Positions 1 to 64,000 of a stretch of DNA of 64,000 bases are shown here, one piece after another (position 1 is the stretch's first letter; each line of letters starts with the position of its first letter). Location: NCBI RefSeq assembly GCF_000425305.1, contig NZ_AUDE01000013.1, forward strand, positions 1 to 64,000, read 5' to 3'. Source of the DNA: Psychroserpens burtonensis DSM 12212. Lineage in GTDB: Bacteria > Bacteroidota > Bacteroidia > Flavobacteriales > Flavobacteriaceae. The notes under the pieces were generated by a model, which was given only the letters and a program-made list of their open reading frames with translations, was not told where the DNA came from and searched no databases. The position numbers and the translations under genes were made by a program.

Positions 1-224
1 TTGGGTTTCAAACAATGTCTATTAATTGCCTTCTGTTGAGCGTGTTCTGGAATATAACTACCAGCTGTACTTCCTCTACTTGGCGTGTTTCTTTTTAACT
101 CTCTTGATACTGTACTTTTATTGACACCAATAATTATTGCTATTTGTGTAATAGTAATTCCTGTCTCTAATAATGCAGAGATTTGATACCTTTGTGACAA
201 GGTCAATTGTTTATAATGTTTCAT
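1..224 (-). CDS. IS30-family transposase, N-terminal part (cut by window edge)
   Basis: The reverse strand reads from an ATG at 222-224 to the window edge, giving about 74 residues. They begin MKHYKQLTLSQRYQISALL and continue with a helix-turn-helix (GVNKSTVSRELKRN). This is the N-terminal HTH typical of IS30-family transposases, which bind the terminal repeats before the DDE catalytic domain; that domain would lie outside the window. The upstream side (225-320) should hold the element's end. Only the start of the gene is visible, so intactness is unknown. A general IS30-like HTH protein is the alternative, but the position beside a broken gene favours an insertion sequence. Confidence 0.85.
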   Translation of the reverse strand, partial: MKHYKQLTLSQRYQISALLETGITITQIAIIIGVNKSTVSRELKRNTPSRGSTAGSYIPEHAQQKAINRHCLKP

Positions 225-230
225 TCAAAA

Positions 231-290
231 CGAATATAAATATTGAGCCTAAAATAGATGGGGCTAGCCCCATCTATTTTAAATATTCGT
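231..290. repeat. Long perfect palindrome in the IS30 leader
   Basis: Positions 251-280 form a perfect 30-bp palindrome (15-base arms ending in GGGGC/GCCCC). Weaker flanking arms add to it (ACGAATAT at 231-238 and AAATATTCGT at 281-290). It lies between the presumed element end and the transposase start. Such a hairpin could block read-through transcription from outside or sequester the transposase start; that role is inferred. Confidence 0.7.
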
Positions 291-318
291 GTTGCACTTA
301 TAACTTGAACTTAGATAT
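285..318. mobile_element. Probable outer end of the IS30-family element
   Basis: The stretch GTTGCACTTATAACTTGAAC (around 290-310) sits between the transposase leader and the point where homology to the adjacent surface-protein gene stops (about 311-320). It is the best candidate for the terminal inverted repeat. The partner repeat and target duplication are outside the window, so the exact boundary is not proven. Confidence 0.45.
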
Positions 319-645
319 TTATTAAAACTTCATCAAGTATATTTGGAGATTCTTTTAATAAAATTTATAAATTGAATTGGTGTCATAATCCTTAATAGTT
401 ACTTTTTCATAACCAATAAATGAAATAACTAAGTTAGAGCTAATATTTTCGCTTTTTTCTATCTCAAATTTACCTTGATAATTAGTAGAAGTTCCAATAG
501 TGGTATTATCAAAGTAGACAGATGCACTTTCTATGGGTAAGTTGGTTTTTGCATCAAGTATGATACCAGAAATAGATTGTGCATGTATATGGATAGCACT
601 TAAAATAAGAAAGAATTGTAGTATTTTAATCCTCTGTATTTCCAT
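311..645 (-). pseudogene. Truncated, frameshifted CarboxypepD_reg-like surface protein
   Basis: The open part (645 to 355) encodes a signal peptide (ILSAIHIHAQ) and a CarboxypepD_reg-like beta-sandwich (SISGIILDAKTNLPIESASV, then IGTSTNYQGKFEI). This module usually opens outer-membrane proteins several hundred residues long. The reading frame stops at YKFY. In the next frame the sequence goes on as LKESPNILDEVLINI, the usual continuation of the domain, so one base appears to be missing near 355. That frame then ends at 311-313, where the IS30 end begins. The start overlaps the olsF 3' end by 20 bases, suggesting former co-transcription. I infer a gene cut by the IS and frameshifted. Confidence 0.75.
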
Positions 646-2461
646 TAGAAAACTTTCGCTCCAACTCTGCTTGAAACTCCTCCATTACTGGTTTTACAGT
701 ACTTTCAGGTAAATCTGCAATTTTGATATACATCAAGCCGTCTACCGAGTTATTAAACAAAGGGTCCACATTAAAAGCTACAAGCCTTGCATTTTGCTTG
801 ATATATTTTTTTAAAAGTACAGGTAAACGCAATGCTCCTGGTTCAATCTCGTCTATGATTTTATCAAACTTATTTAAATCTGCTTCGGTTTCATCAAAAA
901 CAAAATCCTTATCGGCATCTTTAAGTTTAACTTTAAATTCTTTTTTAGGATGAACGTATTGCGCAACATAAGGATCGTAATAATGCGATTTCATAAATTC
1001 AATCATGAGAGATTTTGAAAAATTAGAAAACTGGTCACTAATGCTCACACCTCCTATTAAATACTTGTGTTCCGGATAACGCAATGTTGTGTGTACGATA
1101 CCTTTCCAAAGTAAAAATAAAGGCATTGGTTTTTGTTGGTATTCTTTAATTATAAATGCGCGACCCATTTCTATAGATTCACTCATCATTTTATAAAGCT
1201 CTGGCTCAAACCTAAACAAATCTTGAAGATAAAAACCGTCAATACCATAGCGTTCAAAAATTTTAGAACCTAATCCCATTCTATAAGCTCCAACAATTTT
1301 TTTGGTGCTAGTATCCCATAAAAACATATGGTGGTAGTAGGTGTCAAAACTATCTAAATCAATAGCTTCGTTTGTTCCTTCTCCAATTTCTCTAAATGTA
1401 ATTTCACGCAAACGACCAATTTCATGCAGTATGTTTGGGATGAGTTTCGCTTCGGTCAAATAGACCTCGTAATTTTTACTTTCAAGCAATCTAAAATCAC
1501 CTTCTTTTAACGCGTCTACTTCGCTTGCCATTTTTTCTGCACTTACAGATCCTACGATTCGCTTAGGCGGTTTTGCTGGAGGCTTTAATGTATTAGATAT
1601 ATTGTTTAAAATTTTAGGTTTATCTTCAAAAGAATTTGATAAAATATAGGTTTTTCGTCTTATAAAATGTGAGAAATCAGATAATGATTTATGTTCTTTT
1701 TGGTCACTCACTGAAATAGCACGACCAATTCTAACCTTAATAACTCTATTTTTTTGAGTCAGTACTTCCGAAGGTAACTTTGCAGTTCTAAGGGTATCAC
1801 TAACCTTAGAGAGCTTATAAAATAACCGACTGTTTTTAGCATGGAAATAAATAGGCACAATAGGAACTTCTGCTTTTTGAATCAATTTTATTGCAGCTTC
1901 TTCCCATGGTCTATCAACTACGAGTTTTCCATCTTTATAAGTAGAGACTTCTCCTGCAGGAAATATACCCAATGGATGACCATCTCTCAAATGTAAAATC
2001 GCATTTTTAAAACCCGTAATACTAGATTTTACATCCTTTCTGTCTTCAAATGGGTTAACAGGCATGATGTAAGGCTTTAAAGGCTCTATTCTATGCAATA
2101 AAAAATTGGCTATAATCTTGAAATCTTGACGTTGCTCAATCATAAGTTTGAGCAGTAGAATCCCGTCTATTCCTCCAAGAGGATGATTAGATACCGTAAT
2201 ATAAGCACCATCTTTTGGGAGACGTTTTAAATCTTCTTCAGGAATTTCAAATTTAATTTGAAAATCATCTAGTATGGCATCTAAAAATTCACCATCTCTT
2301 AAATGCTTATTGCGTTTGTAAAACCTGTTGATTGTAGATATTTTTAAGACCTTCATCAATAACCACCCAAAAAAAGTGCCTACAAAGCCATACTTGTCGG
2401 CATTAATCACTTTTGCGACCTCTTTTGCGGTAACTAATCCTTTATCTTGTTCTTTGGTCAT
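626..2461 (-). CDS. olsF: Bifunctional acyltransferase for ornithine lipid synthesis (OlsF-type)
   Basis: The 611-residue protein joins two acyltransferase domains. The N-terminal part is a PlsC-like O-acyltransferase with NHPLGGIDG (about residues 92-100) and FPAGE (167-171). The C-terminal part, about 310-520, is a GNAT/OlsB-like N-acyltransferase (REITFREIGEG, then SFDTYYHHMFLWD). In described OlsF proteins the C-terminal domain N-acylates ornithine and the N-terminal domain adds the second acyl chain, giving ornithine lipid in the inner membrane. Length and order match that family. It lies downstream of, and on the same strand as, the aspartate kinase gene with a 36-base gap. A general hemolysin-like acyltransferase annotation is the main alternative. 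Confidence 0.82.
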   Translation of the reverse strand: MTKEQDKGLVTAKEVAKVINADKYGFVGTFFGWLLMKVLKISTINRFYKRNKHLRDGEFLDAILDDFQIKFEIPEEDLKRLPKDGAYITVSNHPLGGIDGILLLKLMIEQRQDFKIIANFLLHRIEPLKPYIMPVNPFEDRKDVKSSITGFKNAILHLRDGHPLGIFPAGEVSTYKDGKLVVDRPWEEAAIKLIQKAEVPIVPIYFHAKNSRLFYKLSKVSDTLRTAKLPSEVLTQKNRVIKVRIGRAISVSDQKEHKSLSDFSHFIRRKTYILSNSFEDKPKILNNISNTLKPPAKPPKRIVGSVSAEKMASEVDALKEGDFRLLESKNYEVYLTEAKLIPNILHEIGRLREITFREIGEGTNEAIDLDSFDTYYHHMFLWDTSTKKIVGAYRMGLGSKIFERYGIDGFYLQDLFRFEPELYKMMSESIEMGRAFIIKEYQQKPMPLFLLWKGIVHTTLRYPEHKYLIGGVSISDQFSNFSKSLMIEFMKSHYYDPYVAQYVHPKKEFKVKLKDADKDFVFDETEADLNKFDKIIDEIEPGALRLPVLLKKYIKQNARLVAFNVDPLFNNSVDGLMYIKIADLPESTVKPVMEEFQAELERKFSNGNTED

Positions 2462-2497
2462 ATCTGATTAATAGTAACGGTAAAAATAGTGAATTCT

Positions 2498-3748
2498 TTA
2501 TTGAGTTACTATTTGAATTGTCTCGTGTGTTAACTGTTTTAAAAGTAGTTCTTTATCTTTCTCTATGGAAGTAATAGCCTGCTCGTTATAATGTCTCACA
2601 GTATAAAGACTAACATTGTCATTAATTGTTACTTTAAATTTTGCTTTAAGATGCTGAAGCAAACGTTCTAAATTATCATATGTATTTTCAAAACATACTG
2701 AAAAACTTATCGCAGAATTCTGAATCACATCAACTTTCATTTTATAAAGGTGTAGTAATTTAAATATTTCACTGATATTTTCTTCGACGATATAACTAAA
2801 ATCTAACGATGATAAAGAAATCAATACTTGATTCTTTTTCACAATGAAGCAGGGCACATTTGGTTCTATGCCTACACCTTTACCCACGCGTGTTCCTGCG
2901 TTTATAGGGTTTAAAAACGATTTCACAAACAAAGGAATTTCCTTTTGCTGTAAAGGTTGTAAGGTCTTAGGGTGAATGACTGAAGCGCCATAAAATGCCA
3001 ATTCTATAGCCTCTCTGTAAGAAATAGTATTAAGTAGTTGTGCGTTTTCAAAATAACGTGGATCGGCATTTAAAATACCTGGTACATCTTTCCAAATAGT
3101 GACACTTTCAGCATTTAAACAATAAGCAAAAATAGCGGCTGTATAATCACTTCCTTCTCGTCCTAATGTGGTTGTGAAATTATTGGCATCGCTACCTAAA
3201 AATCCTTGAGTTATATTTAGAACCTTAGTATCTAAGTTGGTTTTTATATTGTTTTGTGTTTGTTCCCAATCCACATTAGACCTGCGATAATAATCATCGG
3301 TTTTAATAAATTCACGCACATCTAACCACTTGTTTTTTAAACCAACCTCATTAAGATAAGCACTTATAATGGTTGTCGATGTTAATTCCCCAAAACCAAT
3401 GACTTGGTCATAAACAAAATTATAATCTGGAGATTTATTCCGAAGAAAAAATCCGTCTAAATCTCCAAAAATTGAAGATACTTTTTTAAATGCAGGATGT
3501 TGTACATTATTAAAAAGGTCTAATAAAATCTTATTATGGAACTGCTTAACCTCTTGAATTGAGCTTTGTAATTCAGATTTATTTTCAAAATAATTTTTTA
3601 TAACCAACTCAAGTGCATTAGTTATTTTGCCCATAGCAGAGACAACGACTAATGTGTTTTCATAACCAACTTGCTGTAATACACGAGCTAGGTTTTTTAC
3701 ACCTTCAGCATTTTTAACTGAAGCTCCTCCAAATTTGAATACTTGCAT
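2498..3748 (-). CDS. lysC: Aspartate kinase (monofunctional)
   Basis: The 416-residue protein opens with MQVFKFGGASVKNAEGVKNL, the KFGG(T/A)S nucleotide-binding motif of aspartokinases. It also has GREGSDYTAA (about 195-205) and WKDVPGILNADPR (about 220-232), both typical of the amino-acid kinase fold, followed by a C-terminal ACT-like regulatory region. It phosphorylates aspartate, the first step to lysine, threonine and methionine. No homoserine dehydrogenase domain is attached, so this is not a ThrA fusion. The next upstream gene, an acetyltransferase, ends one base before its start region, so the two are probably co-transcribed. Confidence 0.9.
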   Translation of the reverse strand: MQVFKFGGASVKNAEGVKNLARVLQQVGYENTLVVVSAMGKITNALELVIKNYFENKSELQSSIQEVKQFHNKILLDLFNNVQHPAFKKVSSIFGDLDGFFLRNKSPDYNFVYDQVIGFGELTSTTIISAYLNEVGLKNKWLDVREFIKTDDYYRRSNVDWEQTQNNIKTNLDTKVLNITQGFLGSDANNFTTTLGREGSDYTAAIFAYCLNAESVTIWKDVPGILNADPRYFENAQLLNTISYREAIELAFYGASVIHPKTLQPLQQKEIPLFVKSFLNPINAGTRVGKGVGIEPNVPCFIVKKNQVLISLSSLDFSYIVEENISEIFKLLHLYKMKVDVIQNSAISFSVCFENTYDNLERLLQHLKAKFKVTINDNVSLYTVRHYNEQAITSIEKDKELLLKQLTHETIQIVTQ

Positions 3749-3749
3749 G

Positions 3750-4229
3750 TTATATATTTGATATATAATTTTTTATGGCGTCTTCATTAAGATGAACAAC
3801 ATCCCAATCACGTTTGACATCTGCGCCTTTCTTTTCGTAAAAAATAATAGCAGGCTCGTTCCAGTCTATAACCTCCCAGCTTATGCGTTTAACGCCTAAA
3901 TTGTGACCGTATTTTACAACCTCATCTAAAAGTGCAGTGCCTAACCCTGAACCTCTTTTATTTTGGCTCACAATCAAATCTTCTAAATGTAAAATAGATC
4001 CTTTCCAAGTAGAAAAACGATTGTAAACCAAAGCAATGCCTTCTATAATACCTTCACTTTCTGCAACAAAACAAACAAACTGTTTTGGATTTTCAAAGGC
4101 GCCTTGTTCTAAATCCTCTACAGTAACTTCTACAGCGTCAGGTTCTTTTTCAAAAACTGCTAATTCAACGATGAGTTCTAGTACTCTAGGCAAGTCTTTT
4201 TTTGTGGCTTCGCGAATGTAGAAAGGCAT
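3750..4229 (-). CDS. GNAT-family N-acetyltransferase (diamine acetyltransferase-like)
   Basis: The 159-residue protein is a single GNAT domain. The acetyl-CoA loop QNKRGSGLGTALLDEV is near residues 90-105, preceded by LHLEDLIVS (beta 4). The C-terminal WNEPAIIFYEKKGA is the motif seen in spermidine/thialysine-type acetyltransferases. It probably acetylates a small amine in the cytoplasm; the substrate cannot be read from sequence. It is almost contiguous with the aspartate kinase gene on the same strand, and divergent from fbp. Confidence 0.85.
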   Translation of the reverse strand: MPFYIREATKKDLPRVLELIVELAVFEKEPDAVEVTVEDLEQGAFENPKQFVCFVAESEGIIEGIALVYNRFSTWKGSILHLEDLIVSQNKRGSGLGTALLDEVVKYGHNLGVKRISWEVIDWNEPAIIFYEKKGADVKRDWDVVHLNEDAIKNYISNI

Positions 4230-4345
4230 AATTTTTCTTTAGCCCAAATATAGCTTAAACTATAGTATTACAGGATACAATAATTACACGAAAACGTTGT
4301 AGTTGAACAAAAAAATAAGATATTTGCAAAAAACAACCATATTAT

Positions 4346-5356
4346 ATGTCTCGACAAAACCAAACGCTAGGTGAATTCATTATTGAAAATCAATCCTCTT
4401 TTAAATATACGTCTGGTGAGTTATCCCGACTTATAAATTCTATTCGTTTAGCGGCAAAAGTTGTTAATCACGAAGTTAATAAAGCAGGACTTGTAGATAT
4501 AATTGGTGCTGCAGGAGACACAAATATTCAAGGCGAAGACCAACAAAAGTTAGATGTATATGCTAATGAAAAATTCATTCAAACGATGACTAAGCGGAAC
4601 ATTGTCTGCGGGATAGCGAGTGAAGAGGAAGACGATTTTATTGCGATTAACAGCCAAGATGAAAACAATCAAAATAAGTATATTGTTTTAATAGACCCTT
4701 TAGATGGTTCGTCAAATATTGATGTGAATGTCTCTGTTGGAACTATTTTTTCAATTTATAGGCGCGTGACTCCTGTTGGTACACCTGTAACTATAGATGA
4801 TTTCCTTCAAAAAGGGAATCAACAAGTAGCTGCAGGATATATTGTTTACGGGACGTCAACTATGATTGTATATACAACGGGTTATGGCGTTAATGGGTTT
4901 ACTCTAAATCCAGCTATTGGTACATTTTATTTATCGCATCCAAACATGCGCTTTCCAGACGATGGTAAGATTTACTCAGTAAACGAAGGGAATTATATTC
5001 ACTTTCCGCAAGGGATAAAAAATTATATCAAATATTGCCAACAAGAGGAAGGTGATCGTCCATATACAAGCCGTTATATTGGGTCTTTAGTATCAGATTT
5101 TCATAGAAATATGATTAAAGGCGGTATCTATTTATATCCAAAAAGTTCAACGAATTCTAACGGGAAACTTCGTTTACTCTATGAGTGTAATCCCATGGCA
5201 TTTATAGCAGAGCAAGCCCAGGGTAAGGCTAGTGACGGCTTTACGAGAATTATGGATATTGAACCTACAGAGCTCCATCAACGTGTCCCATTTATTTGCG
5301 GAAGCAAAAACATGGTAGAAAAAGCTGAGGAGTTTATGCGTGATGCAGCGGTTTAA
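4346..5356 (+). CDS. fbp: Fructose-1,6-bisphosphatase, class I
   Basis: The 336-residue protein hydrolyses fructose 1,6-bisphosphate to fructose 6-phosphate in gluconeogenesis. Metal-binding motifs of class I enzymes are visible: SEEEDDF (about 92-98), then [19 protein letters not shown] (about 118-136), and near the C-terminus [19 protein letters not shown], the substrate-binding segment. Length is normal for the family. The gene is transcribed away from the acetyltransferase-aspartate kinase-olsF group and ends before a strong hairpin at 5532-5560. Confidence 0.95.
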
Positions 5357-5527
5357 ATATTTTTTTTCCCTGCCTTCAGCTAGGTTTGGAAATTAGAGGT
5401 CTTACAAGGTTTTGGAGCGTTAAAATGATTTTAGTTTTACACGATATCCTGCTGGCGATGGTCCATGGCCTGTGTTTTTTGAATACTGCATTTAAAGAGT
5501 ATATTGACAAATCAAATTATATTTCAT

Positions 5528-5564
5528 AAAAAAAACAGCGACTATTCAAGTGGCTGTTTTTTTT
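5528..5564. terminator. Bidirectional intrinsic terminator
   Basis: AAAACAGC (5532-5539) pairs with GCTGTTTT (5553-5560) around a 13-base loop. A-runs lie on the left and T-runs on the right. It sits between convergent fbp (+) and the TerB-like gene (-) and can serve both. Confidence 0.8.
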
Positions 5565-5601
5565 ATTTAATTTTTAAAATGTTCAATATATAAACAAGTT
5601 A

Positions 5602-6033
5602 TTATTGATTCATGGTTTTAATTTCCTCCATAAATGTATCTAAATCTACACCATTACTCACCAAAGTTAAAGCTTTATCAACCACATATTTTACATTTTT
5701 CGAAGAAAAACCTAATCCAATAGCAATTTTACATAATACAATCTCTTCGTGGTCCCCTTTAATGTGATCTACATAAACCATACGTGCTAAATCATATAAA
5801 CGCTCTAAACGGTTATCATAGGATGTTGGTGGATTAACAGGATGTGATTTGTAGTTTTTTAAGATTTCAGCATAATTATTTTCACCAATTTCTAAACGTC
5901 TCGCTGTACGGTCTAAAAACGCTTTTTCTTCTTCTGTAATAATTCCATCGTCCATGGCAACTTTAACTATAGAAGCAAAGTGGTCTTCGTTTCTTGTTTT
6001 GAATCCGCTATCAAATAAATCTGAAAATGACAT
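5602..6033 (-). CDS. TerB-like (tellurite-resistance TerB fold) protein
   Basis: The 143-residue, largely helical protein contains the acidic signature of TerB-fold proteins: DGIITEEEKAFLDRTARRL (about 29-47) and DHIKGDHEEIVLCKIAIGLG (about 93-112). No signal peptide or membrane segment is seen, so it is probably cytosolic. The fold is named after tellurite-resistance TerB, but small single-domain members in Bacteroidota have no assigned role and no other ter genes lie nearby. Resistance should not be assumed. Confidence 0.75.
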   Translation of the reverse strand: MSFSDLFDSGFKTRNEDHFASIVKVAMDDGIITEEEKAFLDRTARRLEIGENNYAEILKNYKSHPVNPPTSYDNRLERLYDLARMVYVDHIKGDHEEIVLCKIAIGLGFSSKNVKYVVDKALTLVSNGVDLDTFMEEIKTMNQ

Positions 6034-6084
6034 AATTTTTTTTTAAAGTGGCACAAATATAGTTTTATTAATACATTTTTACAA

Positions 6085-6268
6085 TGAACTTATCTTGACT
6101 TTTTGGATTTAATCAAAAATACAGTAAAATTTTGTCTACATGAGGTGCTTTACGAACGTAAGAGCACATCTATGCTTTAAAAAAAGCAACAAAAAAAGTG
6201 CGAATTCTAGCTATTGCTTCCAGCAGGTATAGAAGTTTTAAGAAATAGAAAAAGTCAAGATGAGTTCA
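6085..6268. repeat. Inverted-repeat element A (MITE/REP-like), 184 bp
   Basis: The ends are near-perfect inverted repeats: TGAACTTATCTTGACTTTTT at 6085-6104 and, on the other strand, TGAACTCATCTTGACTTTTT at 6249-6268 (19 of 20 match). An internal hairpin (GTGCTTTACG/CGTAAGAGCAC) lies near 6146-6167. The element fills the gap between the divergent TerB-like and mfd genes. A related element is at 31321-31479. It has no coding capacity. A target-site duplication is not obvious. Confidence 0.6.
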
Positions 6269-6290
6269 CTAGGAAGTAAGACAAAAAATT

Positions 6291-6298
6291 TATCTTTG
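6291..6298 (+). promoter_or_regulatory. Probable -7 box for mfd
   Basis: TATCTTTG fits the Bacteroidota -7 consensus TAnnTTTG and lies 17 bases ahead of the TTG start of mfd. No good -33 TTTG was seen at the expected distance. The box is just outside repeat element A. Confidence 0.5.
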
Positions 6299-6314
6299 CA
6301 CAAAATAAAATGTT

Positions 6315-9300
6315 TTGAGTAAATCCATTCTCTCGCAAACGTATGTAAAGGCTTTGCAAATGCAAAATCTACGATTTGCTATTGCCAATTCCCAAAACAA
6401 AGTACATCTTAAAGGTCTTGTTGGGTCATCATTATCACTGGTTCTAAGCGAAAGTTTTAAATCTGCAGAGCTTCCATTTCTACTTATCTTCAATGATAAA
6501 GAAGAGGCTGCTTTTTACCTTAATGATTTAGAAGCGTTATTAAGCGATAAAGATGTGCTTTTTTATCCAGGAAGTTATAGAAGACCATATCAAATAGAAC
6601 AAACCGATAATGTCAACGTTTTACTAAGAGCAGAGGTGTTAAACCGTATCAATTCACGTAAAAAACCATCAATAATCGTAACCTATCCGGATGCGCTTTT
6701 TGAAAAAGTAGTCACGCGTCGTGAGCTAGAAAGGAACACGTTAAAAATTGCAGTTGGTGATGAACTTTCATTAGATTTTGTTAACGAAGTGTTATTTGAG
6801 TACAAATTTAAGCGTGTAGATTTTGTAACTGAACCTGGAGAGTTTTCAGTTCGCGGTGGCATTGTAGATGTCTTTTCATTTTCAAATGATGAGCCTTATC
6901 GTATTGAGTTTTTTGGTGATGACGTAGATAGTATTAGAACTTTTGACGTAGAGACTCAATTATCGACAGAGCAGATTAAAAAAATAAGTGTTATCCCTAA
7001 TGTTGCCAATAAGTTTTTGGACGAAAATAGGCAGAGTTTTTTGAAATATATCGCTCAAAAAACGGTGATATTCTCTAAAAATACAGACTTTTTCTTCTCT
7101 AGAATTGATGATTTCTTTGGAAAAGCAGAAGACACATTTAAAAACCTCTCTTTAGACATTAAACATGCATCACCAAAAGAACTCTTCTGTAACTCTGAAG
7201 AACTAAAACGTCAATTACTGGAGTTTAGTTTGGTTGAATTTGGGACGTCGGCGAATTTCAGTAAAAATAAATCAAATAGTTCTGTCACATCGAGCGAAGT
7301 CGATATGCACAACAAAGAGTTTCTCGACTCCGCTCCAAATGACAGTTACGTGATAGCATTCAATACAACTCCTCAACCGTCCTTTAATAAACAGTTCGAT
7401 TTATTAATTGAAGATCTTAATTTGCATCACGATAGAGGATACACTAATTACATTGCATGCGCAAGTGAGCAACAAGCCAAGCGTTTTCGTGATATTTTTG
7501 ATGATGTAGAACAAGATGTGAATTACCAAACTATTGTTTTATCCTTATATCAAGGATTTGTAGACCATAATCAAAAAATTACCTGCTATACAGATCATCA
7601 AATTTTTGAACGTTACCATAAATTCCATCTTAAAAATGGTTATGCTAAAAAGCAGGCTATTACTCTAAAGGAACTCACTAATCTTGACATTGGAGATTAT
7701 GTTACGCATATTGATCATGGGATTGGAAAGTTTGGCGGACTCCAAAAAATTGATGTTGAAGGCAAAAAACAGGAAGCCATAAAATTAGTCTATGGAGAGC
7801 GTGATGTGTTGTATTTGAGTATTCATTCACTACATAAAATCACTAAATTTAATGGTAAGGATGGGAAACCACCAAAAATTTATAAACTAGGGAGTAAAGC
7901 CTGGAAAACTCTTAAGCAAAAAACAAAATCTAGAGTTAAAGAAATTGCTTTTAATTTAATTCAAGTTTATGCTAAACGTAAATTAGAAAAGGGCTATCAA
8001 TATAAACCAGATAGTTACTTGCAGCATGAATTAGAAGCCTCATTTATCTATGAAGATACTCCAGATCAAATCACGTCTACTGCAGACATAAAAGCAGATA
8101 TGGAAAGCGAGCGTCCAATGGATCGTCTCGTATGTGGAGATGTAGGTTTTGGTAAGACAGAAGTTGCTATTCGAGCGGCTTTTAAAGCTGTAGATAATGG
8201 GAAGCAGGTGGCTGTTTTAGTGCCAACTACTATTTTGGCCTATCAACATCATAAAACGTTTACTGAACGTCTCAAGGATTTCCCAGTAACTGTAGATTAC
8301 TTAAACCGCTTTAGAACGGCAAAAGAAAAACGAGAAACTCTCGAAAAATTAGAAAAAGGTCACGTAGATATTATCATTGGAACTCATCAATTGGTTAACA
8401 AAAATGTCAAATTTAATGACCTTGGGCTGCTTATCGTTGATGAAGAACAAAAGTTTGGCGTAGCAGTAAAAGAGAAACTAAAAACACTTAAAGATAATGT
8501 GGATGTGTTGACATTGACTGCAACACCAATTCCAAGAACCTTGCAGTTTAGTTTGATGGCAGCACGTGATCTATCTGTGATTACAACGCCACCTCCAAAT
8601 CGATATCCTATTGATAGTCATGTGATTAGGTTTGGGGAAGAAATTATTAGAGATGCTGTGAGCTATGAAATTGAGCGAGGCGGACAAATATTCTTTATCC
8701 ATAATCGCATTGAGAATATAAAAGAGGTTGCTGGTATGATTCAGCGATTAGTACCTGACTCTAAAATTGGGATTGGTCATGGACAATTAGATGGTAAAAA
8801 ATTAGAAACGCTAATGCTCGCTTTTATGAATGGTGAGTTTGATGTACTTGTAAGTACTACCATTGTAGAAAGTGGATTGGACGTGCCAAATGCGAATACG
8901 ATTTTTATTAACAATGCAAATAACTTTGGATTGAGTGATTTGCATCAAATGCGTGGACGTGTCGGTAGAAGTAATAAAAAAGCGTTCTGCTATTTTATTA
9001 CACCTGATTATTCTGCTATGACTGATGATGCAAGAAAGCGTATTACAGCATTAGAACAATTTACTGAATTAGGTAGCGGATTTAATATCGCTATGAAAGA
9101 TCTCGAAATTAGAGGTGCTGGTGATTTATTAGGAGGTGAACAAAGTGGATTTATCAACGAGATTGGATTTGATACGTATCAAAAAATTCTTAATGAAGCT
9201 ATCGAAGAGCTCAAAGACAACGAATTTAAAGACCTCTATCAAGATGATGGGAAAGAAAAAGAGTACGTCAAGGACATCACTATTGATACTGATTTTGAAT

Positions 9301-9725
9301 TGCTCTTTCCAGATGACTACGTCAATAATATTAAAGAACGCTTAAATCTGTACACCAAACTCAATACATTCAAAACCGAAGAAGAGCTTCAGAAATTTGA
9401 ATCTGAAATTATAGATCGTTTTGGAGAATTACCAATCCAAGTGGTTGATTTGTTAAATAGTGTACGTGTTAAATGGATTGCTGCAAAAATAGGGTTAGAG
9501 AAAATCATTATGAAGAAAGGGCGTTTTGTAGGCTATTTCATAAATGATCAAAACAGTGCGTTTTATCAAAGTCCTAATTTTACAAAGGTGCTTAAATATG
9601 TGCAAACGCATCCTGGGCAATGTAAAATGAAGGAAAAGCAAACGAGGAACGGTTTGCGTTTACTCTTAACATTTGAACAAATTAGGTCTGTCAAACAAGT
9701 GCTGAGTAAATTAGAGGGCATATGA
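6315..9725 (+). CDS. mfd: Transcription-repair coupling factor Mfd
   Basis: This 1136-residue superfamily 2 translocase removes RNA polymerase stalled at DNA lesions and recruits UvrA. Visible parts are the UvrB-like N-terminal domains (YPGSYRRPYQIEQ near 85-97; FSVRGGIVDVF near 178), the RNA-polymerase interaction domain (YVTHIDHGIGKFGGLQKI near 460), Walker A (GDVGFGKTEVA near 609), the DEEQ box near 708 and the C-terminal TRCF domain. The start is TTG at 6315; the nearby ATG at 6310 is followed at once by a stop in its frame. The stop overlaps the next gene's ATG (ATGA). Residues about 323-344 are encoded by a palindromic repeat that looks inserted. Confidence 0.96.
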   Translation: MSKSILSQTYVKALQMQNLRFAIANSQNKVHLKGLVGSSLSLVLSESFKSAELPFLLIFNDKEEAAFYLNDLEALLSDKDVLFYPGSYRRPYQIEQTDNVNVLLRAEVLNRINSRKKPSIIVTYPDALFEKVVTRRELERNTLKIAVGDELSLDFVNEVLFEYKFKRVDFVTEPGEFSVRGGIVDVFSFSNDEPYRIEFFGDDVDSIRTFDVETQLSTEQIKKISVIPNVANKFLDENRQSFLKYIAQKTVIFSKNTDFFFSRIDDFFGKAEDTFKNLSLDIKHASPKELFCNSEELKRQLLEFSLVEFGTSANFSKNKSNSSVTSSEVDMHNKEFLDSAPNDSYVIAFNTTPQPSFNKQFDLLIEDLNLHHDRGYTNYIACASEQQAKRFRDIFDDVEQDVNYQTIVLSLYQGFVDHNQKITCYTDHQIFERYHKFHLKNGYAKKQAITLKELTNLDIGDYVTHIDHGIGKFGGLQKIDVEGKKQEAIKLVYGERDVLYLSIHSLHKITKFNGKDGKPPKIYKLGSKAWKTLKQKTKSRVKEIAFNLIQVYAKRKLEKGYQYKPDSYLQHELEASFIYEDTPDQITSTADIKADMESERPMDRLVCGDVGFGKTEVAIRAAFKAVDNGKQVAVLVPTTILAYQHHKTFTERLKDFPVTVDYLNRFRTAKEKRETLEKLEKGHVDIIIGTHQLVNKNVKFNDLGLLIVDEEQKFGVAVKEKLKTLKDNVDVLTLTATPIPRTLQFSLMAARDLSVITTPPPNRYPIDSHVIRFGEEIIRDAVSYEIERGGQIFFIHNRIENIKEVAGMIQRLVPDSKIGIGHGQLDGKKLETLMLAFMNGEFDVLVSTTIVESGLDVPNANTIFINNANNFGLSDLHQMRGRVGRSNKKAFCYFITPDYSAMTDDARKRITALEQFTELGSGFNIAMKDLEIRGAGDLLGGEQSGFINEIGFDTYQKILNEAIEELKDNEFKDLYQDDGKEKEYVKDITIDTDFELLFPDDYVNNIKERLNLYTKLNTFKTEEELQKFESEIIDRFGELPIQVVDLLNSVRVKWIAAKIGLEKIIMKKGRFVGYFINDQNSAFYQSPNFTKVLKYVQTHPGQCKMKEKQTRNGLRLLLTFEQIRSVKQVLSKLEGI
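7282..7345. repeat. REP-like palindrome inside the mfd reading frame
   Basis: CTGTCACATCGAGCGAAGTC at the left pairs with a right arm whose reverse complement begins CTGTCATTTGGAGCGGAGTC, with about 19 of 24 arm positions matching. The pattern (ATCGAGCG.AGTCGA ... TCTCGACT.CGCTC) is the kind of short palindrome scattered between genes in flavobacterial genomes. Here it is read through in frame as part of Mfd (SSVTSSEVDMHNKEFLDS). It lies between the UvrB-like N-terminal region and the RNA-polymerase interaction domain, likely in a linker. Confidence 0.7.
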
Positions 9726-10594
9726 AAGATGCACATCTAAAGCATGTGTTATGGTTAACATTAGCCACAATATGTATTAGTACTTCTGGAGCTTTAGGTA
9801 AATATATAGACATGCCAACACCAGTTATTATTTGGTGGAGATCTGCTTTTGCAGCTTTGTTTTTGTTCATGTATTGCAAGTTTAAAGGGGTTTCATTGAA
9901 GATTAATACAGGTCAGGATAAATTTACGTTCTTTTTATCTGCACTTTTTTTAGGTGCACATTGGATTACTTATTTCTATGCGTTAAAGTTGTCTAGTGTT
10001 GCCATTGGCATGTTGTCTCTTTTTACGTTTCCAATAATCACAGCTATTTTGGAACCTTTGTTTTCTAAAGTGAAATTTGATCCTATTCATATTGTTCTCG
10101 GAGTTTTAGTATTGGTGGGAATTTATTTTTTAGCACCAGATTTCGATTTAGAAAGTTCTCAGCTTAAAGGCGTTTTGTTTGGATTGTTTTCGGCAATCTG
10201 TTATGCTATTAGAACATTGATGTTAAAACAGCATGTTTTAGTATATAATGGCAGTATGCTTATGTTTTATCAGGTTTTAATTTTAGCGGTAGTCCTTTTA
10301 CCAGCGCTACCAATTCTTGGAACCTCTGAGATTAAAACTCAATTTCCATATGTGATCGTACTTGCATTATTAACGACTGCTATTGGTCATACGATGTTTA
10401 TTCACAGTCTTAAATACTTTAAAGTAAGTACAGCTAGTATCATAAGTAGCACCCAACCAATTTTTGGAATTATTATAGCGTTTTTATTCTTAAATGAAAT
10501 CCCAACATGGAATACATTTGTTGGTGGGTCACTTATCATTTCTACGGTAGTTATTGAAAGCATAAGATCAAAAAGTAAATTAAGTACCAAATGA
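9722..10594 (+). CDS. EamA/DMT-family transporter
   Basis: The 290-residue integral membrane protein has about ten hydrophobic segments arranged as two EamA repeats. The first begins VLWLTLATICISTSGALGKY and the second begins near residue 150 (GVLFGLFSAICYAIRTLMLK). Members export metabolites or amino acids across the inner membrane; the substrate cannot be inferred. The ATG overlaps the mfd stop codon by four bases, so the two genes are translationally coupled. Confidence 0.88.
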   Translation: MKDAHLKHVLWLTLATICISTSGALGKYIDMPTPVIIWWRSAFAALFLFMYCKFKGVSLKINTGQDKFTFFLSALFLGAHWITYFYALKLSSVAIGMLSLFTFPIITAILEPLFSKVKFDPIHIVLGVLVLVGIYFLAPDFDLESSQLKGVLFGLFSAICYAIRTLMLKQHVLVYNGSMLMFYQVLILAVVLLPALPILGTSEIKTQFPYVIVLALLTTAIGHTMFIHSLKYFKVSTASIISSTQPIFGIIIAFLFLNEIPTWNTFVGGSLIISTVVIESIRSKSKLSTK

Positions 10595-10667
10595 ACTTTA
10601 AAATAACCCGTATAATTCAAATTATTCATGACTCATTTTAATATTCATTTGGTATCATAGATAAAAT

Positions 10668-10726
10668 TCAGATATTTGAAAACCTATCCTGGAATGTTTT
10701 CGACACCTTGTAGGTTTTAAATCTGA
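10668..10726. repeat. Long imperfect hairpin after the transporter gene
   Basis: TCAGATATTTGAAAACCTA (10668-10686) pairs with TAGGTTTTAAATCTGA (10711-10726) around a loop of about 24 bases. It lies between the EamA gene and the thioredoxin-like gene. It may end transcription of mfd-eamA, although there is no clean T-run, or stabilise the mRNA end. Confidence 0.5.
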
Positions 10727-10766
10727 TATAACCCTTCACCTTGATGAAGATGAAAATAAAATTTTG

Positions 10767-12077
10767 ATGAAAAAAATATTGTTTTTACTTGCCTTAATTC
10801 CATCATTTATTGTTGCTCAACATAGCATAGGTGGTACGTTCACTCCTGTAGAAGAGTACTCTTACGCATTTTTATATCAAGCGACTCCAACAGGTTCAAA
10901 TTATATAGATAGAGCACAATTGGACGAAGATGGAAGTTTTAGCATTCCTTTTGATTCTAAGTCCACACCTGGGATTTATAAGATTGTGTATGCGCTTCCA
11001 TCAGAAGATAATAACTTCGATTTTATTTATAATGGTAAAGAATCGGTTGTATTCTCGTTTAGTGTAGACCATGGCTTAGAGTTTAAAGATAGTAATGAGA
11101 ATAAATTGTGGGCCTCTTATATTAAAAGTATGGAAATGGTGAACAGAACCATAAGTAGCTTTTATACTCAAGAGAGTGTCGATAAGAAAGGGTATTTAGA
11201 AATTGTCAAAACATTGAGCGACACTCAAATTGCTTATGAGGAGTCTTCAAAAGGGACAGTGTCTTCGGTGTTTATTAAAGCTAATTCACCTTACGTGCCA
11301 AAGGGTTTTGAAGATTTGTCAACCTATTCAAAAAATTTAAAATACACGTATTTAGATCATGTTGATTTTGGTAGTCCATTATTACAGAGCTCAGATTTTT
11401 TGGTGGATCGTGTTATGGCTTATATCTTCGGAATGTCTGCAAATACTAGTAATGAGGTCTATAAAACCGATGTTGATGGATTAATGACAAGAATTGGTGA
11501 CGGAAACCCAGAGATAAAAATCTTTTTATTCGAAATGATTTGGAGACGTTTTAAAGAGATGGAGAATCCAGAACTTGCTAATTACGTTACAGATAAATAC
11601 CTATTAAAATTGACAGAACTCACCAAATATGATGCTCTAAAAGAACAAATACTTATTTATAAAAATAATACAGTTGGTAATACAGCGTCAAATTTTGACT
11701 TGTCATATACAAAAGATGGAGAAGTACTTACTTCTACCTTGTATGATCTTAACATTACAGATCAATACTTAGTGATTTTTTGGAGCAGCACCTGTGGACA
11801 TTGCCTTGAAGAGTTACCTAAGGTGAAACAAATTGTAGAAGAGAAAAAAGAGCTTACAGTTATAGCTATAGGTTTAGAGGATGATGCTGAGAACTGGCAA
11901 AAAATGATAGCCAACTATCAAAATTTTATTCATGTTTTAGGATTAGGCAAATGGGAGAACCCAACCTCTGGTGCTTATGGTATAGAATCAACACCTTCCT
12001 TTTTCTTATTAGATAAAGACAAGACTATAATTGCAAAACCTTATGATGCTGAAGCTTTAAAAGTAATTTTAAAGTAA
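10767..12077 (+). CDS. TlpA-like thioredoxin-fold protein, exported
   Basis: The 436-residue protein has a signal peptide (KKILFLLALIPSFIVAQ). An N-terminal region of about 300 residues resembles the beta-rich DUF4369-type modules that precede thioredoxin domains in Bacteroidota. A C-terminal TlpA/ResA-like thioredoxin domain has the redox motif CGHC (about residues 343-346, in WSSTCGHCLEELPKV) and the cis-Pro segment STPSFFLLD. It probably reduces or folds envelope proteins in the periplasm. The longest frame begins at a TTG at 10764; the ATG at 10767 is the better start. Confidence 0.85.
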   Translation: MKKILFLLALIPSFIVAQHSIGGTFTPVEEYSYAFLYQATPTGSNYIDRAQLDEDGSFSIPFDSKSTPGIYKIVYALPSEDNNFDFIYNGKESVVFSFSVDHGLEFKDSNENKLWASYIKSMEMVNRTISSFYTQESVDKKGYLEIVKTLSDTQIAYEESSKGTVSSVFIKANSPYVPKGFEDLSTYSKNLKYTYLDHVDFGSPLLQSSDFLVDRVMAYIFGMSANTSNEVYKTDVDGLMTRIGDGNPEIKIFLFEMIWRRFKEMENPELANYVTDKYLLKLTELTKYDALKEQILIYKNNTVGNTASNFDLSYTKDGEVLTSTLYDLNITDQYLVIFWSSTCGHCLEELPKVKQIVEEKKELTVIAIGLEDDAENWQKMIANYQNFIHVLGLGKWENPTSGAYGIESTPSFFLLDKDKTIIAKPYDAEALKVILK

Positions 12078-12146
12078 GGCATAGACGTTGTTTGAAGCCA
12101 GCACATTTCCGAAGTAAACAAATAAAAATCAGACCTTCTAAAATTA

Positions 12147-12174
12147 GAAAGCCTCGACATATGTCAAGGCTTTC
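12147..12174. terminator. Hairpin between convergent genes
   Basis: GAAAGCCT (12147-12154) pairs with AGGCTTTC (12167-12174), and the loop itself contains the palindrome GACATATGTC, so nearly the whole 28 bases can fold. It separates the thioredoxin-like gene (+) from the RND operon (-). No long T-run follows on either strand. Confidence 0.6.
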
Positions 12175-12215
12175 ACGCTATTAATCAAACCTCTTATGAA
12201 AAGGTCATCTTAAAT

Positions 12216-15200
12216 TTAAGATTCTAGTGATGCTTCATTTTTAGCAACAAGTTCTTTATCACTAAACTTTGTTCGCACCCACATTTTTAGTTTCATGGAT
12301 AAAAAGAATAAAATAGGAACCACAATCAAGGTTAAGAAGGTCGCTATAAATAATCCATAAATTACGGTCCAAGCTAGAGGCCCCCAAAATATTACATTAT
12401 CTCCACCCATATAAACATTGGCATCAAAATCTGCAAATAGTGTAAAGAAATTAATGTTAAGTCCAATAGCTAAAGGAATTAATCCTAAAATAGTGGTAAT
12501 CGCAGTTAATAAAACAGGACGTAAACGTGCTTTTCCAGCTTTGACGATGCTTTCAAAAAGATCTTCATCACTTAGATAATCCTCTTTTTCCAAATTTAAA
12601 TCATTCTTTTTTCTATCAATTAGTAGTTGTGCATAATCTAAAAGAACCACTCCATTGTTAACGACAATACCTGCGAGGGAAATAATCCCAACCATGGTCA
12701 TCATAATAACAAACGCACTTCCAGAAATAACGATACCTCCAAAGACACCAATAAAACTTAAAAAAATAGCAATCATGATAATGGTTGGTTTCGAAACCGA
12801 ATTAAACTGAAATATTAAAATAAAGAAAATCAATCCTAAACCTGTAAAAAAGGCACCTATTAAAAAGGCCATTTGTTTGTTTTGCTCTTCAATTTGTCCC
12901 GTATAATCGATATGAATATCCTCAGGTAATCCTTCGTAACTTTTCATTTCATTTTGAACTTGAGTCACAATCGCGCCAGCATCGGTAAAACCAGGAGCTA
13001 AAGCAGAATATACGGTTACGACACGCTTGGTTTCTTTATGTTTAATAGCACTAAAACCAGAGTTGTTTTTTTGCTTAGCAACCGTAGACAGAGGGACTTC
13101 CTTAATTTGTCCTGTATTATCACGAAACGTAATGTTTTGATTAAATAAGGCGCTGGTATTGTATCTATTCGCTTCATTAAAACGCACATAAATATCATAA
13201 TCATCACCATCTTCTTTGTAAATACCCGCTTTAGATCCAAAGATAGAATTACGTAATTGCTGTCCAACTTGAGAGGCTGTAATACCTAGCTCTCCAGCTT
13301 TTTCCCGATCAACTTCAACTTGCATTGTTGGCTTGCCTTTATTGACATCTATCTTAAGTTCGGCAATACCAGCAATATTTTTAGAATTGATAAATTCACG
13401 CATTTTCTCTGCAGTAGCTATCAACGCATTGTAATCTTTTCCTTCAATTTCAATATTAATTGGCGATCCCGCAGGTGGACCTTTAACATCTTTTTCTACG
13501 GAAATAAGCACACCCGGGTATATGCCTACCATGGCTTCTTGAACTTTTTGTCTCAAAGCTTCACTATCTTCGCCACGTCTGTACTTATATTCACGCATAG
13601 ACGCTGTGATTTTTGATTTGTGAGGCATTTCGGCAGCAGAACCACCATCGGTTTGCGGGTTTCCAGCACCCTCACCAACTTGTGATACAGCACTTTCTAC
13701 TAAGAAATTTCTATCACCATCCATATATTGATCTTGGTTGATGATGTCGTATACACGCTTTTCAATTTTTTTAGTAATAGCGTTTGTTTTTTCGATGGCA
13801 GTCCCTTCAGGATATTCTATGTAAACAATAATCTGGTTAGGATTATTATCTGGGAAGAACTCAACTTTTGTTCGTTTCGTATCTAGAGAAATTCCGAAGG
13901 CAACAAAAGAAGCAATCAGTAATAAAAACGTACCAATGCTAAATATATAGGGACGGTTTTTAGAAAGAGCTCTTCTCAATTGACGTTCGTACCAATTTTC
14001 TAATTTTACTAAGGTGCTGTTTTGAAAATTATTTGCCCATTTTCTAATAAAGAAGCGATAAGCCCAAAGCATAATCGCAGTGAAAATCATAACGGTTCCT
14101 AATCCGCGATATGCTCCTCCAAAAATTAGAACAAGTACACCTATGGAAGCCACAATAATAGTGGTTTTAATGATTTGCTTTAAAGGCATATCTTTATCCT
14201 CAATGGTCATAAATCGAGAAACTAAAACCGAATTGAAAAATATAGCAACTACCAACGAAGACCCTAATACAATGGATAAAGTGATTGGTAAAATCTTCAT
14301 AAATTCTCCCATAATCCCTGGCCAAAGTCCCAAAGGCATAAAGGCAGCAACCGTTGTTGCTGTAGATATAATAATAGGGAATGCAATTTCTCCAATACCT
14401 TTTTTGGCAGCTTCAATCCTGCTCAAACCTTCATCTTCCATTAATCGGTAAACATTTTCAACAACTACAATACCGTTATCTACAAGCATTCCTAGCCCCA
14501 TAATTAAACCAAAAAGGACCATAGTATTGAGACTGTAACCTAGGAGGTTTAAAATCATGAGAGACATAAACATTGACATTGGTATAGCAAAACCAACAAA
14601 TAGGGCGTTTTTAAATCCTAAAAAGAACATCAAAACAGTGACAACCAAGATGACACCAAAGATGATGTTGTTGACCAAATCGTCAACTTGACCAATGGTT
14701 TTTTCAGATTGGTCATTAGTGATCGTCACCTCTAGGTCTGCGGGAAATTCATTGGCAATGGCCTTTTCAACAATGATTTGAATTTGCTCAGCAGCATCCA
14801 CCATATTTTTACCTGCACGTTTTTTAACATCAAGCATCACCACGGGTTTACCAGACTTTCTTGCAAAAGTGGTATGATCTTCTTCTTTAAATGATACGCT
14901 TGCAATATCTTTTAGGTAGATGGCATTACCGTTTTCAGCTTTTACGACGAAATTTTCTAATTCTTGAGGATTTTCTATTTCTCCTAATATCCTAATGGTG
15001 CGTCGTTGTCCGCTAGTTTTTAAATTACCAGCAGACATCGTTACATTACCGCCATTTATTGCGCCAATAATATCATTGAATGTGACTTTTGAAGACATCA
15101 TTTTATAGATATCTACAGCAACTTCAACTTCTTTTTCTTGGGCACCTCTAATGTCTGCTTTCTTTATTTCCTGTAGATCTTCAATTTCATCTTGGAGGTA

Positions 15201-15743
15201 TTCTGCATATTCTTTTAATTTACCAACAGGATAATCTCCAGAGATATTAATATTTAATATCGGAATTTCTTCGGAAAGGCTCAGTTCAAAAACATTGGGT
15301 TCTACTTTGGCACCATTAAACGTCGGCCAATCTTCACTTGCCGTTTCACTGTCTACCTCGTCCTTTACTTTTTGTTTGGCTTGCTCAACTGTAATATTCT
15401 CATCAAACTCTACAATAATCATAGAGTAATCTTCTTGGGATGTTGAGCTGATCTCAACTTTATTACTCACGATATTGAGTTTGTCTTCAAGAGGGTCTGT
15501 GACTAGTTTTTCAATGTCTTCTGCAGTGTTTCCAGGATAAATTGTACTTACGTAAATTTTGGTTTCGTTCACCTCAGGGAAATCTTCTCTCGGCATTTCA
15601 AAAAAGGCAGAAATACCCAAATAGAAAAATACAGCAATCAAAACATACATAGTTGTTTTGTTGTCAATGGCCCACGATGATAAGCCAAACTCTTTGTCTA
15701 TGTTTTTTTTCTTTTTACTTTTCATTAACTTTGGTGTCTTCAT
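12216..15743 (-). CDS. RND efflux transporter permease (AcrB/HAE-like)
   Basis: The 1175-residue inner-membrane pump has the twelve-helix RND layout with two large periplasmic loops. The first helix is TTMYVLIAVFFYLGISAFF. Helices 2-6 contain MVLFGLIMGLGMLVDNGIVVVENVYR, which carries the acidic relay residue of helix 4. The second half holds MVGIISLAGIVVNNGVVLLD. It exports drugs or other amphiphiles by proton antiport with the fusion protein and TolC partner encoded just upstream. It overlaps the HlyD gene by 29 bases. It is somewhat longer than E. coli AcrB because of an extra hydrophobic segment between the halves (about 525-560). Confidence 0.93.
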   Translation of the reverse strand: MKTPKLMKSKKKKNIDKEFGLSSWAIDNKTTMYVLIAVFFYLGISAFFEMPREDFPEVNETKIYVSTIYPGNTAEDIEKLVTDPLEDKLNIVSNKVEISSTSQEDYSMIIVEFDENITVEQAKQKVKDEVDSETASEDWPTFNGAKVEPNVFELSLSEEIPILNINISGDYPVGKLKEYAEYLQDEIEDLQEIKKADIRGAQEKEVEVAVDIYKMMSSKVTFNDIIGAINGGNVTMSAGNLKTSGQRRTIRILGEIENPQELENFVVKAENGNAIYLKDIASVSFKEEDHTTFARKSGKPVVMLDVKKRAGKNMVDAAEQIQIIVEKAIANEFPADLEVTITNDQSEKTIGQVDDLVNNIIFGVILVVTVLMFFLGFKNALFVGFAIPMSMFMSLMILNLLGYSLNTMVLFGLIMGLGMLVDNGIVVVENVYRLMEDEGLSRIEAAKKGIGEIAFPIIISTATTVAAFMPLGLWPGIMGEFMKILPITLSIVLGSSLVVAIFFNSVLVSRFMTIEDKDMPLKQIIKTTIIVASIGVLVLIFGGAYRGLGTVMIFTAIMLWAYRFFIRKWANNFQNSTLVKLENWYERQLRRALSKNRPYIFSIGTFLLLIASFVAFGISLDTKRTKVEFFPDNNPNQIIVYIEYPEGTAIEKTNAITKKIEKRVYDIINQDQYMDGDRNFLVESAVSQVGEGAGNPQTDGGSAAEMPHKSKITASMREYKYRRGEDSEALRQKVQEAMVGIYPGVLISVEKDVKGPPAGSPINIEIEGKDYNALIATAEKMREFINSKNIAGIAELKIDVNKGKPTMQVEVDREKAGELGITASQVGQQLRNSIFGSKAGIYKEDGDDYDIYVRFNEANRYNTSALFNQNITFRDNTGQIKEVPLSTVAKQKNNSGFSAIKHKETKRVVTVYSALAPGFTDAGAIVTQVQNEMKSYEGLPEDIHIDYTGQIEEQNKQMAFLIGAFFTGLGLIFFILIFQFNSVSKPTIIMIAIFLSFIGVFGGIVISGSAFVIMMTMVGIISLAGIVVNNGVVLLDYAQLLIDRKKNDLNLEKEDYLSDEDLFESIVKAGKARLRPVLLTAITTILGLIPLAIGLNINFFTLFADFDANVYMGGDNVIFWGPLAWTVIYGLFIATFLTLIVVPILFFLSMKLKMWVRTKFSDKELVAKNEASLES

Positions 15744-16908
15744 AATTAATTACCTCAACAGATTGGTCGTCTCTCACACTTCGAGCACCTTCCTTGATGA
15801 TTTCTGCACCATCCTTCAATCCTTTGAGAACTTCAATAATATCGCCTTGTGTTCTGCCTGTTTCTATAATCATGCGTTTTGCTGTACCAATACCATTGGA
15901 GTTTTTATCTATTATAATATAAACATATTGTTCGCCTTCTGCATTTTCTGAAATAACATTCTGTGGAATTAGAAGCGCATTTTCATTGGTGTAATCGTTT
16001 ATTTTTAGTCGTGCAGTTAAATTTGGTTTAATAGTTTTATCTTTGTTTGGCACCTCAATTTCCGCTTTAAATGTGCGATTGGCAGGATTTATAAAGTCAC
16101 TGGTTTGACGTACTTTAGCATTGATCGTTTTTCCTAATACAGGAAGATCAACGGATACACTTTTACCTTTAACAACGTTAGAAACATAACGCTCTGGCAC
16201 TTCGGTCTCAATGTACATGTCATCTAGATTTACAATACGCATTAGTTGAGTTTGACCAGCAGCAACGACACTTCCCTGTTCTGTAATTACATCGTCAATA
16301 GTGCCGGTAAAAGGCGCTCTAACAGTTGTTTTAGAAATTTGCTGGTTCATTTGATTGACCGCTTCCTTTTGTGATTCATAAGTTGATTGAGCTTGTAAAA
16401 ATTGAATTTCACTACCAATCTTTTGATCCCATAGTCTTCTTTGACGTTCAAATGTGGTTTTGGCTAATTCTGCTTGAATTTTAAATTGTGCTAACTGTTG
16501 ACTCAATCCGCCGTCATCAATTTTAGCTAAAATTTGCCCTTTAGTTACATTTTGGCCATCTTTGACGTATACATTGGTTAAAATTCCATTATACTCTGGA
16601 GTGATCGTTAATAAGTTTTTTGTAGTGACATTCCCTTGTAGTTCTAAAACATGTTTAAAGACTGTAGGATTGGCCTTAAATGTTGTGATTAACGGGACAT
16701 TTTTTGTGGTATCTAGAGTTTTTATTTTTTTATCTAAAAGTTTGATTTGATCATTAAGTGCTTGTTGTGAGTTCACAAGTTCACCACGTTTTTTTCTAAT
16801 GGTTTCAATATTTTCGCTTTTTAAAGCTCTTTCTACTGAGTTTTTTTTATTTCCAGAACAGGAAACAAGAATAACTGCTATTAATAGGATATGATAGATA
16901 TATTTCAT
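15715..16908 (-). CDS. RND efflux periplasmic adaptor (HlyD/AcrA-like lipoprotein)
   Basis: The 397-residue protein starts with a lipoprotein signal (IAVILVSCSGNKK, lipobox LVSC). It continues with a coiled coil (about 28-65), a split lipoyl domain (LTNVYVKDGQNVTKGQILAKID and later VRAPFTGTIDDV), a second coiled coil between the halves and a beta-barrel region (MYIETEVPERYVSNVVKGK). This is the membrane-fusion protein joining the pump to the TolC channel. It lies 12 bases downstream of the TolC gene and overlaps the pump gene. Confidence 0.93.
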   Translation of the reverse strand: MKYIYHILLIAVILVSCSGNKKNSVERALKSENIETIRKKRGELVNSQQALNDQIKLLDKKIKTLDTTKNVPLITTFKANPTVFKHVLELQGNVTTKNLLTITPEYNGILTNVYVKDGQNVTKGQILAKIDDGGLSQQLAQFKIQAELAKTTFERQRRLWDQKIGSEIQFLQAQSTYESQKEAVNQMNQQISKTTVRAPFTGTIDDVITEQGSVVAAGQTQLMRIVNLDDMYIETEVPERYVSNVVKGKSVSVDLPVLGKTINAKVRQTSDFINPANRTFKAEIEVPNKDKTIKPNLTARLKINDYTNENALLIPQNVISENAEGEQYVYIIIDKNSNGIGTAKRMIIETGRTQGDIIEVLKGLKDGAEIIKEGARSVRDDQSVEVINYEDTKVNEK

Positions 16909-16920
16909 GTAATCTTATTT

Positions 16921-18267
16921 TTATTTGTCGATTGGTGTGTTTAGGACGGTTTCAAGTTCTGCTTTAGAATTCACCACATCAAGCATGGCCTGCAATAACT
17001 CCTGTTGTGCAGTATATAATTGAGTTTGTGCCTGTCTCAATTCAAAACTAGAACCTATTCCTTCAAAAAATTTAGTTTGATTTTTGTTTTCAATACGCTC
17101 TGCAAGTGCTAAGTTTTCTTTCTTATTTTCATAATCTTCAATGGCGAATTGATAATTGCTTTTTGCCGAAGCTATTTGAAGTTTAATTCTTTGTTCGGTC
17201 TCTATTAAATCTATTTTTGATTTCTCAAAGTTTATTTTAGCGCGTTGCGTAGCGGCACTTCTCATTCCAGAACTAAAAATCGGAATATTTAAATTGATCC
17301 CAATTAGTGAAGATCCAAACCAATCTTGACTACTGTTTGTAAACGTAAATTGGTCACTAAAGGCCGAATAACCTCCATTAATAAAGGCCTCTAAAGTTGG
17401 TAATGCCTTGCTTTTTTCAAGTTTCATCATTAAGCCTTTAGCCTCTGTGTCATTTTGTGCAATTTGATAATCGACATTGTTTTGAGGATTCCCTTCTATA
17501 TCTAATAGACTGAGGGACATATTATTTTGTGCTAATGTTTCTAGAGTATCAGTTAGTAGCAATGGATTATAAACATCTAAGCCTAAAGTGATATTTAGCA
17601 TCTGATAAGCTAACGTTTTTAACCTACTTGTATTATTAAGCATACTTTGTACACTAGATAAGGTGATTTGGAGTTGCTCAACACTTTCTTCCTCTCCCAA
17701 ACCATTTTCATAAATTGTGGTAGTTTCGTAAAGGTTTTTTTCTAATACAGCTATGTTTTTTTCTAGTATGATGACACTTTCTTCTGCTAGAAGCACATTT
17801 CCGTAGGCGTCAATAACGGCTTTCCGGACTTCTAGATCGGTTTTAGTTTTTGCGTTTTTAGAAATCTCTAAAAACACTTTTGCAGATTGGAGACCAACTA
17901 AATAAGAACCATCAAATATTTTTTGATTTAATGTAGCAAAGGCATTAACACTTTGTTGAGTTCCAAAAATAACTTCTGCAAAATCTCCAGGATTACCTCC
18001 AAAAAATTCGGCAGGGATCACTTGAACTTGTTGCTTTAAAAAGTTTTGGTAATCAACTTTAGCGCTAATTTGTGGTAAGCCAGAAGCCGTGGTTTCCCAC
18101 TTTTGTTGTTTTGCAGCCTCTATATCACGTGTTGCATTTTGTGCCTGTCTATTATTCTCTAGAGCATAATCTATAGCTTCTTGCAAACTAAAACTCGATG
18201 TTTGCTGTTCTTGAGTAAAGCTAAAACTAAAACTTAAGAGTAATAGTATTAATGAAATTTGTCGCAT
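16921..18267 (-). CDS. TolC-family outer-membrane channel
   Basis: The 448-residue protein has a signal peptide (LILLLLSFSFSFTQ) and two OEP repeats rich in long helices (SFSLQEAIDYALENNRQAQN at about 25-44, and a second near 240-440 with LRQAQTQLYTAQQELLQAML). It is expected to form the trimeric outer-membrane duct of the efflux system encoded downstream. It follows the TetR gene by two bases, so the repressor is the first gene of the operon. Confidence 0.92.
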   Translation of the reverse strand: MRQISLILLLLSFSFSFTQEQQTSSFSLQEAIDYALENNRQAQNATRDIEAAKQQKWETTASGLPQISAKVDYQNFLKQQVQVIPAEFFGGNPGDFAEVIFGTQQSVNAFATLNQKIFDGSYLVGLQSAKVFLEISKNAKTKTDLEVRKAVIDAYGNVLLAEESVIILEKNIAVLEKNLYETTTIYENGLGEEESVEQLQITLSSVQSMLNNTSRLKTLAYQMLNITLGLDVYNPLLLTDTLETLAQNNMSLSLLDIEGNPQNNVDYQIAQNDTEAKGLMMKLEKSKALPTLEAFINGGYSAFSDQFTFTNSSQDWFGSSLIGINLNIPIFSSGMRSAATQRAKINFEKSKIDLIETEQRIKLQIASAKSNYQFAIEDYENKKENLALAERIENKNQTKFFEGIGSSFELRQAQTQLYTAQQELLQAMLDVVNSKAELETVLNTPIDK

Positions 18268-18269
18268 TT

Positions 18270-18872
18270 TTAAGATTGATTTTTAATAAAATTATTTAGT
18301 ATGGTCATCCCTTGGTCAGATACGATAGCGCGCAAATGATATTCTAAGTAACTTTCCATCAAGTATTCCATTTTATAGTTTTCTGGAGGAAAAAACATAT
18401 TATCTTTAATCCCAGTCATACCTGTAAAGTACATGCGCGAAATAAAATCAACATCAATGGTGTTTCTGAAAACACCAGTTGATACACCATGTTCTAAACT
18501 TTCTTGAACAGATTGGTGCATTTTTTCAAACTGTTTAAATTGTAATACACCATATATTTGAGGATAATATTTCTTTAATTGATAATGAGGTGAAGACGTT
18601 TCATTTTTTAGGTGATGCATCACAAACATTTTTATGGAATACAGCTCTTCAATAGGATTCGCTGCTTTTTCGCAAATATCATCAATACCAGAGCAGATCG
18701 TGTCAAAAAGGTTAAACGTTACCGCTTCTACTAATTTTGTCTTATTAGGAAAATGAACATATATTGTTTTTTTAGAGATAGCCATTTCACTAGCAATATC
18801 ATCCATGGTGACGCTTTTAAACCCAAGGCTCAAAAATAATTCTGCCGATTTATCTATAATTTTTTTTCTCAT
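18270..18872 (-). CDS. TetR-family regulator of the efflux operon
   Basis: From the ATG at 18870-18872 the protein has 200 residues, starting MRKKIIDKSAELFLSLGFKS. The HTH is MDDIASEMAISKKTIYVHFP, a typical TetR DNA-binding region, and the C-terminal ligand-binding half is helical. A longer in-frame start at 18911 would add 13 hydrophobic residues and would lie upstream of the predicted promoter, so it was not used. It is encoded first in the operon and probably represses tolC-hlyD-RND and itself through the inverted repeat at 18895-18922. Confidence 0.88.
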   Translation of the reverse strand: MRKKIIDKSAELFLSLGFKSVTMDDIASEMAISKKTIYVHFPNKTKLVEAVTFNLFDTICSGIDDICEKAANPIEELYSIKMFVMHHLKNETSSPHYQLKKYYPQIYGVLQFKQFEKMHQSVQESLEHGVSTGVFRNTIDVDFISRMYFTGMTGIKDNMFFPPENYKMEYLMESYLEYHLRAIVSDQGMTILNNFIKNQS

Positions 18873-18881
18873 AATGAAGTG

Positions 18882-18912
18882 CAAAAGTACAACAGGAAAC
18901 TTTAAAAACAAA
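18882..18912 (-). promoter_or_regulatory. Bacteroidota-type promoter of the TetR-efflux operon
   Basis: On the minus strand TTTG (18909-18912) is followed after exactly 19 bases by TACTTTTG (18882-18889), matching the TTTG-N19-TAnnTTTG pattern. The TetR ATG at 18872 is close downstream, so the leader would be very short. Confidence 0.7.
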
Positions 18913-18922
18913 AATAGTTTCC
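18895..18922. promoter_or_regulatory. Candidate TetR operator
   Basis: GGAAACT (18895-18901) and AGTTTCC (18916-18922) are perfect inverted arms, 28 bp overall. They cover the -33 element of the operon promoter. Position and size suit autorepression by the adjacent TetR protein; binding is inferred. Confidence 0.55.
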
Positions 18923-18983
18923 AAAGTTTTAATGATTTTTTAACATTGCGTTAAAGTGTTGCGGTAGGTTTATTCATTTACAT

Positions 18984-18991
18984 TATTTTTG
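18984..18991 (+). promoter_or_regulatory. Possible -7 box before the polyprenyl synthase gene
   Basis: TATTTTTG fits TAnnTTTG, but it lies only five bases from the ATG at 18996. If it is used, the transcript would be leaderless or nearly so. No ideal -33 partner was seen. Confidence 0.3.
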
Positions 18992-18995
18992 TACA

Positions 18996-19970
18996 ATGCA
19001 ACACATTTCATCATATCGAAAGGCATTTGTAGATTATTTGAATGCCTATATAGAACTTAAAGAACCACTAAATCTTTACGAGCCTATTAATTATATTTTA
19101 CAACTTGGCGGTAAGCGCTTAAGACCTGTCTTAACGCTTATGACTGCAGAGATTTTTGCTTGTGATTATAAAAAAGCGTTAGATGCAGCACTTAGTGTTG
19201 AGGTGTTTCATAATTTCTCATTGGTTCATGACGATATTATGGACGATGCACCTTTGCGACGAGGTCAAATAACAGTTCATGAAAAATGGGATATCAATAC
19301 TGGAATTTTATCTGGTGATGCAATGCTCATTATGGCCTATCAATTATTTGAAAATTATGAGCCTAAGCAATTTTTGGACTTAGCTAAGTTATTTAGCAAA
19401 ACAGCTTTAGAGGTTTGTGAAGGCCAACAATATGATGTTGATTTTGAGACTCGTGATGATGTGACGATTCCTGAGTATTTAAAAATGATAGAATATAAAA
19501 CGGCAGTTTTAGTTGGAGCTGCTATGAAAATGGGAGCGATTGTAGCCAACGCGTCGCAAGATTGTCAAGATTCTATTTATAACTTCGGAAAGCATTTAGG
19601 AATTGCTTTTCAACTTCAAGATGATTATTTAGATGCTTTCGGGGACCCACAGACTTTTGGTAAACAAGTAGGAGGTGATATTATTGAGAACAAAAAGACC
19701 TATTTGTATTTAAAAGCTTTAGAGTTTTCTAACGATGAAGATACATTGCAGCTCGAACGTTTATATAGTGTCAACCCTAATGATCCTAGTGATAAAATTG
19801 ATACCGTGAAGCAGCTATTTGTAGCTAGCGGTTCGGCAGAAGCCACAAAAAAAGAAATTGAAAATTACACTAAAAAAGCATTTTCGGTCTTGGACTCACT
19901 TAAAATTTCAGAAGAAAATAAAAACGAACTGAAAACTTTTGGGAATGATTTAATGAATAGAAATACGTAA
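18996..19970 (+). CDS. Polyprenyl diphosphate synthase (trans-isoprenyl type)
   Basis: The 324-residue protein has all short motifs of trans-prenyltransferases: GGKRLRP (38-44), the first aspartate-rich motif in LVHDDIMDDAPLRRG (about 77-90), and the second in FQLQDDYLD (about 207-215). It condenses isopentenyl diphosphate with an allylic diphosphate to make the side chain of menaquinone or a related polyprenyl product. Chain length cannot be read with confidence. The stop codon overlaps the start of the next small gene. Confidence 0.9.
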   Translation: MQHISSYRKAFVDYLNAYIELKEPLNLYEPINYILQLGGKRLRPVLTLMTAEIFACDYKKALDAALSVEVFHNFSLVHDDIMDDAPLRRGQITVHEKWDINTGILSGDAMLIMAYQLFENYEPKQFLDLAKLFSKTALEVCEGQQYDVDFETRDDVTIPEYLKMIEYKTAVLVGAAMKMGAIVANASQDCQDSIYNFGKHLGIAFQLQDDYLDAFGDPQTFGKQVGGDIIENKKTYLYLKALEFSNDEDTLQLERLYSVNPNDPSDKIDTVKQLFVASGSAEATKKEIENYTKKAFSVLDSLKISEENKNELKTFGNDLMNRNT

Positions 19971-20320
19971 TGCAAGTACCTGCAAATTTTGAAGAGTTAA
20001 TCTCGAAAACCGAAGAATTAAAGCTCTATTCAAAGCTGATAATTCAGGTTAATAAAGACTTCTTACTAGCCAATATTGATCTCGCTTTTGATGAGGCTAT
20101 TTTGCCTTCAAGTTTAAAATACTTACTTCACGAAGTTGTTTTTAAATTGATACAAGAGAAATTTGCGGAGTACTTAAACCTACTTTATATCGTGGATGTT
20201 TCCGAAGAAAAAATTAAAAAATTAGATGGTAGTGATACGTTGAAGTTGTCTGAGCAGGTTGCTTTTTTGATTTTACAGCGCGAGTGGCAAAAGGTTTGGT
20301 ACAGGAATAAATATTCATAA
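19970..20320 (+). CDS. Conserved-looking hypothetical protein, 116 residues
   Basis: I do not recognise a named domain. The protein is mostly helical and has no signal peptide or membrane segment. Its start shares one base with the stop of the polyprenyl synthase gene, so the two are translationally coupled. The second half (VSEEKIKKLDGSDTLKLSEQ) is charged. The tight coupling and codon use like that of its neighbour support a real gene; the function is unknown. Confidence 0.65.
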   Translation: MQVPANFEELISKTEELKLYSKLIIQVNKDFLLANIDLAFDEAILPSSLKYLLHEVVFKLIQEKFAEYLNLLYIVDVSEEKIKKLDGSDTLKLSEQVAFLILQREWQKVWYRNKYS

Positions 20321-20415
20321 GAAGACACAAATATACACTCCTCTATAGGTGTGAAACTAGTTCCAAAATCTCAAGATAACGGGGTCTAAAAACAGTCTTA
20401 TTTAGCTGGTCTAAA

Positions 20416-20949
20416 TTAGAAAAACACGGTTATAAAAGGGGAAATAGGATTTGCATAAACACTTTTGTTTTCATTATACAAGACATCATAGCGTAAGCCA
20501 AAAACAATATTGTTTGTTCTATACCCTAATCCAATAAAAAGTGCTGGCACCCAATAGCTTAGATCTTGAAATGCACTATCACTAAATTTTTGATTTACGT
20601 TTGAATATTCAAATTCAACTGATGCTTGAAGTTCATATATCGGGTTAAAGATACTTATTACGCTTGCTCCTAAAACTGTGGAGTCATATGAATTTTTTAG
20701 TTTGTTATACGTCCCGTTGACTCTCATTCCTAACCCAAAATCTTCATTAAACTGATATATTGCACCAGGAGCGAGTGTGCCACTAAAGAAGCCATCACCA
20801 AAACTTAAGCCAATAGCGCCATTAAATCTCACATGTTTCCAAAATTCATTTTCAGGAGCATCGTCTTGTGAAAATGATTGAAAGGGGCTTGCGGCACAAA
20901 GACTTAATATTAGCAGGTATTTAAACTTTAAATGCTTGCAAATTTTCAT
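20416..20949 (-). CDS. Outer-membrane beta-barrel protein, small
   Basis: The 177-residue protein has a signal peptide (LILSLCAASPFQSFSQ). Alternating hydrophobic strands with aromatic turns follow (GAIGLSFGDGFFSGTLAPGA, then ALFIGLGYRTNNIVFGLRY), typical of 8-stranded outer-membrane barrels. The C-terminus ends in hydrophobic residues plus FF, as in Bam-inserted barrels. It is a single gene between polyprenyl synthase and sucA. The role is unknown. Confidence 0.75.
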   Translation of the reverse strand: MKICKHLKFKYLLILSLCAASPFQSFSQDDAPENEFWKHVRFNGAIGLSFGDGFFSGTLAPGAIYQFNEDFGLGMRVNGTYNKLKNSYDSTVLGASVISIFNPIYELQASVEFEYSNVNQKFSDSAFQDLSYWVPALFIGLGYRTNNIVFGLRYDVLYNENKSVYANPISPFITVFF

Positions 20950-21064
20950 AATTCTAAATTTGAGTTAAAAAAGGTCCATAAATATACCAAAAACACATCT
21001 ATTTTTAGTAAATGTTGTATTTTTGAATAAACTTTGTTGAAGCGAAAACGACAGCACCCATTTT

Positions 21065-23821
21065 ATGGATAAATATTCTTTTTTAAACGCAGCACATACG
21101 GCATATTTTGCTGATTTATACGACCAATACTTAAAAAATCCCGATTCTGTTGAACCAAGTTGGAGAGCCTTTTTTCAAGGTTACGACTTTGGAAGCGAAA
21201 GCTATGGCATGGATGGAGACACTGTAGAAAGTGTTTCTGAACACAAGACGGAGTATGTGCAAAAGGAATTTCAAGTTGTTAAACTAATTGACGGCTATAG
21301 AAATCGTGGTCATTTGTTTACCAAAACTAATCCAGTTAGAGATCGTAGAAAATATGAACCAACTCTTGATTTGGTCCATTTTGGTTTATCAGATTCAGAT
21401 TTAGATGAGACTTTCAGTGCTGGTGAAATTCTAGGGATTGGTAAACAATCACTCAGAGAAATCATTAGGCATTTAAATAGTATTTATTGTGATTCTATTG
21501 GTGTTGAATACATGTATATTAGAAAACCTGAAGAAATTCAGTGGATTCAAAATAAGCTTAATGTCAATGATTTTCAGCCTAATTTCTCTTCAGAAGAAAA
21601 AAAACATATTCTAAAAAAATTAAACGAAGCAGTCTCTTTTGAGAGCTTTCTTCATACTAAATACGTAGGTCAAAAACGGTTCTCTTTAGAAGGTAACGAG
21701 TCGTTGATTCCTGCTTTAGATTCTTTAATTGAAAATGCGGCACAGCATGGTGTTAAAGAATTTGTCATGGGAATGGCGCATCGTGGACGTTTGAGTACGT
21801 TGACAAATATATTCGGAAAAAGCGCAAAAGACATATTTAGTGAGTTTGATGGAAAAGATTACGAGCAAGAAGTTTTTGATGGAGATGTAAAATATCACTT
21901 AGGTTGGACAAGTAATCGCAACACTGAAGGTGGACATAAAATTAATTTAAGTATTGCTCCAAATCCGTCACACTTAGAAACCGTAGGTGCTGTTGTTGAG
22001 GGGATTGTAAGAGCGAAACAGGATGATAAATATCCAGAAAATCCTTCACAAGTATTACCCATAATAGTTCATGGTGATGCCGCAATTGCAGGTCAGGGAA
22101 TTGTTTATGAAGTTGTGCAAATGGCACAATTAGATGGATACAAAACAAATGGGACAATTCATATTGTAGTGAATAATCAAATTGGTTTTACCACAAATTA
22201 TTTAGACGCTAGATCAAGTACGTACTGTACAGATGTTGGTAAAGTAACATTGTCACCAGTGCTTCATGTTAATGCAGATGATGCAGAAGCTGTGGTGCAT
22301 GCGATGTTGTTTGCATTGCATTTTAGAATGAAATTTAAGCGCGATGTATTTATTGATTTGTTAGGGTATAGGAAATATGGCCATAATGAAGGCGATGAGC
22401 CTCGCTTTACACAACCAAAATTATATAAAGCTATTGCTAAGCATAATAACCCTAGAGATATTTATGCTGAAAAGTTAATATCAGAGGGCATTATTGACGG
22501 TGATTATGTCTCTCAATTAGAGAAACAATACAAAGATAAACTCGAAGAAAACCTTGAGGATTCTCGTAAAACAGATAAAACAATTATCACACCATTTATG
22601 GAAGATGAATGGGTAGAGTATCATAATGTGATTGAAGATAAAATGCTTCAAACTATTGATACAACCTATTCAAAGGAGGGATTAGCTAAGATCACAAAAG
22701 TGATTTCAAATTTACCAAAGGATAAAAAATTCATTCGTAAAATTGAACGTTTAGTGCAGTCGCGTCAAAAAATGTTTGATGAAGACAAATTGGATTGGGC
22801 AATGGCAGAGCACCTTGCTTACGGTACATTGTTAGAAGAAGGTTATGATGTTAGGTTTTCTGGTCAGGATGTGGAGCGTGGAACATTTTCACATAGACAT
22901 GCCGTAGTAAAAGTTGAAGATAGTGAAGAAGAGATTTTGTTACTTAATGAATTAAGTGATCAACAAGGGAAGTTCTTTATTTATAATTCTTTGCTTTCAG
23001 AATATGGTGTAGTTGGTTTTGATTATGGTTATGCTATGGCAAGTCCAAAGACGTTAGTGATTTGGGAGGCACAATTTGGAGATTTTAGTAATGGAGCTCA
23101 GGTCATGTTAGACCAATATATTTCGGCAGCAGAAGATAAATGGAAACTTCAAAACGGATTGGTAATGTTATTACCTCATGGTTACGAAGGTCAAGGTGCA
23201 GAGCACTCATCTGGTAGAATGGAGCGTTATTTACAACTATGTGCAAAAGATAATATGTTTGTGATGGATTGTACAACGCCTGCCAATATGTATCATTTGC
23301 TACGTAAGCAGATGAAGGCACAATTTAGAAAGCCATTAATCGTCTTTACTCCTAAAAGTTTATTACGCCATCCACTAGTCGTGTCATCTGTAGATGAATT
23401 TGCTAACGGAAGCTTCCAAATGGTCATTGATGACATTACAGTAAAAGTAGATAAGGTCAAAACTTTAGTATTTGTTACTGGTAAATTTTATTATGACTTA
23501 TTAGAACAACGCCAACAACTAGAAAGAGATGATGTTGCTTTGGTGCGAGTAGAACAATTATTCCCTGTACCAGAAAAGCAAATAAAAGAAGCTATTGCTA
23601 AATATAAAAACGCAGATGATCATGTTTGGGCTCAAGAAGAACCAAGAAATATGGGAGCGTATAGTCACATGCTAATGAATTTAGATGCAGCTAAAACGTT
23701 TAGAGCAGCAACACGAAGACCTTATGGGGCACCTGCAGCAGGAAGTAGTGTGCGCTTTAAAAAACGTCATCAAGAAGTTATTGATTTTGTATTTGATAAA
23801 TCAAAAAATAACCAACGATAA
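21065..23821 (+). CDS. sucA: 2-oxoglutarate dehydrogenase E1 component
   Basis: The 918-residue thiamine-diphosphate enzyme decarboxylates 2-oxoglutarate in the TCA cycle and passes the succinyl group to E2. Family features include the N-terminal YLKNPDSVEPSWRAFFQGY, EFVMGMAHRGRLSTLTNIFG (about 235-255), VHGDAAIAGQGIVYE, RKYGHNEGDEPRFTQP and the C-terminal WAQEEPRNMGAYSHM. Length is normal. A TATTTTTG box at 21018-21025 could be its -7 element. sucB follows 86 bases downstream. Confidence 0.97.
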   Translation: MDKYSFLNAAHTAYFADLYDQYLKNPDSVEPSWRAFFQGYDFGSESYGMDGDTVESVSEHKTEYVQKEFQVVKLIDGYRNRGHLFTKTNPVRDRRKYEPTLDLVHFGLSDSDLDETFSAGEILGIGKQSLREIIRHLNSIYCDSIGVEYMYIRKPEEIQWIQNKLNVNDFQPNFSSEEKKHILKKLNEAVSFESFLHTKYVGQKRFSLEGNESLIPALDSLIENAAQHGVKEFVMGMAHRGRLSTLTNIFGKSAKDIFSEFDGKDYEQEVFDGDVKYHLGWTSNRNTEGGHKINLSIAPNPSHLETVGAVVEGIVRAKQDDKYPENPSQVLPIIVHGDAAIAGQGIVYEVVQMAQLDGYKTNGTIHIVVNNQIGFTTNYLDARSSTYCTDVGKVTLSPVLHVNADDAEAVVHAMLFALHFRMKFKRDVFIDLLGYRKYGHNEGDEPRFTQPKLYKAIAKHNNPRDIYAEKLISEGIIDGDYVSQLEKQYKDKLEENLEDSRKTDKTIITPFMEDEWVEYHNVIEDKMLQTIDTTYSKEGLAKITKVISNLPKDKKFIRKIERLVQSRQKMFDEDKLDWAMAEHLAYGTLLEEGYDVRFSGQDVERGTFSHRHAVVKVEDSEEEILLLNELSDQQGKFFIYNSLLSEYGVVGFDYGYAMASPKTLVIWEAQFGDFSNGAQVMLDQYISAAEDKWKLQNGLVMLLPHGYEGQGAEHSSGRMERYLQLCAKDNMFVMDCTTPANMYHLLRKQMKAQFRKPLIVFTPKSLLRHPLVVSSVDEFANGSFQMVIDDITVKVDKVKTLVFVTGKFYYDLLEQRQQLERDDVALVRVEQLFPVPEKQIKEAIAKYKNADDHVWAQEEPRNMGAYSHMLMNLDAAKTFRAATRRPYGAPAAGSSVRFKKRHQEVIDFVFDKSKNNQR

Positions 23822-23906
23822 ATAAAAGAAGATTACCTTCCTTTAAAGGAAGATTTTATAAGAAATATAAACGGATACAAACGCTTAAAAATAAAATTTC
23901 AGAACG

Positions 23907-25145
23907 ATGATTTTAGAAATGAAAGTTCCTTCACCAGGAGAATCAATCACAGAAGTAGAAATTGCAGAATGGTTAGTTGCCGATGGTGATTATGTTGAAA
24001 AAGATCAGGCCATTGCAGAAGTTGATAGTGATAAAGCTACATTAGAGTTGCCTGCAGAAGCAAGCGGAACAATCACACTCAAAGCTGAAGAAGGCGATGC
24101 TGTTGAGGTTGGAGCTGTAATATGTTTGATTGACACTAGTGCAGAAAAACCAGGAAGTGGAAATGCTAAGCCAGCTAAAGAAGAGAAAGTTTCGACAGAC
24201 TCAGCTAAAAAAGAAGAAGCTCCAAAAAAGGACGTATCAAAACCTACTGTAACTGAAACTAAAACGTATGCTACAGGTACAGCTAGTCCTGCAGCTAAGA
24301 AAATTTTAGATGAAAAAGGAATGGATGCAGCATCTGTTTCTGGAACAGGAAAAGATGGTCGTATTACTAAAGATGATGCTGTAAATGCAAAACCTTCTAT
24401 GGGAACTCCAACTGGCGCAAACCGCGGAAGTTCACACAGTAAAATGTCAATGTTACGTCGTAAGGTTGCAGAGCGTCTAGTAGAAGCTAAAAATACGACT
24501 GCAATGTTAACGACGTTTAACGAGGTTGACATGTCTCCAATTTTTGAACTGCGCAAACAGTATAAGGAAGACTTTAAAGCGAAGCATGGTGTGAGCCTTG
24601 GCTTTATGAGTTTCTTTACTTTGGCAGTTGTGAGAGCGCTAAAGATGTATCCAGCTGTGAACTCAATGATTGATGGCAAAGAAATGTTAACTTATGATTT
24701 TGTAGATATTTCTATAGCCGTTTCAGGTCCTAAAGGATTAATGGTACCAGTAATGAGAAACGTAGAAAACTTAAGCTTTAGAGGAGTAGAATCTGAAGTA
24801 AAACGTTTAGCTATCAGAGCTCGTGACGGACAAATAACCGTTGATGAAATGACAGGTGGAACATTTACGATTTCTAATGGTGGTGTGTTTGGAAGTATGT
24901 TATCAACACCAATTATCAATCCACCTCAAAGTGGGATTTTAGGAATGCACAATATTGTTGAGCGTCCCGTAGCCATTAATGGTCATGTAGAAATTAGACC
25001 AATTATGTACGTTGCTTTATCTTATGATCATAGAATCATTGATGGTAAAGAATCTGTAGGTTTCTTAGTTGCTGTTAAAGAAGCTTTAGAAAATCCAATA
25101 GAATTATTAATGGATAACGATGTGAAGAGAGCATTAGAAATGTAA
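23907..25145 (+). CDS. sucB: 2-oxoglutarate dehydrogenase E2, dihydrolipoyl succinyltransferase
   Basis: The 412-residue protein has an N-terminal lipoyl domain with lipoylated lysine K43 in [11 protein letters not shown] and an Ala/Lys/Pro-rich linker. A peripheral subunit-binding domain ([20 protein letters not shown], about 131-150) and the catalytic domain, ending with the active-site [11 protein letters not shown] (about 372-382), follow. It transfers the succinyl group to CoA. It forms an operon with sucA and ends before a strong hairpin. Confidence 0.96.
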
Positions 25146-25179
25146 TTGTTTCTTCTTTTCTACGGAAATATTAAAACTC

Positions 25180-25214
25180 AAAAAGCGCAATCTATAATTT
25201 AGATTGCGCTTTTT
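25180..25214. terminator. Bidirectional terminator after sucB
   Basis: AAAAGCGCAATCT pairs with AGATTGCGCTTTT around an 8-base loop, with flanking AAAACTC/GAGTTTT adding an outer stem. It separates sucB (+) from the T9SS pseudogene (-). A very similar hairpin lies at 29085-29119. Confidence 0.85.
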
Positions 25215-25231
25215 GGTTGTTTGAGTTTTGA

Positions 25232-28200
25232 TTATTTAACTAAAATTTGATGTGTCTCAATAACTTCATCTAGATAAATCTTGAGGACATAAACGCCAGG
25301 ATTTAATCTTGAGACATCAAATTGAGCACCATTATGTTGCATCTCAATTTTAAATTTAGATCTACCAAGTACATCTAATAATTCTCCAGTTACTTTAATA
25401 TCTGTTTTGATTTGTTCTTTTGTATCTTGAATGAAATCAATATTAACAATACCTTTTGATGGGTTTGGATAGACTTTATAACTGTTACTCATTCTAGAAA
25501 TAACAGGTGGTCCAGACTCTTCTATAGTGAAGTTAATATCAAAAGGTAAGAAGCCACAACTATTAGTAACTCTTGCTTGTGCTATATAATTTCCAGGAGG
25601 TGTATCTTCGTCTGCACTTACTACAGCAGAAATACCATTTCCTTGATTTTGAATTGAAAAATACTGTGAGGCATTTGGAATACTATAACTAAAAACTGTC
25701 TAATTAATATGAGTCCAAGCATTAATATTTTGAGTACTTACAGAAAACACGATAGCATCTGTTGAGCCTGGATCAAGGCTGCCGCCGCCATTTCCTGTTA
25801 GTACAGAACCACTTGTACTAGGACGACCAAAATGTATTGTTTTATTTACAGGTATATTATTACCGCAACGGTCTGAGTCTATCATTGCGTTTAAAGTAAC
25901 AAAACCACTATAGCCATTTGCAATAGTTGTCTCAATAATTGTAGCAGCAGTATTCAGTTCGTTAATTGTTCTAGCGTTGGCAGGAACAAGAATCCAGTCA
26001 ACTGACGTTGCAGCATTACTAACTGAGTATATACCACTAGTACAAAGTGTGCTTGATCCAGAAATGGCGTCACCATCATCACAAACAAATGAGCAATCAT
26101 CTGCCACAGCATTATTACCCTTTAATTCTGCTGCAAACCAATTACCATTCCTAACTTGAAATGAGATATGTTCATTATTTATAACTTGTCCTGGAGCAAA
26201 ATCAACTCTAAAGTTATCAAATCCGCTAGTAAGTGCAGGCTCAGGAGTTATTCCTCCTGAATATTTTTCTAAATAATCAGGAGGGTTTACATCACCATCA
26301 TTTCTTTTAATATCTAATGCACTTACTACTTAGCGTTCATTAATAAGAGAATTAGCCGGTAATCTATCGATTAAATCAATATCATTAGGATCATTTGTAG
26401 TTAATACGTCTAGAATATCAAAAAATCCTCCAGAATAAGTGTCATAAGGTAACTCACCCCTTGGAGCATCTTTAGCTCTATCTGTTATTGTATGAGAAAT
26501 AGGTAATAACCATAATAGTTTTTTCTCATAACGTATCTTTCCCCAGTAGACTTCTCTATTAGATTCAAATCTAGATGGATTAGCTTTTAGTTATAAATCA
26601 AAAAAGTATTTACTAGATCCTGGTAATATGCCTAAGATTACAAGTTCATATTCTGATGCTATAGCACCAATAAGAGGTGTAACTACTAAATGTAATAAAT
26701 CACCAAAAAAGTCAGGATTATGATCATCATGTACTTCTAAGAATGGAGCTCTAGGCCCAAAACCATGGTCTACAGCACACTCATTCCCATTACTTATAGC
26801 AATATTCCTTGATTGCGTTGGATAACCAATAGCGTCAAGTTCAGACTGCCATTGCTCATTAATAGCTGATATTGGATTACTTAAAATATCAACATAACTA
26901 TAATTTAATTGTACAGCTGCAGGTGTATCTTGTATTGTTAGCGTTTCTAATGGAGATGCATAAGGAATACTTAAATTATTAAGAGTTAATAATTCTGTGA
27001 GACTTATTAGAGTTGGTACGATAACTTCTCCTATACCATAAAGTATTGGTGCATCAACATACTCATCTAAGGCATGACGAGAAAAATATTGAAAACTAAG
27101 TGGTGTGTTAGCGCCTTGCATTGGAGAGTCGTGTGCTATAAACAAGCGCACATCATGAGTTTCATTATCTGCCTCCATATCTGCTAAAGCATAACGACCA
27201 ATAACGCCTCCCATACTTTGTTCTAATAATACATTTGGCTCAGTACTGCCATTGGTTAATTTTTCTTGATTAATAAAATTTAAAACATTTTTTAATACTT
27301 CACTATTATCTTTTATATCGGCTGTACCATTTAACTAATCTATATAAATAATATCGTATTCTTGTGATATATCATCCAATAATAAATCACGAAGATCACC
27401 AGAATTAAATAAGCTATTTAAAAAATTAGGATCTAATGTTCTATCACCACCTTCTATTTCAGTTGTGGTTAGACTACTAGCATCAAAGCCTTCTGCGATT
27501 ATAAATGGTCTCATAATAAGTCCTTCACTGCCTGGTGCATAACCAATACGTAATTTTGCACCATTTAAATAAGTTGGAAATGGTGAGTTAGTTGGTCCTG
27601 GAATAAATATATTATTTGCAAAACTCATTCTGGCTTGATTGCCACTAGTCTCTACCTCATTAATTTTTACTTTAGTTTGTGAGTATAAAATGTTGCTATT
27701 TGTTAACGTTGTTTTAAAAATCCAGTCATAAGTACCATTTGTGCTATAATTAGGTTGTAATGCTTGATCGTATATAACCGTTGTAAGTCCGTTGCCATGG
27801 TTAAAGTTAATTTGTATACTTTGTATTTCATTAGCGTTATTAGAATACATTAGATTTAGAGGGAGTATTACATCAAAATTCTTTTTATTATATACACTTA
27901 TTGGAGTTGTAAAGGCTATAGTTTGCTTAGTTTCATAAGGATTTTGCCATATCCCTTTCTTACTATATTTGTCATAATATTTACCTCTGCGAACAGCAAT
28001 TTTATTGGTACTTAAAGCATCCTCTTTTAGTTTAGAATATGTATAATACAAACCACTTAGTATAATAGTAGTTTTATCTAGTTGATTATACGCATGTCTT
28101 TTTTGTAACCCAATCTTCTGCAATAGTTTCTATTAAAGGAAAATGTTGTGTATTAGGGGTTACTTTTTCCATAAAAAGGGTTTTATAAATATTCCCTAAT

Positions 28201-28421
28201 ACTCGAGTATTAACAAAGGTAGAGTCTGTAAGTGTGCCATTATAGGCTTCTACATTGGTAAACTCCATAGCAAAATCTAAAAGCACCTCGTATGGTACAA
28301 AGTTTTTATTAAGCCCATTGAAAATAGGATTGATTTGATTTTTCCGTAGCGAGTTGACTTCTTGTTGTGCAAAAGCGTTAAAACAAAGCAATAGTGGGGC
28401 TAGAAAAGTAAATTTTCTCAT
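25232..28421 (-). pseudogene. T9SS-sorted alpha/beta-hydrolase-like protein, decayed (module A)
   Basis: Five fragments on one strand join into one protein of about 1060 residues. It has a signal peptide (MRKFTFLAPLLLCFNAFAQ), a beta-rich N-terminal half and an alpha/beta-hydrolase region (RPFIIAEGFDASSL; nucleophile elbow EQSMGGVIGRYALADME). Ig-like repeats with paired cysteines and a C-terminal T9SS type A sorting domain (NSYKVYPNPSKGIVNIDF ... LKIYLDEVIETHQILVK) follow. A frameshift near 28100 (A-run) and in-frame stops at 27335-27337, 26591-26593, 26330-26332 and 25700-25702 break it. After the frameshift no further indel is seen over 2.8 kb. It is paralogous to 55530-58797. Confidence 0.85.
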
Positions 28422-28447
28422 AAATATTAGTTTAATTGGTTAATAAA

Positions 28448-28979
28448 TTATTGTGTAAAAAGTGTATCGAAACGACCTTCTCTTATTTCTACGATTTCTC
28501 CTGTGTATGGGTTTTTGAGATCTAACCAAAATATACCAGAAACAATATTATTTTCGAAATCTAGTTTTGTTATTGTTAGTTCTCCAGTGTATTCAATACT
28601 TTATAAATACAGCTTGGAATGGGTTATCTTGTCCTGAAAACCCAATACCACCCCAAATATTTCCATCTACATTGTCTAAAAGAATATATGTTGAGCCTTG
28701 ATTAATAGTTTTATTCTCTGTTCCAAAGTTTATCGATGTCACATCACCCACAATATCTAAACCTTGAATCCCAAAATAATATTTACCATCCACCAATTGA
28801 TAAAAACAATTAAAATAGCCACCACTAGTATCAATAAAATTTTGACCGTTAACGGTACAGGTAAAAGTGCCTGCTTCAGTTTGTGTTGCTGATGGTAAGG
28901 GTTGGTTGTTGTTATCGTCGTCGTTATTACAATTATTCAATAGCAATACTGCTATAAAAAGTAAAATTACTTTTTTCAT
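28448..28979 (-). pseudogene. Lipoprotein of the TQ-GANTFxC type, frameshifted (module A)
   Basis: The open part (28979 to 28593) encodes a lipoprotein signal with a DDDNNN tail (LLNNCNNDDDNNN), then LPSATQTEAGTFTCTVNGQN. The frame ends at FIKY. One base later, in another frame, EYTGELTITKLDFENN ... VSGIFWLDLKNPYTG ... IREGRFDTLFTQ continues to a stop at 28448-28450. This matches the C-terminal pattern of the tandem lipoproteins at 53-55 kb (IVSGTFSCEARNFQTPYDT ... QGRFDINGF). I therefore infer a one-base insertion near 28592 in a once intact gene of about 175 residues, upstream of and co-oriented with the hydrolase pseudogene. Confidence 0.75.
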
Positions 28980-29084
28980 TTGAGGTTTGATTTGAATAGA
29001 AAGTTATAAATTTTTTTTTTAGAAAGAGTGAAAGTGTCGTAAAGTCTATAGAGTTATATCGCACTTTATTAAATTGATAATACA

Positions 29085-29119
29085 AAAAAGCGCAATTCAA
29101 AGACTGAATTGCGCTTTTT
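29085..29119. terminator. Terminator after the 36-residue peptide gene
   Basis: AAAAAGCGCAATTC pairs with GAATTGCGCTTTTT around a 7-base loop, with T-runs on both sides. It is almost the same stem as the sucB terminator at 25180-25214. Confidence 0.85.
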
Positions 29120-29147
29120 CTCCCTAATAAAAATAACTAACTAATAA

Positions 29148-29258
29148 CTAAAAGAAATTTACAAGAATGTTAATTGATATGATTAAAATGGCGCTAAAAA
29201 TTAAGCCAACAATAAACAGCTTGTTTGTAAGGCTTTGTTTGTTTTTCATTGTTTCCAT
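29148..29258 (-). CDS. Small single-span membrane peptide, 36 residues
   Basis: The minus strand encodes METMKNKQSLTNKLFIVGLI followed by FSAILIISINILVNFF and a TAG stop. A charged N-terminus and one hydrophobic span of about 22 residues suggest an inner-membrane microprotein. It sits between hairpin H1 (29297-29328) and its own terminator (29085-29119). No family is recognised. It is a good coding candidate because of the clean topology and flanking signals, but expression is unproven. Confidence 0.5.
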   Translation of the reverse strand: METMKNKQSLTNKLFIVGLIFSAILIISINILVNFF

Positions 29259-29296
29259 TATTATATGTTTTTAAACTGTTTACTTAGGTTTTAATA

Positions 29297-29328
29297 AAGC
29301 TCTGAGATTATGAGGAGTCTCAGAGCCT
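29297..29328 (-). terminator. Hairpin H1 of the array
   Basis: GCTCTGAGA (29299-29307) pairs with TCTCAGAGC (29318-29326); on the minus strand a short T-stretch (TTTATT) follows. It lies about 90 bases after the palindrome at 29418-29435. Confidence 0.6.
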
Positions 29329-29417
29329 TATATTCCCTAATTAATAGAGTAGTATTAAAAATCCCTATAATCTTAATAACTCTGATGTAAAATTCGTTAA
29401 TTAAGTCACACCAAACA

Positions 29418-29435
29418 ATACGTAGTTCTACGTAT
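29418..29435. promoter_or_regulatory. Palindrome 1, candidate regulator site
   Basis: ATACGTAGTTCTACGTAT is an inverted repeat with arms TACGTA and a GTTC spacer. The same context (CCAAACAATACGTAGTT) recurs at 29977. It may bind the adjacent LuxR-type regulator, whose family recognises short dyads. Confidence 0.5.
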
Positions 29436-29588
29436 ATTTTGATTTTAAAGTGTTAAAGTTTGTGTTTTTAAACATAAAAATCCTGTACATCGAAAAGGCG
29501 TATAGCTTTACGATGTTTTATTACAAAATGCAGCTGCTTAACCTTAAGCAAAATTCAGTACGATTTATGTTTTCAGTTAAATAAAAAA

Positions 29589-29617
29589 AAACTCTAGTTC
29601 ATGTTGAACTAGAGTTT
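29589..29617 (-). terminator. Hairpin H2 of the array
   Basis: AAACTCTAGTTCA pairs perfectly with TGAACTAGAGTTT around a 3-base loop. On the minus strand nine T residues follow, a strong intrinsic terminator. Confidence 0.8.
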
Positions 29618-29716
29618 TTTGATAAATTAAATTCGCCCTATAGAAATTAATAACATCGCAAATGTTTTCATTTAAGCACTAATAGGCTACAGGTGTATAG
29701 ACCTGTTTTTAATAAA

Positions 29717-29747
29717 AAACTCTGAATTGATAAACAATCCAGAGTTT
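29717..29747 (-). terminator. Hairpin H3 of the array
   Basis: AAACTCTG-ATTG pairs with CAAT-CAGAGTTT (one mismatch). On the minus strand six T residues follow. It lies about 70 bases after palindrome 2. Confidence 0.75.
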
Positions 29748-29815
29748 AATAACTTAATTCTTCCCTACAAGAATTAATAACTTCACAACTAACAGTGTTA
29801 AATTAAAGCGAATAA

Positions 29816-29833
29816 ATACGGAGTTCTGCGTAT
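29816..29833. promoter_or_regulatory. Palindrome 2, candidate regulator site
   Basis: ATACGGAGTTCTGCGTAT is a degenerate copy of the dyad at 29418-29435, and it too is followed by TTTTGATTT on the plus strand. Confidence 0.45.
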
Positions 29834-29876
29834 TTTTTGATTTCAGATTCTTAAATTTTCACTGTTGTGAAACAAA

Positions 29877-29908
29877 AAAGCTCTAGACCAAAATAGCTCT
29901 AGAGCTTT
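29877..29908 (-). terminator. Hairpin H4 of the array
   Basis: AAAGCTCTAGA pairs with TCTAGAGCTTT around a 10-base loop. On the minus strand six T residues follow. It lies about 70 bases after palindrome 3. Confidence 0.78.
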
Positions 29909-29976
29909 ACTCCTTTTTTGCAAAAGGCAATTGATTAATAGCAATGCAAATTTAGATTATTAGGTAATACCAAACA

Positions 29977-29994
29977 ATACGTAGTTATACGTAT
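29977..29994. promoter_or_regulatory. Palindrome 3, candidate regulator site
   Basis: ATACGTAGTTATACGTAT repeats the dyad at 29418-29435 with one base changed. The next 20 or so bases on the plus strand (ATTTTGATTTTAAAGTGTTA) are shared too, so the repeat unit is longer than the palindrome. Confidence 0.5.
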
Positions 29995-30133
29995 ATTTTG
30001 ATTTTAAAGTGTTAAAATTTTAATTCTTTTGAATGAATATTAATTACAATAAATGAGGTTAACAGAGTTAATGTTCTGTAAATACAGTAATTGAATGATT
30101 ATACGCGGTCTTTTAGAATAAAGAGACAGTAGT

Positions 30134-30775
30134 CTAAAGAAATTTATATTTATGTAAAAAGTCTTTATACTCTTTTGCGAATAGCAGAATGCTATTCGCT
30201 TTAGACTCTAATTTGAGCTTATTTCGTATATTACTTTTGTGTTTTTCTACCGTTCTATTAGATATGGACAAGTCTTTTGCAATCTCTTTCGCAGTTTTAT
30301 TATCTGCGATACCTTTAATTACTTTGATTTCGGAGTCTGTTAAGGTTTTTAATGCCTCAGGCGTTTTCTTAATTTCGATATACTCTATGAGTTCTGGACT
30401 AAAATAATGGTATTCTCTTAAAACGCAGGTAATACAATATTCGAGTTCGGCAATAGCAAACTCCTTTAATATGTAGCCATAAATACCTAAAGATTTTGCT
30501 TTATTATAAATCTCTTCACTTTTCTCAAAAGTGATAATAATTATTTTGGTATCGAGATTAGCTTCTTTGCATTTTTCAGCAACTTGTAAACCTGTAAGAA
30601 TAGGCATTTGTATATCTAATATGGCAATATCTGGTTGGTGTGCATTTATTAGTGTGAAGGCTTCTTTACCATTTTTTGCACTTGCCATGACATTAAATCC
30701 TTTTTCTAATAAGAAGTCTTTCAGGCCTTTTAAAATAAGCGGATGATCATCTGCTATTATGATTGAAGTTGACAT
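30134..30775 (-). CDS. NarL/FixJ-type response regulator
   Basis: The 213-residue protein has an N-terminal receiver domain with DD at residues 9-10 and the phospho-acceptor D54 in AILDIQMPIL. A C-terminal LuxR-type HTH (LTDSEIKVIKGIADNKTAKE through ISNRTVEKHKSNIRNKLKL, about 144-190) follows. It is a phosphorylation-dependent transcription factor. No sensor kinase gene is adjacent, so its partner is elsewhere or it is an orphan. The array of dyads directly downstream is a plausible target. Confidence 0.92.
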   Translation of the reverse strand: MSTSIIIADDHPLILKGLKDFLLEKGFNVMASAKNGKEAFTLINAHQPDIAILDIQMPILTGLQVAEKCKEANLDTKIIIITFEKSEEIYNKAKSLGIYGYILKEFAIAELEYCITCVLREYHYFSPELIEYIEIKKTPEALKTLTDSEIKVIKGIADNKTAKEIAKDLSISNRTVEKHKSNIRNKLKLESKANSILLFAKEYKDFLHKYKFL

Positions 30776-30829
30776 TTTTGCTATTAATAAGGGGATTCAA
30801 GTATAAAGATAAGAGAATTTACAATTCTC

Positions 30830-31270
30830 CTACAATTTTAAATACAAGTATTTTTTTTCATAATCAATAACTGCTTTAGATTTTTTTAGAATGTCTGCTC
30901 CAATAATACCATCTACAGGTTTAGCATTATGGGCAGTAAGTGCTGTGTTAACATGAGTAAGATTAAATAAAATTAAGGCAACTTTATTGTTTTTCCATGT
31001 TCCAATTTTAACTGTATTTTTTTTAGATACTTTCGTAAGCATATCTATTGCACCAGCTCCAGCTGCTTTAATGGCAGAGTCTTGAGCGATAAGCTTAAAT
31101 GTTTTAATAGCCTCAAAATCAACACAAGAATTAGATGCGCCAGTATCTAAAATAAACCGTCCTTTCACACCATTTATTGTCGCTTTAATTTCAAAATGAT
31201 TGGTCTTTGTGAACTTCAATTTGATTTTAGTATAGCCTTTATCTAAAAGGTAGTCTTGTAAAGATTCCAT
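30830..31270 (-). CDS. Retropepsin-like aspartic protease, single domain
   Basis: The 146-residue protein has the aspartic-protease motif ILDTGASNSCVDF with catalytic D42, a flap-like middle segment and the hydrophobic-hydrophobic-Gly pattern DGIIGADIL near residues 121-129. One such domain would need to dimerise, as in retropepsins and bacterial clan AA proteins. There is no signal peptide, so it is probably cytosolic, and the substrate is unknown. It is divergent from tatD across repeat element B. Confidence 0.82.
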   Translation of the reverse strand: MESLQDYLLDKGYTKIKLKFTKTNHFEIKATINGVKGRFILDTGASNSCVDFEAIKTFKLIAQDSAIKAAGAGAIDMLTKVSKKNTVKIGTWKNNKVALILFNLTHVNTALTAHNAKPVDGIIGADILKKSKAVIDYEKKYLYLKL

Positions 31271-31320
31271 AATGCGGTAATTTCTACAAATATAATCCTA
31301 TAAATCAAATAATTTTTATG

Positions 31321-31479
31321 GAACTCATCTTGAGTTTTAGTTTTAAACCGAAAAGTTTGGCTTTTGTACTATAATGAATTTCTTCTTTATCGACATAGCA
31401 GCACTACGTTTGTAAAAAAGGATAAAGTTAGAGTGTAAAATGGTAATTTTGCAATGAAACAAAAACTCAAGTCGAGTTC
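31321..31479. repeat. Inverted-repeat element B, relative of element A
   Basis: The left end GAACTCATCTTGAGTTTT and the right end, whose reverse complement is GAACTCGACTTGAGTTTTT, form inverted termini. The interior CATAGCAGCACTACGTTTGT resembles the reverse complement of element A (CATAGATGTGCTCTTACGTT). It fills the gap between the divergent retropepsin-like and tatD genes and ends four bases before the tatD ATG. Confidence 0.55.
31444..31451 (+). promoter_or_regulatory. Possible -7 box for tatD inside element B
   Basis: TAATTTTG fits TAnnTTTG and lies 31 bases before the tatD ATG at 31483. If it is used, the repeat element supplies the promoter. No well-placed -33 TTTG was found. Confidence 0.4.
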
Positions 31480-31482
31480 ACA

Positions 31483-32250
31483 ATGATAATTACAGATACA
31501 CATACACATTTATATAGCGAAGCTTTTGATGGCGATAGAAGTCAAATGATAGAACGAGCTCTTTCACAAAACGTTTCTAGGTTTTTTATTCCAGCCATAG
31601 ATTCTAGTTATACTGAGGCGATGTTACAACTCGAAGTAGATTATCCCGAGCACGTTTATTTGATGATGGGTTTACATCCAACATCTGTAAAAGATAATTA
31701 TAAAGATGAGTTACAACATGTTGAAGAGTTGTTAGCAAAAAGACATTTTTATGCTGTTGGTGAAATAGGTATTGATCTTTATTGGGACACCTCTTCACTA
31801 GCTATTCAACAAGAGTCATTTAGATATCAAATTAATTTGGCTAAACAGTATGGCTTACCAATTGTTATTCATTGTAGAGACGCGTTTGATGAGGTTTTTG
31901 AGGTTCTTGAGGAAGCTAAGGATGACAAGCTCTTCGGAATATTTCACTGTTTCACGGGAACTTTGGAGCAAGCACATAAAGCCATATCATATAATATGAA
32001 ACTAGGTATTGGTGGTGTTGCGACCTTTAAAAACGGAAAAATAGATCAGTTTCTAAAGGCCATTGATTTGAAACATATTGTATTGGAGACAGACGCTCCA
32101 TATTTAGCACCAAAACCTTATAGAGGAAAGCGTAATGAGAGTAGTTACATTATTAAGGTCGTTGAGAAATTAGCTGAAATTTATAATGTTTCCGAAGAAA
32201 AAATTGCCGAAATTACCACAGAAAATTCTAAAGAAATCTTCGGATTATAA
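31483..32250 (+). CDS. TatD-family metal-dependent hydrolase
   Basis: The 255-residue TIM-barrel protein shows the metal ligands of the family: DTHTHLY (residues 5-11), E in VGEIGID (about 91-97), IVIHCRDAFDE (about 127-137), IFHCFTG (about 150-156) and LETDAPYLAPKPYRGKRNES near 204-223. Members are 3'-5' exonucleases or phosphoesterases acting on DNA ends. It lies three bases from the asparaginase gene, so the two form an operon. Confidence 0.92.
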   Translation: MIITDTHTHLYSEAFDGDRSQMIERALSQNVSRFFIPAIDSSYTEAMLQLEVDYPEHVYLMMGLHPTSVKDNYKDELQHVEELLAKRHFYAVGEIGIDLYWDTSSLAIQQESFRYQINLAKQYGLPIVIHCRDAFDEVFEVLEEAKDDKLFGIFHCFTGTLEQAHKAISYNMKLGIGGVATFKNGKIDQFLKAIDLKHIVLETDAPYLAPKPYRGKRNESSYIIKVVEKLAEIYNVSEEKIAEITTENSKEIFGL

Positions 32251-32253
32251 CTT

Positions 32254-33285
32254 ATGCCAGCAACTCAACCTAATATATTATTGATTTATACAGGAGGTAC
32301 CATTGGGATGATCAAAGATCCAGAAACTGGTGCTTTAAAATCTTTTGACTTTAATAATCTTCTAAATAATATACCAGAGCTTAAGTTGTTAGATTGCACA
32401 ATAGAAACAATATCTTTTAAAGATCCTATTGATAGTAGTAATATGAATCCTAAGTATTGGGTTCAAATTGCAGAAATAATTCAACGTAATTATAATGATT
32501 TTGATGGTTTCGTAGTGTTACATGGAAGCGATACGATGAGCTACTCTGCTTCTGCATTAAGCTTTATGTTTGAGAACCTTGCAAAACCAATTATATTTAC
32601 AGGGTCACAATTACCTATTGGAGATTTGAGAACAGATGCTAAAGAGAACTTAATTACCTCAATACAAATGGCATCTTTACAAAAAGGAGGTAGACCAGTT
32701 ATTAAAGAAGTAGGCTTGTATTTTGAGTATAAGTTGTACCGCGGAAACAGGACCACAAAAATAAACGCTGAACATTTTGAAGCGTTTGAATCTCTAAATT
32801 ACCCGCATTTAGCAGAATCTGGAGTTCATTTAAAAGTGAAATATGATGATTTGTTTAAACCCAACGCGCGCAAAAAATTAGTAGTACACAAGAATTTTGA
32901 AACCGATATATTATTAATTAAGCTATTCCCAGGAATTAGTGAGTCGGTTTTGACACCACTATTTGATAATCATTTTGTGAAGGGAGTTGTTTTAGAAACC
33001 TATGGTGCAGGCAATACAACTACAGAGTTGTGGTTTTTAGAGCTGTTAAAAGCGACTATTAAAAGAGACATACCAATTATTAATGTCACACAATGTTCTG
33101 GAGGGAGTGTATCAATGGGTCAATATGAAACCAGCACACAATTAAAAACCATAGGTGTTATCTCTGGTAAAGACATTACTACAGAGGCTGCATTAACTAA
33201 ATTAATGTTTATGTTGGGAGAGAAAGTGTCAATTAAAACATTCAAGACCATTTTTGAAACCTCATTAAGAGGAGAAATGACATAG
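32254..33285 (+). CDS. ansA: Asparaginase, type I
   Basis: The 343-residue protein contains the two threonine motifs of class I asparaginases: LLIYTGGTIGMIKDP near the N-terminus and VLHGSDTMSYSASALSFM near residue 90. Conserved ITGSQLP-like (FTGSQLPIGDLRTDA) and GAGN (VLETYGAGN) segments are also present. There is no signal peptide, which suits the cytoplasmic type I enzyme that converts asparagine to aspartate and ammonia. It is co-transcribed with tatD and followed by tRNA-Ser. Confidence 0.93.
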   Translation: MPATQPNILLIYTGGTIGMIKDPETGALKSFDFNNLLNNIPELKLLDCTIETISFKDPIDSSNMNPKYWVQIAEIIQRNYNDFDGFVVLHGSDTMSYSASALSFMFENLAKPIIFTGSQLPIGDLRTDAKENLITSIQMASLQKGGRPVIKEVGLYFEYKLYRGNRTTKINAEHFEAFESLNYPHLAESGVHLKVKYDDLFKPNARKKLVVHKNFETDILLIKLFPGISESVLTPLFDNHFVKGVVLETYGAGNTTTELWFLELLKATIKRDIPIINVTQCSGGSVSMGQYETSTQLKTIGVISGKDITTEAALTKLMFMLGEKVSIKTFKTIFETSLRGEMT

Positions 33286-33343
33286 AAACTCTTAATTCCC
33301 TTTTTTTAGTTTGATATGAGTTGTATGTTTGCAAACTCAAAAT

Positions 33344-33428
33344 AGAGAGGTGGCCGAGTGGCTTAAGGCGCACGCTTGGAAAGCGTGTATACTTCACGGT
33401 ATCGAGGGTTCGAATCCCTTCCTCTCTG
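33344..33428 (+). tRNA. tRNA-Ser (GGA anticodon)
   Basis: An 85-base cloverleaf is visible. The acceptor stem AGAGAGG pairs with CCTCTCT and is followed by G. The D-arm is GGCCGAGTGGCTTAAGGC and the anticodon stem CACGC/GCGTG carries loop TTGGAAA, so the anticodon is GGA at 33378-33380. A long variable arm follows, and the T-arm is GAGGGTTCGAATCCCTT. The long variable arm and GGA anticodon fix it as serine. The CCA end is not encoded. Confidence 0.97.
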
Positions 33429-33753
33429 CGAAAAGCCTACCAAAAGGCAATAGAAACCCTGTAAGCATTACGTTTATAGGGTTTTTTAGATTTCTACCAT
33501 GAACTAATTAACCTATAAATACCTTAAATTATAAAATGCGCTATATAAATTGTCAGTATAAAGTAATTGTCACCTTCACCAGTATTTCTGTCTAATAGAT
33601 GATGTAGTGTTTTTCTGTTAGTAGTAATTTTTACGTCTATAAAAGGTAAGGTTATCGCTTTGTGTTATAGATATACTTAATTAGAAAGTAGCTGTGATTT
33701 GAAAAAAGGATATTGAGAAATATTGAATCTATGCATTTTAAATTTAAAGACAC
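33429..33753. other. Intergenic region after tRNA-Ser
   Basis: This stretch holds one terminator hairpin (33454-33487: AAACCCT pairing with AGGGTTT, then a T-run) right after the tRNA. Beyond that I see no gene, repeat or attachment-site duplication. Confidence 0.6.
33454..33487 (+). terminator. Terminator downstream of tRNA-Ser
   Basis: AAACCCT at 33454-33460 pairs with AGGGTTT at 33478-33484, and TTTTTT follows the GGG. The loop contains a weaker GTAA/TTAC stem. Confidence 0.7.
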
Positions 33754-35076
33754 TTATTGATGGTAGGATAGGGTTCTGTTAGAAAGGCTTGATTCACCAC
33801 TATTAACTTTCCATCGCACTTCAATGACTTCATCTGCAGATAAAGTAGTAATCATGGCTTGAAGAAGCACTACCGAACCTAACGAATTAATTGCTCTACT
33901 AGAATTGGCGACCTCAATACCATTTTGATAAAGACCGTAAGTGGTAACCGTATTTAAATTAGTCGATGCTGTACCTGCTGGGTATTGTGTCCCAGAATGT
34001 GTACCTGCAATGGTCAGGACCCCTAATGCAGTACCAACATCTCCTGTAATAAAAGAGGTTGCAACATCTGTAATCGCACCAGCAGAACTCCACATCGCAA
34101 ATGTGGAGAGGAAACCTAAGTCAATATAAGAGGTGTCTGACGGTTTTGTAAGAATACAATCAGCAACGATGCTCACCGCTCCTGCTTTTGTAAACATCCT
34201 TCCTTCGAGATTTGTAGTTGCTCCCAATGAAATCGCTCCAGAAAGAGAAACTAAGGATCCTTTTAGTTCTGTGCTAGCACCTGTTGAAAGGGCTACGTTA
34301 GAAACCCAGAAGATATTATTGGAGCTCGCCCCATTAGTCAAATTTACAATTGTATTAGCTCCTGTAGTAAATGCGCCAGAACCTCTAATAATAAATACAG
34401 AATTTGTATCTCCAGCACCATCTAAAGTAAGACTTCCTGCAATCGATGGAGCTCCAGCTAAGTCATAGACTCCTGGAAACAAAATCTCTCCATTACCAAA
34501 AACAAGACTGTGCGTTGTGTTGGTGGCCGATATTGCCGTTAGGTCTTGATATATTTTGGCCATATCTATACTGGCTTGGGAAGAACTAAATGTTTGATTA
34601 GTTATTTTCTGAGCATTAAATGAAACTTCAAATTTGCCTAAGGGAGGCGAAATGGTCATACCTTGAACCAACGAATTGGTAGTGGATGTGGTACTGATAT
34701 TATCACCAAAAACAACACAATCTATTTTAGGGTCTTCGTTTCCTTTAATACCTATCCAACTCGGCGTGGAGGGAGTTCCTATATTTAATTGACCATCATT
34801 TAATGTTGTGTTATAAATCATTAAGCCTGTTGCTGGAGATGCTATTCCATCTCTCTCTAATGTCGTTAACCTTGGCATTAAAAGTCCTTTACTATTGGAC
34901 GAAACATCCAAGACAGAAGAAATATCAGGAGTGGTTGTTCCTATACCAACTTGGGCATAAAGACCGCTTGAAGACAATAAAACAAAGGGTATTAAAAAAC
35001 ACTTTAAAGTAGTTTTTATGAGTATTGTTTTTATTTCAATCAAATAATGCCAATTGGTGCGTAATACTATTTTCAT
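33754..35076 (-). CDS. DUF3494 ice-binding-like exported protein 1
   Basis: The 440-residue protein has a long N-terminus before its signal peptide (FVLLSSSGLYAQ); a start about 20 residues further in is possible. Next comes the VGIGTTTPDISSVLDVSSNSKGLLMPRLT module common in Bacteroidota exoproteins. The body matches the C-terminal half of the DUF3494 beta-solenoid (PGVYDLAGAPSIAGSLTLDG, NIFWVSNVALSTGASTELKG, GRMFTKAGAVS). The segment that normally starts DUF3494 (FAMWSSAGAITDVATSFITG DVGT) follows instead of preceding. It probably binds ice or acts as a surface adhesin. It has a paralogue upstream. Confidence 0.8.
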   Translation of the reverse strand: MKIVLRTNWHYLIEIKTILIKTTLKCFLIPFVLLSSSGLYAQVGIGTTTPDISSVLDVSSNSKGLLMPRLTTLERDGIASPATGLMIYNTTLNDGQLNIGTPSTPSWIGIKGNEDPKIDCVVFGDNISTTSTTNSLVQGMTISPPLGKFEVSFNAQKITNQTFSSSQASIDMAKIYQDLTAISATNTTHSLVFGNGEILFPGVYDLAGAPSIAGSLTLDGAGDTNSVFIIRGSGAFTTGANTIVNLTNGASSNNIFWVSNVALSTGASTELKGSLVSLSGAISLGATTNLEGRMFTKAGAVSIVADCILTKPSDTSYIDLGFLSTFAMWSSAGAITDVATSFITGDVGTALGVLTIAGTHSGTQYPAGTASTNLNTVTTYGLYQNGIEVANSSRAINSLGSVVLLQAMITTLSADEVIEVRWKVNSGESSLSNRTLSYHQ

Positions 35077-35645
35077 GATATCAATTATTTATGACACAAA
35101 AATATACTACAATTATAAGTTATTTTCGAATTTTCGATTGATGCACTGCAACTAGCGATGATTAGCGATTTGCTGCCGATGAATAGTTTTTATCTGAAGC
35201 ATTGGTTCAGGTCGTTTTATTAAAAAAATCAATATACTGGCTGAGAGGTTACTTGGTCATTAATTTATTAAACTAAAACTATTTTGCCGATGCAGCCGTT
35301 ATTTATGGAAACATTAAACTATCAATATAGGGTCCAAAAATCTGTAAATGAGTTTTTTGCACTCTAAATTGATAGTGGTATATATTTACATTGTCACCAA
35401 AATCTTTAATTCAATTCAATTCAATTCAATTCAGTTTTGTTTTTTAAATTATTTGAGAGGTGTTCATGATTTTAAAATTGGCTTTAATAGTTGCCAAATG
35501 AAAGGCTAACGGATTGGGTTGATATAAAAACTCACTTGTTTTTAATCTCATACTAATTCTATCTATACTTTTGTATAAATTTAAAATATGCGCAACTGTG
35601 TACTGATAGACAAAACCGAATTTATTAGTCTAAAGTATGCGGTAA
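35077..35645. other. Intergenic region between the ice-binding paralogues
   Basis: No gene is seen in these 569 bases. It contains a pentanucleotide tract, (AATTC)x5 at about 35408-35432, roughly 330 bases upstream of the downstream gene's start. The gap presumably carries the promoter for the 35076 gene, but no convincing TAnnTTTG box was placed. Confidence 0.5.
35408..35432. repeat. Pentanucleotide microsatellite (AATTC)x5
   Basis: Five consecutive AATTC units are visible. Short tandem repeats of this kind can change copy number by slippage. The tract is outside coding sequence, far upstream of the ice-binding gene that starts at 35076. Confidence 0.8.
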
Positions 35646-36926
35646 TTAAAATTCAGAGCGAATCAATAATAAGTTTCTATGGTCGAGTGTCGCTTCACCA
35701 ACATCAACTTTCCAGCGTACTTCAATGACTTCTCCGGCGACTAGTGTAGTAACTTTTGCTTGTAATGATACTACTGAGTTTAGTGAAATAATGGTTCTAC
35801 TAGAATTAGCTACCTCTGTTCCGTTTTGATAAATACTGTAAGTCGTTGTAGTTTCTTTACTTGATGTTGTCCCAGCAGGATATTCTTCTCCAATATGTGT
35901 CGCTGCTATGGCTATAGCACCTAATCCAGTACCAACATCTCCAGTGACCGTAGCGCTTATATCAGCCGAAACTGCACCGCTAGAGGTAAACATTGCAAAT
36001 GATGAGAGACTCCTTAAGTCAATAGGTGAAATACCCGTAGGGATTGTAAGAATACAGTGTGCTCCTACGCTTAATTCTCCTGCTTTTGTAAATATTCTTC
36101 CTTCAATGCTTGTACTCACACCCAATGATACCGCGCCTGCGCGTGAAACCAATGTTCCTTTGAATATTGAGTTCGCGCCTGTAGATATGGGTTTTTCAGA
36201 TACCCAGAATATATTATTTGAGCTAGCACCATTAGTCAAAGTCACAGTTGTGCCAACTCCCGTGGTAAGTGGACCGGTACTTCTTATGATAAACTCAGAA
36301 TTTGGGTCTCCACCGCCATCCAATACAAGTGTTCCTGCAATCGATGTTGTTCCAACGAGGTCATACACACCTGGAAGTAAATTCTCTCCATTACCAAAAA
36401 CAAGAGAGTGAGCTGTATTAGTGGCTGTTATAGACATCAAATCTTGGTATATCAAGTCTGCATCAATGAGACTTTGAATAGTATTAAATGGTTGATCGAA
36501 GGCGCTAGTCATATGCTGCCCATTAAATGAAACAGCATAAGTGCCAATTTCAACCGATTTCGTCATGCCTGGCACTAACAAAGTATTAGTCGATATAGTG
36601 CTAATATCATCTCCAAAAACGACAGAATCAATCATAGGTTTCTGAGGCCCTTTGATGCCTATCCAATTCGATGTCGAGGGAGTTCCAATGTTTAATTGAC
36701 CATCATTTAATGTCGTATTATAAATCATTAAGCCCGTAGCTGGCGACACTATTGCGTCCCTTTCTAATGTTGTTAAGCGTGGCATTAAGAGCCCTTTGCT
36801 ATTAGAGGTGACATCTAGGATAGAAGAAATATCAGGTGTTGTTGTGCCTATACCAACCTGAGCGTAAAGAGTATTTGTAAACAGTATGATAAGTGGTATT
36901 GAGAAATATTTTGAAATAATTTTCAT
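35646..36926 (-). CDS. DUF3494 ice-binding-like exported protein 2
   Basis: The 426-residue paralogue of the downstream gene has signal peptide PLIILFTNTLYAQ, then VGIGTTTPDISSILDVTSNS. The DUF3494 core follows (PGVYDLVGTTSIAGTLVLDG, NIFWVSEKPISTGANSIFKG, GRIFTKAGELSVGAHCILT), and then the shifted segment SSFAMFTSSGAVSADISATV TGDVGTGLGAI. The C-terminus (VIEVRWKVDVGEATLDHRNL) matches the paralogue too, so the two arose by gene duplication. It is exported, with the final location unclear; no T9SS or lipoprotein signal was seen. The function inferred from the domain is ice binding or recrystallisation inhibition. Confidence 0.8.
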   Translation of the reverse strand: MKIISKYFSIPLIILFTNTLYAQVGIGTTTPDISSILDVTSNSKGLLMPRLTTLERDAIVSPATGLMIYNTTLNDGQLNIGTPSTSNWIGIKGPQKPMIDSVVFGDDISTISTNTLLVPGMTKSVEIGTYAVSFNGQHMTSAFDQPFNTIQSLIDADLIYQDLMSITATNTAHSLVFGNGENLLPGVYDLVGTTSIAGTLVLDGGGDPNSEFIIRSTGPLTTGVGTTVTLTNGASSNNIFWVSEKPISTGANSIFKGTLVSRAGAVSLGVSTSIEGRIFTKAGELSVGAHCILTIPTGISPIDLRSLSSFAMFTSSGAVSADISATVTGDVGTGLGAIAIAATHIGEEYPAGTTSSKETTTTYSIYQNGTEVANSSRTIISLNSVVSLQAKVTTLVAGEVIEVRWKVDVGEATLDHRNLLLIRSEF

Positions 36927-38200
36927 AAGTAAGTTTTAATATTTTAGATAGCGCAATGCACATAATAAATGCATTTCGTCTAACTTTTTATACGTTTAAT
37001 CGATTAAATGTGTAATTATGAATAAAAATGCAACAAAAGGTAAACGTGTTAAAGTGGGATATAGCTACAAAAGAAAACGGACCAAGACCATTGTGTTTTT
37101 AAAATTAACAAACAAGTCACTAACTTGAAATGAGATGCTTATTCGTGTCTGTGTAAAAGAGTAAACGAATGGCATAGCTTAATACCTTTTTATTTGTACC
37201 TTTCTAATCTTAGTAATAGAGCATTGGTCCTAATGCATTCAAAGCATCTGAAATTATAAACAAAGGCAATAACCTTTTACGAAGCGAATCTACCTAGAGA
37301 ATTTAGTCCTATCTCTAAACAGGAAAAGGAATAATCATCTAAGTCGATATTGAAGATGTTTTTTACAAGAATAGTAGTCTCTTTTATATCTGTTTCCAGT
37401 TTATTGATAACTTTTATATAATGTAATGCATAAATTAATTTTATTAAAGCGATCTTCTGAATCGCTCTTTTATTAGTTTACCAATCTAGATTAGAGATAA
37501 TTTATTTTCTAGATTACACGAGATTTAGAGCTAATTTGTTTTCTAAAAGGTCTCTGAAGTTTTTCAAACGCTTTTATTTTATCATTAAACAAATATTAGA
37601 TGTTGGTAATTTTGGACCTGTTTCTAAAGTATTAGTGTGTAATCTTAATTTGATATGTTGATTGTATATAAACAAAGTATTTATACTCTAATAAATACAC
37701 CGAATTCGTGTTGTTCGTGTTAAAAAAAACACTGCAATAAGTTAAAAGAAGCTCCTGAGGTGTTGCTTTTTAATATTTAAAGCGCTTTTAAATTAGTTTA
37801 AATCAATAAGATTGGGTATACTCAAGCTAAAATAAAATATAAATAAAGACGAAATCCGTTTATGAATTTTATTTCAACGGTAATATAAGTAAGAACTATC
37901 AATTTACTTGACTAGTATTAAGGGCTAAATAAACTGAAGCTTAATTGTTTGCGAGTTTTAACGTTTCCGTAGAAAGAAACAGATTCATACTAATCAAAAA
38001 TGGGAATGTACCAACAAACTATAAGTTTTTCATTTTATAGCTAAATAATCCAAAACATTTTATTTAATTTCGTCTTATATTATAAATGTTAATTGATTAA
38101 AACAACGTTAAAACGTTACAGTCAATTTGTATTTTTATTTTTTAATTCCATTTTTTTTTTATCTTTAACCCTTTAACTAATAAAATTAAGAACAATCACG
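36927..38200. other. Long AT-rich intergenic region before the exbB operon
   Basis: In 1.27 kb no convincing gene is seen. There is a hairpin at about 37447-37471 (AAAGCGAT pairing with ATCGCT-TTT) and a repeated AACGTT pair at about 38104-38117 ahead of exbB. A 36-codon basic frame at 37018-37128 was judged doubtful. The region probably holds the promoters for the divergent ice-binding and exbB genes and possibly decayed sequence. Confidence 0.5.
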
Positions 38201-38974
38201 ATGAAAAGACTTTTTTCAATCTTAGCCATAGTAGGTATCATGGCTTTCGGTACTGTTAATGCAAGTACAAATGCAAACGCAGTTGAGACTGCATCAACAG
38301 CAGTTACCACTACATTTCAAGACGATATGGCAGCAGATGCTGACAAATCATTTACTCAAGAGGTAAAAGAACGTTTTATTGAGGGTGGTCCATTTTTTAT
38401 GGGAATTGTATTATTATGTTTAATTCTAGGTTTAGCGATTGCTATTGAAAGAATTATTTATTTAAATCTTGCAACAACAAATTCTAAGAAATTAACTCAA
38501 AATGTAGAGGACGCCCTTAATTCTGGTGGAATTGAAGCAGCTAAGGAAGTTTGTAGAAATACAAAAGGACCTGTTGCATCAATTTTTTATCAAGGCTTGG
38601 ATCGAGCAGACGAAGATATTGATGCTGCTGAGAAAGCTGTTGTAGCTTATGGTGGTGTTCAAATGGGACAATTAGAGAAAAATGTTTCTTGGATATCTTT
38701 ATTCATAGCCTTAGCGCCAATGCTTGGTTTCATGGGTACTGTACTTGGTATGATTGATGCTTTTGATAAAATTGAAGCTGCAGGTGATATGAATCCTTCA
38801 TTAGTGGCAGGTGGTATTAAAGTAGCCTTATTAACGACTGTATTTGGTCTTATTGTTGCTATTATATTACAAATCTTTTATAATTACATTATCTCTAAAA
38901 TTGATAGTATCGTTAATGATATGGAAGATTCGTCTATTACATTAATAGATTTGTTAGTAAGACACAAGAAATAA
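38201..38974 (+). CDS. MotA/TolQ/ExbB proton-channel protein
   Basis: The 257-residue protein has an N-terminal signal-like segment (LFSILAIVGIMAFGTVNAS) followed by a linker. The three helices of the family come next (PFFMGIVLLCLILGLAIAIER; SLFIALAPMLGFMGTVLGMIDAF; ALLTTVFGLIVAIILQIFYNY). With two ExbD proteins encoded downstream it forms a proton-driven energy-transducing complex for outer-membrane transport or envelope integrity. The extra N-terminal segment before helix 1 is common in Bacteroidota ExbB proteins. It is the first gene of a four-gene operon. Confidence 0.9.
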   Translation: MKRLFSILAIVGIMAFGTVNASTNANAVETASTAVTTTFQDDMAADADKSFTQEVKERFIEGGPFFMGIVLLCLILGLAIAIERIIYLNLATTNSKKLTQNVEDALNSGGIEAAKEVCRNTKGPVASIFYQGLDRADEDIDAAEKAVVAYGGVQMGQLEKNVSWISLFIALAPMLGFMGTVLGMIDAFDKIEAAGDMNPSLVAGGIKVALLTTVFGLIVAIILQIFYNYIISKIDSIVNDMEDSSITLIDLLVRHKK

Positions 38975-39001
38975 TAACCTAATTATTAAATCAAACATAA
39001 C

Positions 39002-39445
39002 ATGAATATTCAAAAAATAGTCAAAATTGTTGCTTTAGTAATAGGTCTAATTGCAGTATTCTTTTTAGTGAGGATAATGATGTTAGGAGATGAGGCTATT
39101 AAGACAATTCCTGAAAATCAAGGTATCTTATCTGGATTCGCTAATCTTGCTTATGTAGTCTTAGCAATAACAGCAATTACTGCTATTGTATTTAGTCTGG
39201 TTAATTTAGTTAGCCATCCTGATAAACTAAAGAAAGCATTAATGTCTTTAGGCGTTTTTGCTCTTGTATTAGTAGTTGCATGGTTTGCATCTTCTGGACA
39301 AGAACGATTACTAAGTGACGGTACAACTTTAACTGCAGGTCAATCTCAAATGATTGAGGCTGGAATCAAGGCATTTTACATCTTAATTTTATTAGCAGCA
39401 GGTTTAATGTTGTTTTTTGGAGCTAAGAAGATGCTAAGCAAATAA
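39002..39445 (+). CDS. Small membrane protein of the exbB-exbD operon
   Basis: The 147-residue protein has four predicted membrane helices: IVALVIGLIAVFFLVRIMML, LAYVVLAITAITAIVFSLV, SLGVFALVLVVAWFAS and FYILILLAAGLMLFFGA. I do not recognise a named family. It lies 27 bases after exbB and 10 bases before exbD, so it is very likely co-transcribed and may be an accessory part of the proton-channel complex. That role is inferred from context only. Confidence 0.75.
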   Translation: MNIQKIVKIVALVIGLIAVFFLVRIMMLGDEAIKTIPENQGILSGFANLAYVVLAITAITAIVFSLVNLVSHPDKLKKALMSLGVFALVLVVAWFASSGQERLLSDGTTLTAGQSQMIEAGIKAFYILILLAAGLMLFFGAKKMLSK

Positions 39446-39455
39446 TAATTTAATT

Positions 39456-40079
39456 ATGGCAAAACGATCAGCACCAGAAGTTAATGCAGGTTCTATGGCG
39501 GACATAGCATTCCTTCTTCTTATATTTTTCTTAGTAACTACAACGATCCCTAAAGATTCTGGGATCAATCGTAAGCTTCCTCCTATGGAACCGCCTAACG
39601 ACGATGAAGTTGTTATTAAGCAAAAGAATATTTTTACCGTTTTAATAAATGGTAACGATCAACTATTAGTAGAAGATGAGCTAATGGAGCTCAAGGATTT
39701 ACGTAAAGCTGCTATTGAGTTTTTAGATAACGGTGGATCAACTGATGCTCAAGGTAATAGTTGTGATTACTGCAAAGGTGCAAGAGATCCTAAGTCATCA
39801 GATCATCCTGATAAGGCTATTATTTCTCTAAAGAATGAAAGGGAAACATCTTATGCTACTTATATTTCCGTACAAAATGAATTAGTTGCTGCATATAATG
39901 ATTTACGTAACATTAGAGCTCTAGAAATAGGATCAAGAAAAGGATTCAGCAACATGGACTTTGTAATGATGGAAAAAAATTATAAGGACACTAATTTCAA
40001 TGGTAATAAAGAAAAGCTAAAGGCGGTCATAGACCAAATTAGAAAGGAATATCCTGAAAAGCTCTCTGAAGTACAATAA
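39456..40079 (+). CDS. ExbD/TolR-family protein 1
   Basis: The 207-residue protein has the short cytoplasmic N-terminus and single helix of ExbD (VNAGSMADIAFLLLIFFLVT, with the essential Asp in the helix). A periplasmic domain follows. It carries an insertion with two cysteines (NSCDYCKGARDPKSSDHPDK, about 108-127) not found in enterobacterial ExbD. It works with the ExbB-like protein in proton-driven force transfer. It lies 19 bases before the second exbD gene. Confidence 0.9.
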   Translation: MAKRSAPEVNAGSMADIAFLLLIFFLVTTTIPKDSGINRKLPPMEPPNDDEVVIKQKNIFTVLINGNDQLLVEDELMELKDLRKAAIEFLDNGGSTDAQGNSCDYCKGARDPKSSDHPDKAIISLKNERETSYATYISVQNELVAAYNDLRNIRALEIGSRKGFSNMDFVMMEKNYKDTNFNGNKEKLKAVIDQIRKEYPEKLSEVQ

Positions 40080-40098
40080 ATAAAAACACAAATAACTT

Positions 40099-40575
40099 AT
40101 GTCTAAATTTAAAAGTAAAAAAGACAATGCTTTACCGGCGGTAAATACGGCATCATTACCAGATATTGTTTTTATGCTATTGTTTTTCTTTATGGTAGTG
40201 ACTGTAATGAGAGAAGACACACTCTTAATTGAAAACAGATTGCCGCAAGCAGATCAAGTTGAAAAGCTAGAAAAGAAATATCCTATCAGTTATATTTATG
40301 CTGGGAAGCCTGCAAAGGGGTATGAAAAATTTGGTAAAGAAGCTAGGTTACAACTTAATGACAAGTTTGCCGATATTTCGGATATTAGAGCATTTATAAA
40401 TGCTGAAAGAGCTGGTATTGCGAGAGAAGAATTAGTGGATTTTCTAACAATTTCTCTTAAAGTTGATAGGGATGCTAATATGGGTATCGTTGGAGATATC
40501 AAAAAAGAACTTAGAGAGGCAAATGCATTAAAAATTAATTATACGGTTGGTACAGGTAGTGCTTTAGATAATTAA
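40099..40575 (+). CDS. ExbD/TolR-family protein 2
   Basis: The 158-residue protein has the same layout as its neighbour: VNTASLPDIVFMLLFFFMVV (helix with Asp) and a compact periplasmic domain (LTISLKVDRDANMGIVGDIK). Two different ExbD partners next to one ExbB are common in Bacteroidota and suggest a mixed stator. The gene ends just before a terminator at 40603-40627. Confidence 0.9.
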   Translation: MSKFKSKKDNALPAVNTASLPDIVFMLLFFFMVVTVMREDTLLIENRLPQADQVEKLEKKYPISYIYAGKPAKGYEKFGKEARLQLNDKFADISDIRAFINAERAGIAREELVDFLTISLKVDRDANMGIVGDIKKELREANALKINYTVGTGSALDN

Positions 40576-40602
40576 TATTTACCCACATTATGTATTATAT
40601 TT

Positions 40603-40627
40603 AAAAGCATCCAATTTGGATGCTTTT
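40603..40627 (+). terminator. Terminator of the exbB-exbD operon
   Basis: AAAAGCATCC pairs with GGATGCTTTT around a 5-base loop, and further T residues follow. Confidence 0.85.
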
Positions 40628-40678
40628 TTTATGACTTGAAGAGAAATGTTTTAATACGTATTAAGTTATATTTGTATT

Positions 40679-41401
40679 ATGAGGCAACTTATTTTTTTAT
40701 TTTTCCTAATATTAATGCTTCCTGTTTGGGCACAGAAAGATGAAAAATTCTTTTCTAATAGTAAGGAAAATGATAGTATTAAGGTTTTAGATGACAAATA
40801 TAGAGAAGATCAATTTTATGTCGCAGTGACTTATAACCTGTTAGGTAATAAGCCAGAAAATGTGTCTCAAAATGGATTCTCAAGCGGGTTTCATTTTGGC
40901 TTTATTAGAGATATGCCTCTAAACAAAAAGCGTAATGTAGCTCTTGGAATAGGAGTCGGAGTCTCTAGTAACTCCTACAACCAAACCTTGTTAATTTCTG
41001 AAACTAATAACACTTATAATTATACAGTTTTATCAGATGTTTCATTTAGTAAAAATAAGTTTACTACATATTTAGTTGAGTTTCCTTTAGAATTGAGATG
41101 GCGAACATCTACGGCTAAAGATTTTGATTTTTGGAGAATATACGCGGGAGTTAAATTCGGCTATGTTATCTATAATACCTCTAAATTTAGAGGTAGCCCT
41201 GAGGATATTCTGTTATCCAATATTAGTGACTTTAATAGTTTGCAATATGGTGTAACACTTAGTGCAGGTTATTCTAACGTTAATTTTCATTTCTATTATG
41301 CACTTAATACTATTTTTGATACTAATGCTACATTAACGAATAGTGGAGAAAATATAGACATGAATGTTATTAAAATTGGGTTGATTTTTTATATTCTTTA
41401 A
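40679..41401 (+). CDS. PorT-like outer-membrane beta-barrel protein
   Basis: The 240-residue protein has a signal peptide (LIFLFFLILMLPVWAQ). Amphipathic strands (GFSSGFHFGFIRDMPLNKKR, ALGIGVGVSSNSYNQ, IYAGVKFGYVIYN) follow, and it ends in the aromatic/hydrophobic GLIFYIL. It resembles the PorT/SprT family of 8-stranded barrels, one member of which is needed for type IX secretion, but paralogues are common and this copy cannot be assigned to T9SS from sequence alone. It follows the exbD genes after their terminator. Confidence 0.7.
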   Translation: MRQLIFLFFLILMLPVWAQKDEKFFSNSKENDSIKVLDDKYREDQFYVAVTYNLLGNKPENVSQNGFSSGFHFGFIRDMPLNKKRNVALGIGVGVSSNSYNQTLLISETNNTYNYTVLSDVSFSKNKFTTYLVEFPLELRWRTSTAKDFDFWRIYAGVKFGYVIYNTSKFRGSPEDILLSNISDFNSLQYGVTLSAGYSNVNFHFYYALNTIFDTNATLTNSGENIDMNVIKIGLIFYIL

Positions 41402-41422
41402 TATTTCAGCTTGATAATAATA

Positions 41423-42031
41423 TCACATCCAGTAATTTAATACTATAACTTGTGGCATCAATCCCACAAGGAAACCAGCGGTGAGTTCAATGGGTGAATG
41501 AGCTTTCATGTGAAGCCTTGATGTGGCAATAGCTCCCAAAATGATACACATAAGCGCTATAGTACCGTTAATGTTTATTTTAAAGTGAATTGCTAGAGCC
41601 ATTGCAAACATAAAAAAACCTGCAGATGCAATCATATGGATACTTGCTTTAAACTTAATGAGTGCTAGTGCAAAACAGGTGATTGTAGATATTAGAATAC
41701 CTATAAAGAAGAAATATAGTTCTGGGATTTCATTTTTAGGTAATACTCGTATTAAAATAAGAATTATTATAATACTATTTATAAGTAGTGGTATCCTTCG
41801 CTCTTTGACTGTTTCGAGATGAAAAGTATCTACTTTATTAATGGTTCTTAATAAGTAAAATAGTAGAATAGGTAATACAATGGTTAAAATTGTAATGGAA
41901 AACACTTTGGCTTTCATCACAGATTCTGGAATGAAACGCGGTGTTTTAGAGAAATAGAAGACAACACCAAGTAATGGCATTAGTAAGGGATGGAAAATGT
42001 ATGATATGCTTTTAAGAAGTTGGTTCATCAT
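41423..42031 (-). CDS. PAP2-like membrane phosphatase
   Basis: The 202-residue protein has about six membrane helices. It keeps the last two parts of the PAP2 motif, FKASIHMIASAGFF (SIH/SGH-like) and SRLHMKAHSPIELTAGFLVG (SRxxxxxHxxxD/E-like, with E instead of D). The first motif (KxxxxxxRP) may be represented by KERRIPLL. It may dephosphorylate a lipid diphosphate, but the degenerate residues leave activity uncertain. Its start overlaps the rpoN stop by four bases (ATGA). Confidence 0.75.
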   Translation of the reverse strand: MMNQLLKSISYIFHPLLMPLLGVVFYFSKTPRFIPESVMKAKVFSITILTIVLPILLFYLLRTINKVDTFHLETVKERRIPLLINSIIIILILIRVLPKNEIPELYFFFIGILISTITCFALALIKFKASIHMIASAGFFMFAMALAIHFKININGTIALMCIILGAIATSRLHMKAHSPIELTAGFLVGLMPQVIVLNYWM

Positions 42032-43488
42032 ATTTTTTTCCTCAATCTAGCCACAGAAATATCCAATTGCTCACGATATTTTGCAACGGTACGTCTAGCA
42101 ATAGGATAGCCTTTTTCTTTTAAGATTTGAGCTAACTTCTCATCGGTAAGTGGCTTCTTTTTATTTTCTTCTTCTATAACAGTCTCGAGTATTTTTTTGA
42201 TTTCTCTTGTCGAGACTTCTTCTCCTTGATCGTTAGTCATGGATTCACTAAAGAATTCTTTAATGAGTTTTGTTCCATATGGTGTATCAACATATTTACT
42301 ATTCGCAACACGAGACACGGTAGAAACATCCATGTCAATCTCATCTGCTATATCTTTTAAAATCATTGGTTTAAGTTTACGCTCATCACCAGATAGGAAA
42401 TATTCTTTTTGATAGTGCATAATAGAACTCATGGTTACAAAAAGTGTTTGTTGACGCTGTCTGATAGCTTCTATAAACCACTTCGCGGCATCTAATTTTT
42501 GTTTGATGAACAAGACCGCATCTTTTTGAGATTTGCTCTTGTCTTTTGCCTCTTTATAGCCTTTCATCATGTTACTATATTCTCTAGACACGTGAAGTTC
42601 TGGAGCATTTCTTCCATTTAGAGTAAGATCTAACTCGCCATCCACAATTTTGATTGCAAAATCAGGAACCACATGTTCCACCATTCTATTATTTCCTGCG
42701 TAAGAGCCTCCAGGTTTTGGGTTTAAACGTTCAATCTCTTCAATAGCGTCTTTGAGCTGAATTTCAGTAATATCAAACTTTTGAAGTAATTTTTTATAAT
42801 GCTTTTTCGTAAATTGATCAAATGCTTTGTCAATAATATGGCAAGCCAATTCTACATCTGGATATTTTTCTTTTCTATGCAATTGGATACTTAAACATTC
42901 TTGTAGATTTCTAGCGCCAACTCCAGCAGGATCTAATTGATGTACCTTATGAAGCACCGTTTCTATTTTATCTTCTGTAGTAAAAATATTTTGGGTGAAT
43001 GCTAAATCGTCCATAATATCACTTAGTGTGCGACGTATATAACCACTTTCATCAACACTACCCACTAAAAACTCTGCAATGTCACGTTCTTCGTCATTTA
43101 GTCTAAATGTGTTTAATTGGCTGTTTAAGTGTTGTGTAAAGGATGTTCCAGCGGCATAAGGCATTACTTTTTCTTCATCATCGCTGCTATAATTACTTAC
43201 TTGTGTTCTATAATCTGGAACGTCATCATCACTTAAATACTCGTCAATATTGATATCCTCAGTATTTATTTCTTCATTGTCATTATAGTCGTCTTCAGAA
43301 TTATCGAACTCATCAAATTGATCCTCATCAGTATCATCCTTTCCAGTATCTAAGGCAGGATTTTCTTCTAATTCTTGCTTAATACGTTGCTCAAATGCTT
43401 GCGTAGGCAACTGTATCAACTTCATAAGTTGAATTTGTTGTGGTGACAACTTTTGTGATAATTTAAACTGGAGGTATTGTTTGAGCAT
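42028..43488 (-). CDS. rpoN: RNA polymerase sigma-54 factor
   Basis: The 486-residue protein has the glutamine/leucine-rich activator-interaction region I (KLSPQQIQLMKLIQLPTQAF, about 13-32). A very acidic region II (about 50-90, repeats of D and E) and the core-binding domain (LDPAGVGARNLQECLSIQLH) follow. The C-terminal RpoN box is recognisable as ARRTVAKYREQL. It directs RNA polymerase to -24/-12 promoters and needs enhancer-binding activators. No such activator is encoded in this window. Confidence 0.95.
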   Translation of the reverse strand: MLKQYLQFKLSQKLSPQQIQLMKLIQLPTQAFEQRIKQELEENPALDTGKDDTDEDQFDEFDNSEDDYNDNEEINTEDINIDEYLSDDDVPDYRTQVSNYSSDDEEKVMPYAAGTSFTQHLNSQLNTFRLNDEERDIAEFLVGSVDESGYIRRTLSDIMDDLAFTQNIFTTEDKIETVLHKVHQLDPAGVGARNLQECLSIQLHRKEKYPDVELACHIIDKAFDQFTKKHYKKLLQKFDITEIQLKDAIEEIERLNPKPGGSYAGNNRMVEHVVPDFAIKIVDGELDLTLNGRNAPELHVSREYSNMMKGYKEAKDKSKSQKDAVLFIKQKLDAAKWFIEAIRQRQQTLFVTMSSIMHYQKEYFLSGDERKLKPMILKDIADEIDMDVSTVSRVANSKYVDTPYGTKLIKEFFSESMTNDQGEEVSTREIKKILETVIEEENKKKPLTDEKLAQILKEKGYPIARRTVAKYREQLDISVARLRKKI

Positions 43489-43703
43489 GCGTTGTTTAGC
43501 TTTAAAGTAAAGTTAACTAAACTATTGATATATGTTTAAAAAAGGTGTCGCTTTTAAGAATAATTTAAAAGAGGCGTGTATCGTTTAGGTTGTTTAAGTA
43601 GGAGTACTGGGTATTATAAAAAGATAAGATGTTTTTTCTTCGGAAATAGAAAGACTAGACATTTTGAGAATTAACGATGAGTACTTCACTATTTTAAACA
43701 GAA

Positions 43704-43736
43704 AGACCTGTCAGGTTTTTAAAACTTGACAGGTCT
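43704..43736 (-). terminator. Terminator after asnS
   Basis: AGACCTGTCA pairs perfectly with TGACAGGTCT around a 13-base loop. On the minus strand TTTCTGTTT follows. It lies 20 bases beyond the asnS stop. Confidence 0.75.
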
Positions 43737-43755
43737 AATAAATTAAATTGCAGTT

Positions 43756-45186
43756 TTAAAAATCAGCATTTTGAGGTGTTCTAGGGTAAGGTATTACGTC
43801 TCTAATATTGCCCATACCAGTAGCAAACATTACTAAACGCTCAAAACCTAATCCAAAACCAGAATGTACTGCCGTACCATATTTTCGTAAATCTAAGTAC
43901 CACCATAACTCTTCTTCAGAAATATCTAAAGCTTTCATTTTCTCTTTTAAAACATCTAGACGTTCTTCACGCTGTGAACCTCCAACCATTTCTCCAATGC
44001 CTGGAAACAAAATATCCATGGCGCGAACGGTCTTTCCATCTTCATTTAAACGCATATAGAAGGCCTTTATATCTGCTGGGTAATCAAACAAAATTACGGG
44101 ACATTTAAAGTGTTTTTCTACTAAGAAACGTTCATGTTCACTTTGTAAATCTGCTCCCCATTCTTCAATAATATATTTGAATTTCTTTTTCTTATTAGGT
44201 TTAGAATTCTTTAATATATCAATTGCTTCGGTATAACTAACACGTTTAAAGTTGTTATCTACAACGAACTTTATTTTATCAATAAGGCTCATTTCAGAGC
44301 GTTCTGCTTGAGGTTTTGTTTTGTCTTCATCAAGTAAGCGCTGTTCTAAAAACTCCAAATCTTCACGATTATGTTCTAAAATATAGCTTAAAACAGATTT
44401 CATGAAATCTTCTGCCAAATCCATATTACCTGCTAAATCCATAAAAGCAACTTCTGGTTCTATCATCCAGAATTCTGATAAGTGACGCGAGGTGTTAGAG
44501 TTTTCGGCTCTAAAAGTTGGTCCAAACGTGTAAACTTTTCCCAAAGACATAGCAAATGTTTCTGCTTCTAACTGACCAGAAACGGTTAGATTTGTCTCTT
44601 TTCCGAAAAAATCTTTTTTGTAGTCAATATTTCCGTGGTCATCTAAAGGCGGGTTTTTAGCATCTAATGAGCTCACTCTAAATGTTTCACCAGCACCTTC
44701 GGCATCACTTGCTGTGATAATTGGTGTATGCATATAGTAAAAGCCATTGTCGTTAAAATACTTATGAACCGCAAATGATAATGTCGAACGTAAACGCATT
44801 ATAGCACTAAACGTATTAGTACGTGTGCGTAAATGGGCGTTTTCACGTAAGAATTCCAAAGTGTGTTTTTTAGGCTGAATAGGATACTCTTCAGGATCAG
44901 AATCACCAAGAATTTCAATAGATGTGACTTGTATTTCTACGGTTTGACCTTTTCCTTGGCTTTCTACCAATTCACCTTTTATATGAACTGCAGCACCAGT
45001 TGTAATGCGCTTTAAAGTTGCGTCGTCTGTGTTTTCAAAATCTACTACACATTGTATATTATTTATGGTAGAACCGTCATTTAATGCAATGAAGCGGTTA
45101 GATCTAAATCCTCTTACCCAACCCTTAATTTCTAAAGGTTGAAACGTAATGTCTTGGGTCAATAATTGTGAAACTGTGTAGCTCAT
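43756..45186 (-). CDS. asnS: Asparaginyl-tRNA synthetase
   Basis: The 476-residue class II synthetase attaches asparagine to tRNA-Asn. It has an OB-fold anticodon-binding domain (VRGFRSNRFIALNDGSTINN, about 24-43), then class II motif 2 (TFGPTFRAENSNTSRHLSEF, about 218-237) and motif 3 (GFGLGFERLVMFATGMGNIR near the C-terminus). The insertion typical of bacterial AsnS (around 280-330) is present. Length is normal for Bacteroidota. Confidence 0.96.
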   Translation of the reverse strand: MSYTVSQLLTQDITFQPLEIKGWVRGFRSNRFIALNDGSTINNIQCVVDFENTDDATLKRITTGAAVHIKGELVESQGKGQTVEIQVTSIEILGDSDPEEYPIQPKKHTLEFLRENAHLRTRTNTFSAIMRLRSTLSFAVHKYFNDNGFYYMHTPIITASDAEGAGETFRVSSLDAKNPPLDDHGNIDYKKDFFGKETNLTVSGQLEAETFAMSLGKVYTFGPTFRAENSNTSRHLSEFWMIEPEVAFMDLAGNMDLAEDFMKSVLSYILEHNREDLEFLEQRLLDEDKTKPQAERSEMSLIDKIKFVVDNNFKRVSYTEAIDILKNSKPNKKKKFKYIIEEWGADLQSEHERFLVEKHFKCPVILFDYPADIKAFYMRLNEDGKTVRAMDILFPGIGEMVGGSQREERLDVLKEKMKALDISEEELWWYLDLRKYGTAVHSGFGLGFERLVMFATGMGNIRDVIPYPRTPQNADF

Positions 45187-45216
45187 TATTTTGAAATTTT
45201 ATGCAAATATAAATGT

Positions 45217-47625
45217 TTATGAATTTCTAGTGTCTTTAGGGTCATCATCCTCAACAGGAATAATATTTATGGAGGGTTCACGCATGACTTCCTTATTTGC
45301 AATACTGCGCTCTAAGGATAATAATAACGAAGGAAGCAGTAATAAATTAGACAACATTGCAAACAATAACGTTGCAGAAACTAATGCACCTAAAGCTACT
45401 GTGCCTCCAAAACTTGATGTTGTAAATACAATAAAACCAAAAAACAATACAATGGATGTATAGAACATACTTACGCCTGTTTCCCGTAATGCAGCATATA
45501 CCGATTTTCGTATTTTCCAGTGGTTAGCTTGAAGTTCTTGACGGTATTTTGCTAGGAAATGAATAGTATCATCCACAGAAATACCAAAGGCAATACTAAA
45601 GACTAAAATAGTAGATGGTTTTATAGGAACTCCTAAATATCCCATTAAACCAGCTGTGATTACTAATGGTAATAGGTTAGGGATTAACGAAACGATTATC
45701 ATTCTAAACGACCTAAACATATAAGCCATGAATAGCGAGATTAAAAAGATGGCTAATGATAAAGAGATTGCAAGGTTTTTTACCAAGTATTTTGTGCCCT
45801 TCTGAAAGACTAAAGCTTTACCAGTCATTGTCACATTATAACGATTTTCTGGCTGGAATACTTTATTTATTTTATTCTGAAGGTCTTCTTCTATACGTTC
45901 CATTTTGTCTGTACCAATATCCTTCATGTACGTGGTTATACGAGCATATTGGCCAGTGCTGTCTACGAAATTTTCAAGTAAGTTAGCCTCTGACGACGAA
46001 TTTTTTGCATACGATAAAATGAAACTATTCTCTTGGCTTGTAGGTAATTGATAAAATTTAGGATTACCATTATAGTAGGCTTGCTTGCTGTATTTCACTA
46101 AGCTTACCACAGAGATGGGACGAGACAGTTCAGGAATGTCATCAATAAGATTTTCGAGTTCCTCCATCTTTTTGAGTGTACTCAATTTCATGACACCTTT
46201 TTTGCGTTTGGTATCCACCATAATTTCTAATGGCATAATCCCATCAAACTCTTCTTCAAAAAACCGAATATCTTTAAAAAAGGCTTCTTCTTTTGGCATA
46301 TCTTCAATAAGGCTGCCAGAAATTTTTATTTGATAAATTCCAATTATACTTCCTATAATAAGAATTAATGAGGTCGCGTAGATTGCAATTTGTTGTTCAC
46401 GAACCATGCGTACGGTCCAATCGACAAAACCACCAATCCATTTTTTATTTAGATGTTCTAAATGCCTTTCCTGTGGATAAGGTAAAAACGTATATATGAT
46501 TGGAATTACTAAGAGACATAATATAAAAATAGCAAGAATACTAAGCGATGCAACGATTCCGAACTCTTTTAGAAGGGTGCTTTCTGTTAAAATAAAAGTT
46601 GCAAAACCAGAAGCTGTTGTCACATTTGTCATCAATGTAGCATTCCCTACTTTAGTAATAACGCGTTGTAATGATTTCACCTTATTACCATGAAGCTTTA
46701 CTTCGTGCTGGTATTTATTGATAAGGAAGATACAATTTGGAATACCAATAACAATGATCAGTGGTGGGATTAAAGCGGTAAGCACAGTAATTTCATAATT
46801 GAGTAACCCTATGATTCCAAAGGTCCACATGACACCTATACAAACAACAATAAGCGAAATAAAAGTGGCTCTAAATGATCTAAAGAACAAAAAGAAGATT
46901 AATGAGGTGACTCCAAGTGCTAAGCCTATAAAGAGCCCGATTTCATCAACAATATTCTGTGCGTTTAATGTTCTAATGTAAGGCATTCCTGAAACCCTAA
47001 CATCTAAATTATTTGCAGTTTCAAAATCTTCAACCTTAGGTATAAAGGTTTCCATTATAAAGTCTTTTCTAGCAGACGTATTTACAATGTCTTTTTTGAT
47101 GTAGATGGCAGTTCTAATAGTTCTCGTTTTAGTATTAAACAAGAAATTATCATAAAACGGATACTGCTTAAATAACTCGTCCTGCAGTTTGTTAATTTGT
47201 TCAATAGAGGTCACAGAATCCTTAATAAAAGGGACTAAATCAAATTTTTCGGCCTCCTTATTTTTAATGAGCTTTTTAAGGTCGTTAAGAGATACTACAG
47301 TTTCAACTTCGTCAAAAGCTTTTAAATCTTCAGATAGTTTGTTCCAGGCATTTAATTTTTCTACAGTAAACAATGTAGAATCTTTTACACCAAGAAGAAT
47401 TAGATTTCCTTCTTCACCAAAAATATTTAGGAACTCATTATAAGTCACATTGACCTCATGGTCATCTGGTAGTAGATTGGCTTCAGTGTATGAAAAGCGC
47501 ATGTTTTTCCATTGGGAACTGAAGAAAATGGTCGCCAAAATTATGGCAATTAGAATACCAATCTTGTTGCGTAGAATTAATCGCGCAATAATGGCCCAGA
47601 AATTTTTAGAAAATAGTTTAAACAT
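45217..47625 (-). CDS. RND-superfamily exporter (MMPL/HpnN-like)
   Basis: The 802-residue inner-membrane protein has the two-fold RND arrangement of about twelve helices with periplasmic loops. The helix-rich core of each half carries sterol-sensing-domain-like segments (IPPLIIVIGIPNCIFLINKYQ in the first half; LVFSIAFGISVDDTIHFLAKY in the second, with the DD relay). This branch exports lipids or other hydrophobic compounds without the usual HlyD/TolC partners, and none lies here. The substrate is unknown. It is followed by asnS after about 30 bases. Confidence 0.88.
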   Translation of the reverse strand: MFKLFSKNFWAIIARLILRNKIGILIAIILATIFFSSQWKNMRFSYTEANLLPDDHEVNVTYNEFLNIFGEEGNLILLGVKDSTLFTVEKLNAWNKLSEDLKAFDEVETVVSLNDLKKLIKNKEAEKFDLVPFIKDSVTSIEQINKLQDELFKQYPFYDNFLFNTKTRTIRTAIYIKKDIVNTSARKDFIMETFIPKVEDFETANNLDVRVSGMPYIRTLNAQNIVDEIGLFIGLALGVTSLIFFLFFRSFRATFISLIVVCIGVMWTFGIIGLLNYEITVLTALIPPLIIVIGIPNCIFLINKYQHEVKLHGNKVKSLQRVITKVGNATLMTNVTTASGFATFILTESTLLKEFGIVASLSILAIFILCLLVIPIIYTFLPYPQERHLEHLNKKWIGGFVDWTVRMVREQQIAIYATSLILIIGSIIGIYQIKISGSLIEDMPKEEAFFKDIRFFEEEFDGIMPLEIMVDTKRKKGVMKLSTLKKMEELENLIDDIPELSRPISVVSLVKYSKQAYYNGNPKFYQLPTSQENSFILSYAKNSSSEANLLENFVDSTGQYARITTYMKDIGTDKMERIEEDLQNKINKVFQPENRYNVTMTGKALVFQKGTKYLVKNLAISLSLAIFLISLFMAYMFRSFRMIIVSLIPNLLPLVITAGLMGYLGVPIKPSTILVFSIAFGISVDDTIHFLAKYRQELQANHWKIRKSVYAALRETGVSMFYTSIVLFFGFIVFTTSSFGGTVALGALVSATLLFAMLSNLLLLPSLLLSLERSIANKEVMREPSINIIPVEDDDPKDTRNS

Positions 47626-47860
47626 GTGTGTATTAAAACAAAAACAAAGTTAGAAAAAACCAAGGGATAAGGCTATTGAACTTGTTTAAACTTTTTTGAT
47701 AAAAGTCAAAAAGAGGTGTTTTATTTAAAGATGATGTGTTTTTTAGCTTTATAGCGACATCACTAGAGAAACAAATGATAAAAAAGTAGAATAAAAACGA
47801 CTTTTTAGCTAATTGAAAAAAGGTTCTTTGAGACCATTAAATTAATGAGATGATGTCTTA

Positions 47861-49138
47861 TTACAAATTGACATTAAACGTAAACTTGGCAGCAATATTA
47901 TCTGCAAGAGAAGGTAGGTGGTAACCACCATAGCGATAAGCAAAGCTTAAACCAAAACCAAACAGTAATCTATTGATTTCAAAACCAGCTTCAGAGTAGC
48001 CTTTTGATAATGTTCCAAATTCGATATTTTGATGGCGATCTATATTTTGCATGTTACCTATAGCCATTCTAGAAATCAGTACCAATTGAGGTCTATAACG
48101 CTCAGTAATTTTAAAAGGTTTTACGAAATGTTTAAGCTGAAGTGTGGTAAACCTATCTGAGAAAAACTCATTAAAGTACATCGTCTCAAAACTATTGATA
48201 CCAGCGACCGAAAATCGTTGGAGGATGGTTTCTTTAGTAATATTATTTGGATAGGCATGATACAAATGCGTTAGCGGTGTTTTACCTGTTGCAATTCCAG
48301 TTGTCAAAGTAGCTTCTGTAAACGATTGCTCATTATGGATGAATCTATGTACGGTTCTAAAATCTGTTTTAAAGAAATTAAAGTCACCGGTGATCTTATT
48401 TTTAAAACTCTGAGATACTTGTAATGTGAATTGTGGATAGCCTTCTTTGGCTTCGGAAACACCTTTTTCATTTACATCGTTGCTGTTAAAAGGATTCCAT
48501 TGTAAAGATATTTTTGCACTGGTAATATCAAAACTTCTAAATGACCTGTCATCTACATTGAACGTATAGTCATAAGTAGGTTGTATTTTGCTAGTTGCAA
48601 ATTCTAATTCAGACAATAAGTTTTCTGAAAATTTATGCTCTATCGATAACGCTTTACTAATATGTTTATGAAATAAATCGATATTCAATAATCGTGGTTC
48701 AAAAAACGAAAAGAATCTTTTGTCTGTTAGAAACGTGGAGCTTCCTGTTTCTTGTAAATCATCGGTATAAGATAAATTTATCCAAGTGTCTGTAGATTCA
48801 CTGACTCTAAACCCACCTCCAATTTTATATTTAAAACGATGGTCTTTAAATCCATAAACGACGTAACTATTTATTCTGTATTGTTTTGAAAATTCATCAT
48901 TAGTTATGCCGCCAAGTCCCGTTCTTACACCTTCATATTGGTTAAATTTTATAAGGTATCTCAAGTCGATATCTATAAATTTAGTAGGAAAAAAACCATT
49001 ACCTAACTGTTTAATGAATTCCTTTTTACTCAGTGAATCATTATTAATATTAGCAGAATCATTTTCTGCTTTTGGGGCTTGAGAATATAGTGCACAAGTA
49101 CAGAGCGTAAATATAATTAAGCAAATAGCCTTGTGCAT
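47861..49138 (-). CDS. DUF5686-type outer-membrane barrel, short form
   Basis: The 425-residue protein has a signal peptide (LIIFTLCTCALYSQ). The C-terminal region seen in long DUF5686 proteins follows (FPTKFIDIDLRYLIKFNQYE, then YVVYGFKDHRFKYKIGGGFR) and ends as a beta barrel (AAKFTFNVNL). Full DUF5686 proteins carry an N-terminal CarboxypepD_reg domain and are about twice as long; this one has only the barrel half with its own signal peptide. It could be a stand-alone barrel or an old truncation. The function is unknown. Confidence 0.75.
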   Translation of the reverse strand: MHKAICLIIFTLCTCALYSQAPKAENDSANINNDSLSKKEFIKQLGNGFFPTKFIDIDLRYLIKFNQYEGVRTGLGGITNDEFSKQYRINSYVVYGFKDHRFKYKIGGGFRVSESTDTWINLSYTDDLQETGSSTFLTDKRFFSFFEPRLLNIDLFHKHISKALSIEHKFSENLLSELEFATSKIQPTYDYTFNVDDRSFRSFDITSAKISLQWNPFNSNDVNEKGVSEAKEGYPQFTLQVSQSFKNKITGDFNFFKTDFRTVHRFIHNEQSFTEATLTTGIATGKTPLTHLYHAYPNNITKETILQRFSVAGINSFETMYFNEFFSDRFTTLQLKHFVKPFKITERYRPQLVLISRMAIGNMQNIDRHQNIEFGTLSKGYSEAGFEINRLLFGFGLSFAYRYGGYHLPSLADNIAAKFTFNVNL

Positions 49139-49163
49139 TTAGTTGTAAATAAATTGTATTAAT

Positions 49164-49194
49164 AAAAAAAACGACATGGAGTTAGTCGCTTTTT
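49164..49194 (-). terminator. Terminator of the pyrH-frr operon
   Basis: On the minus strand AAAAGCGAC pairs with GTCGTTTT (one G-T pair) around a 9-base loop and runs into eight T residues. It begins five bases after the frr stop. Confidence 0.75.
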
Positions 49195-49198
49195 GAGT

Positions 49199-49756
49199 CT
49201 ATACGGTCATGATCTCTTTTTCCTTAACGTCAAAAATATCGTCTACTTTCTTAACGTAGGTGTTGGTCATTTGTTGCACATCAATTTCTGCATTTTTCTG
49301 TTGATCTTCAGAAGCATCGTCAAGACTTTTTATTTCATGATTAGCGTCTTTACGAGCATTTCTGAGACCAATTTTAGCGTCTTCCGCTTCCGCTTTCGCT
49401 TGCTTTGATAGATCACGTCTGCGCTCTTCAGTTAAAGGTGGTACATTTATAATAATTGTTTCACCATTATTCATTGGGTTAAATCCTAAATTTGCATAAG
49501 CTATTCCACGTTCAATTTCTTGGATCATGTTCTTTTCCCATGGTTGCACTGTAATCGTTCTCCCGTCTGGTGTATTAACGTTAGCTACTTGAGCAAGTGG
49601 CGTTTGAGAACCATAATAGTCTACCATAACACTTCCTAACATCGCAGGACTTGCTTTACCTGCTCTAATGTTTGAAAACTGTTTTACTAAATGCTTAAGA
49701 GCATCATTCATGGCTTCTTTAGTTGAATCCAGTATAAATTTTATGTCTTCGTTCAT
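49199..49756 (-). CDS. frr: Ribosome recycling factor
   Basis: The 185-residue protein, with EF-G, splits post-termination ribosomes. It shows the family's three-helix bundle motifs: HLVKQFSNIRAGKASPAML, VNVP-type NTPDGRTITVQPWEKNMIQE and the C-terminal VPPLTEERRRDLSKQAKAEA. Length is exactly typical. It forms the usual pair with pyrH, 50 bases upstream. Confidence 0.97.
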   Translation of the reverse strand: MNEDIKFILDSTKEAMNDALKHLVKQFSNIRAGKASPAMLGSVMVDYYGSQTPLAQVANVNTPDGRTITVQPWEKNMIQEIERGIAYANLGFNPMNNGETIIINVPPLTEERRRDLSKQAKAEAEDAKIGLRNARKDANHEIKSLDDASEDQQKNAEIDVQQMTNTYVKKVDDIFDVKEKEIMTV

Positions 49757-49805
49757 TTTTTTAAACTTTAATTTGTAAAATACTTACTAAAAAATAAGCC
49801 AAATA

Positions 49806-50513
49806 TTATATATTGACTTTAGTTCCTATATTTTCTCCAGAAACTACTTTCATCAAATTTCCTTTTTTATTCATGTCAAAAACAATAATAGGCAGCCTAT
49901 TTTCTTGACTTAGAGTAAAAGCTGTGGTGTCCATAACTTTTAAACCTTTTTTCAAAACATCTTCAAATGTAATGTGATCAAATTTTACAGCGTTGGCATC
50001 TTTCTCTGGATCTGCATTATAAATACCGTCAACACGAGTCCCTTTTAATATAACGTCAGCTTCAATCTCGATGGCTCTTAATACTGCTGCAGAGTCTGTA
50101 GTAAAATACGGGTTTCCAGTACCACCACCAAAAATCACTACACGACCTTTTTTAAGATGACTCATTGCTTTTCGTCTAATAAAAGGCTCAGCAACCTCAT
50201 TAATTTTAATAGCCGTTTGCAAGCGTGTTTTTACATCTGCATCTTCCAATGCATTTTGTAACGCTAACCCATTTATTACGGTTGCTAACATTCCCATATG
50301 ATCCCCTTGAACACGATCCATACCTGCCATTGCGCCTGCGACACCTCTAAAAATATTTCCACCACCAATAACAATGGCTACTTCAATACCTAATTCAGTA
50401 ATTTCTTTAATGTCTTGAGCATATTCTGCTAAACGTTCTGGATCAATTCCATATTGGCGAGAACCCATTAGAGCTTCACCAGATAATTTGAGTAGGATTC
50501 TTTTGTATTTCAT
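49806..50513 (-). CDS. pyrH: UMP kinase
   Basis: From the ATG at 50511-50513 the protein has 235 residues and starts [20 protein letters not shown], the standard N-terminus. A longer frame to 50570 adds 19 basic residues with no family match and was not used. [27 protein letters not shown] and [20 protein letters not shown] are hallmark segments. It phosphorylates UMP to UDP in pyrimidine synthesis. The operon with frr is conserved across bacteria. Confidence 0.96.
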
Positions 50514-50672
50514 AGTTAACCGGTTGCTTTTTTTGACATTCCTATTTGAGAAGGAATAATGTTTAGACAAATATATGAATTTAAGATATACTCTTAAAAA
50601 AGGTTTTTATTATTTTATCGATTTGATTAAGTCAATATTTTTTCTATTTTTACTATACCTAAATCTATCTAA

Positions 50673-51809
50673 ATGACTGAAAATCCATTTAGTATCCTCC
50701 TAATTACTGGAGCTATTCATGGCTTTTTATTTGTTATTATCCCTATATTATTAAAAAAAAGAATAGGTAAGCCGATATGGTTTTTAAACGGACTTGTTTT
50801 CTTTATTTCTCTAAATAATCTTCAAGCTTGGTTAACTGATAATAACTATTTTGATTCTTTATTTTATATTAAAAACTTAGTTGTACCATGGTATATGTTA
50901 GTAACTCCGTTCTTTTATACGTTTGTTGTTCACTATTTGAATATTCAAGATAAAATCAACAGTTTTTTAAAAATAGCCTTAGTTTTTTTTATAGTGCAGT
51001 TTTTTATTAGGGTAACCTTAATTATATTTTGCCAATTACAGGTTTTAGATAATACTCTCATTAATAATTATACTGTTTTTGAAGAGTTTTTTAACATGTT
51101 TTTTGCAGTTTTCATTTTTTATAAATGTTTTTTGTTGATATACAGAAAGAAAGAATTACATAGTTACGCATTACCATATACTAGCTTTACGTGGTTAAGA
51201 CAGTTTATGTTCTTTGGATTAGTGGTTGTTTTATTTTGGCTTTTTGCAATAGTAGCGAATTCTTTTACAGGTAGGATTAATAATGTTTACACATACTATC
51301 CATTAAGATTAGCAAGTTCTGTTCTTATTTATTGGGTTGGATATCAAGGTTTAATTAGATATAATTTAATGGTTGATAGAATTTCTCTAAGAAAAGAAAT
51401 CAATAGAGCTAATATTTCAGAGACTATAAAAACAGAGAAAATCAATCTAAAGGATGATAAGCATTTTAAAACTTTTGAAATTATTGAACTTTATATTACT
51501 AAGCATAAAAGGTATTTAGATCCACTTTTCGGGTTACATAATTTGGCTATAGAAATGGATTTGAGCGATAGTCAAATTTCTAAAATCTTAAATACTTATG
51601 GTAACTATAATTTTTCAGATTATATTAATAAACTACGAGTTGAATATGCTAAGGGTCTTTTAATTGACAACAATTACAAAGATTATACAATTATAGCAAT
51701 TGGTTTAGAGTGTGGTTTTAATTCAAAATCTACATTTTATTCTGCATTTAAAAAATTTACTTCGCAAACGCCTACAGCGTATAAGAAAAGGAATATAAAG
51801 CATAGATAG
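50673..51809 (+). CDS. AraC-family regulator with membrane sensor domain
   Basis: The 378-residue protein has about seven hydrophobic helices in its first 235 residues (for example ILLITGAIHGFLFVIIPIL and FFGLVVVLFWLFAIV). A cytoplasmic C-terminal AraC domain with two HTHs (LFGLHNLAIEMDLSDSQISK and YTIIAIGLECGFNSKSTFYS, ending FTSQTPTAYKKR) follows. Such membrane-bound AraC proteins are common in Bacteroidota and sense an unknown signal in or at the membrane. A dyad-like motif just after its stop recurs in the lipoprotein array downstream, so it is the likely regulator of this island. Confidence 0.88.
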   Translation: MTENPFSILLITGAIHGFLFVIIPILLKKRIGKPIWFLNGLVFFISLNNLQAWLTDNNYFDSLFYIKNLVVPWYMLVTPFFYTFVVHYLNIQDKINSFLKIALVFFIVQFFIRVTLIIFCQLQVLDNTLINNYTVFEEFFNMFFAVFIFYKCFLLIYRKKELHSYALPYTSFTWLRQFMFFGLVVVLFWLFAIVANSFTGRINNVYTYYPLRLASSVLIYWVGYQGLIRYNLMVDRISLRKEINRANISETIKTEKINLKDDKHFKTFEIIELYITKHKRYLDPLFGLHNLAIEMDLSDSQISKILNTYGNYNFSDYINKLRVEYAKGLLIDNNYKDYTIIAIGLECGFNSKSTFYSAFKKFTSQTPTAYKKRNIKHR

Positions 51810-51824
51810 ACAGATAGTTAAATT

Positions 51825-51857
51825 GTCCTAATTTATCCAATTTAGATAATTTCGGAC
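51825..51857. promoter_or_regulatory. Island operator-like motif, copy 1
   Basis: The 33-bp motif has ends GTCCTAATTTAT and AGATAATTTCGGAC, so the outer GTCC/GGAC form an inverted pair. It lies just after the AraC gene and 48 bases before the first lipoprotein gene. Two further copies occur at 53852 and 54763. It is inferred to be a binding site for the AraC regulator. Confidence 0.55.
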
Positions 51858-51904
51858 TTCTATTTAAAAAAGTAGTTATAAGTTTATAGTGATACTAAAG
51901 ACTT

Positions 51905-52246
51905 ATGATTATGAAATTAACCGCTTATTTATTTTTTAGCCTTATTTTTTTGACAAGCTGTAATAGTTATAAAAAGATCGACCTATCTGTTGGTGATATT
52001 AATTGTCAAAAAACCTATAAAATAACGACAATTGATGGAAAGAAATTTAAGGATAAGAAATGTGAACAGACTCTAACTTCTTTAAATTGTTCTAAAAACA
52101 TTATACCATTAAATAAAATTGTAGAAATAAAAGAACGGAGATTTTCGTACTTAGAAACATCTGGTATTTTGATACTTACAGGTATAACTGTTGCCGTTAT
52201 AGTCGCAATTTCAAATATTGGTATTGATGTAAATACTTCATTTTAG
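51905..52246 (+). CDS. Small lipoprotein of the AraC island
   Basis: The 113-residue protein has a lipoprotein signal (LFFSLIFLTSCNSYKK). Its middle part has four cysteines (NCQKTY, KKCEQT, LNCSKN) and a C-terminal hydrophobic segment (GILILTGITVAVIVAI) follows. I do not recognise a family. A second ATG two codons in (MKLTAYLFF) is an equally good start. It is the first gene after the operator-like motif and is probably co-transcribed with the next genes. Confidence 0.65.
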   Translation: MIMKLTAYLFFSLIFLTSCNSYKKIDLSVGDINCQKTYKITTIDGKKFKDKKCEQTLTSLNCSKNIIPLNKIVEIKERRFSYLETSGILILTGITVAVIVAISNIGIDVNTSF

Positions 52247-52279
52247 TCACCTCAATAAAATTTATAATTAAATAAAACA

Positions 52280-52960
52280 ATGACTATGAAGAGAATAATA
52301 ACACATTTAATTTTGGGTATTGGATTTACTTTTACCGTTGGATGTTCAAGTGATGAAGATACCGTCCCTTACTACAGGTTTTCAGCGGAAGATGAAACAC
52401 TTCTAATAAAGTACAATTATATTACAGATCAAGTAATTACCTATGAAAATCAATATAATGAAAAACTTCACTTTAAAGTGGTATCCAACACAAGACAAAA
52501 AAGCAGATATTCATTAAATTTTGCTAATGGCATCCTTAATGGAGGAGCATCGTTACAAAATTATTATGATAGTAAAATTATTCGTCTTGAAATATTAGAA
52601 AACTCAAGTGTAGGATTTTGTTATAATGTTAATTATGTGTTTTCTAAAAATAGAAATGAATTTAAAAGTGGTATTAATTTCCCACTATGGAATGTTGCAT
52701 TATATGCATTCATTGATGAAAGTCAGAATGATGTTAATATGGATTTGGGAGACTACTATATGATACCAAGAACACAAATGATTATTAATGGAAAAGAATT
52801 TAGTAACATTATAATTATAGACTCCAATAGTATGGATAGTAATGAATTTTGTGGAGGAATAACTCAAAACGTAAATAGTCTTTATTATGACTATGATTTT
52901 GGTATAGTACAATTTAATACTACTGATGGAAATGAGTGGAAAGTTATCTATCCAGATTAG
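52280..52960 (+). CDS. Lipoprotein of the AraC island, 226 residues
   Basis: The protein begins with a lipoprotein signal (LILGIGFTFTVGCSSDEDTV). Asp/Glu residues after the lipid-bearing cysteine fit surface export in Bacteroidota. The rest is beta-rich with no recognised domain. It lies 33 bases after the previous lipoprotein gene and 54 bases before the tandem array, on the same strand, which suggests one operon under the island regulator. Confidence 0.65.
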   Translation: MTMKRIITHLILGIGFTFTVGCSSDEDTVPYYRFSAEDETLLIKYNYITDQVITYENQYNEKLHFKVVSNTRQKSRYSLNFANGILNGGASLQNYYDSKIIRLEILENSSVGFCYNVNYVFSKNRNEFKSGINFPLWNVALYAFIDESQNDVNMDLGDYYMIPRTQMIINGKEFSNIIIIDSNSMDSNEFCGGITQNVNSLYYDYDFGIVQFNTTDGNEWKVIYPD

Positions 52961-53014
52961 AACAACTAATAAACGTTTCAATACATCAAACTTTAATAAT
53001 AAAAAATAACAACT

Positions 53015-53629
53015 ATGAAAACAACACTAAAAATTTTAGGTCTTAGTATGTTATTAATACTAAGCTGCAATAAAGATGACGACGCTACGGGTTTTACACC
53101 AACATTACCTGCAATTACCCAAGTTGGTGCCAATACCTTTGGTTGTTATGCTGGTAATACACTCATTACACCTAGAAATGGTACGGGAACTTTTAATAGT
53201 ACAGATCGAGGAATGAGATTATGGGGAGGAGGAATATCTCCTGAAATTACATACAATGAAATCGATGTACATGATTATAAAAGTGAGCGCACTTCCAGTG
53301 TTTTAATTCATGTTCAAGCTTTACATGCTAATGGGTCAGGAGAATATCCGATTTTGGAGTCAAACGGACAGGCGAATATAGACGGTCCAGATCATACTCA
53401 CGTTTTTTGTCGCATTTGGAAAAATGAAACAGAAGGCTATCAGTATTATTTATCTATTGCTAATACTGGTAATGTAAATGTAAGTAAATATGATTTTGAT
53501 GCTGGTATAGTCTCTGGAACATTTTCTTGCGAAGCCCGTAATTTTCAAACACCATACGATACCATTCAAATTACCCAAGGGCGATTTGATATCAATGGAT
53601 TTACATTACCTGAAAAAATATTTCAATAA
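53015..53629 (+). CDS. Tandem lipoprotein, unit 1 (TQ-GANTFGC family)
   Basis: The 204-residue lipoprotein has lipobox LILSCNKDDD, then LPAITQVGANTFGCYAGNTL, ITPRNGTGTFNS and a C-terminal IVSGTFSCEARNFQTPYDT with QGRFDINGF. The family resembles short Bacteroidota lipoproteins of the DUF6252 type; I am not certain of the number. It is probably surface-exposed because of the acidic residues after the cysteine. Its own upstream region lacks the operator-like motif that precedes units 2 and 3, so it is likely read from the promoter before 51905. It is nearly identical to unit 2 in its C-terminal half. Confidence 0.8.
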   Translation: MKTTLKILGLSMLLILSCNKDDDATGFTPTLPAITQVGANTFGCYAGNTLITPRNGTGTFNSTDRGMRLWGGGISPEITYNEIDVHDYKSERTSSVLIHVQALHANGSGEYPILESNGQANIDGPDHTHVFCRIWKNETEGYQYYLSIANTGNVNVSKYDFDAGIVSGTFSCEARNFQTPYDTIQITQGRFDINGFTLPEKIFQ

Positions 53630-53639
53630 AAATAAAAAA

Positions 53640-53663
53640 AAGTGGCTACGCCAATAGCCACTT
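53640..53663. terminator. Hairpin after unit 1 (copy 1 of 3)
   Basis: AAGTGGCTA pairs with TAGCCACTT around a 6-base loop and is preceded by an A-run, but no T-run follows on the plus strand. Exact copies follow units 2 (54557-54580) and 3 (55461-55484). It may protect the mRNA end or attenuate transcription into the hydrolase gene. Confidence 0.65.
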
Positions 53664-53708
53664 CAACAGTTCATAAATTAATACTAACCATTTAAATACA
53701 TTTCAAAG

Positions 53709-53801
53709 ATGAGAAAATTTTTATTTTGTTTTACCCTTTTTTTAATCAGCTTTTGCGCTCAAGCGCAAAATGAACTAGATATTTTTTTTCAAATTAATTG
53801 A
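53709..53801 (+). pseudogene. Hydrolase 5' remnant 1 (30-residue frame)
   Basis: The frame begins MRKFLFCFTLFLISFCAQAQ, almost the same signal peptide as the T9SS hydrolase at 55530, and keeps NELD. It then switches to unrelated DIFFQIN and a stop. It is the 5' end of the hydrolase gene left behind by the tandem duplication. Whether the short secreted peptide is made is unknown. Confidence 0.8.
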
Positions 53802-53851
53802 ACCATATTTTAACTTAAACATGAAATCTAATAGTATTAATCAAAAAATAT

Positions 53852-53883
53852 GTCCCGATTTATGAAATTAGATAATCTCGGAC
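53852..53883. promoter_or_regulatory. Island operator-like motif, copy 2
   Basis: The 32-bp motif runs from GTCCCGATTTAT to AGATAATCTCGGAC and is identical to copy 3. It lies about 50 bases upstream of the unit 2 start at 53932, with a TAGTTTTA box between that could be a degenerate -7. Confidence 0.6.
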
Positions 53884-53931
53884 ACTTTTAATATTACAAA
53901 ACATTAGTTTTAACAAACAAAAACAATACTT

Positions 53932-54546
53932 ATGAAAACAATACAAATAATTTTTAGCCTTAGTATTTTTTTAATGCTAAGCTGCAATAAAGATGACGAT
54001 GCTTCTGGTTTTGTACCAACATTACCTGCAATAACCCAAATTGGCGCCAATACTTTTGGTTGCTCCGCTGGCAACGTATTAATTACACCTAGAAATGGTA
54101 CAGGGACTTTTAATAGTACAGATGAAGGCATGATTCTTTGGGGAGGTGGAATAACTCCTGAGATAACATATCATGAAATAGATGTACATGACTATAAAAG
54201 TGTGCGCACCTCTAGTGTTTTAATTCATATCCAAGCTTTACATGAAAATGGCGAAGGGATTTATCCTATTTTAGAATCTAATGGGCAAAATTCAATAGAT
54301 GGTCCAGATCATACTCACATTTTTTGTCGCATTTGGAAAAATGAAACAGAAGGCTATCAGTATTATTTATCTATTGCTAATACTGGTAATGTTAATGTAA
54401 GTAGATATGATGTTGATGCTGGTATAGTCTCTGGAACATTTTCTTGTGAAGCCCGTAATTTTCAAACACCATACGATACCATTCAAATTACCCAAGGGAG
54501 GTTTGATATCAATGGATTTACACTACCCGAAAAAGTTTTTCAATAA
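53932..54546 (+). CDS. Tandem lipoprotein, unit 2
   Basis: The 204-residue paralogue of unit 1 begins MKTIQIIFSLSIFLMLSCNK and keeps the TQIGANTFGCSAGNVL and DGPDHTHIFCRIWKNETEGY segments. DNA identity with unit 1 is very high from about residue 120 onward. It has its own upstream motif copy and a following hairpin and hydrolase remnant, so the whole unit was duplicated. The encoded lipoprotein looks intact. Confidence 0.8.
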   Translation: MKTIQIIFSLSIFLMLSCNKDDDASGFVPTLPAITQIGANTFGCSAGNVLITPRNGTGTFNSTDEGMILWGGGITPEITYHEIDVHDYKSVRTSSVLIHIQALHENGEGIYPILESNGQNSIDGPDHTHIFCRIWKNETEGYQYYLSIANTGNVNVSRYDVDAGIVSGTFSCEARNFQTPYDTIQITQGRFDINGFTLPEKVFQ

Positions 54547-54556
54547 ATATAAAAAA

Positions 54557-54580
54557 AAGTGGCTACGCCAATAGCCACTT
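54557..54580. terminator. Hairpin after unit 2 (copy 2 of 3)
   Basis: Same stem as at 53640-53663 (AAGTGGCTA with TAGCCACTT). Confidence 0.65.
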
Positions 54581-54625
54581 CAACAGTTCATAAATTAATA
54601 CTAACCATTTAAATACATTACAAAG

Positions 54626-54712
54626 ATGAGAAATTTTTTATTTTACTCTTTTTTAAGCAGCTTGTATGTTCAAGCGCAAAATGAACTAGATATTTTTTTT
54701 CAAATTAATTGA
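54626..54712 (+). pseudogene. Hydrolase 5' remnant 2 (28-residue frame)
   Basis: The frame begins MRNFLFYSFLSSLYVQAQ, keeps NELD, and has the same junction to DIFFQIN as remnant 1. It has lost two codons and changed several bases compared with the hydrolase start at 55530. Confidence 0.78.
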
Positions 54713-54762
54713 ACCATATTTTAACTTAAACATGAAATCTAATAGTATTAATCAAAAAATAT

Positions 54763-54794
54763 GTCCCGATTTATGAAATTAGATAATCTCGGAC
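54763..54794. promoter_or_regulatory. Island operator-like motif, copy 3
   Basis: Identical to copy 2 (GTCCCGATTTAT to AGATAATCTCGGAC). It lies 48 bases upstream of the unit 3 start. Confidence 0.6.
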
Positions 54795-54842
54795 ACTTTT
54801 AATATTACAAAACATTAGTTTTAACAAACAAAAACAATACTT

Positions 54843-55457
54843 ATGAAAACAACACTAAAAATTTTAAGTCTTAGTGTTTTTTTAATGCTAAGCTGTAACA
54901 AAGATGACGATGCTACTGGTTTTGTACCCACATTACCTGCAATAACTCAAACAGGTGCCAATACTTTTGGTTGCTACGCTGGCAATATATTGATTACACC
55001 TAGAAATGGTACAGGGACTTTTAACAGTGAAGATGAAGGCATGATTTTATGGGGTGGCTATCCAAATAATACAGATTATTATGAAATTGATATACATGAT
55101 TATAAAAGCGAGCGTACTTCAAGTATTTTAATACATGTACAGTCCGCTCATTTAAATGGTATAGGAGATTATATTATAAACGCATCTAATGGATTTAACA
55201 GTATAGACGGTCTAGATAATACTTATATAAATTGTAGGGTTTGGCGTGATGAACTAGGAGGTGGCTATTATAATTATGTATCATTTGAAAACTCTGGAAC
55301 TATAAATATTACGAGATATGATTTTTCGGAACACATTATCTCTGGAACTTTTAGTGCCAACTTAAGGAACTTTAATCATCCTTATGATATTATTGAAATA
55401 ACCGACGGAAGGTTTGATATAGATTGGGATACAAACACATCTGTGATTTTCCCATAA
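54843..55457 (+). CDS. Tandem lipoprotein, unit 3
   Basis: The 204-residue protein shares its N-terminal third with units 1 and 2 (LSCNKDDDATGFVPTLPAIT, GANTFGC, ITPRNGTGTFNS) but diverges clearly after about residue 75 (WGGYPNNTDYYEIDIHDYKS; IDGLDNTYINCRVWRDELGG). The end keeps ISGTFSANLRNFNHPYD and GRFDIDW. The pattern of a conserved front and variable rear suggests gene conversion between units or selection for diversity. This is the copy next to the longer hydrolase gene and is likely the ancestral partner. Confidence 0.8.
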   Translation: MKTTLKILSLSVFLMLSCNKDDDATGFVPTLPAITQTGANTFGCYAGNILITPRNGTGTFNSEDEGMILWGGYPNNTDYYEIDIHDYKSERTSSILIHVQSAHLNGIGDYIINASNGFNSIDGLDNTYINCRVWRDELGGGYYNYVSFENSGTINITRYDFSEHIISGTFSANLRNFNHPYDIIEITDGRFDIDWDTNTSVIFP

Positions 55458-55460
55458 AAA

Positions 55461-55484
55461 AAGTGGCTACGCCAATAGCCACTT
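55461..55484. terminator. Hairpin after unit 3 (copy 3 of 3)
   Basis: Same stem as at 53640-53663. Here it lies between the lipoprotein and the long hydrolase reading frame, so it could reduce read-through within a two-gene operon. Confidence 0.65.
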
Positions 55485-55529
55485 CAACAGTTCATAAATT
55501 AATACTAACCATTTAAATACATTACAAAG

Positions 55530-58500
55530 ATGAGAAAATTTTTATTTTGTTTCCCCCTTTTTTTAAGCAGCTTTTGCGTTCAAGCGCAAAACGAACTAGA
55601 TGAGCAACTATCGCAAATAGATACATCGTCTATAACCAGTGGCATTCTATATGAGCGTGTCTCTCCATTTGCTAACCTGTATAACTTTAACCAATCAAAA
55701 AAATTTAATACCGCTAGCTACTCTTATTTAAGTCAAGCCTTGAGTGAATTGTACAGAGCTAGTAATAAAAAGAGCTTGATCTCTTTAGAGCAGCTAGAGC
55801 AGCGCTTAAGTCATGATGAAAAAGATCTTGTAGATTTGGTAATTTTAAATACGCCTTTTCAAATTTTAAACTATAATGAAGCATCTCCCGAAAAAGGAGG
55901 ATTACTTTTTAACGAGGCAACTAAGACCTATACAGCAATATCAAATAAGCCCTCATTTTATACATTACAAGCTACCTTAGTCGCTCCCACTAAAAAAGCC
56001 ATTTGAAGGTCAGGTTGCGAGATTTAGATTTAAGCCAGAGCTTTATATTGAAAATGGAGACAATAGGATCAAAAACATGCAAATAGACTTTGGGCAAGGT
56101 CTTCTAACAACTGTTATAAATAATTACGTACTCAGAGCGACTACAATAAATGTGTATTATTCAGGTGCTAGTGAGCGTATTTACAATGCTTCTATTACTT
56201 ATAAAGATGGGAGTCAAGTAATTACTCGAGGAAAAATTTATTTTAAACAGACCGCAAATGAAGGAATGAGTAGGCTGAGTCCAAGCTGTGTTATTGCCGA
56301 CACAAAAACTAAAAATGTACCAATAATATTTGCCGAAGAAGAATATCAAGGCTATAACAGTGATAATCCTCGTATTATACCTCAAGCAGAATATCGCGTT
56401 TTCTATGGTGACAATCAAAATGCTTCAAACCTTAAGCTAGAGAAACCTTTGATTATTTTAGATGGTTTTGACCCTGGCGATAAACGTCAAATACAAGATT
56501 GCGACTGTGAAGACGATATAGATTGTGCTAGTGATAATATAACCAATGGTGTTTTTGATTCAGAAGAACATAAATCGATTGCAGAGTTTCAAGCTTATAA
56601 GGATGAAGACAATCTTGATGCAAACCTCTTAACCAAATTAAGAAATCAAAACTACGATGTCATCGTCGTCAATCACCCAACCTATACCACAACAAATTTA
56701 GATACGGGTCAAGATGTAGAGATAGATGGTGGTGCTTATTATATTGAGAGTAATGCCATGGTATTAGTAGCACTTATTAAGAAAGTTAATCAAGAATTAG
56801 TAGACAATGGTGTGACTGATCCAATAGAAGCCATTGTAGGGCCAAGTATGGGTGGACAAATAAGTAGATACGCCTTAAGCTATATGGAAAAAAAGTTTGA
56901 AGAAACAGGAGATCCAGAGTGGAAACACAATGTAAAATTATGGATCAGTGTAGATAGTCCACATTTAGGAGCCAATATACCTTTGGGTGTGCAAAGTCTG
57001 GTTTATAGATTAGGAGAAGAGCTAGATAATGAAGATGCGAAACGATTTTATGATGATGAATTGGGTTCTCCAGCAGCCAAACAACAATTGATAGAATTAT
57101 TTAGGGATCCTATAAATTCTTCAACAACTAATCAAGATAATTTAAATGGTAGAGTTGCAGCGCAAGGGTATCCCTCAGATGATGGCTCCTTATTTTATCG
57201 CACCTATTACAACAATTTAGAAAGTAATGGACTGTCTGGTTCTCATGGTTATCCACAAAATTTGAGAAAAATAGCTGTTGTTAATGGGTCATTATCGGGA
57301 AATAAAATTGTGGCTACACCCGAAGGTAATGTGTTTGATAGCTACGCTAATAGTGGTCAAGATGTACTATCTCTAGATGCATTTAGTAGAATTTGCATTC
57401 CTTTAATTGTTGGTTCTTACTGTTTTGATGTAAGACTGGCAAGACTTGGCACCCAATTTATGCCAAACTATGCTAATGGTCATCAAGAAATATCATTTTA
57501 TAAAAAAGGTGGTGATGATTGGAAAAGATTCTACTCAAACAATATAAATTCTAGAGGTAATATGGACAATGTCCCTGGTGGATTCTAAAATGCACAACAA
57601 GAGGTTTATGAAGCAATAACGGGAACTCAGCCTTTAGATGATACTTCGCCAGGAGGTTCATTTTGGGAATATCCTGGAGATAATTTTAATTTGTGGTTTG
57701 CTGGTTTAGGAAGCGATTATTGGGAGACACGAGCCTATGAGCCACTTAATTCTTTTATACCTACATTTTCAGCTTTAGCTCATAAAAGTCCAAATCAATC
57801 TTGGTCAACTAAATTAAATTATAATTTAATATGTGAAGGAGACACTCCATTTGACAGTTTTTATGGAGAAGAGAATAACACACAACATACGAGCTTCAAC
57901 GCAAATAGTGTCAATTGGTTGTTTGAAGAATTGGCAGGTAACCCTCAAGAACCTCATTTTCCAATAGATTCAAATGCGCTAACGGTTAACAAAACAATTG
58001 TATGTAATGGAGAATCTGCTCAGGTGTCTATTAATTCAATTTGTAAAGTGCCAGGAAATGTGAGTTTTTGGAGCACCTCTTCAAATTTAAATATTTCTAA
58101 TACAAATGTTAATTCGGTTACAGTCAATTCTTCAGCCGATGCTAGGAGCCAAGGTTGGGTAAGAGCTCATTTTAATAATGGTCAATCTGTTGACAAAGAA
58201 ATTTGGGTAGGAAAACCAGCAAAACCATCATATTTAAATGGTACTGCTAATCCACCTTATGGCGATATTATAAGTTATATTAGTGCTCCCACAGGTGGTG
58301 CAACATCATATAAGTGGTATTTGCCTGGTAATTTTAGAGTATCTCCGTCAAATACTAATAACCCTACAAAGTGGTGGATTACTCAAAGTCAAACAGAAGA
58401 AATAGTTTATACCCTAGTTGGACCAGATGATGGATTAGTTGTCGTCAAAGGAGAAAATAGATGTGGAAGAGGAGATTATAAAAATTTAGCGGTTACTGTG

Positions 58501-58797
58501 AATAATGATGGCAGTGGTGGTGGAGTTTTAATTCTAACTAAAGGTATGAATCAAGAAGAAGTTAGAGTTTTCCCTAATCCTTCTAAAAATAATGTTACAG
58601 TTACTTTAAATGATGACTCAAATAAAATAAGTGAGATTGTAATATTTGATTTTAAAATGAATGAAGTAAAGCGCGAAGCTTATAATAATTTGAAAAATAA
58701 ATCTAAAATTGAAATCTCTCGGTTTTCTTCTGGTATGTATACCATTATGATTTATACTGAGAAAGGTATTTTTACAGAAAAATTGATAAAGGAATAA
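55530..58797 (+). pseudogene. T9SS-sorted alpha/beta-hydrolase-like protein, broken (module B)
   Basis: About 1090 codons encode a signal peptide (FLFCFPLFLSSFCVQAQ), a beta-rich N-terminal region and a hydrolase core. The core has KPLIILDGFDPGDKRQ, a nucleophile elbow VGPSMGGQISRYALSYME and WISVDSPHLGANIPLGVQ. An Ig-like region with cysteines and a C-terminal T9SS type A domain (EEVRVFPNPSKNNVTVTL ... SSGMYTIMIYTEKGIFTEK) follow. A one-base frameshift near 55990 (frame LVAPTKKAI versus PLKKPFEGQVARF) and a TAA at 57586-57588 break it; the frame is otherwise open. It is probably a recently inactivated secreted lipase/esterase-like enzyme, paralogous to 25232-28421. Confidence 0.83.
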
Positions 58798-58818
58798 TAA
58801 GATGTCTTAGACCAAAAA

Positions 58819-58855
58819 AAAACCACTACATCTTATTTTTAAGAGTAGTGGTTTT
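58819..58855. terminator. Bidirectional terminator between the hydrolase pseudogene and tsf
   Basis: AAAACCACTAC pairs with GTAGTGGTTTT around a 14-base loop, with A-runs and T-runs on the two sides. The flanking genes are convergent. Confidence 0.85.
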
Positions 58856-58899
58856 TTATGCTTGTTCTTGTATTCGCTTAGCGACAAAAAAAGAATTTG

Positions 58900-59865
58900 T
58901 TATCCTACTGAAGCACGTTTAAATCCAGTAACAACAACGTCACCATAAGTTTCAACATACTGAGCAACAGTTTGCTTATCATCTTTGATAAATTTTTGAT
59001 CTAATAAACATTGTTCTTGATCTAAAGTTGTGTTATCAGAAATGAAACGCTCCATTTTACCAGGTAAAATCCTGTCCCATATTTGTTCTGGCTTACCTTC
59101 TGCTTTTAATTCTGCTTTTGCAGCATCTTCAGCTTCAGCAATAACTTCTGGAGTTAATTGTGCCATAGAAATATAGCTAGGTACATTTTTCAATGTTTTA
59201 CCTAAACGTCCTAACTCGATATTATCTTTTTCAATAACTGCAATTCTAGCTTCAGTTTCTGAAGCAACAAAAGCAGGATCGAAATCTTTATATGATAATG
59301 AAGATGCTCCCATAGAAGCAACCTGCATTGCCACGTCTTTTACTAAGGTTTCTACATTATCAACTTTGGCAGATAAACCTACTAAAGCAGCAATCTTATT
59401 AATATGAACATATTGTCCTACGTAAGGTGCATCTAATTTTTCAAAAGAAGTAATGTCTAATTTCTCACCAATAACTCCAGTTTGTTCAATTAGTTTATCA
59501 GCAACTGTCATTCCACCAAAATCAGCAGCTAAAAACGCTTCTTTTGTATCGTGGTGTAATGCGATATCTGCTAAATCGCTAGCTAATGCTACGAAGGTTT
59601 CATTTTTTCCAACGAAATCTGTTTCACATCCTAATACGATAGCAACACCAGAAGTGTTGTCATCATTTATTTTTGCTACTGCTGCACCTTCAGATGAATC
59701 TCTGTCGGCTCTTTTTTCTGCAACTTTTTGTCCTTTTTTACGAAGTACATCGATCGCTTTGTCGAAATCTCCTTCTGCTTCAACTAAGGCTTTTTTGCAG
59801 TCCATCATTCCTGCACCTGTAGCTTGTCTTAATTTATTTACTTCTGCTGCTGTTACTTTTACCAT
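58900..59865 (-). CDS. tsf: Elongation factor Ts
   Basis: The 321-residue protein exchanges GDP for GTP on EF-Tu. The N-terminal UBA-like domain is ITAAEVNKLRQATGAGMMDCKKALVEA-like (here VTAAEVNKLRQATGAGMMDC), then EKRADRDSSEGAAVAKI, and the core contains CETDFVGKNETFVALASDLA. It is about 40 residues longer than the E. coli protein, as usual in Bacteroidota. It follows rpsB on the same strand, separated by a terminator-like hairpin. Confidence 0.97.
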   Translation of the reverse strand: MVKVTAAEVNKLRQATGAGMMDCKKALVEAEGDFDKAIDVLRKKGQKVAEKRADRDSSEGAAVAKINDDNTSGVAIVLGCETDFVGKNETFVALASDLADIALHHDTKEAFLAADFGGMTVADKLIEQTGVIGEKLDITSFEKLDAPYVGQYVHINKIAALVGLSAKVDNVETLVKDVAMQVASMGASSLSYKDFDPAFVASETEARIAVIEKDNIELGRLGKTLKNVPSYISMAQLTPEVIAEAEDAAKAELKAEGKPEQIWDRILPGKMERFISDNTTLDQEQCLLDQKFIKDDKQTVAQYVETYGDVVVTGFKRASVG

Positions 59866-59892
59866 AACTTCAAAATGTTTTAAAATTTAAAA

Positions 59893-59937
59893 AAGTCGTT
59901 TAATTTAAAATTTCCGAAGAAAACAACTAAACGACTT
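59893..59937 (-). terminator. Terminator-like hairpin between rpsB and tsf
   Basis: On the minus strand AAGTCGTTTA pairs with TAAACGACTT around a 25-base loop and runs into a T-stretch. It lies 23 bases after the rpsB stop and may limit read-through into tsf. Confidence 0.7.
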
Positions 59938-59960
59938 ATCTATATTGTATAATTATTGAT

Positions 59961-60890
59961 TTATTCTTCTTCGTTAGATGCAGCTGGTGCTTCTTTTTTA
60001 GCTTTTGGTTCAGCTTTTTCCTCAACTTTAGGCTCTGCTTTCACTTCAACTTTAGGTTCTGCTTTAACTTTTGCTTCAGCCTTAGCCTCAACCTTTGGTT
60101 CCGCTTTCGCTTCAACCTCTGCGTCATCTTTAGATTCAGCTTTTACTTCTTTTTTAGCTGCTGTTGATTTCTCACTTTTAGCGTCTTTATCAGCTTTGTC
60201 AGATTTTCTTTCAGCTAAACCACTTGCAACCGCAGATTCTACTGCAGCCATAATGCATTCAATGGACTTAGAAGCATCATCATTAGCAGGAATTAAGTAA
60301 TCTACTTCACGAGGATCAGAATTTGTATCGACCATTGCGAAGATTGGAATTTTTAATTTTTGTGCTTCTTTAATCGCGATATGCTCACGCTTAATATCAA
60401 CAACAAATATAGCGCCAGGTAAACGTGTCATATCAGATATAGAACCTAAATTCTTCTCTAATTTTGCTCTTTGACGATCGACTTGTAAACGTTCTTTTTT
60501 AGATAGCGAGTTGAATGTACCATCTTTCTTCATACGATCAATCATAGCCATTTTCTTAACAGCTTTTCTAATGGTGATGAAGTTCGTTAACATTCCACCA
60601 GGCCATCTTTCTGTAATGTAAGGCATGTTTACGTTTTCTGCTTTTTCAGCAACGATATCTTTCGCTTGTTTTTTTGTAGCAACAAATAAGATTTTCTTTC
60701 CAGAAGCTGCAATCTTGCGAAGTGCTTCTCCAGTTTCTTGAATTTTTGCTTGTGTCTTGTAGAGGTTGATAATATGGATACCATTACGTTCCATATAAAT
60801 GTAAGGCGCCATGTTTGGATCCCACTTTCTTGTTAGGTGACCAAAGTGCACACCTGCTTCTAATAAGTCTTTAACTTGTACTTGTTCCAT
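59961..60890 (-). CDS. rpsB: 30S ribosomal protein S2
   Basis: The 309-residue protein starts with the S2 core (VKDLLEAGVHFGHLTRKWDP; FVATKKQAKDIV; ITERWPGGMLTNFITIRKAV; PGAIFVVDIKREHIAIKEAQ; DTNSDPREVDYLIPANDDAS). After about residue 235 it carries a tail of some 70 residues made of repeats such as EAKAEPKVEAKAEAKVKAEP and ending in acidic residues. S2 binds the small subunit near S1. The low-complexity tail is much longer than in E. coli and its copy number may vary between strains. Confidence 0.97.
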   Translation of the reverse strand: MEQVQVKDLLEAGVHFGHLTRKWDPNMAPYIYMERNGIHIINLYKTQAKIQETGEALRKIAASGKKILFVATKKQAKDIVAEKAENVNMPYITERWPGGMLTNFITIRKAVKKMAMIDRMKKDGTFNSLSKKERLQVDRQRAKLEKNLGSISDMTRLPGAIFVVDIKREHIAIKEAQKLKIPIFAMVDTNSDPREVDYLIPANDDASKSIECIMAAVESAVASGLAERKSDKADKDAKSEKSTAAKKEVKAESKDDAEVEAKAEPKVEAKAEAKVKAEPKVEVKAEPKVEEKAEPKAKKEAPAASNEEE

Positions 60891-60973
60891 GTTGTAATCG
60901 TTTACGTTCTGTTAAATTAGCAATGACTAAGTGGTCGCTTGCGCTCGCCTTAATCATTTAGATGCTAAACTTT

Positions 60974-60994
60974 ATCCCGAACTCGTTTCGGGAT
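60974..60994. repeat. Short REP-like palindrome upstream of rpsB
   Basis: ATCCCGAA (60974-60981) pairs with TTCGGGAT (60987-60994) around a 5-base loop. This CCCGAAACGAGTTCGGG-type dyad is a frequent short intergenic repeat in flavobacterial genomes. It lies in the rpsI-rpsB gap. Confidence 0.6.
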
Positions 60995-61069
60995 CTCTTT
61001 AATATAATCCTAAATGTATTTCAGGATGTTTACTGTATGCTGAACATAATTGCAGCATTGTTGTAATTT

Positions 61070-61102
61070 AAAGCTGTTCTGATCGTCGACCAGAACAGCT
61101 TT
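61070..61102. terminator. Strong hairpin after rpsI
   Basis: AAAGCTGTTCTG pairs perfectly with CAGAACAGCTTT around a 9-base loop. On the minus strand (the rpsI direction) only a short T-run follows; a better T-tract is on the plus strand. It probably ends rplM-rpsI transcription. Confidence 0.7.
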
Positions 61103-61153
61103 TTAATTTTTTTATATTCCGAAGAAACTCCAGAATAATAAAAAGGAATAGGA

Positions 61154-61540
61154 TTAACGTTTCGAGAATTGGAATTTCTTCCTTGCTTTCTTCTGACCGA
61201 ACTTCTTACGTTCAACCATACGTGGGTCTCTAGTTAATAATCCTTCTGGCTTTAATATTAGTCTGTGTTCTGCATCAATCTCACACATAGCGCGAGATAA
61301 TGCTAAACGGATCGCTTCAGCTTGGCCTGTAATGCCACCACCAAAAACGTTTACTGTAATATCAAAGTTGCCATCGTTGTTAGTCATGACTAAAGGTTGG
61401 TTTACTTTATACTGCAGTGTTGCAGTCGTAAAATAATCCGCCATGTCTTTTTTGTTTACCGTGATCTTGCCTTTTCCTTCAGCAAGGTACACACGAGCAA
61501 CAGCCGTCTTTCTACGACCGATTTTGTGAATTACTTCCAT
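61154..61540 (-). CDS. rpsI: 30S ribosomal protein S9
   Basis: The 128-residue protein has IGRRKTAVARVYLAEGKGKI at the start, GGGITGQAEAIRLALSRAM in the middle and the strictly conserved basic end ERKKFGQKKARKKFQFSKR, which reaches the decoding site. The start ATG overlaps the last base of the rplM stop, giving the classic rplM-rpsI pair. Confidence 0.98.
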   Translation of the reverse strand: MEVIHKIGRRKTAVARVYLAEGKGKITVNKKDMADYFTTATLQYKVNQPLVMTNNDGNFDITVNVFGGGITGQAEAIRLALSRAMCEIDAEHRLILKPEGLLTRDPRMVERKKFGQKKARKKFQFSKR

Positions 61541-61995
61541 TAGTTAACTTTGTTTAAGTCTATTGCTTTTGGCTTTTGAGCTTCATGGGTATGAGCCGCG
61601 CCAACAACAACATTTAAATTACGGAATAAAGCTGCACCTAATTTATTTTTAGGGAGCATTCCTTTTACTGATTTTTCCACGATTCTTGCTGGATCTTTTC
61701 CAAACAATTCAGTCGCAGTTAAACTTCTCTGACCACCCGGGTAACCTGTGTGACGAATGTACGTTTTGTCATTCCACTTGTTTCCTGATAAGTTGATTTT
61801 TTCTGCATTGATAACAATCACGTTATCGCCACAATCAACATGTGGTGTGAAGTTTGTTTTGTGTTTACCTCTTAAAAGTATTGCTACTTTAGAACATAAA
61901 CGACCTAGCGTTTGATCTGCAGCGTCAACTAAAACCCACTCTTTATTAACAGTAGCCTTGTTTGCTGAAATCGTTTTGTAGCTTATTGTGTCCAC
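61540..61995 (-). CDS. rplM: 50S ribosomal protein L13
   Basis: With the GTG start at 61993-61995 the protein has 151 residues and begins (M)DTISYKTISANKATVNKEW, the usual flavobacterial L13 N-terminus. The alternative ATG at 62022 would place the start inside the leader hairpin and adds nine residues without family support. HVDCGDNVIVINAEKINLSG, KTYIRHTGYPGGQRS and VKGMLPKNKLGAALFRNLNV are diagnostic. It binds 23S rRNA early in 50S assembly. Confidence 0.95.
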   Translation of the reverse strand: MDTISYKTISANKATVNKEWVLVDAADQTLGRLCSKVAILLRGKHKTNFTPHVDCGDNVIVINAEKINLSGNKWNDKTYIRHTGYPGGQRSLTATELFGKDPARIVEKSVKGMLPKNKLGAALFRNLNVVVGAAHTHEAQKPKAIDLNKVN

Positions 61996-62012
61996 ACTTA
62001 TTGATATTAGTT

Positions 62013-62029
62013 GCCTGTGCACGACAGGC
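62013..62029 (-). promoter_or_regulatory. Leader hairpin before rplM (possible L13 autoregulatory site)
   Basis: GCCTGT (62013-62018) pairs with ACAGGC (62024-62029) around a 5-base loop, 18 bases ahead of the GTG start within the short 5' leader. Ribosomal-protein leader motifs for L13 have been described in Bacteroidia; whether this matches them needs a covariance-model search. Confidence 0.45.
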
Positions 62030-62397
62030 GGTTAAACTTTCTCTCTCGAAAAGAGTTTGCAAATTTACGATTATATATTTGATTACCAAATAGTGTGAAC
62101 ACATATTTTATGGTAAAATATGAATGTGAGTTAAAGTATAACGTTCTATTTTTTTTTGCTCTCTAGTAGGTCTATCGCTTGCATATGATTTTTTATTTTG
62201 ATTTATGGATGTTTTGGTATTGTAAGCATCTCTATAACTATGGAGTTCGCATAATCAAAGAGCGCTATTAATTTGTTTTGCTTTTACTTCGGAAATATCA
62301 ACTCTTAAGTTATTTTTTAAAATTGATTTAGATATTTTACTATTTGCGCAATTCTGCTAAGCACTTTTATTAGTTTTACCGCTTTAAATAGTTTTAG
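62030..62397. other. Divergent intergenic region rplM / ABC-F
   Basis: The 368 bases hold the rplM promoter (62060-62090). The rest, ahead of the ABC-F gene, is AT-rich and shows no repeat or small gene that I can support. No clear promoter for the plus-strand gene was placed. Confidence 0.5.
62060..62090 (-). promoter_or_regulatory. Promoter of rplM-rpsI
   Basis: On the minus strand TTTG (62087-62090) is followed by exactly 19 bases and then TAAATTTG (62060-62067), an exact match to the Bacteroidota TTTG-N19-TAnnTTTG pattern. The leader to the GTG start is about 55-60 bases. Confidence 0.8.
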
Positions 62398-64000
62398 ATG
62401 ATTTCAGTAGATAATTTAGCAGTTGAGTTTAGTGGTCAAACACTTTTTAGTGACGTATCATTTACGATTAATGCAGATGATAAAATTGCATTAATGGGAA
62501 AAAATGGTGCAGGAAAATCAACAATGATGAAAATTATTGCAGGTGTTCAAAAGGCAACACGCGGAAACGTGAGAACGCCAAAAGATGCCATCATAGCCTA
62601 TTTGCCGCAGCATTTACTAACTGAAGATGATACAACTGTTTTTGAAGAAGCCTCTAAAGCGTTTCGCCATGTGTTTGAGATGCGTGATGAGATGGACCAT
62701 CTCAACAAACAGCTCGAAACCCGAACCGATTATGAGTCTGATGAGTACATGAAGATTATTGAGCGTGTATCAGATTTGGGAGAGACCTATTACGCTTTAG
62801 AAGATGTAAATTACGATGCTGAAGTTGAAAAAGCACTCAAAGGGTTAGGGTTTAGGCAAACTGATTTTTCAAGACAAACTAATGAGTTTTCAGGAGGTTA
62901 TCGCATGCGAATTGAACTCGCTAAAATTTTACTTCAAAAGCCAGACTTGATTTTATTAGATGAGCCTACCAATCATATAGATATTGAGTCTGTGATATGG
63001 TTAGAGGATTTCTTGGTAAATAAAGCCAATGCAGTCGTGGTGATTTCTCACGATCGCGCCTTTATCGATACCATTACCAATCGTACGATTGAAGTGACAA
63101 TGGGACGTATTTATGACTATAAAGCGAAGTATACGCATTACTTGCAATTACGTGAAGATAGACGCGTACACCAAATCAAAGCCTACCAAGAGCAACAAAA
63201 ATTTATTTCCGATAATCAAACGTTTATTGACCGCTTTAAAGGGACCTATTCAAAAACAAACCAAGTGACGTCTCGTGAGCGCATGCTTGAAAAATTACAG
63301 ATTATTGAAATTGATGATGTGGATACGTCTGCACTCAAATTGCGTTTTCCGCCAACACAGCGTTCTGGTGATTATCCTGTAACCGTAAAAGACGTGTCTA
63401 AATCTTATGGCAACCATGCGGTTTTTAAAAATGCTAATATGTCTATTGCCAGAGGTGAGAAAGTTTGTTTTGTAGGACGAAATGGTGAAGGGAAGTCGAC
63501 AATGATAAAAGCCATTTTAGGTCAAATTGATGTCGATGGCACCTGTGACTTAGGTCATAATGTTAAGGTGGGTTATTTTGCCCAAAACCAAGCTGCCTTG
63601 CTAGATGAGGATGTAACGATTTTTCAAACGGTTGATGACGTCGCTAAAGGCGATGTGCGCACACAAATTAAAAATATATTAGGTCGCTTTATGTTTAAAG
63701 GCGATGAGATTGATAAAAAAGTAGGGTTACTCTCTGGAGGTGAAAAAACCAGACTAGCGATGGTGAAGTTATTATTGGAGCCGGTAAACTTGCTGATTCT
63801 TGATGAGCCCACAAATCACTTAGATTTAAAATCTAAAGATGTCCTTAAAGAAGCGCTTCAAAATTTTGATGGGACGCTTGTTCTAGTCTCTCACGATCGT
63901 GATTTTCTACAAGGGCTTTCTAAAAAAGTATTTGAGTTTAAGGAGCAACGTGTGATTGAACATTTTGAAACGATTGATGATTTCTTAATAAGGAATCGTG
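62398..64000 (+). CDS. ABC-F family ATPase (cut by window edge)
   Basis: 534 codons are visible and the end is missing. The protein has two ABC cassettes and no membrane segments. Cassette 1 has Walker A GKNGAGKST, signature FSGGYRMR and Walker B LILLDEPTNHIDI. Cassette 2 has Walker A GRNGEGKST, signature LSGGEKTR and Walker B LLILDEPTNHLDL. The linker between them is charged (about 240-300). ABC-F proteins bind the ribosomal E site and act in translation control or antibiotic protection; the layout is closest to the housekeeping Uup/YbiT-like group. The start ATG at 62398 gives MISVDNLAVEFSGQTLF. Confidence 0.93.
   Translation, partial: MISVDNLAVEFSGQTLFSDVSFTINADDKIALMGKNGAGKSTMMKIIAGVQKATRGNVRTPKDAIIAYLPQHLLTEDDTTVFEEASKAFRHVFEMRDEMDHLNKQLETRTDYESDEYMKIIERVSDLGETYYALEDVNYDAEVEKALKGLGFRQTDFSRQTNEFSGGYRMRIELAKILLQKPDLILLDEPTNHIDIESVIWLEDFLVNKANAVVVISHDRAFIDTITNRTIEVTMGRIYDYKAKYTHYLQLREDRRVHQIKAYQEQQKFISDNQTFIDRFKGTYSKTNQVTSRERMLEKLQIIEIDDVDTSALKLRFPPTQRSGDYPVTVKDVSKSYGNHAVFKNANMSIARGEKVCFVGRNGEGKSTMIKAILGQIDVDGTCDLGHNVKVGYFAQNQAALLDEDVTIFQTVDDVAKGDVRTQIKNILGRFMFKGDEIDKKVGLLSGGEKTRLAMVKLLLEPVNLLILDEPTNHLDLKSKDVLKEALQNFDGTLVLVSHDRDFLQGLSKKVFEFKEQRVIEHFETIDDFLIRNR

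Follow-up and report, generated by a model that had tools for sequence, protein, structure and literature searches.

A conserved array of predicted small RNAs beside a LuxR-type response regulator of Flavobacteriaceae, with putative feedback on the regulator's own mRNA

In the Gac/Rsm system a LuxR-type response regulator and an upstream dyad drive the short RNAs RsmY and RsmZ, which titrate CsrA/RsmA. Pairing by OmrA/B is Hfq-dependent, and LuxO, the regulator of the Qrr sRNAs, is sigma-54-dependent. OmrA and OmrB are sibling sRNAs whose E. coli genes lie in tandem and whose 5' parts are nearly identical (PMC4211561), and they are activated by a response regulator whose mRNA they repress (EnvZ/OmpR in Enterobacterales; PMC12692685). 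The Qrr sRNAs of Vibrio are described as redundant sRNAs under one response regulator, LuxO, with whose mRNA they pair, and the csRNAs of Streptococcus as two to six related sRNAs, some of them in tandem, under the one response regulator CiaR (both PMC4211561). Nearer to the host group of the locus presented here, described sRNAs include Rfp18 of Flavobacterium, a functionally tested flavobacterial sRNA (PMC9723704), and FopS of Bacteroides thetaiotaomicron, a multicopy family that acts near start codons and whose members have a terminator and a 5' seed left single-stranded (PMC11697453); as described there, it shows that Bacteroidota use multicopy sRNAs of this kind. A narrow search of the open-licence PMC literature found no report of the system presented here.

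The locus lies in a 64,000-nt stretch of DNA (the window) from a Flavobacteriaceae genome of 3.98 Mb, where an initial annotation had described four palindrome-leader-terminator units next to a LuxR-type response regulator. All of its dyads and hairpins are present where it placed them, and the regulator gene, which it had ending about 140 bases upstream of the first dyad, ends at 30134, 140 bp away. The order on the minus strand, which carries every feature of the array, is an aspartyl-protease-like gene (30830-31270), the response regulator (RR; 30134..30775), the four units, an ORF of 36 aa and a terminator. A Pfam search identifies a receiver (PF00072, 5.1e-26) and a GerE/LuxR HTH domain (PF00196, 2.9e-14) in the NarL/FixJ-like RR, which we propose as both activator and target of the units. 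Its putative promoter has the -7 box TATCTTTA (30804-30811), and its leader contains two elements complementary to the sRNA core, UCCCC (30791-30795) and AUUAAUAGC (30780-30788).

Unit 1 has a perfect dyad (ATACGTAN4TACGTAT, 29977..29994), a -7 box (TAAATTTG, 29947-29954) and a predicted sRNA (GCUAUUAAUCAAUUGCC...; 29871..29942, terminator 29877-29908). In unit 2 the dyad (29816..29833) has two mismatches and the predicted sRNA spans 29710..29781, with a terminator at 29717-29747. The dyad of unit 3 (29689..29706), which the initial annotation had counted with the others, is of a different kind: a variant ACAGGT...ACCTGT, replaced by AGGTAN4TACCT in relatives from the genus; its sRNA covers 29582..29654 (terminator 29586-29620). 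Unit 4 again has the perfect dyad ATACGTAN4TACGTAT (29418..29435), and its RNA (29293..29380, hairpin 29299-29326) carries GUUAUUAAGAUUAUAGGGA and CUAUUAAUUAGGGA. The hairpins of all four units are present as described, but the T-run of unit 4 (CTTTATTAAAA) is weak. The 36-aa hydrophobic micro-ORF METMKNKQSLTNKLFIVGLIFSAILIISINILVNFF follows at 29148..29258, and its transcript would end at a terminator at 29085..29119 (AAAAAGCGC...GCGCTTTTT). Between 28800 and 31200 there are seven terminator-like sites on the two strands, against 0.7 (sd 0.9) in shuffled sequence. Dyads with up to three mismatches are no rarity within the window (7 found, 3.57 expected); perfect TACGTAN4TACGTA occurs at just eight sites genome-wide, two of them in the array, 559 bp apart.

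In the listed relatives the gene next after the array is a convergent 2-oxoacid dehydrogenase E2 gene (Pfam 2-oxoacid_dh), presumably odhB; the window differs in having other ORFs in between. These are several minus-strand ORFs (25232-28979), none of which is found there in the listed relatives; they resemble pieces of a single large gene for a secreted protein, split by frameshifts, the last bearing a Por secretion tail (25232-25492), and the interval also holds a small ORF with a lipoprotein-like start. Elsewhere in the window, two adjacent minus-strand genes encode similar secreted proteins (33754-35076 and 35646-36926), the first a Pfam Ice_binding match, and are probably a tandem duplication. 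A tRNA gene at 33344-33428 on the plus strand (57.7 bits) is the only match over the Rfam gathering score in the window, and there is none in 20 further loci. The flavo-1 family, named in the initial annotation as one to search for, accordingly has no gathering match in these sequences; neither has FopS, of which the Rfam copy searched perhaps holds no model. At permissive E-values all matches stay below gathering; Atu_C9, the best of them, falls on the GCGC terminator.

In an evenly drawn sample of 229 family genomes, 90 contain a closely similar RR (E <= 1e-58). Our 91 family loci come from 88 of these 90 genomes, with L042, L049 and L050 added, the source genome treated apart and G086 left out since its RR match lies at a contig end. 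We defined a unit by a GCTATTA-like anchor and a dyad (up to three mismatches, or AGGTAN4TACCT) lying 25-80 nt before it, and then restricted the dyad-core distance to 41-55 nt. Such units, 129 in total, accompany the RR in 67 of the 91 loci, a count in which L175 looks like a false positive and L147 is scored unit-less though it sits inside a unit-bearing clade. From dyad start to core the distance is exactly 52 nt in 111 of the 129; the core anchor is partly there by construction, because the unit definition requires it, and the 52-nt peak is not. Dyads beside RR orthologues, whose absence would have counted against the initial annotation's interpretation, are present across the family. The 24 unit-less RRs fall in one clade of the RR tree bar two labelling exceptions (three label changes), and at several of their loci what precedes the RR resembles the 3' end of a gene for a kinase.

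Upstream of the core, 105 units give the promoter consensus ATACGTAgaanTaCGTATT..tAnnTTTACanT, and between dyad and core sits a box tAnnTTTA/G, which we take to be a Bacteroidota-like -7 box; the sigma-70 promoter scan uses a model that does not cover Bacteroidota promoters. The RNA core reads GCUAUUAAU...UUAGGGAGAAUU, and in 61 aligned units GCTATTAATTAGTTCTTAGGGAGAATTAT is strongly conserved. The sequence of the terminator stem varies in these 61 while its pairing is kept, with compensatory changes in 14 of 14 pairs, and the UUAGGG part offers candidate small-hairpin stems, of several kinds, in 56 of them. A short reading frame after AGGGAG within the core was considered and rejected, as an ATG is there in just some units. 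The covariance model R1, built without the units of the source genome, finds window units 3, 2 and 1 (E 9.5e-6, 1.9e-5 and 0.0068); unit 4 is not among its matches. In a search of 57 genomes it finds nothing better than E 1e-3 in the 23 that belong to other families of the order.

The array is real, and comparison shows its anatomy, conservation, fixed geometry and terminator covariation. The initial annotation had also offered another reading, in which the dyads form a decoy array that titrates the regulator. Perfect dyads close together would suit a decoy; the reading is disfavoured because the dyads keep a promoter with its -7 box, a conserved core at the 52-nt spacing and a covarying terminator, and 21 of the 67 unit-bearing loci have one unit only. 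We consider it highly improbable.

Outside the array, perfect TACGTA dyads stand upstream of two genes with hydrophobic starts (L031 and L034; G000:C3:1042 and G000:C8:110579), with a spacing from dyad to TTTG/TTTA box that looks like that of the array; these genes are possible further members of the regulon. Paralogous response regulators, 40-43% identical, also have a TACGT palindrome right behind the gene (L026, L027, L028, L030; in L027, for instance, CTACGTAGGGATACGTAG), after which GTTTTTGCAT often comes.

Within the genus the RR is matched at E <= 1e-40 in 22 of 23 genomes, the nearest named records being Psychroserpens and Arcticiflavibacter, and at least two dyads with up to two mismatches follow it at all 22 loci. 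The units sort into four recurrent types. Type A carries GCTATTAATTCTTATAGGGAGAATT, and in many species the stop codon of the RR lies within reach of its dyad, the two overlapping; type B, with the dyad AGGTAN4TACCT, corresponds to window unit 3; type C carries GCTATTAATCAATTTCC, recurs across the genus and corresponds to unit 1; type D, with two core-like elements upstream of the micro-ORF, corresponds to unit 4. The remaining genome, G022, has no RR match in this search and retains the protease gene, the array, the micro-ORF and the E2 gene. Its unit B has the usual AGGTA/TACCT dyad, the dyad of its unit C is half converted to that type (ACACGTAGATATACCTAT), and the TACGTA dyad of its unit D is perfect. 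An array kept where no RR is detected suggests that regulators other than the RR probably can drive the units and that the sRNAs have uses beyond the RR.

A filter on hydrophobicity and motif finds a micro-ORF-like ORF at 55 of the 67 family loci with units and at 21 of the 24 without, although some of these calls are doubtful (e.g. L129, L196), and at all 21 additional loci from the genus; the micro-ORF matches no family of Pfam or NCBIfam over cut-off. Unit 4 also resembles a leader of the micro-ORF, because its T-run is weak and the conserved ORF follows. The units could then serve mainly as a leader or attenuator for the micro-ORF, with the upstream units as duplicated remnants, and this would fit with an ORF that occurs in unit-bearing and unit-less groups alike and that in two unit-less loci (L128, L136) has a dyad immediately before it. 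The upstream units, however, keep strong terminators and dyads of their own in many genera, and no such ORF was noted, short of a dedicated search for one, beside the solitary PAS-LuxR core described below; we regard the attenuator as quite unlikely.

What the sRNAs might do is suggested by the mRNA of the RR. In the genus its leader is about TATCTTTA...AATCCCTCAgATTAATAGCccaATG; TCCCT is kept in 19 of 22 leaders and TTAATAG or TAATAGC in 13 of 22, while the window has TCCCC and ATTAATAGC. These motifs are the reverse complements of parts of the conserved core. In the 45 nt before the RR start at the 67 unit-bearing family loci, TTAATAG occurs in 24 leaders (1.0 expected), TAATAGC in 30 (1.0) and TCCCT in 28 (5.6), kinship being ignored and starts being picked by script (that of L171 looks wrong). 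The opposite-strand motifs are not in excess (CTATTAA in 1 of 67, 2.4 expected; AGGGA in none of 67), and unit-less RR orthologues have TTAATAG in 1 of 24, TAATAGC in none and TCCCT in 2. Perfect complements to the cognate core have a mean maximum length of 8.00 in the leaders and of 6.42 in shuffled leaders (n = 67), and four controls are flat: unit-less loci, sequence farther upstream, the reverse complement and the leader of the neighbouring gene. The leader complementarity is strand-specific and tied to the presence of the sRNAs.

Whether core and leader change together is seen in part. Cognate pairs reach 8.00 against 7.76 for permuted ones, a value attained by 72 of 5000 permutations when kinship is ignored, as it is in all these tests; co-changes are found in L169 (GCTATTAGT/ACTAATAGC), L157 (13 bp) and L132, and units with GAGAG go with CTCTC/TCTCT leaders (7/15 vs 5/52, Fisher p 0.003). 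Units with AGGGA and leaders with TCCCT are not associated across genomes (25/59 vs 3/8, p 1.0). Per genome, 19 of 67 leaders reach p < 0.05 for the longest complement, and at 17 of the 67 loci with units the leader lacks every one of the motifs. Where TAATAG occurs together with CCCT, CTCTC or TCTCT, 17 of 23 leaders have them in the opposite order to that needed for a simple duplex; one continuous duplex is therefore not the general form, and the varying place of the complement along with the reversed order suggests repeated re-creation of complementarity. Taken alone, the window gives modest duplex energies, which rank the RR leader 14th, 1st, 4th and 3rd of 51 gene leaders for units 1-4, with shuffle p values of 0.081, 0.041, 0.06 and 0.10. 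A count of ATTAATAGCN0-18ATG in the source genome (62 sites vs 17 for the reversed control) was dropped, as coding use confounds it.

The same leaders bear on the idea that the core binds a protein, either in a CsrA-like titration or as a ligand of an RRM protein such as RbpB, its resemblance to the leader having some other cause. Many units contain GGGA/AGGA motifs, and RbpB binds the FopS family in Bacteroides according to PMC11697453. Titration predicts no reverse complement, yet that is what the leaders carry; moreover, CsrA has no match in the source genome by a search whose control was positive in 3 of 14 genomes. We rejected CsrA titration on these two grounds, and protein binding as a whole appears unlikely.

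The reading we prefer, and hold to be fairly probable, is that the RR activates redundant sRNAs and a small membrane protein, and that the sRNAs pair with the RR leader and limit the RR. The active RR would bind the dyad 52 nt upstream of each core and switch on the units together with the micro-ORF, whose product may lie in the membrane. The redundant genes would yield terminator-ended sRNAs of about 70-75 nt, and their shared 5' core (GCUAUUAAU plus UUAGGGA) would base-pair with AUUAAUAGC and the UCCC elements just before the RR AUG. Pairing at this place would be expected to limit translation of the RR, a negative feedback. The leader of an HU gene, a sponge-like RNA and, in a subclade, the leader of a TPR kinase may be extra partners.

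Such partners open another reading, in which the sRNAs act mainly on other mRNAs, such as that of HU, and the RR leader is a minor target; to this we give an even chance. The leader of the HU gene (identified by Pfam Bac_DNA_binding) has GCATCCCT in 17 of 18 genomes with sRNAs and GCAACCCT in the other one, against 0 of 11 sRNA-less genomes, and TTAATAG/TAATAGC in 8 of 18 against 1 of 11, a contrast that may reflect one event because the sRNA-less RRs are almost all in one clade. In the 18 genomes with sRNAs the pattern TCCCTN1-12TTAATAG has 171 sites and its reversed control 93; in 12 without them the totals are 58 and 96. These totals include the reverse strands of units, and the reversed pattern is an imperfect control for composition. 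The array that G022 keeps without a detected RR points the same way, and the core seems more conserved than one target would need. Against this stands the complementarity of the RR leader, re-arranged repeatedly in many genera.

A TPR/HisKA_2 kinase (Pfam) is present in 7 of 23 genus genomes, its leader containing TCCCTAAAGTCTT in six of the seven and TTAATAG in three. At least 17 of the 23 genus genomes, among them G022 and the source genome (C22:14523), have a separate, leader-like small RNA gene with ATCCCT...TTAATAG, although the motif is not independent evidence here because the search pattern contained it. Independent of that pattern are its own -7 box, its GCGC-type terminator and a conserved upstream element; the gene could be a sponge. 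A strict pattern for it matches 3 of 199 genomes across the family: the source genome, one genus member and one unrelated-looking site. The HU leader and this RNA are candidate further partners of the core. In L063, L100, L270 and L272 (G022, G007, G004 and G011) there is a second small-RNA-like gene, with TCCCTAATTAATAGCAAACTGAAA and then a terminator-like hairpin, a candidate for another sponge.

The idea of the initial annotation, a family of sRNAs under one response regulator, holds in that dyads accompany RR orthologues throughout the family, at a fixed distance from the -7 box and with a conserved RNA core; it is too narrow in that the dyad of unit 3 is of another type, the micro-ORF comes directly after unit 4 and the same core lies beside other regulators with other dyads. 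Six loci of such solitary units, picked among the matches listed and not a census, were inspected. Some units lie behind LuxR-type proteins of 256-260 aa with a PAS-like part, where the dyad is ATACTCAA(T/A)TTGAGTAT (L333, L335-L338 and C10:41666-41745 in the source genome); the predicted operator is ACTCAATTTGAGT. GerE is over cut-off in all three tested PAS-LuxR proteins and in that of the source genome, and PAS_3 in the latter, L335 and L338, and just under in L333; L336 and L337 are classed here by likeness only. In L334 an ATACCT...AGGTAT dyad and a unit stand divergently upstream of two PAS-LuxR-like genes, of which one was searched and gave GerE, with PAS_3 below its cut-off. Receiver-like proteins precede two units with TTACGGN4CCGTAA-like dyads in G027 (L257); a LuxR-type assignment was rejected there, as Pfam gives only sub-threshold receiver and DUF5932 matches in the one tested. 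The recognised dyads beside these other regulators start 48-53 nt from the core, and one L335 unit has no recognised dyad. Separately, L101 and L102 (G018 and G016) have solitary cores in which GCTATTAATTCATAGGGAG precedes an AATCCCC...GGGGATT terminator, with no TACGTA dyad seen.

That the dyad type tracks the neighbouring regulator while the RNA stays constant is the strongest indirect argument for binding of every regulator to a dyad of its own. A wider and more tentative proposal, to which we give a little less than an even chance, is a hub across the Flavobacteriaceae that is independent of Hfq: the hyperconserved core would be a standard cassette driven by several regulators (the NarL-like RR, the PAS-LuxR proteins and the receiver-like protein), each through its own dyads at about equal distance, with feedback on the regulator mRNA and on HU, balanced in Psychroserpens by the sponge, an RNA mimicking the leader. 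Hfq has no match in the source genome by a search whose control was positive in 5 of 14 genomes.

If the preferred reading is true, the Flavobacteriaceae have an sRNA system for which activator, operator, seed and target are all predicted, and with no Hfq found in the one genome searched. The apparent natural loss of the RR in G022 and the unit-less relatives can serve as controls, and the system would let one examine how sRNAs pair where Hfq is lacking and how several regulators share a single RNA output.

Among known systems, Gac/Rsm resembles the array in its LuxR-type regulator, upstream dyad and short RNAs, and differs in that its RNAs titrate CsrA/RsmA, whereas the source genome has no CsrA match. 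The Qrr sRNAs share the redundancy, the one response regulator and the pairing with its mRNA, which here is predicted, and differ in their sigma-54-dependent LuxO, where the array units have a Bacteroidota-like -7 box. Position differs as well: the Qrr sRNAs are listed as distal, that is dispersed (PMC4211561), while the array adjoins the RR gene. The CiaR csRNAs are likewise related sRNAs under one regulator with tandem copies, in another phylum and with another operator and core, and the account in PMC4211561 does not mention feedback on the regulator. FopS is, like the units, a multicopy sRNA family of Bacteroidota with a 5' seed and a terminator, but with 14 copies at many places, for which PMC11697453 mentions no array next to such a regulator. 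The logic proposed for the array is that of OmrA/B and OmpR and of Qrr and LuxO. The array differs from OmrA/B in abutting the RR gene, in having a dyad of its own at most units, in the micro-ORF that follows and in a source genome with no Hfq match, and repression of the regulator, known for OmrA/B, is for the RR our prediction. The likeness to OmrA/B is one of logic, with no relation in sequence claimed: the predicted units are siblings with a shared 5' core, they stand in a set dyad geometry beside their RR, and that core is complementary, in family-wide excess, to the leader of the putative regulator itself.
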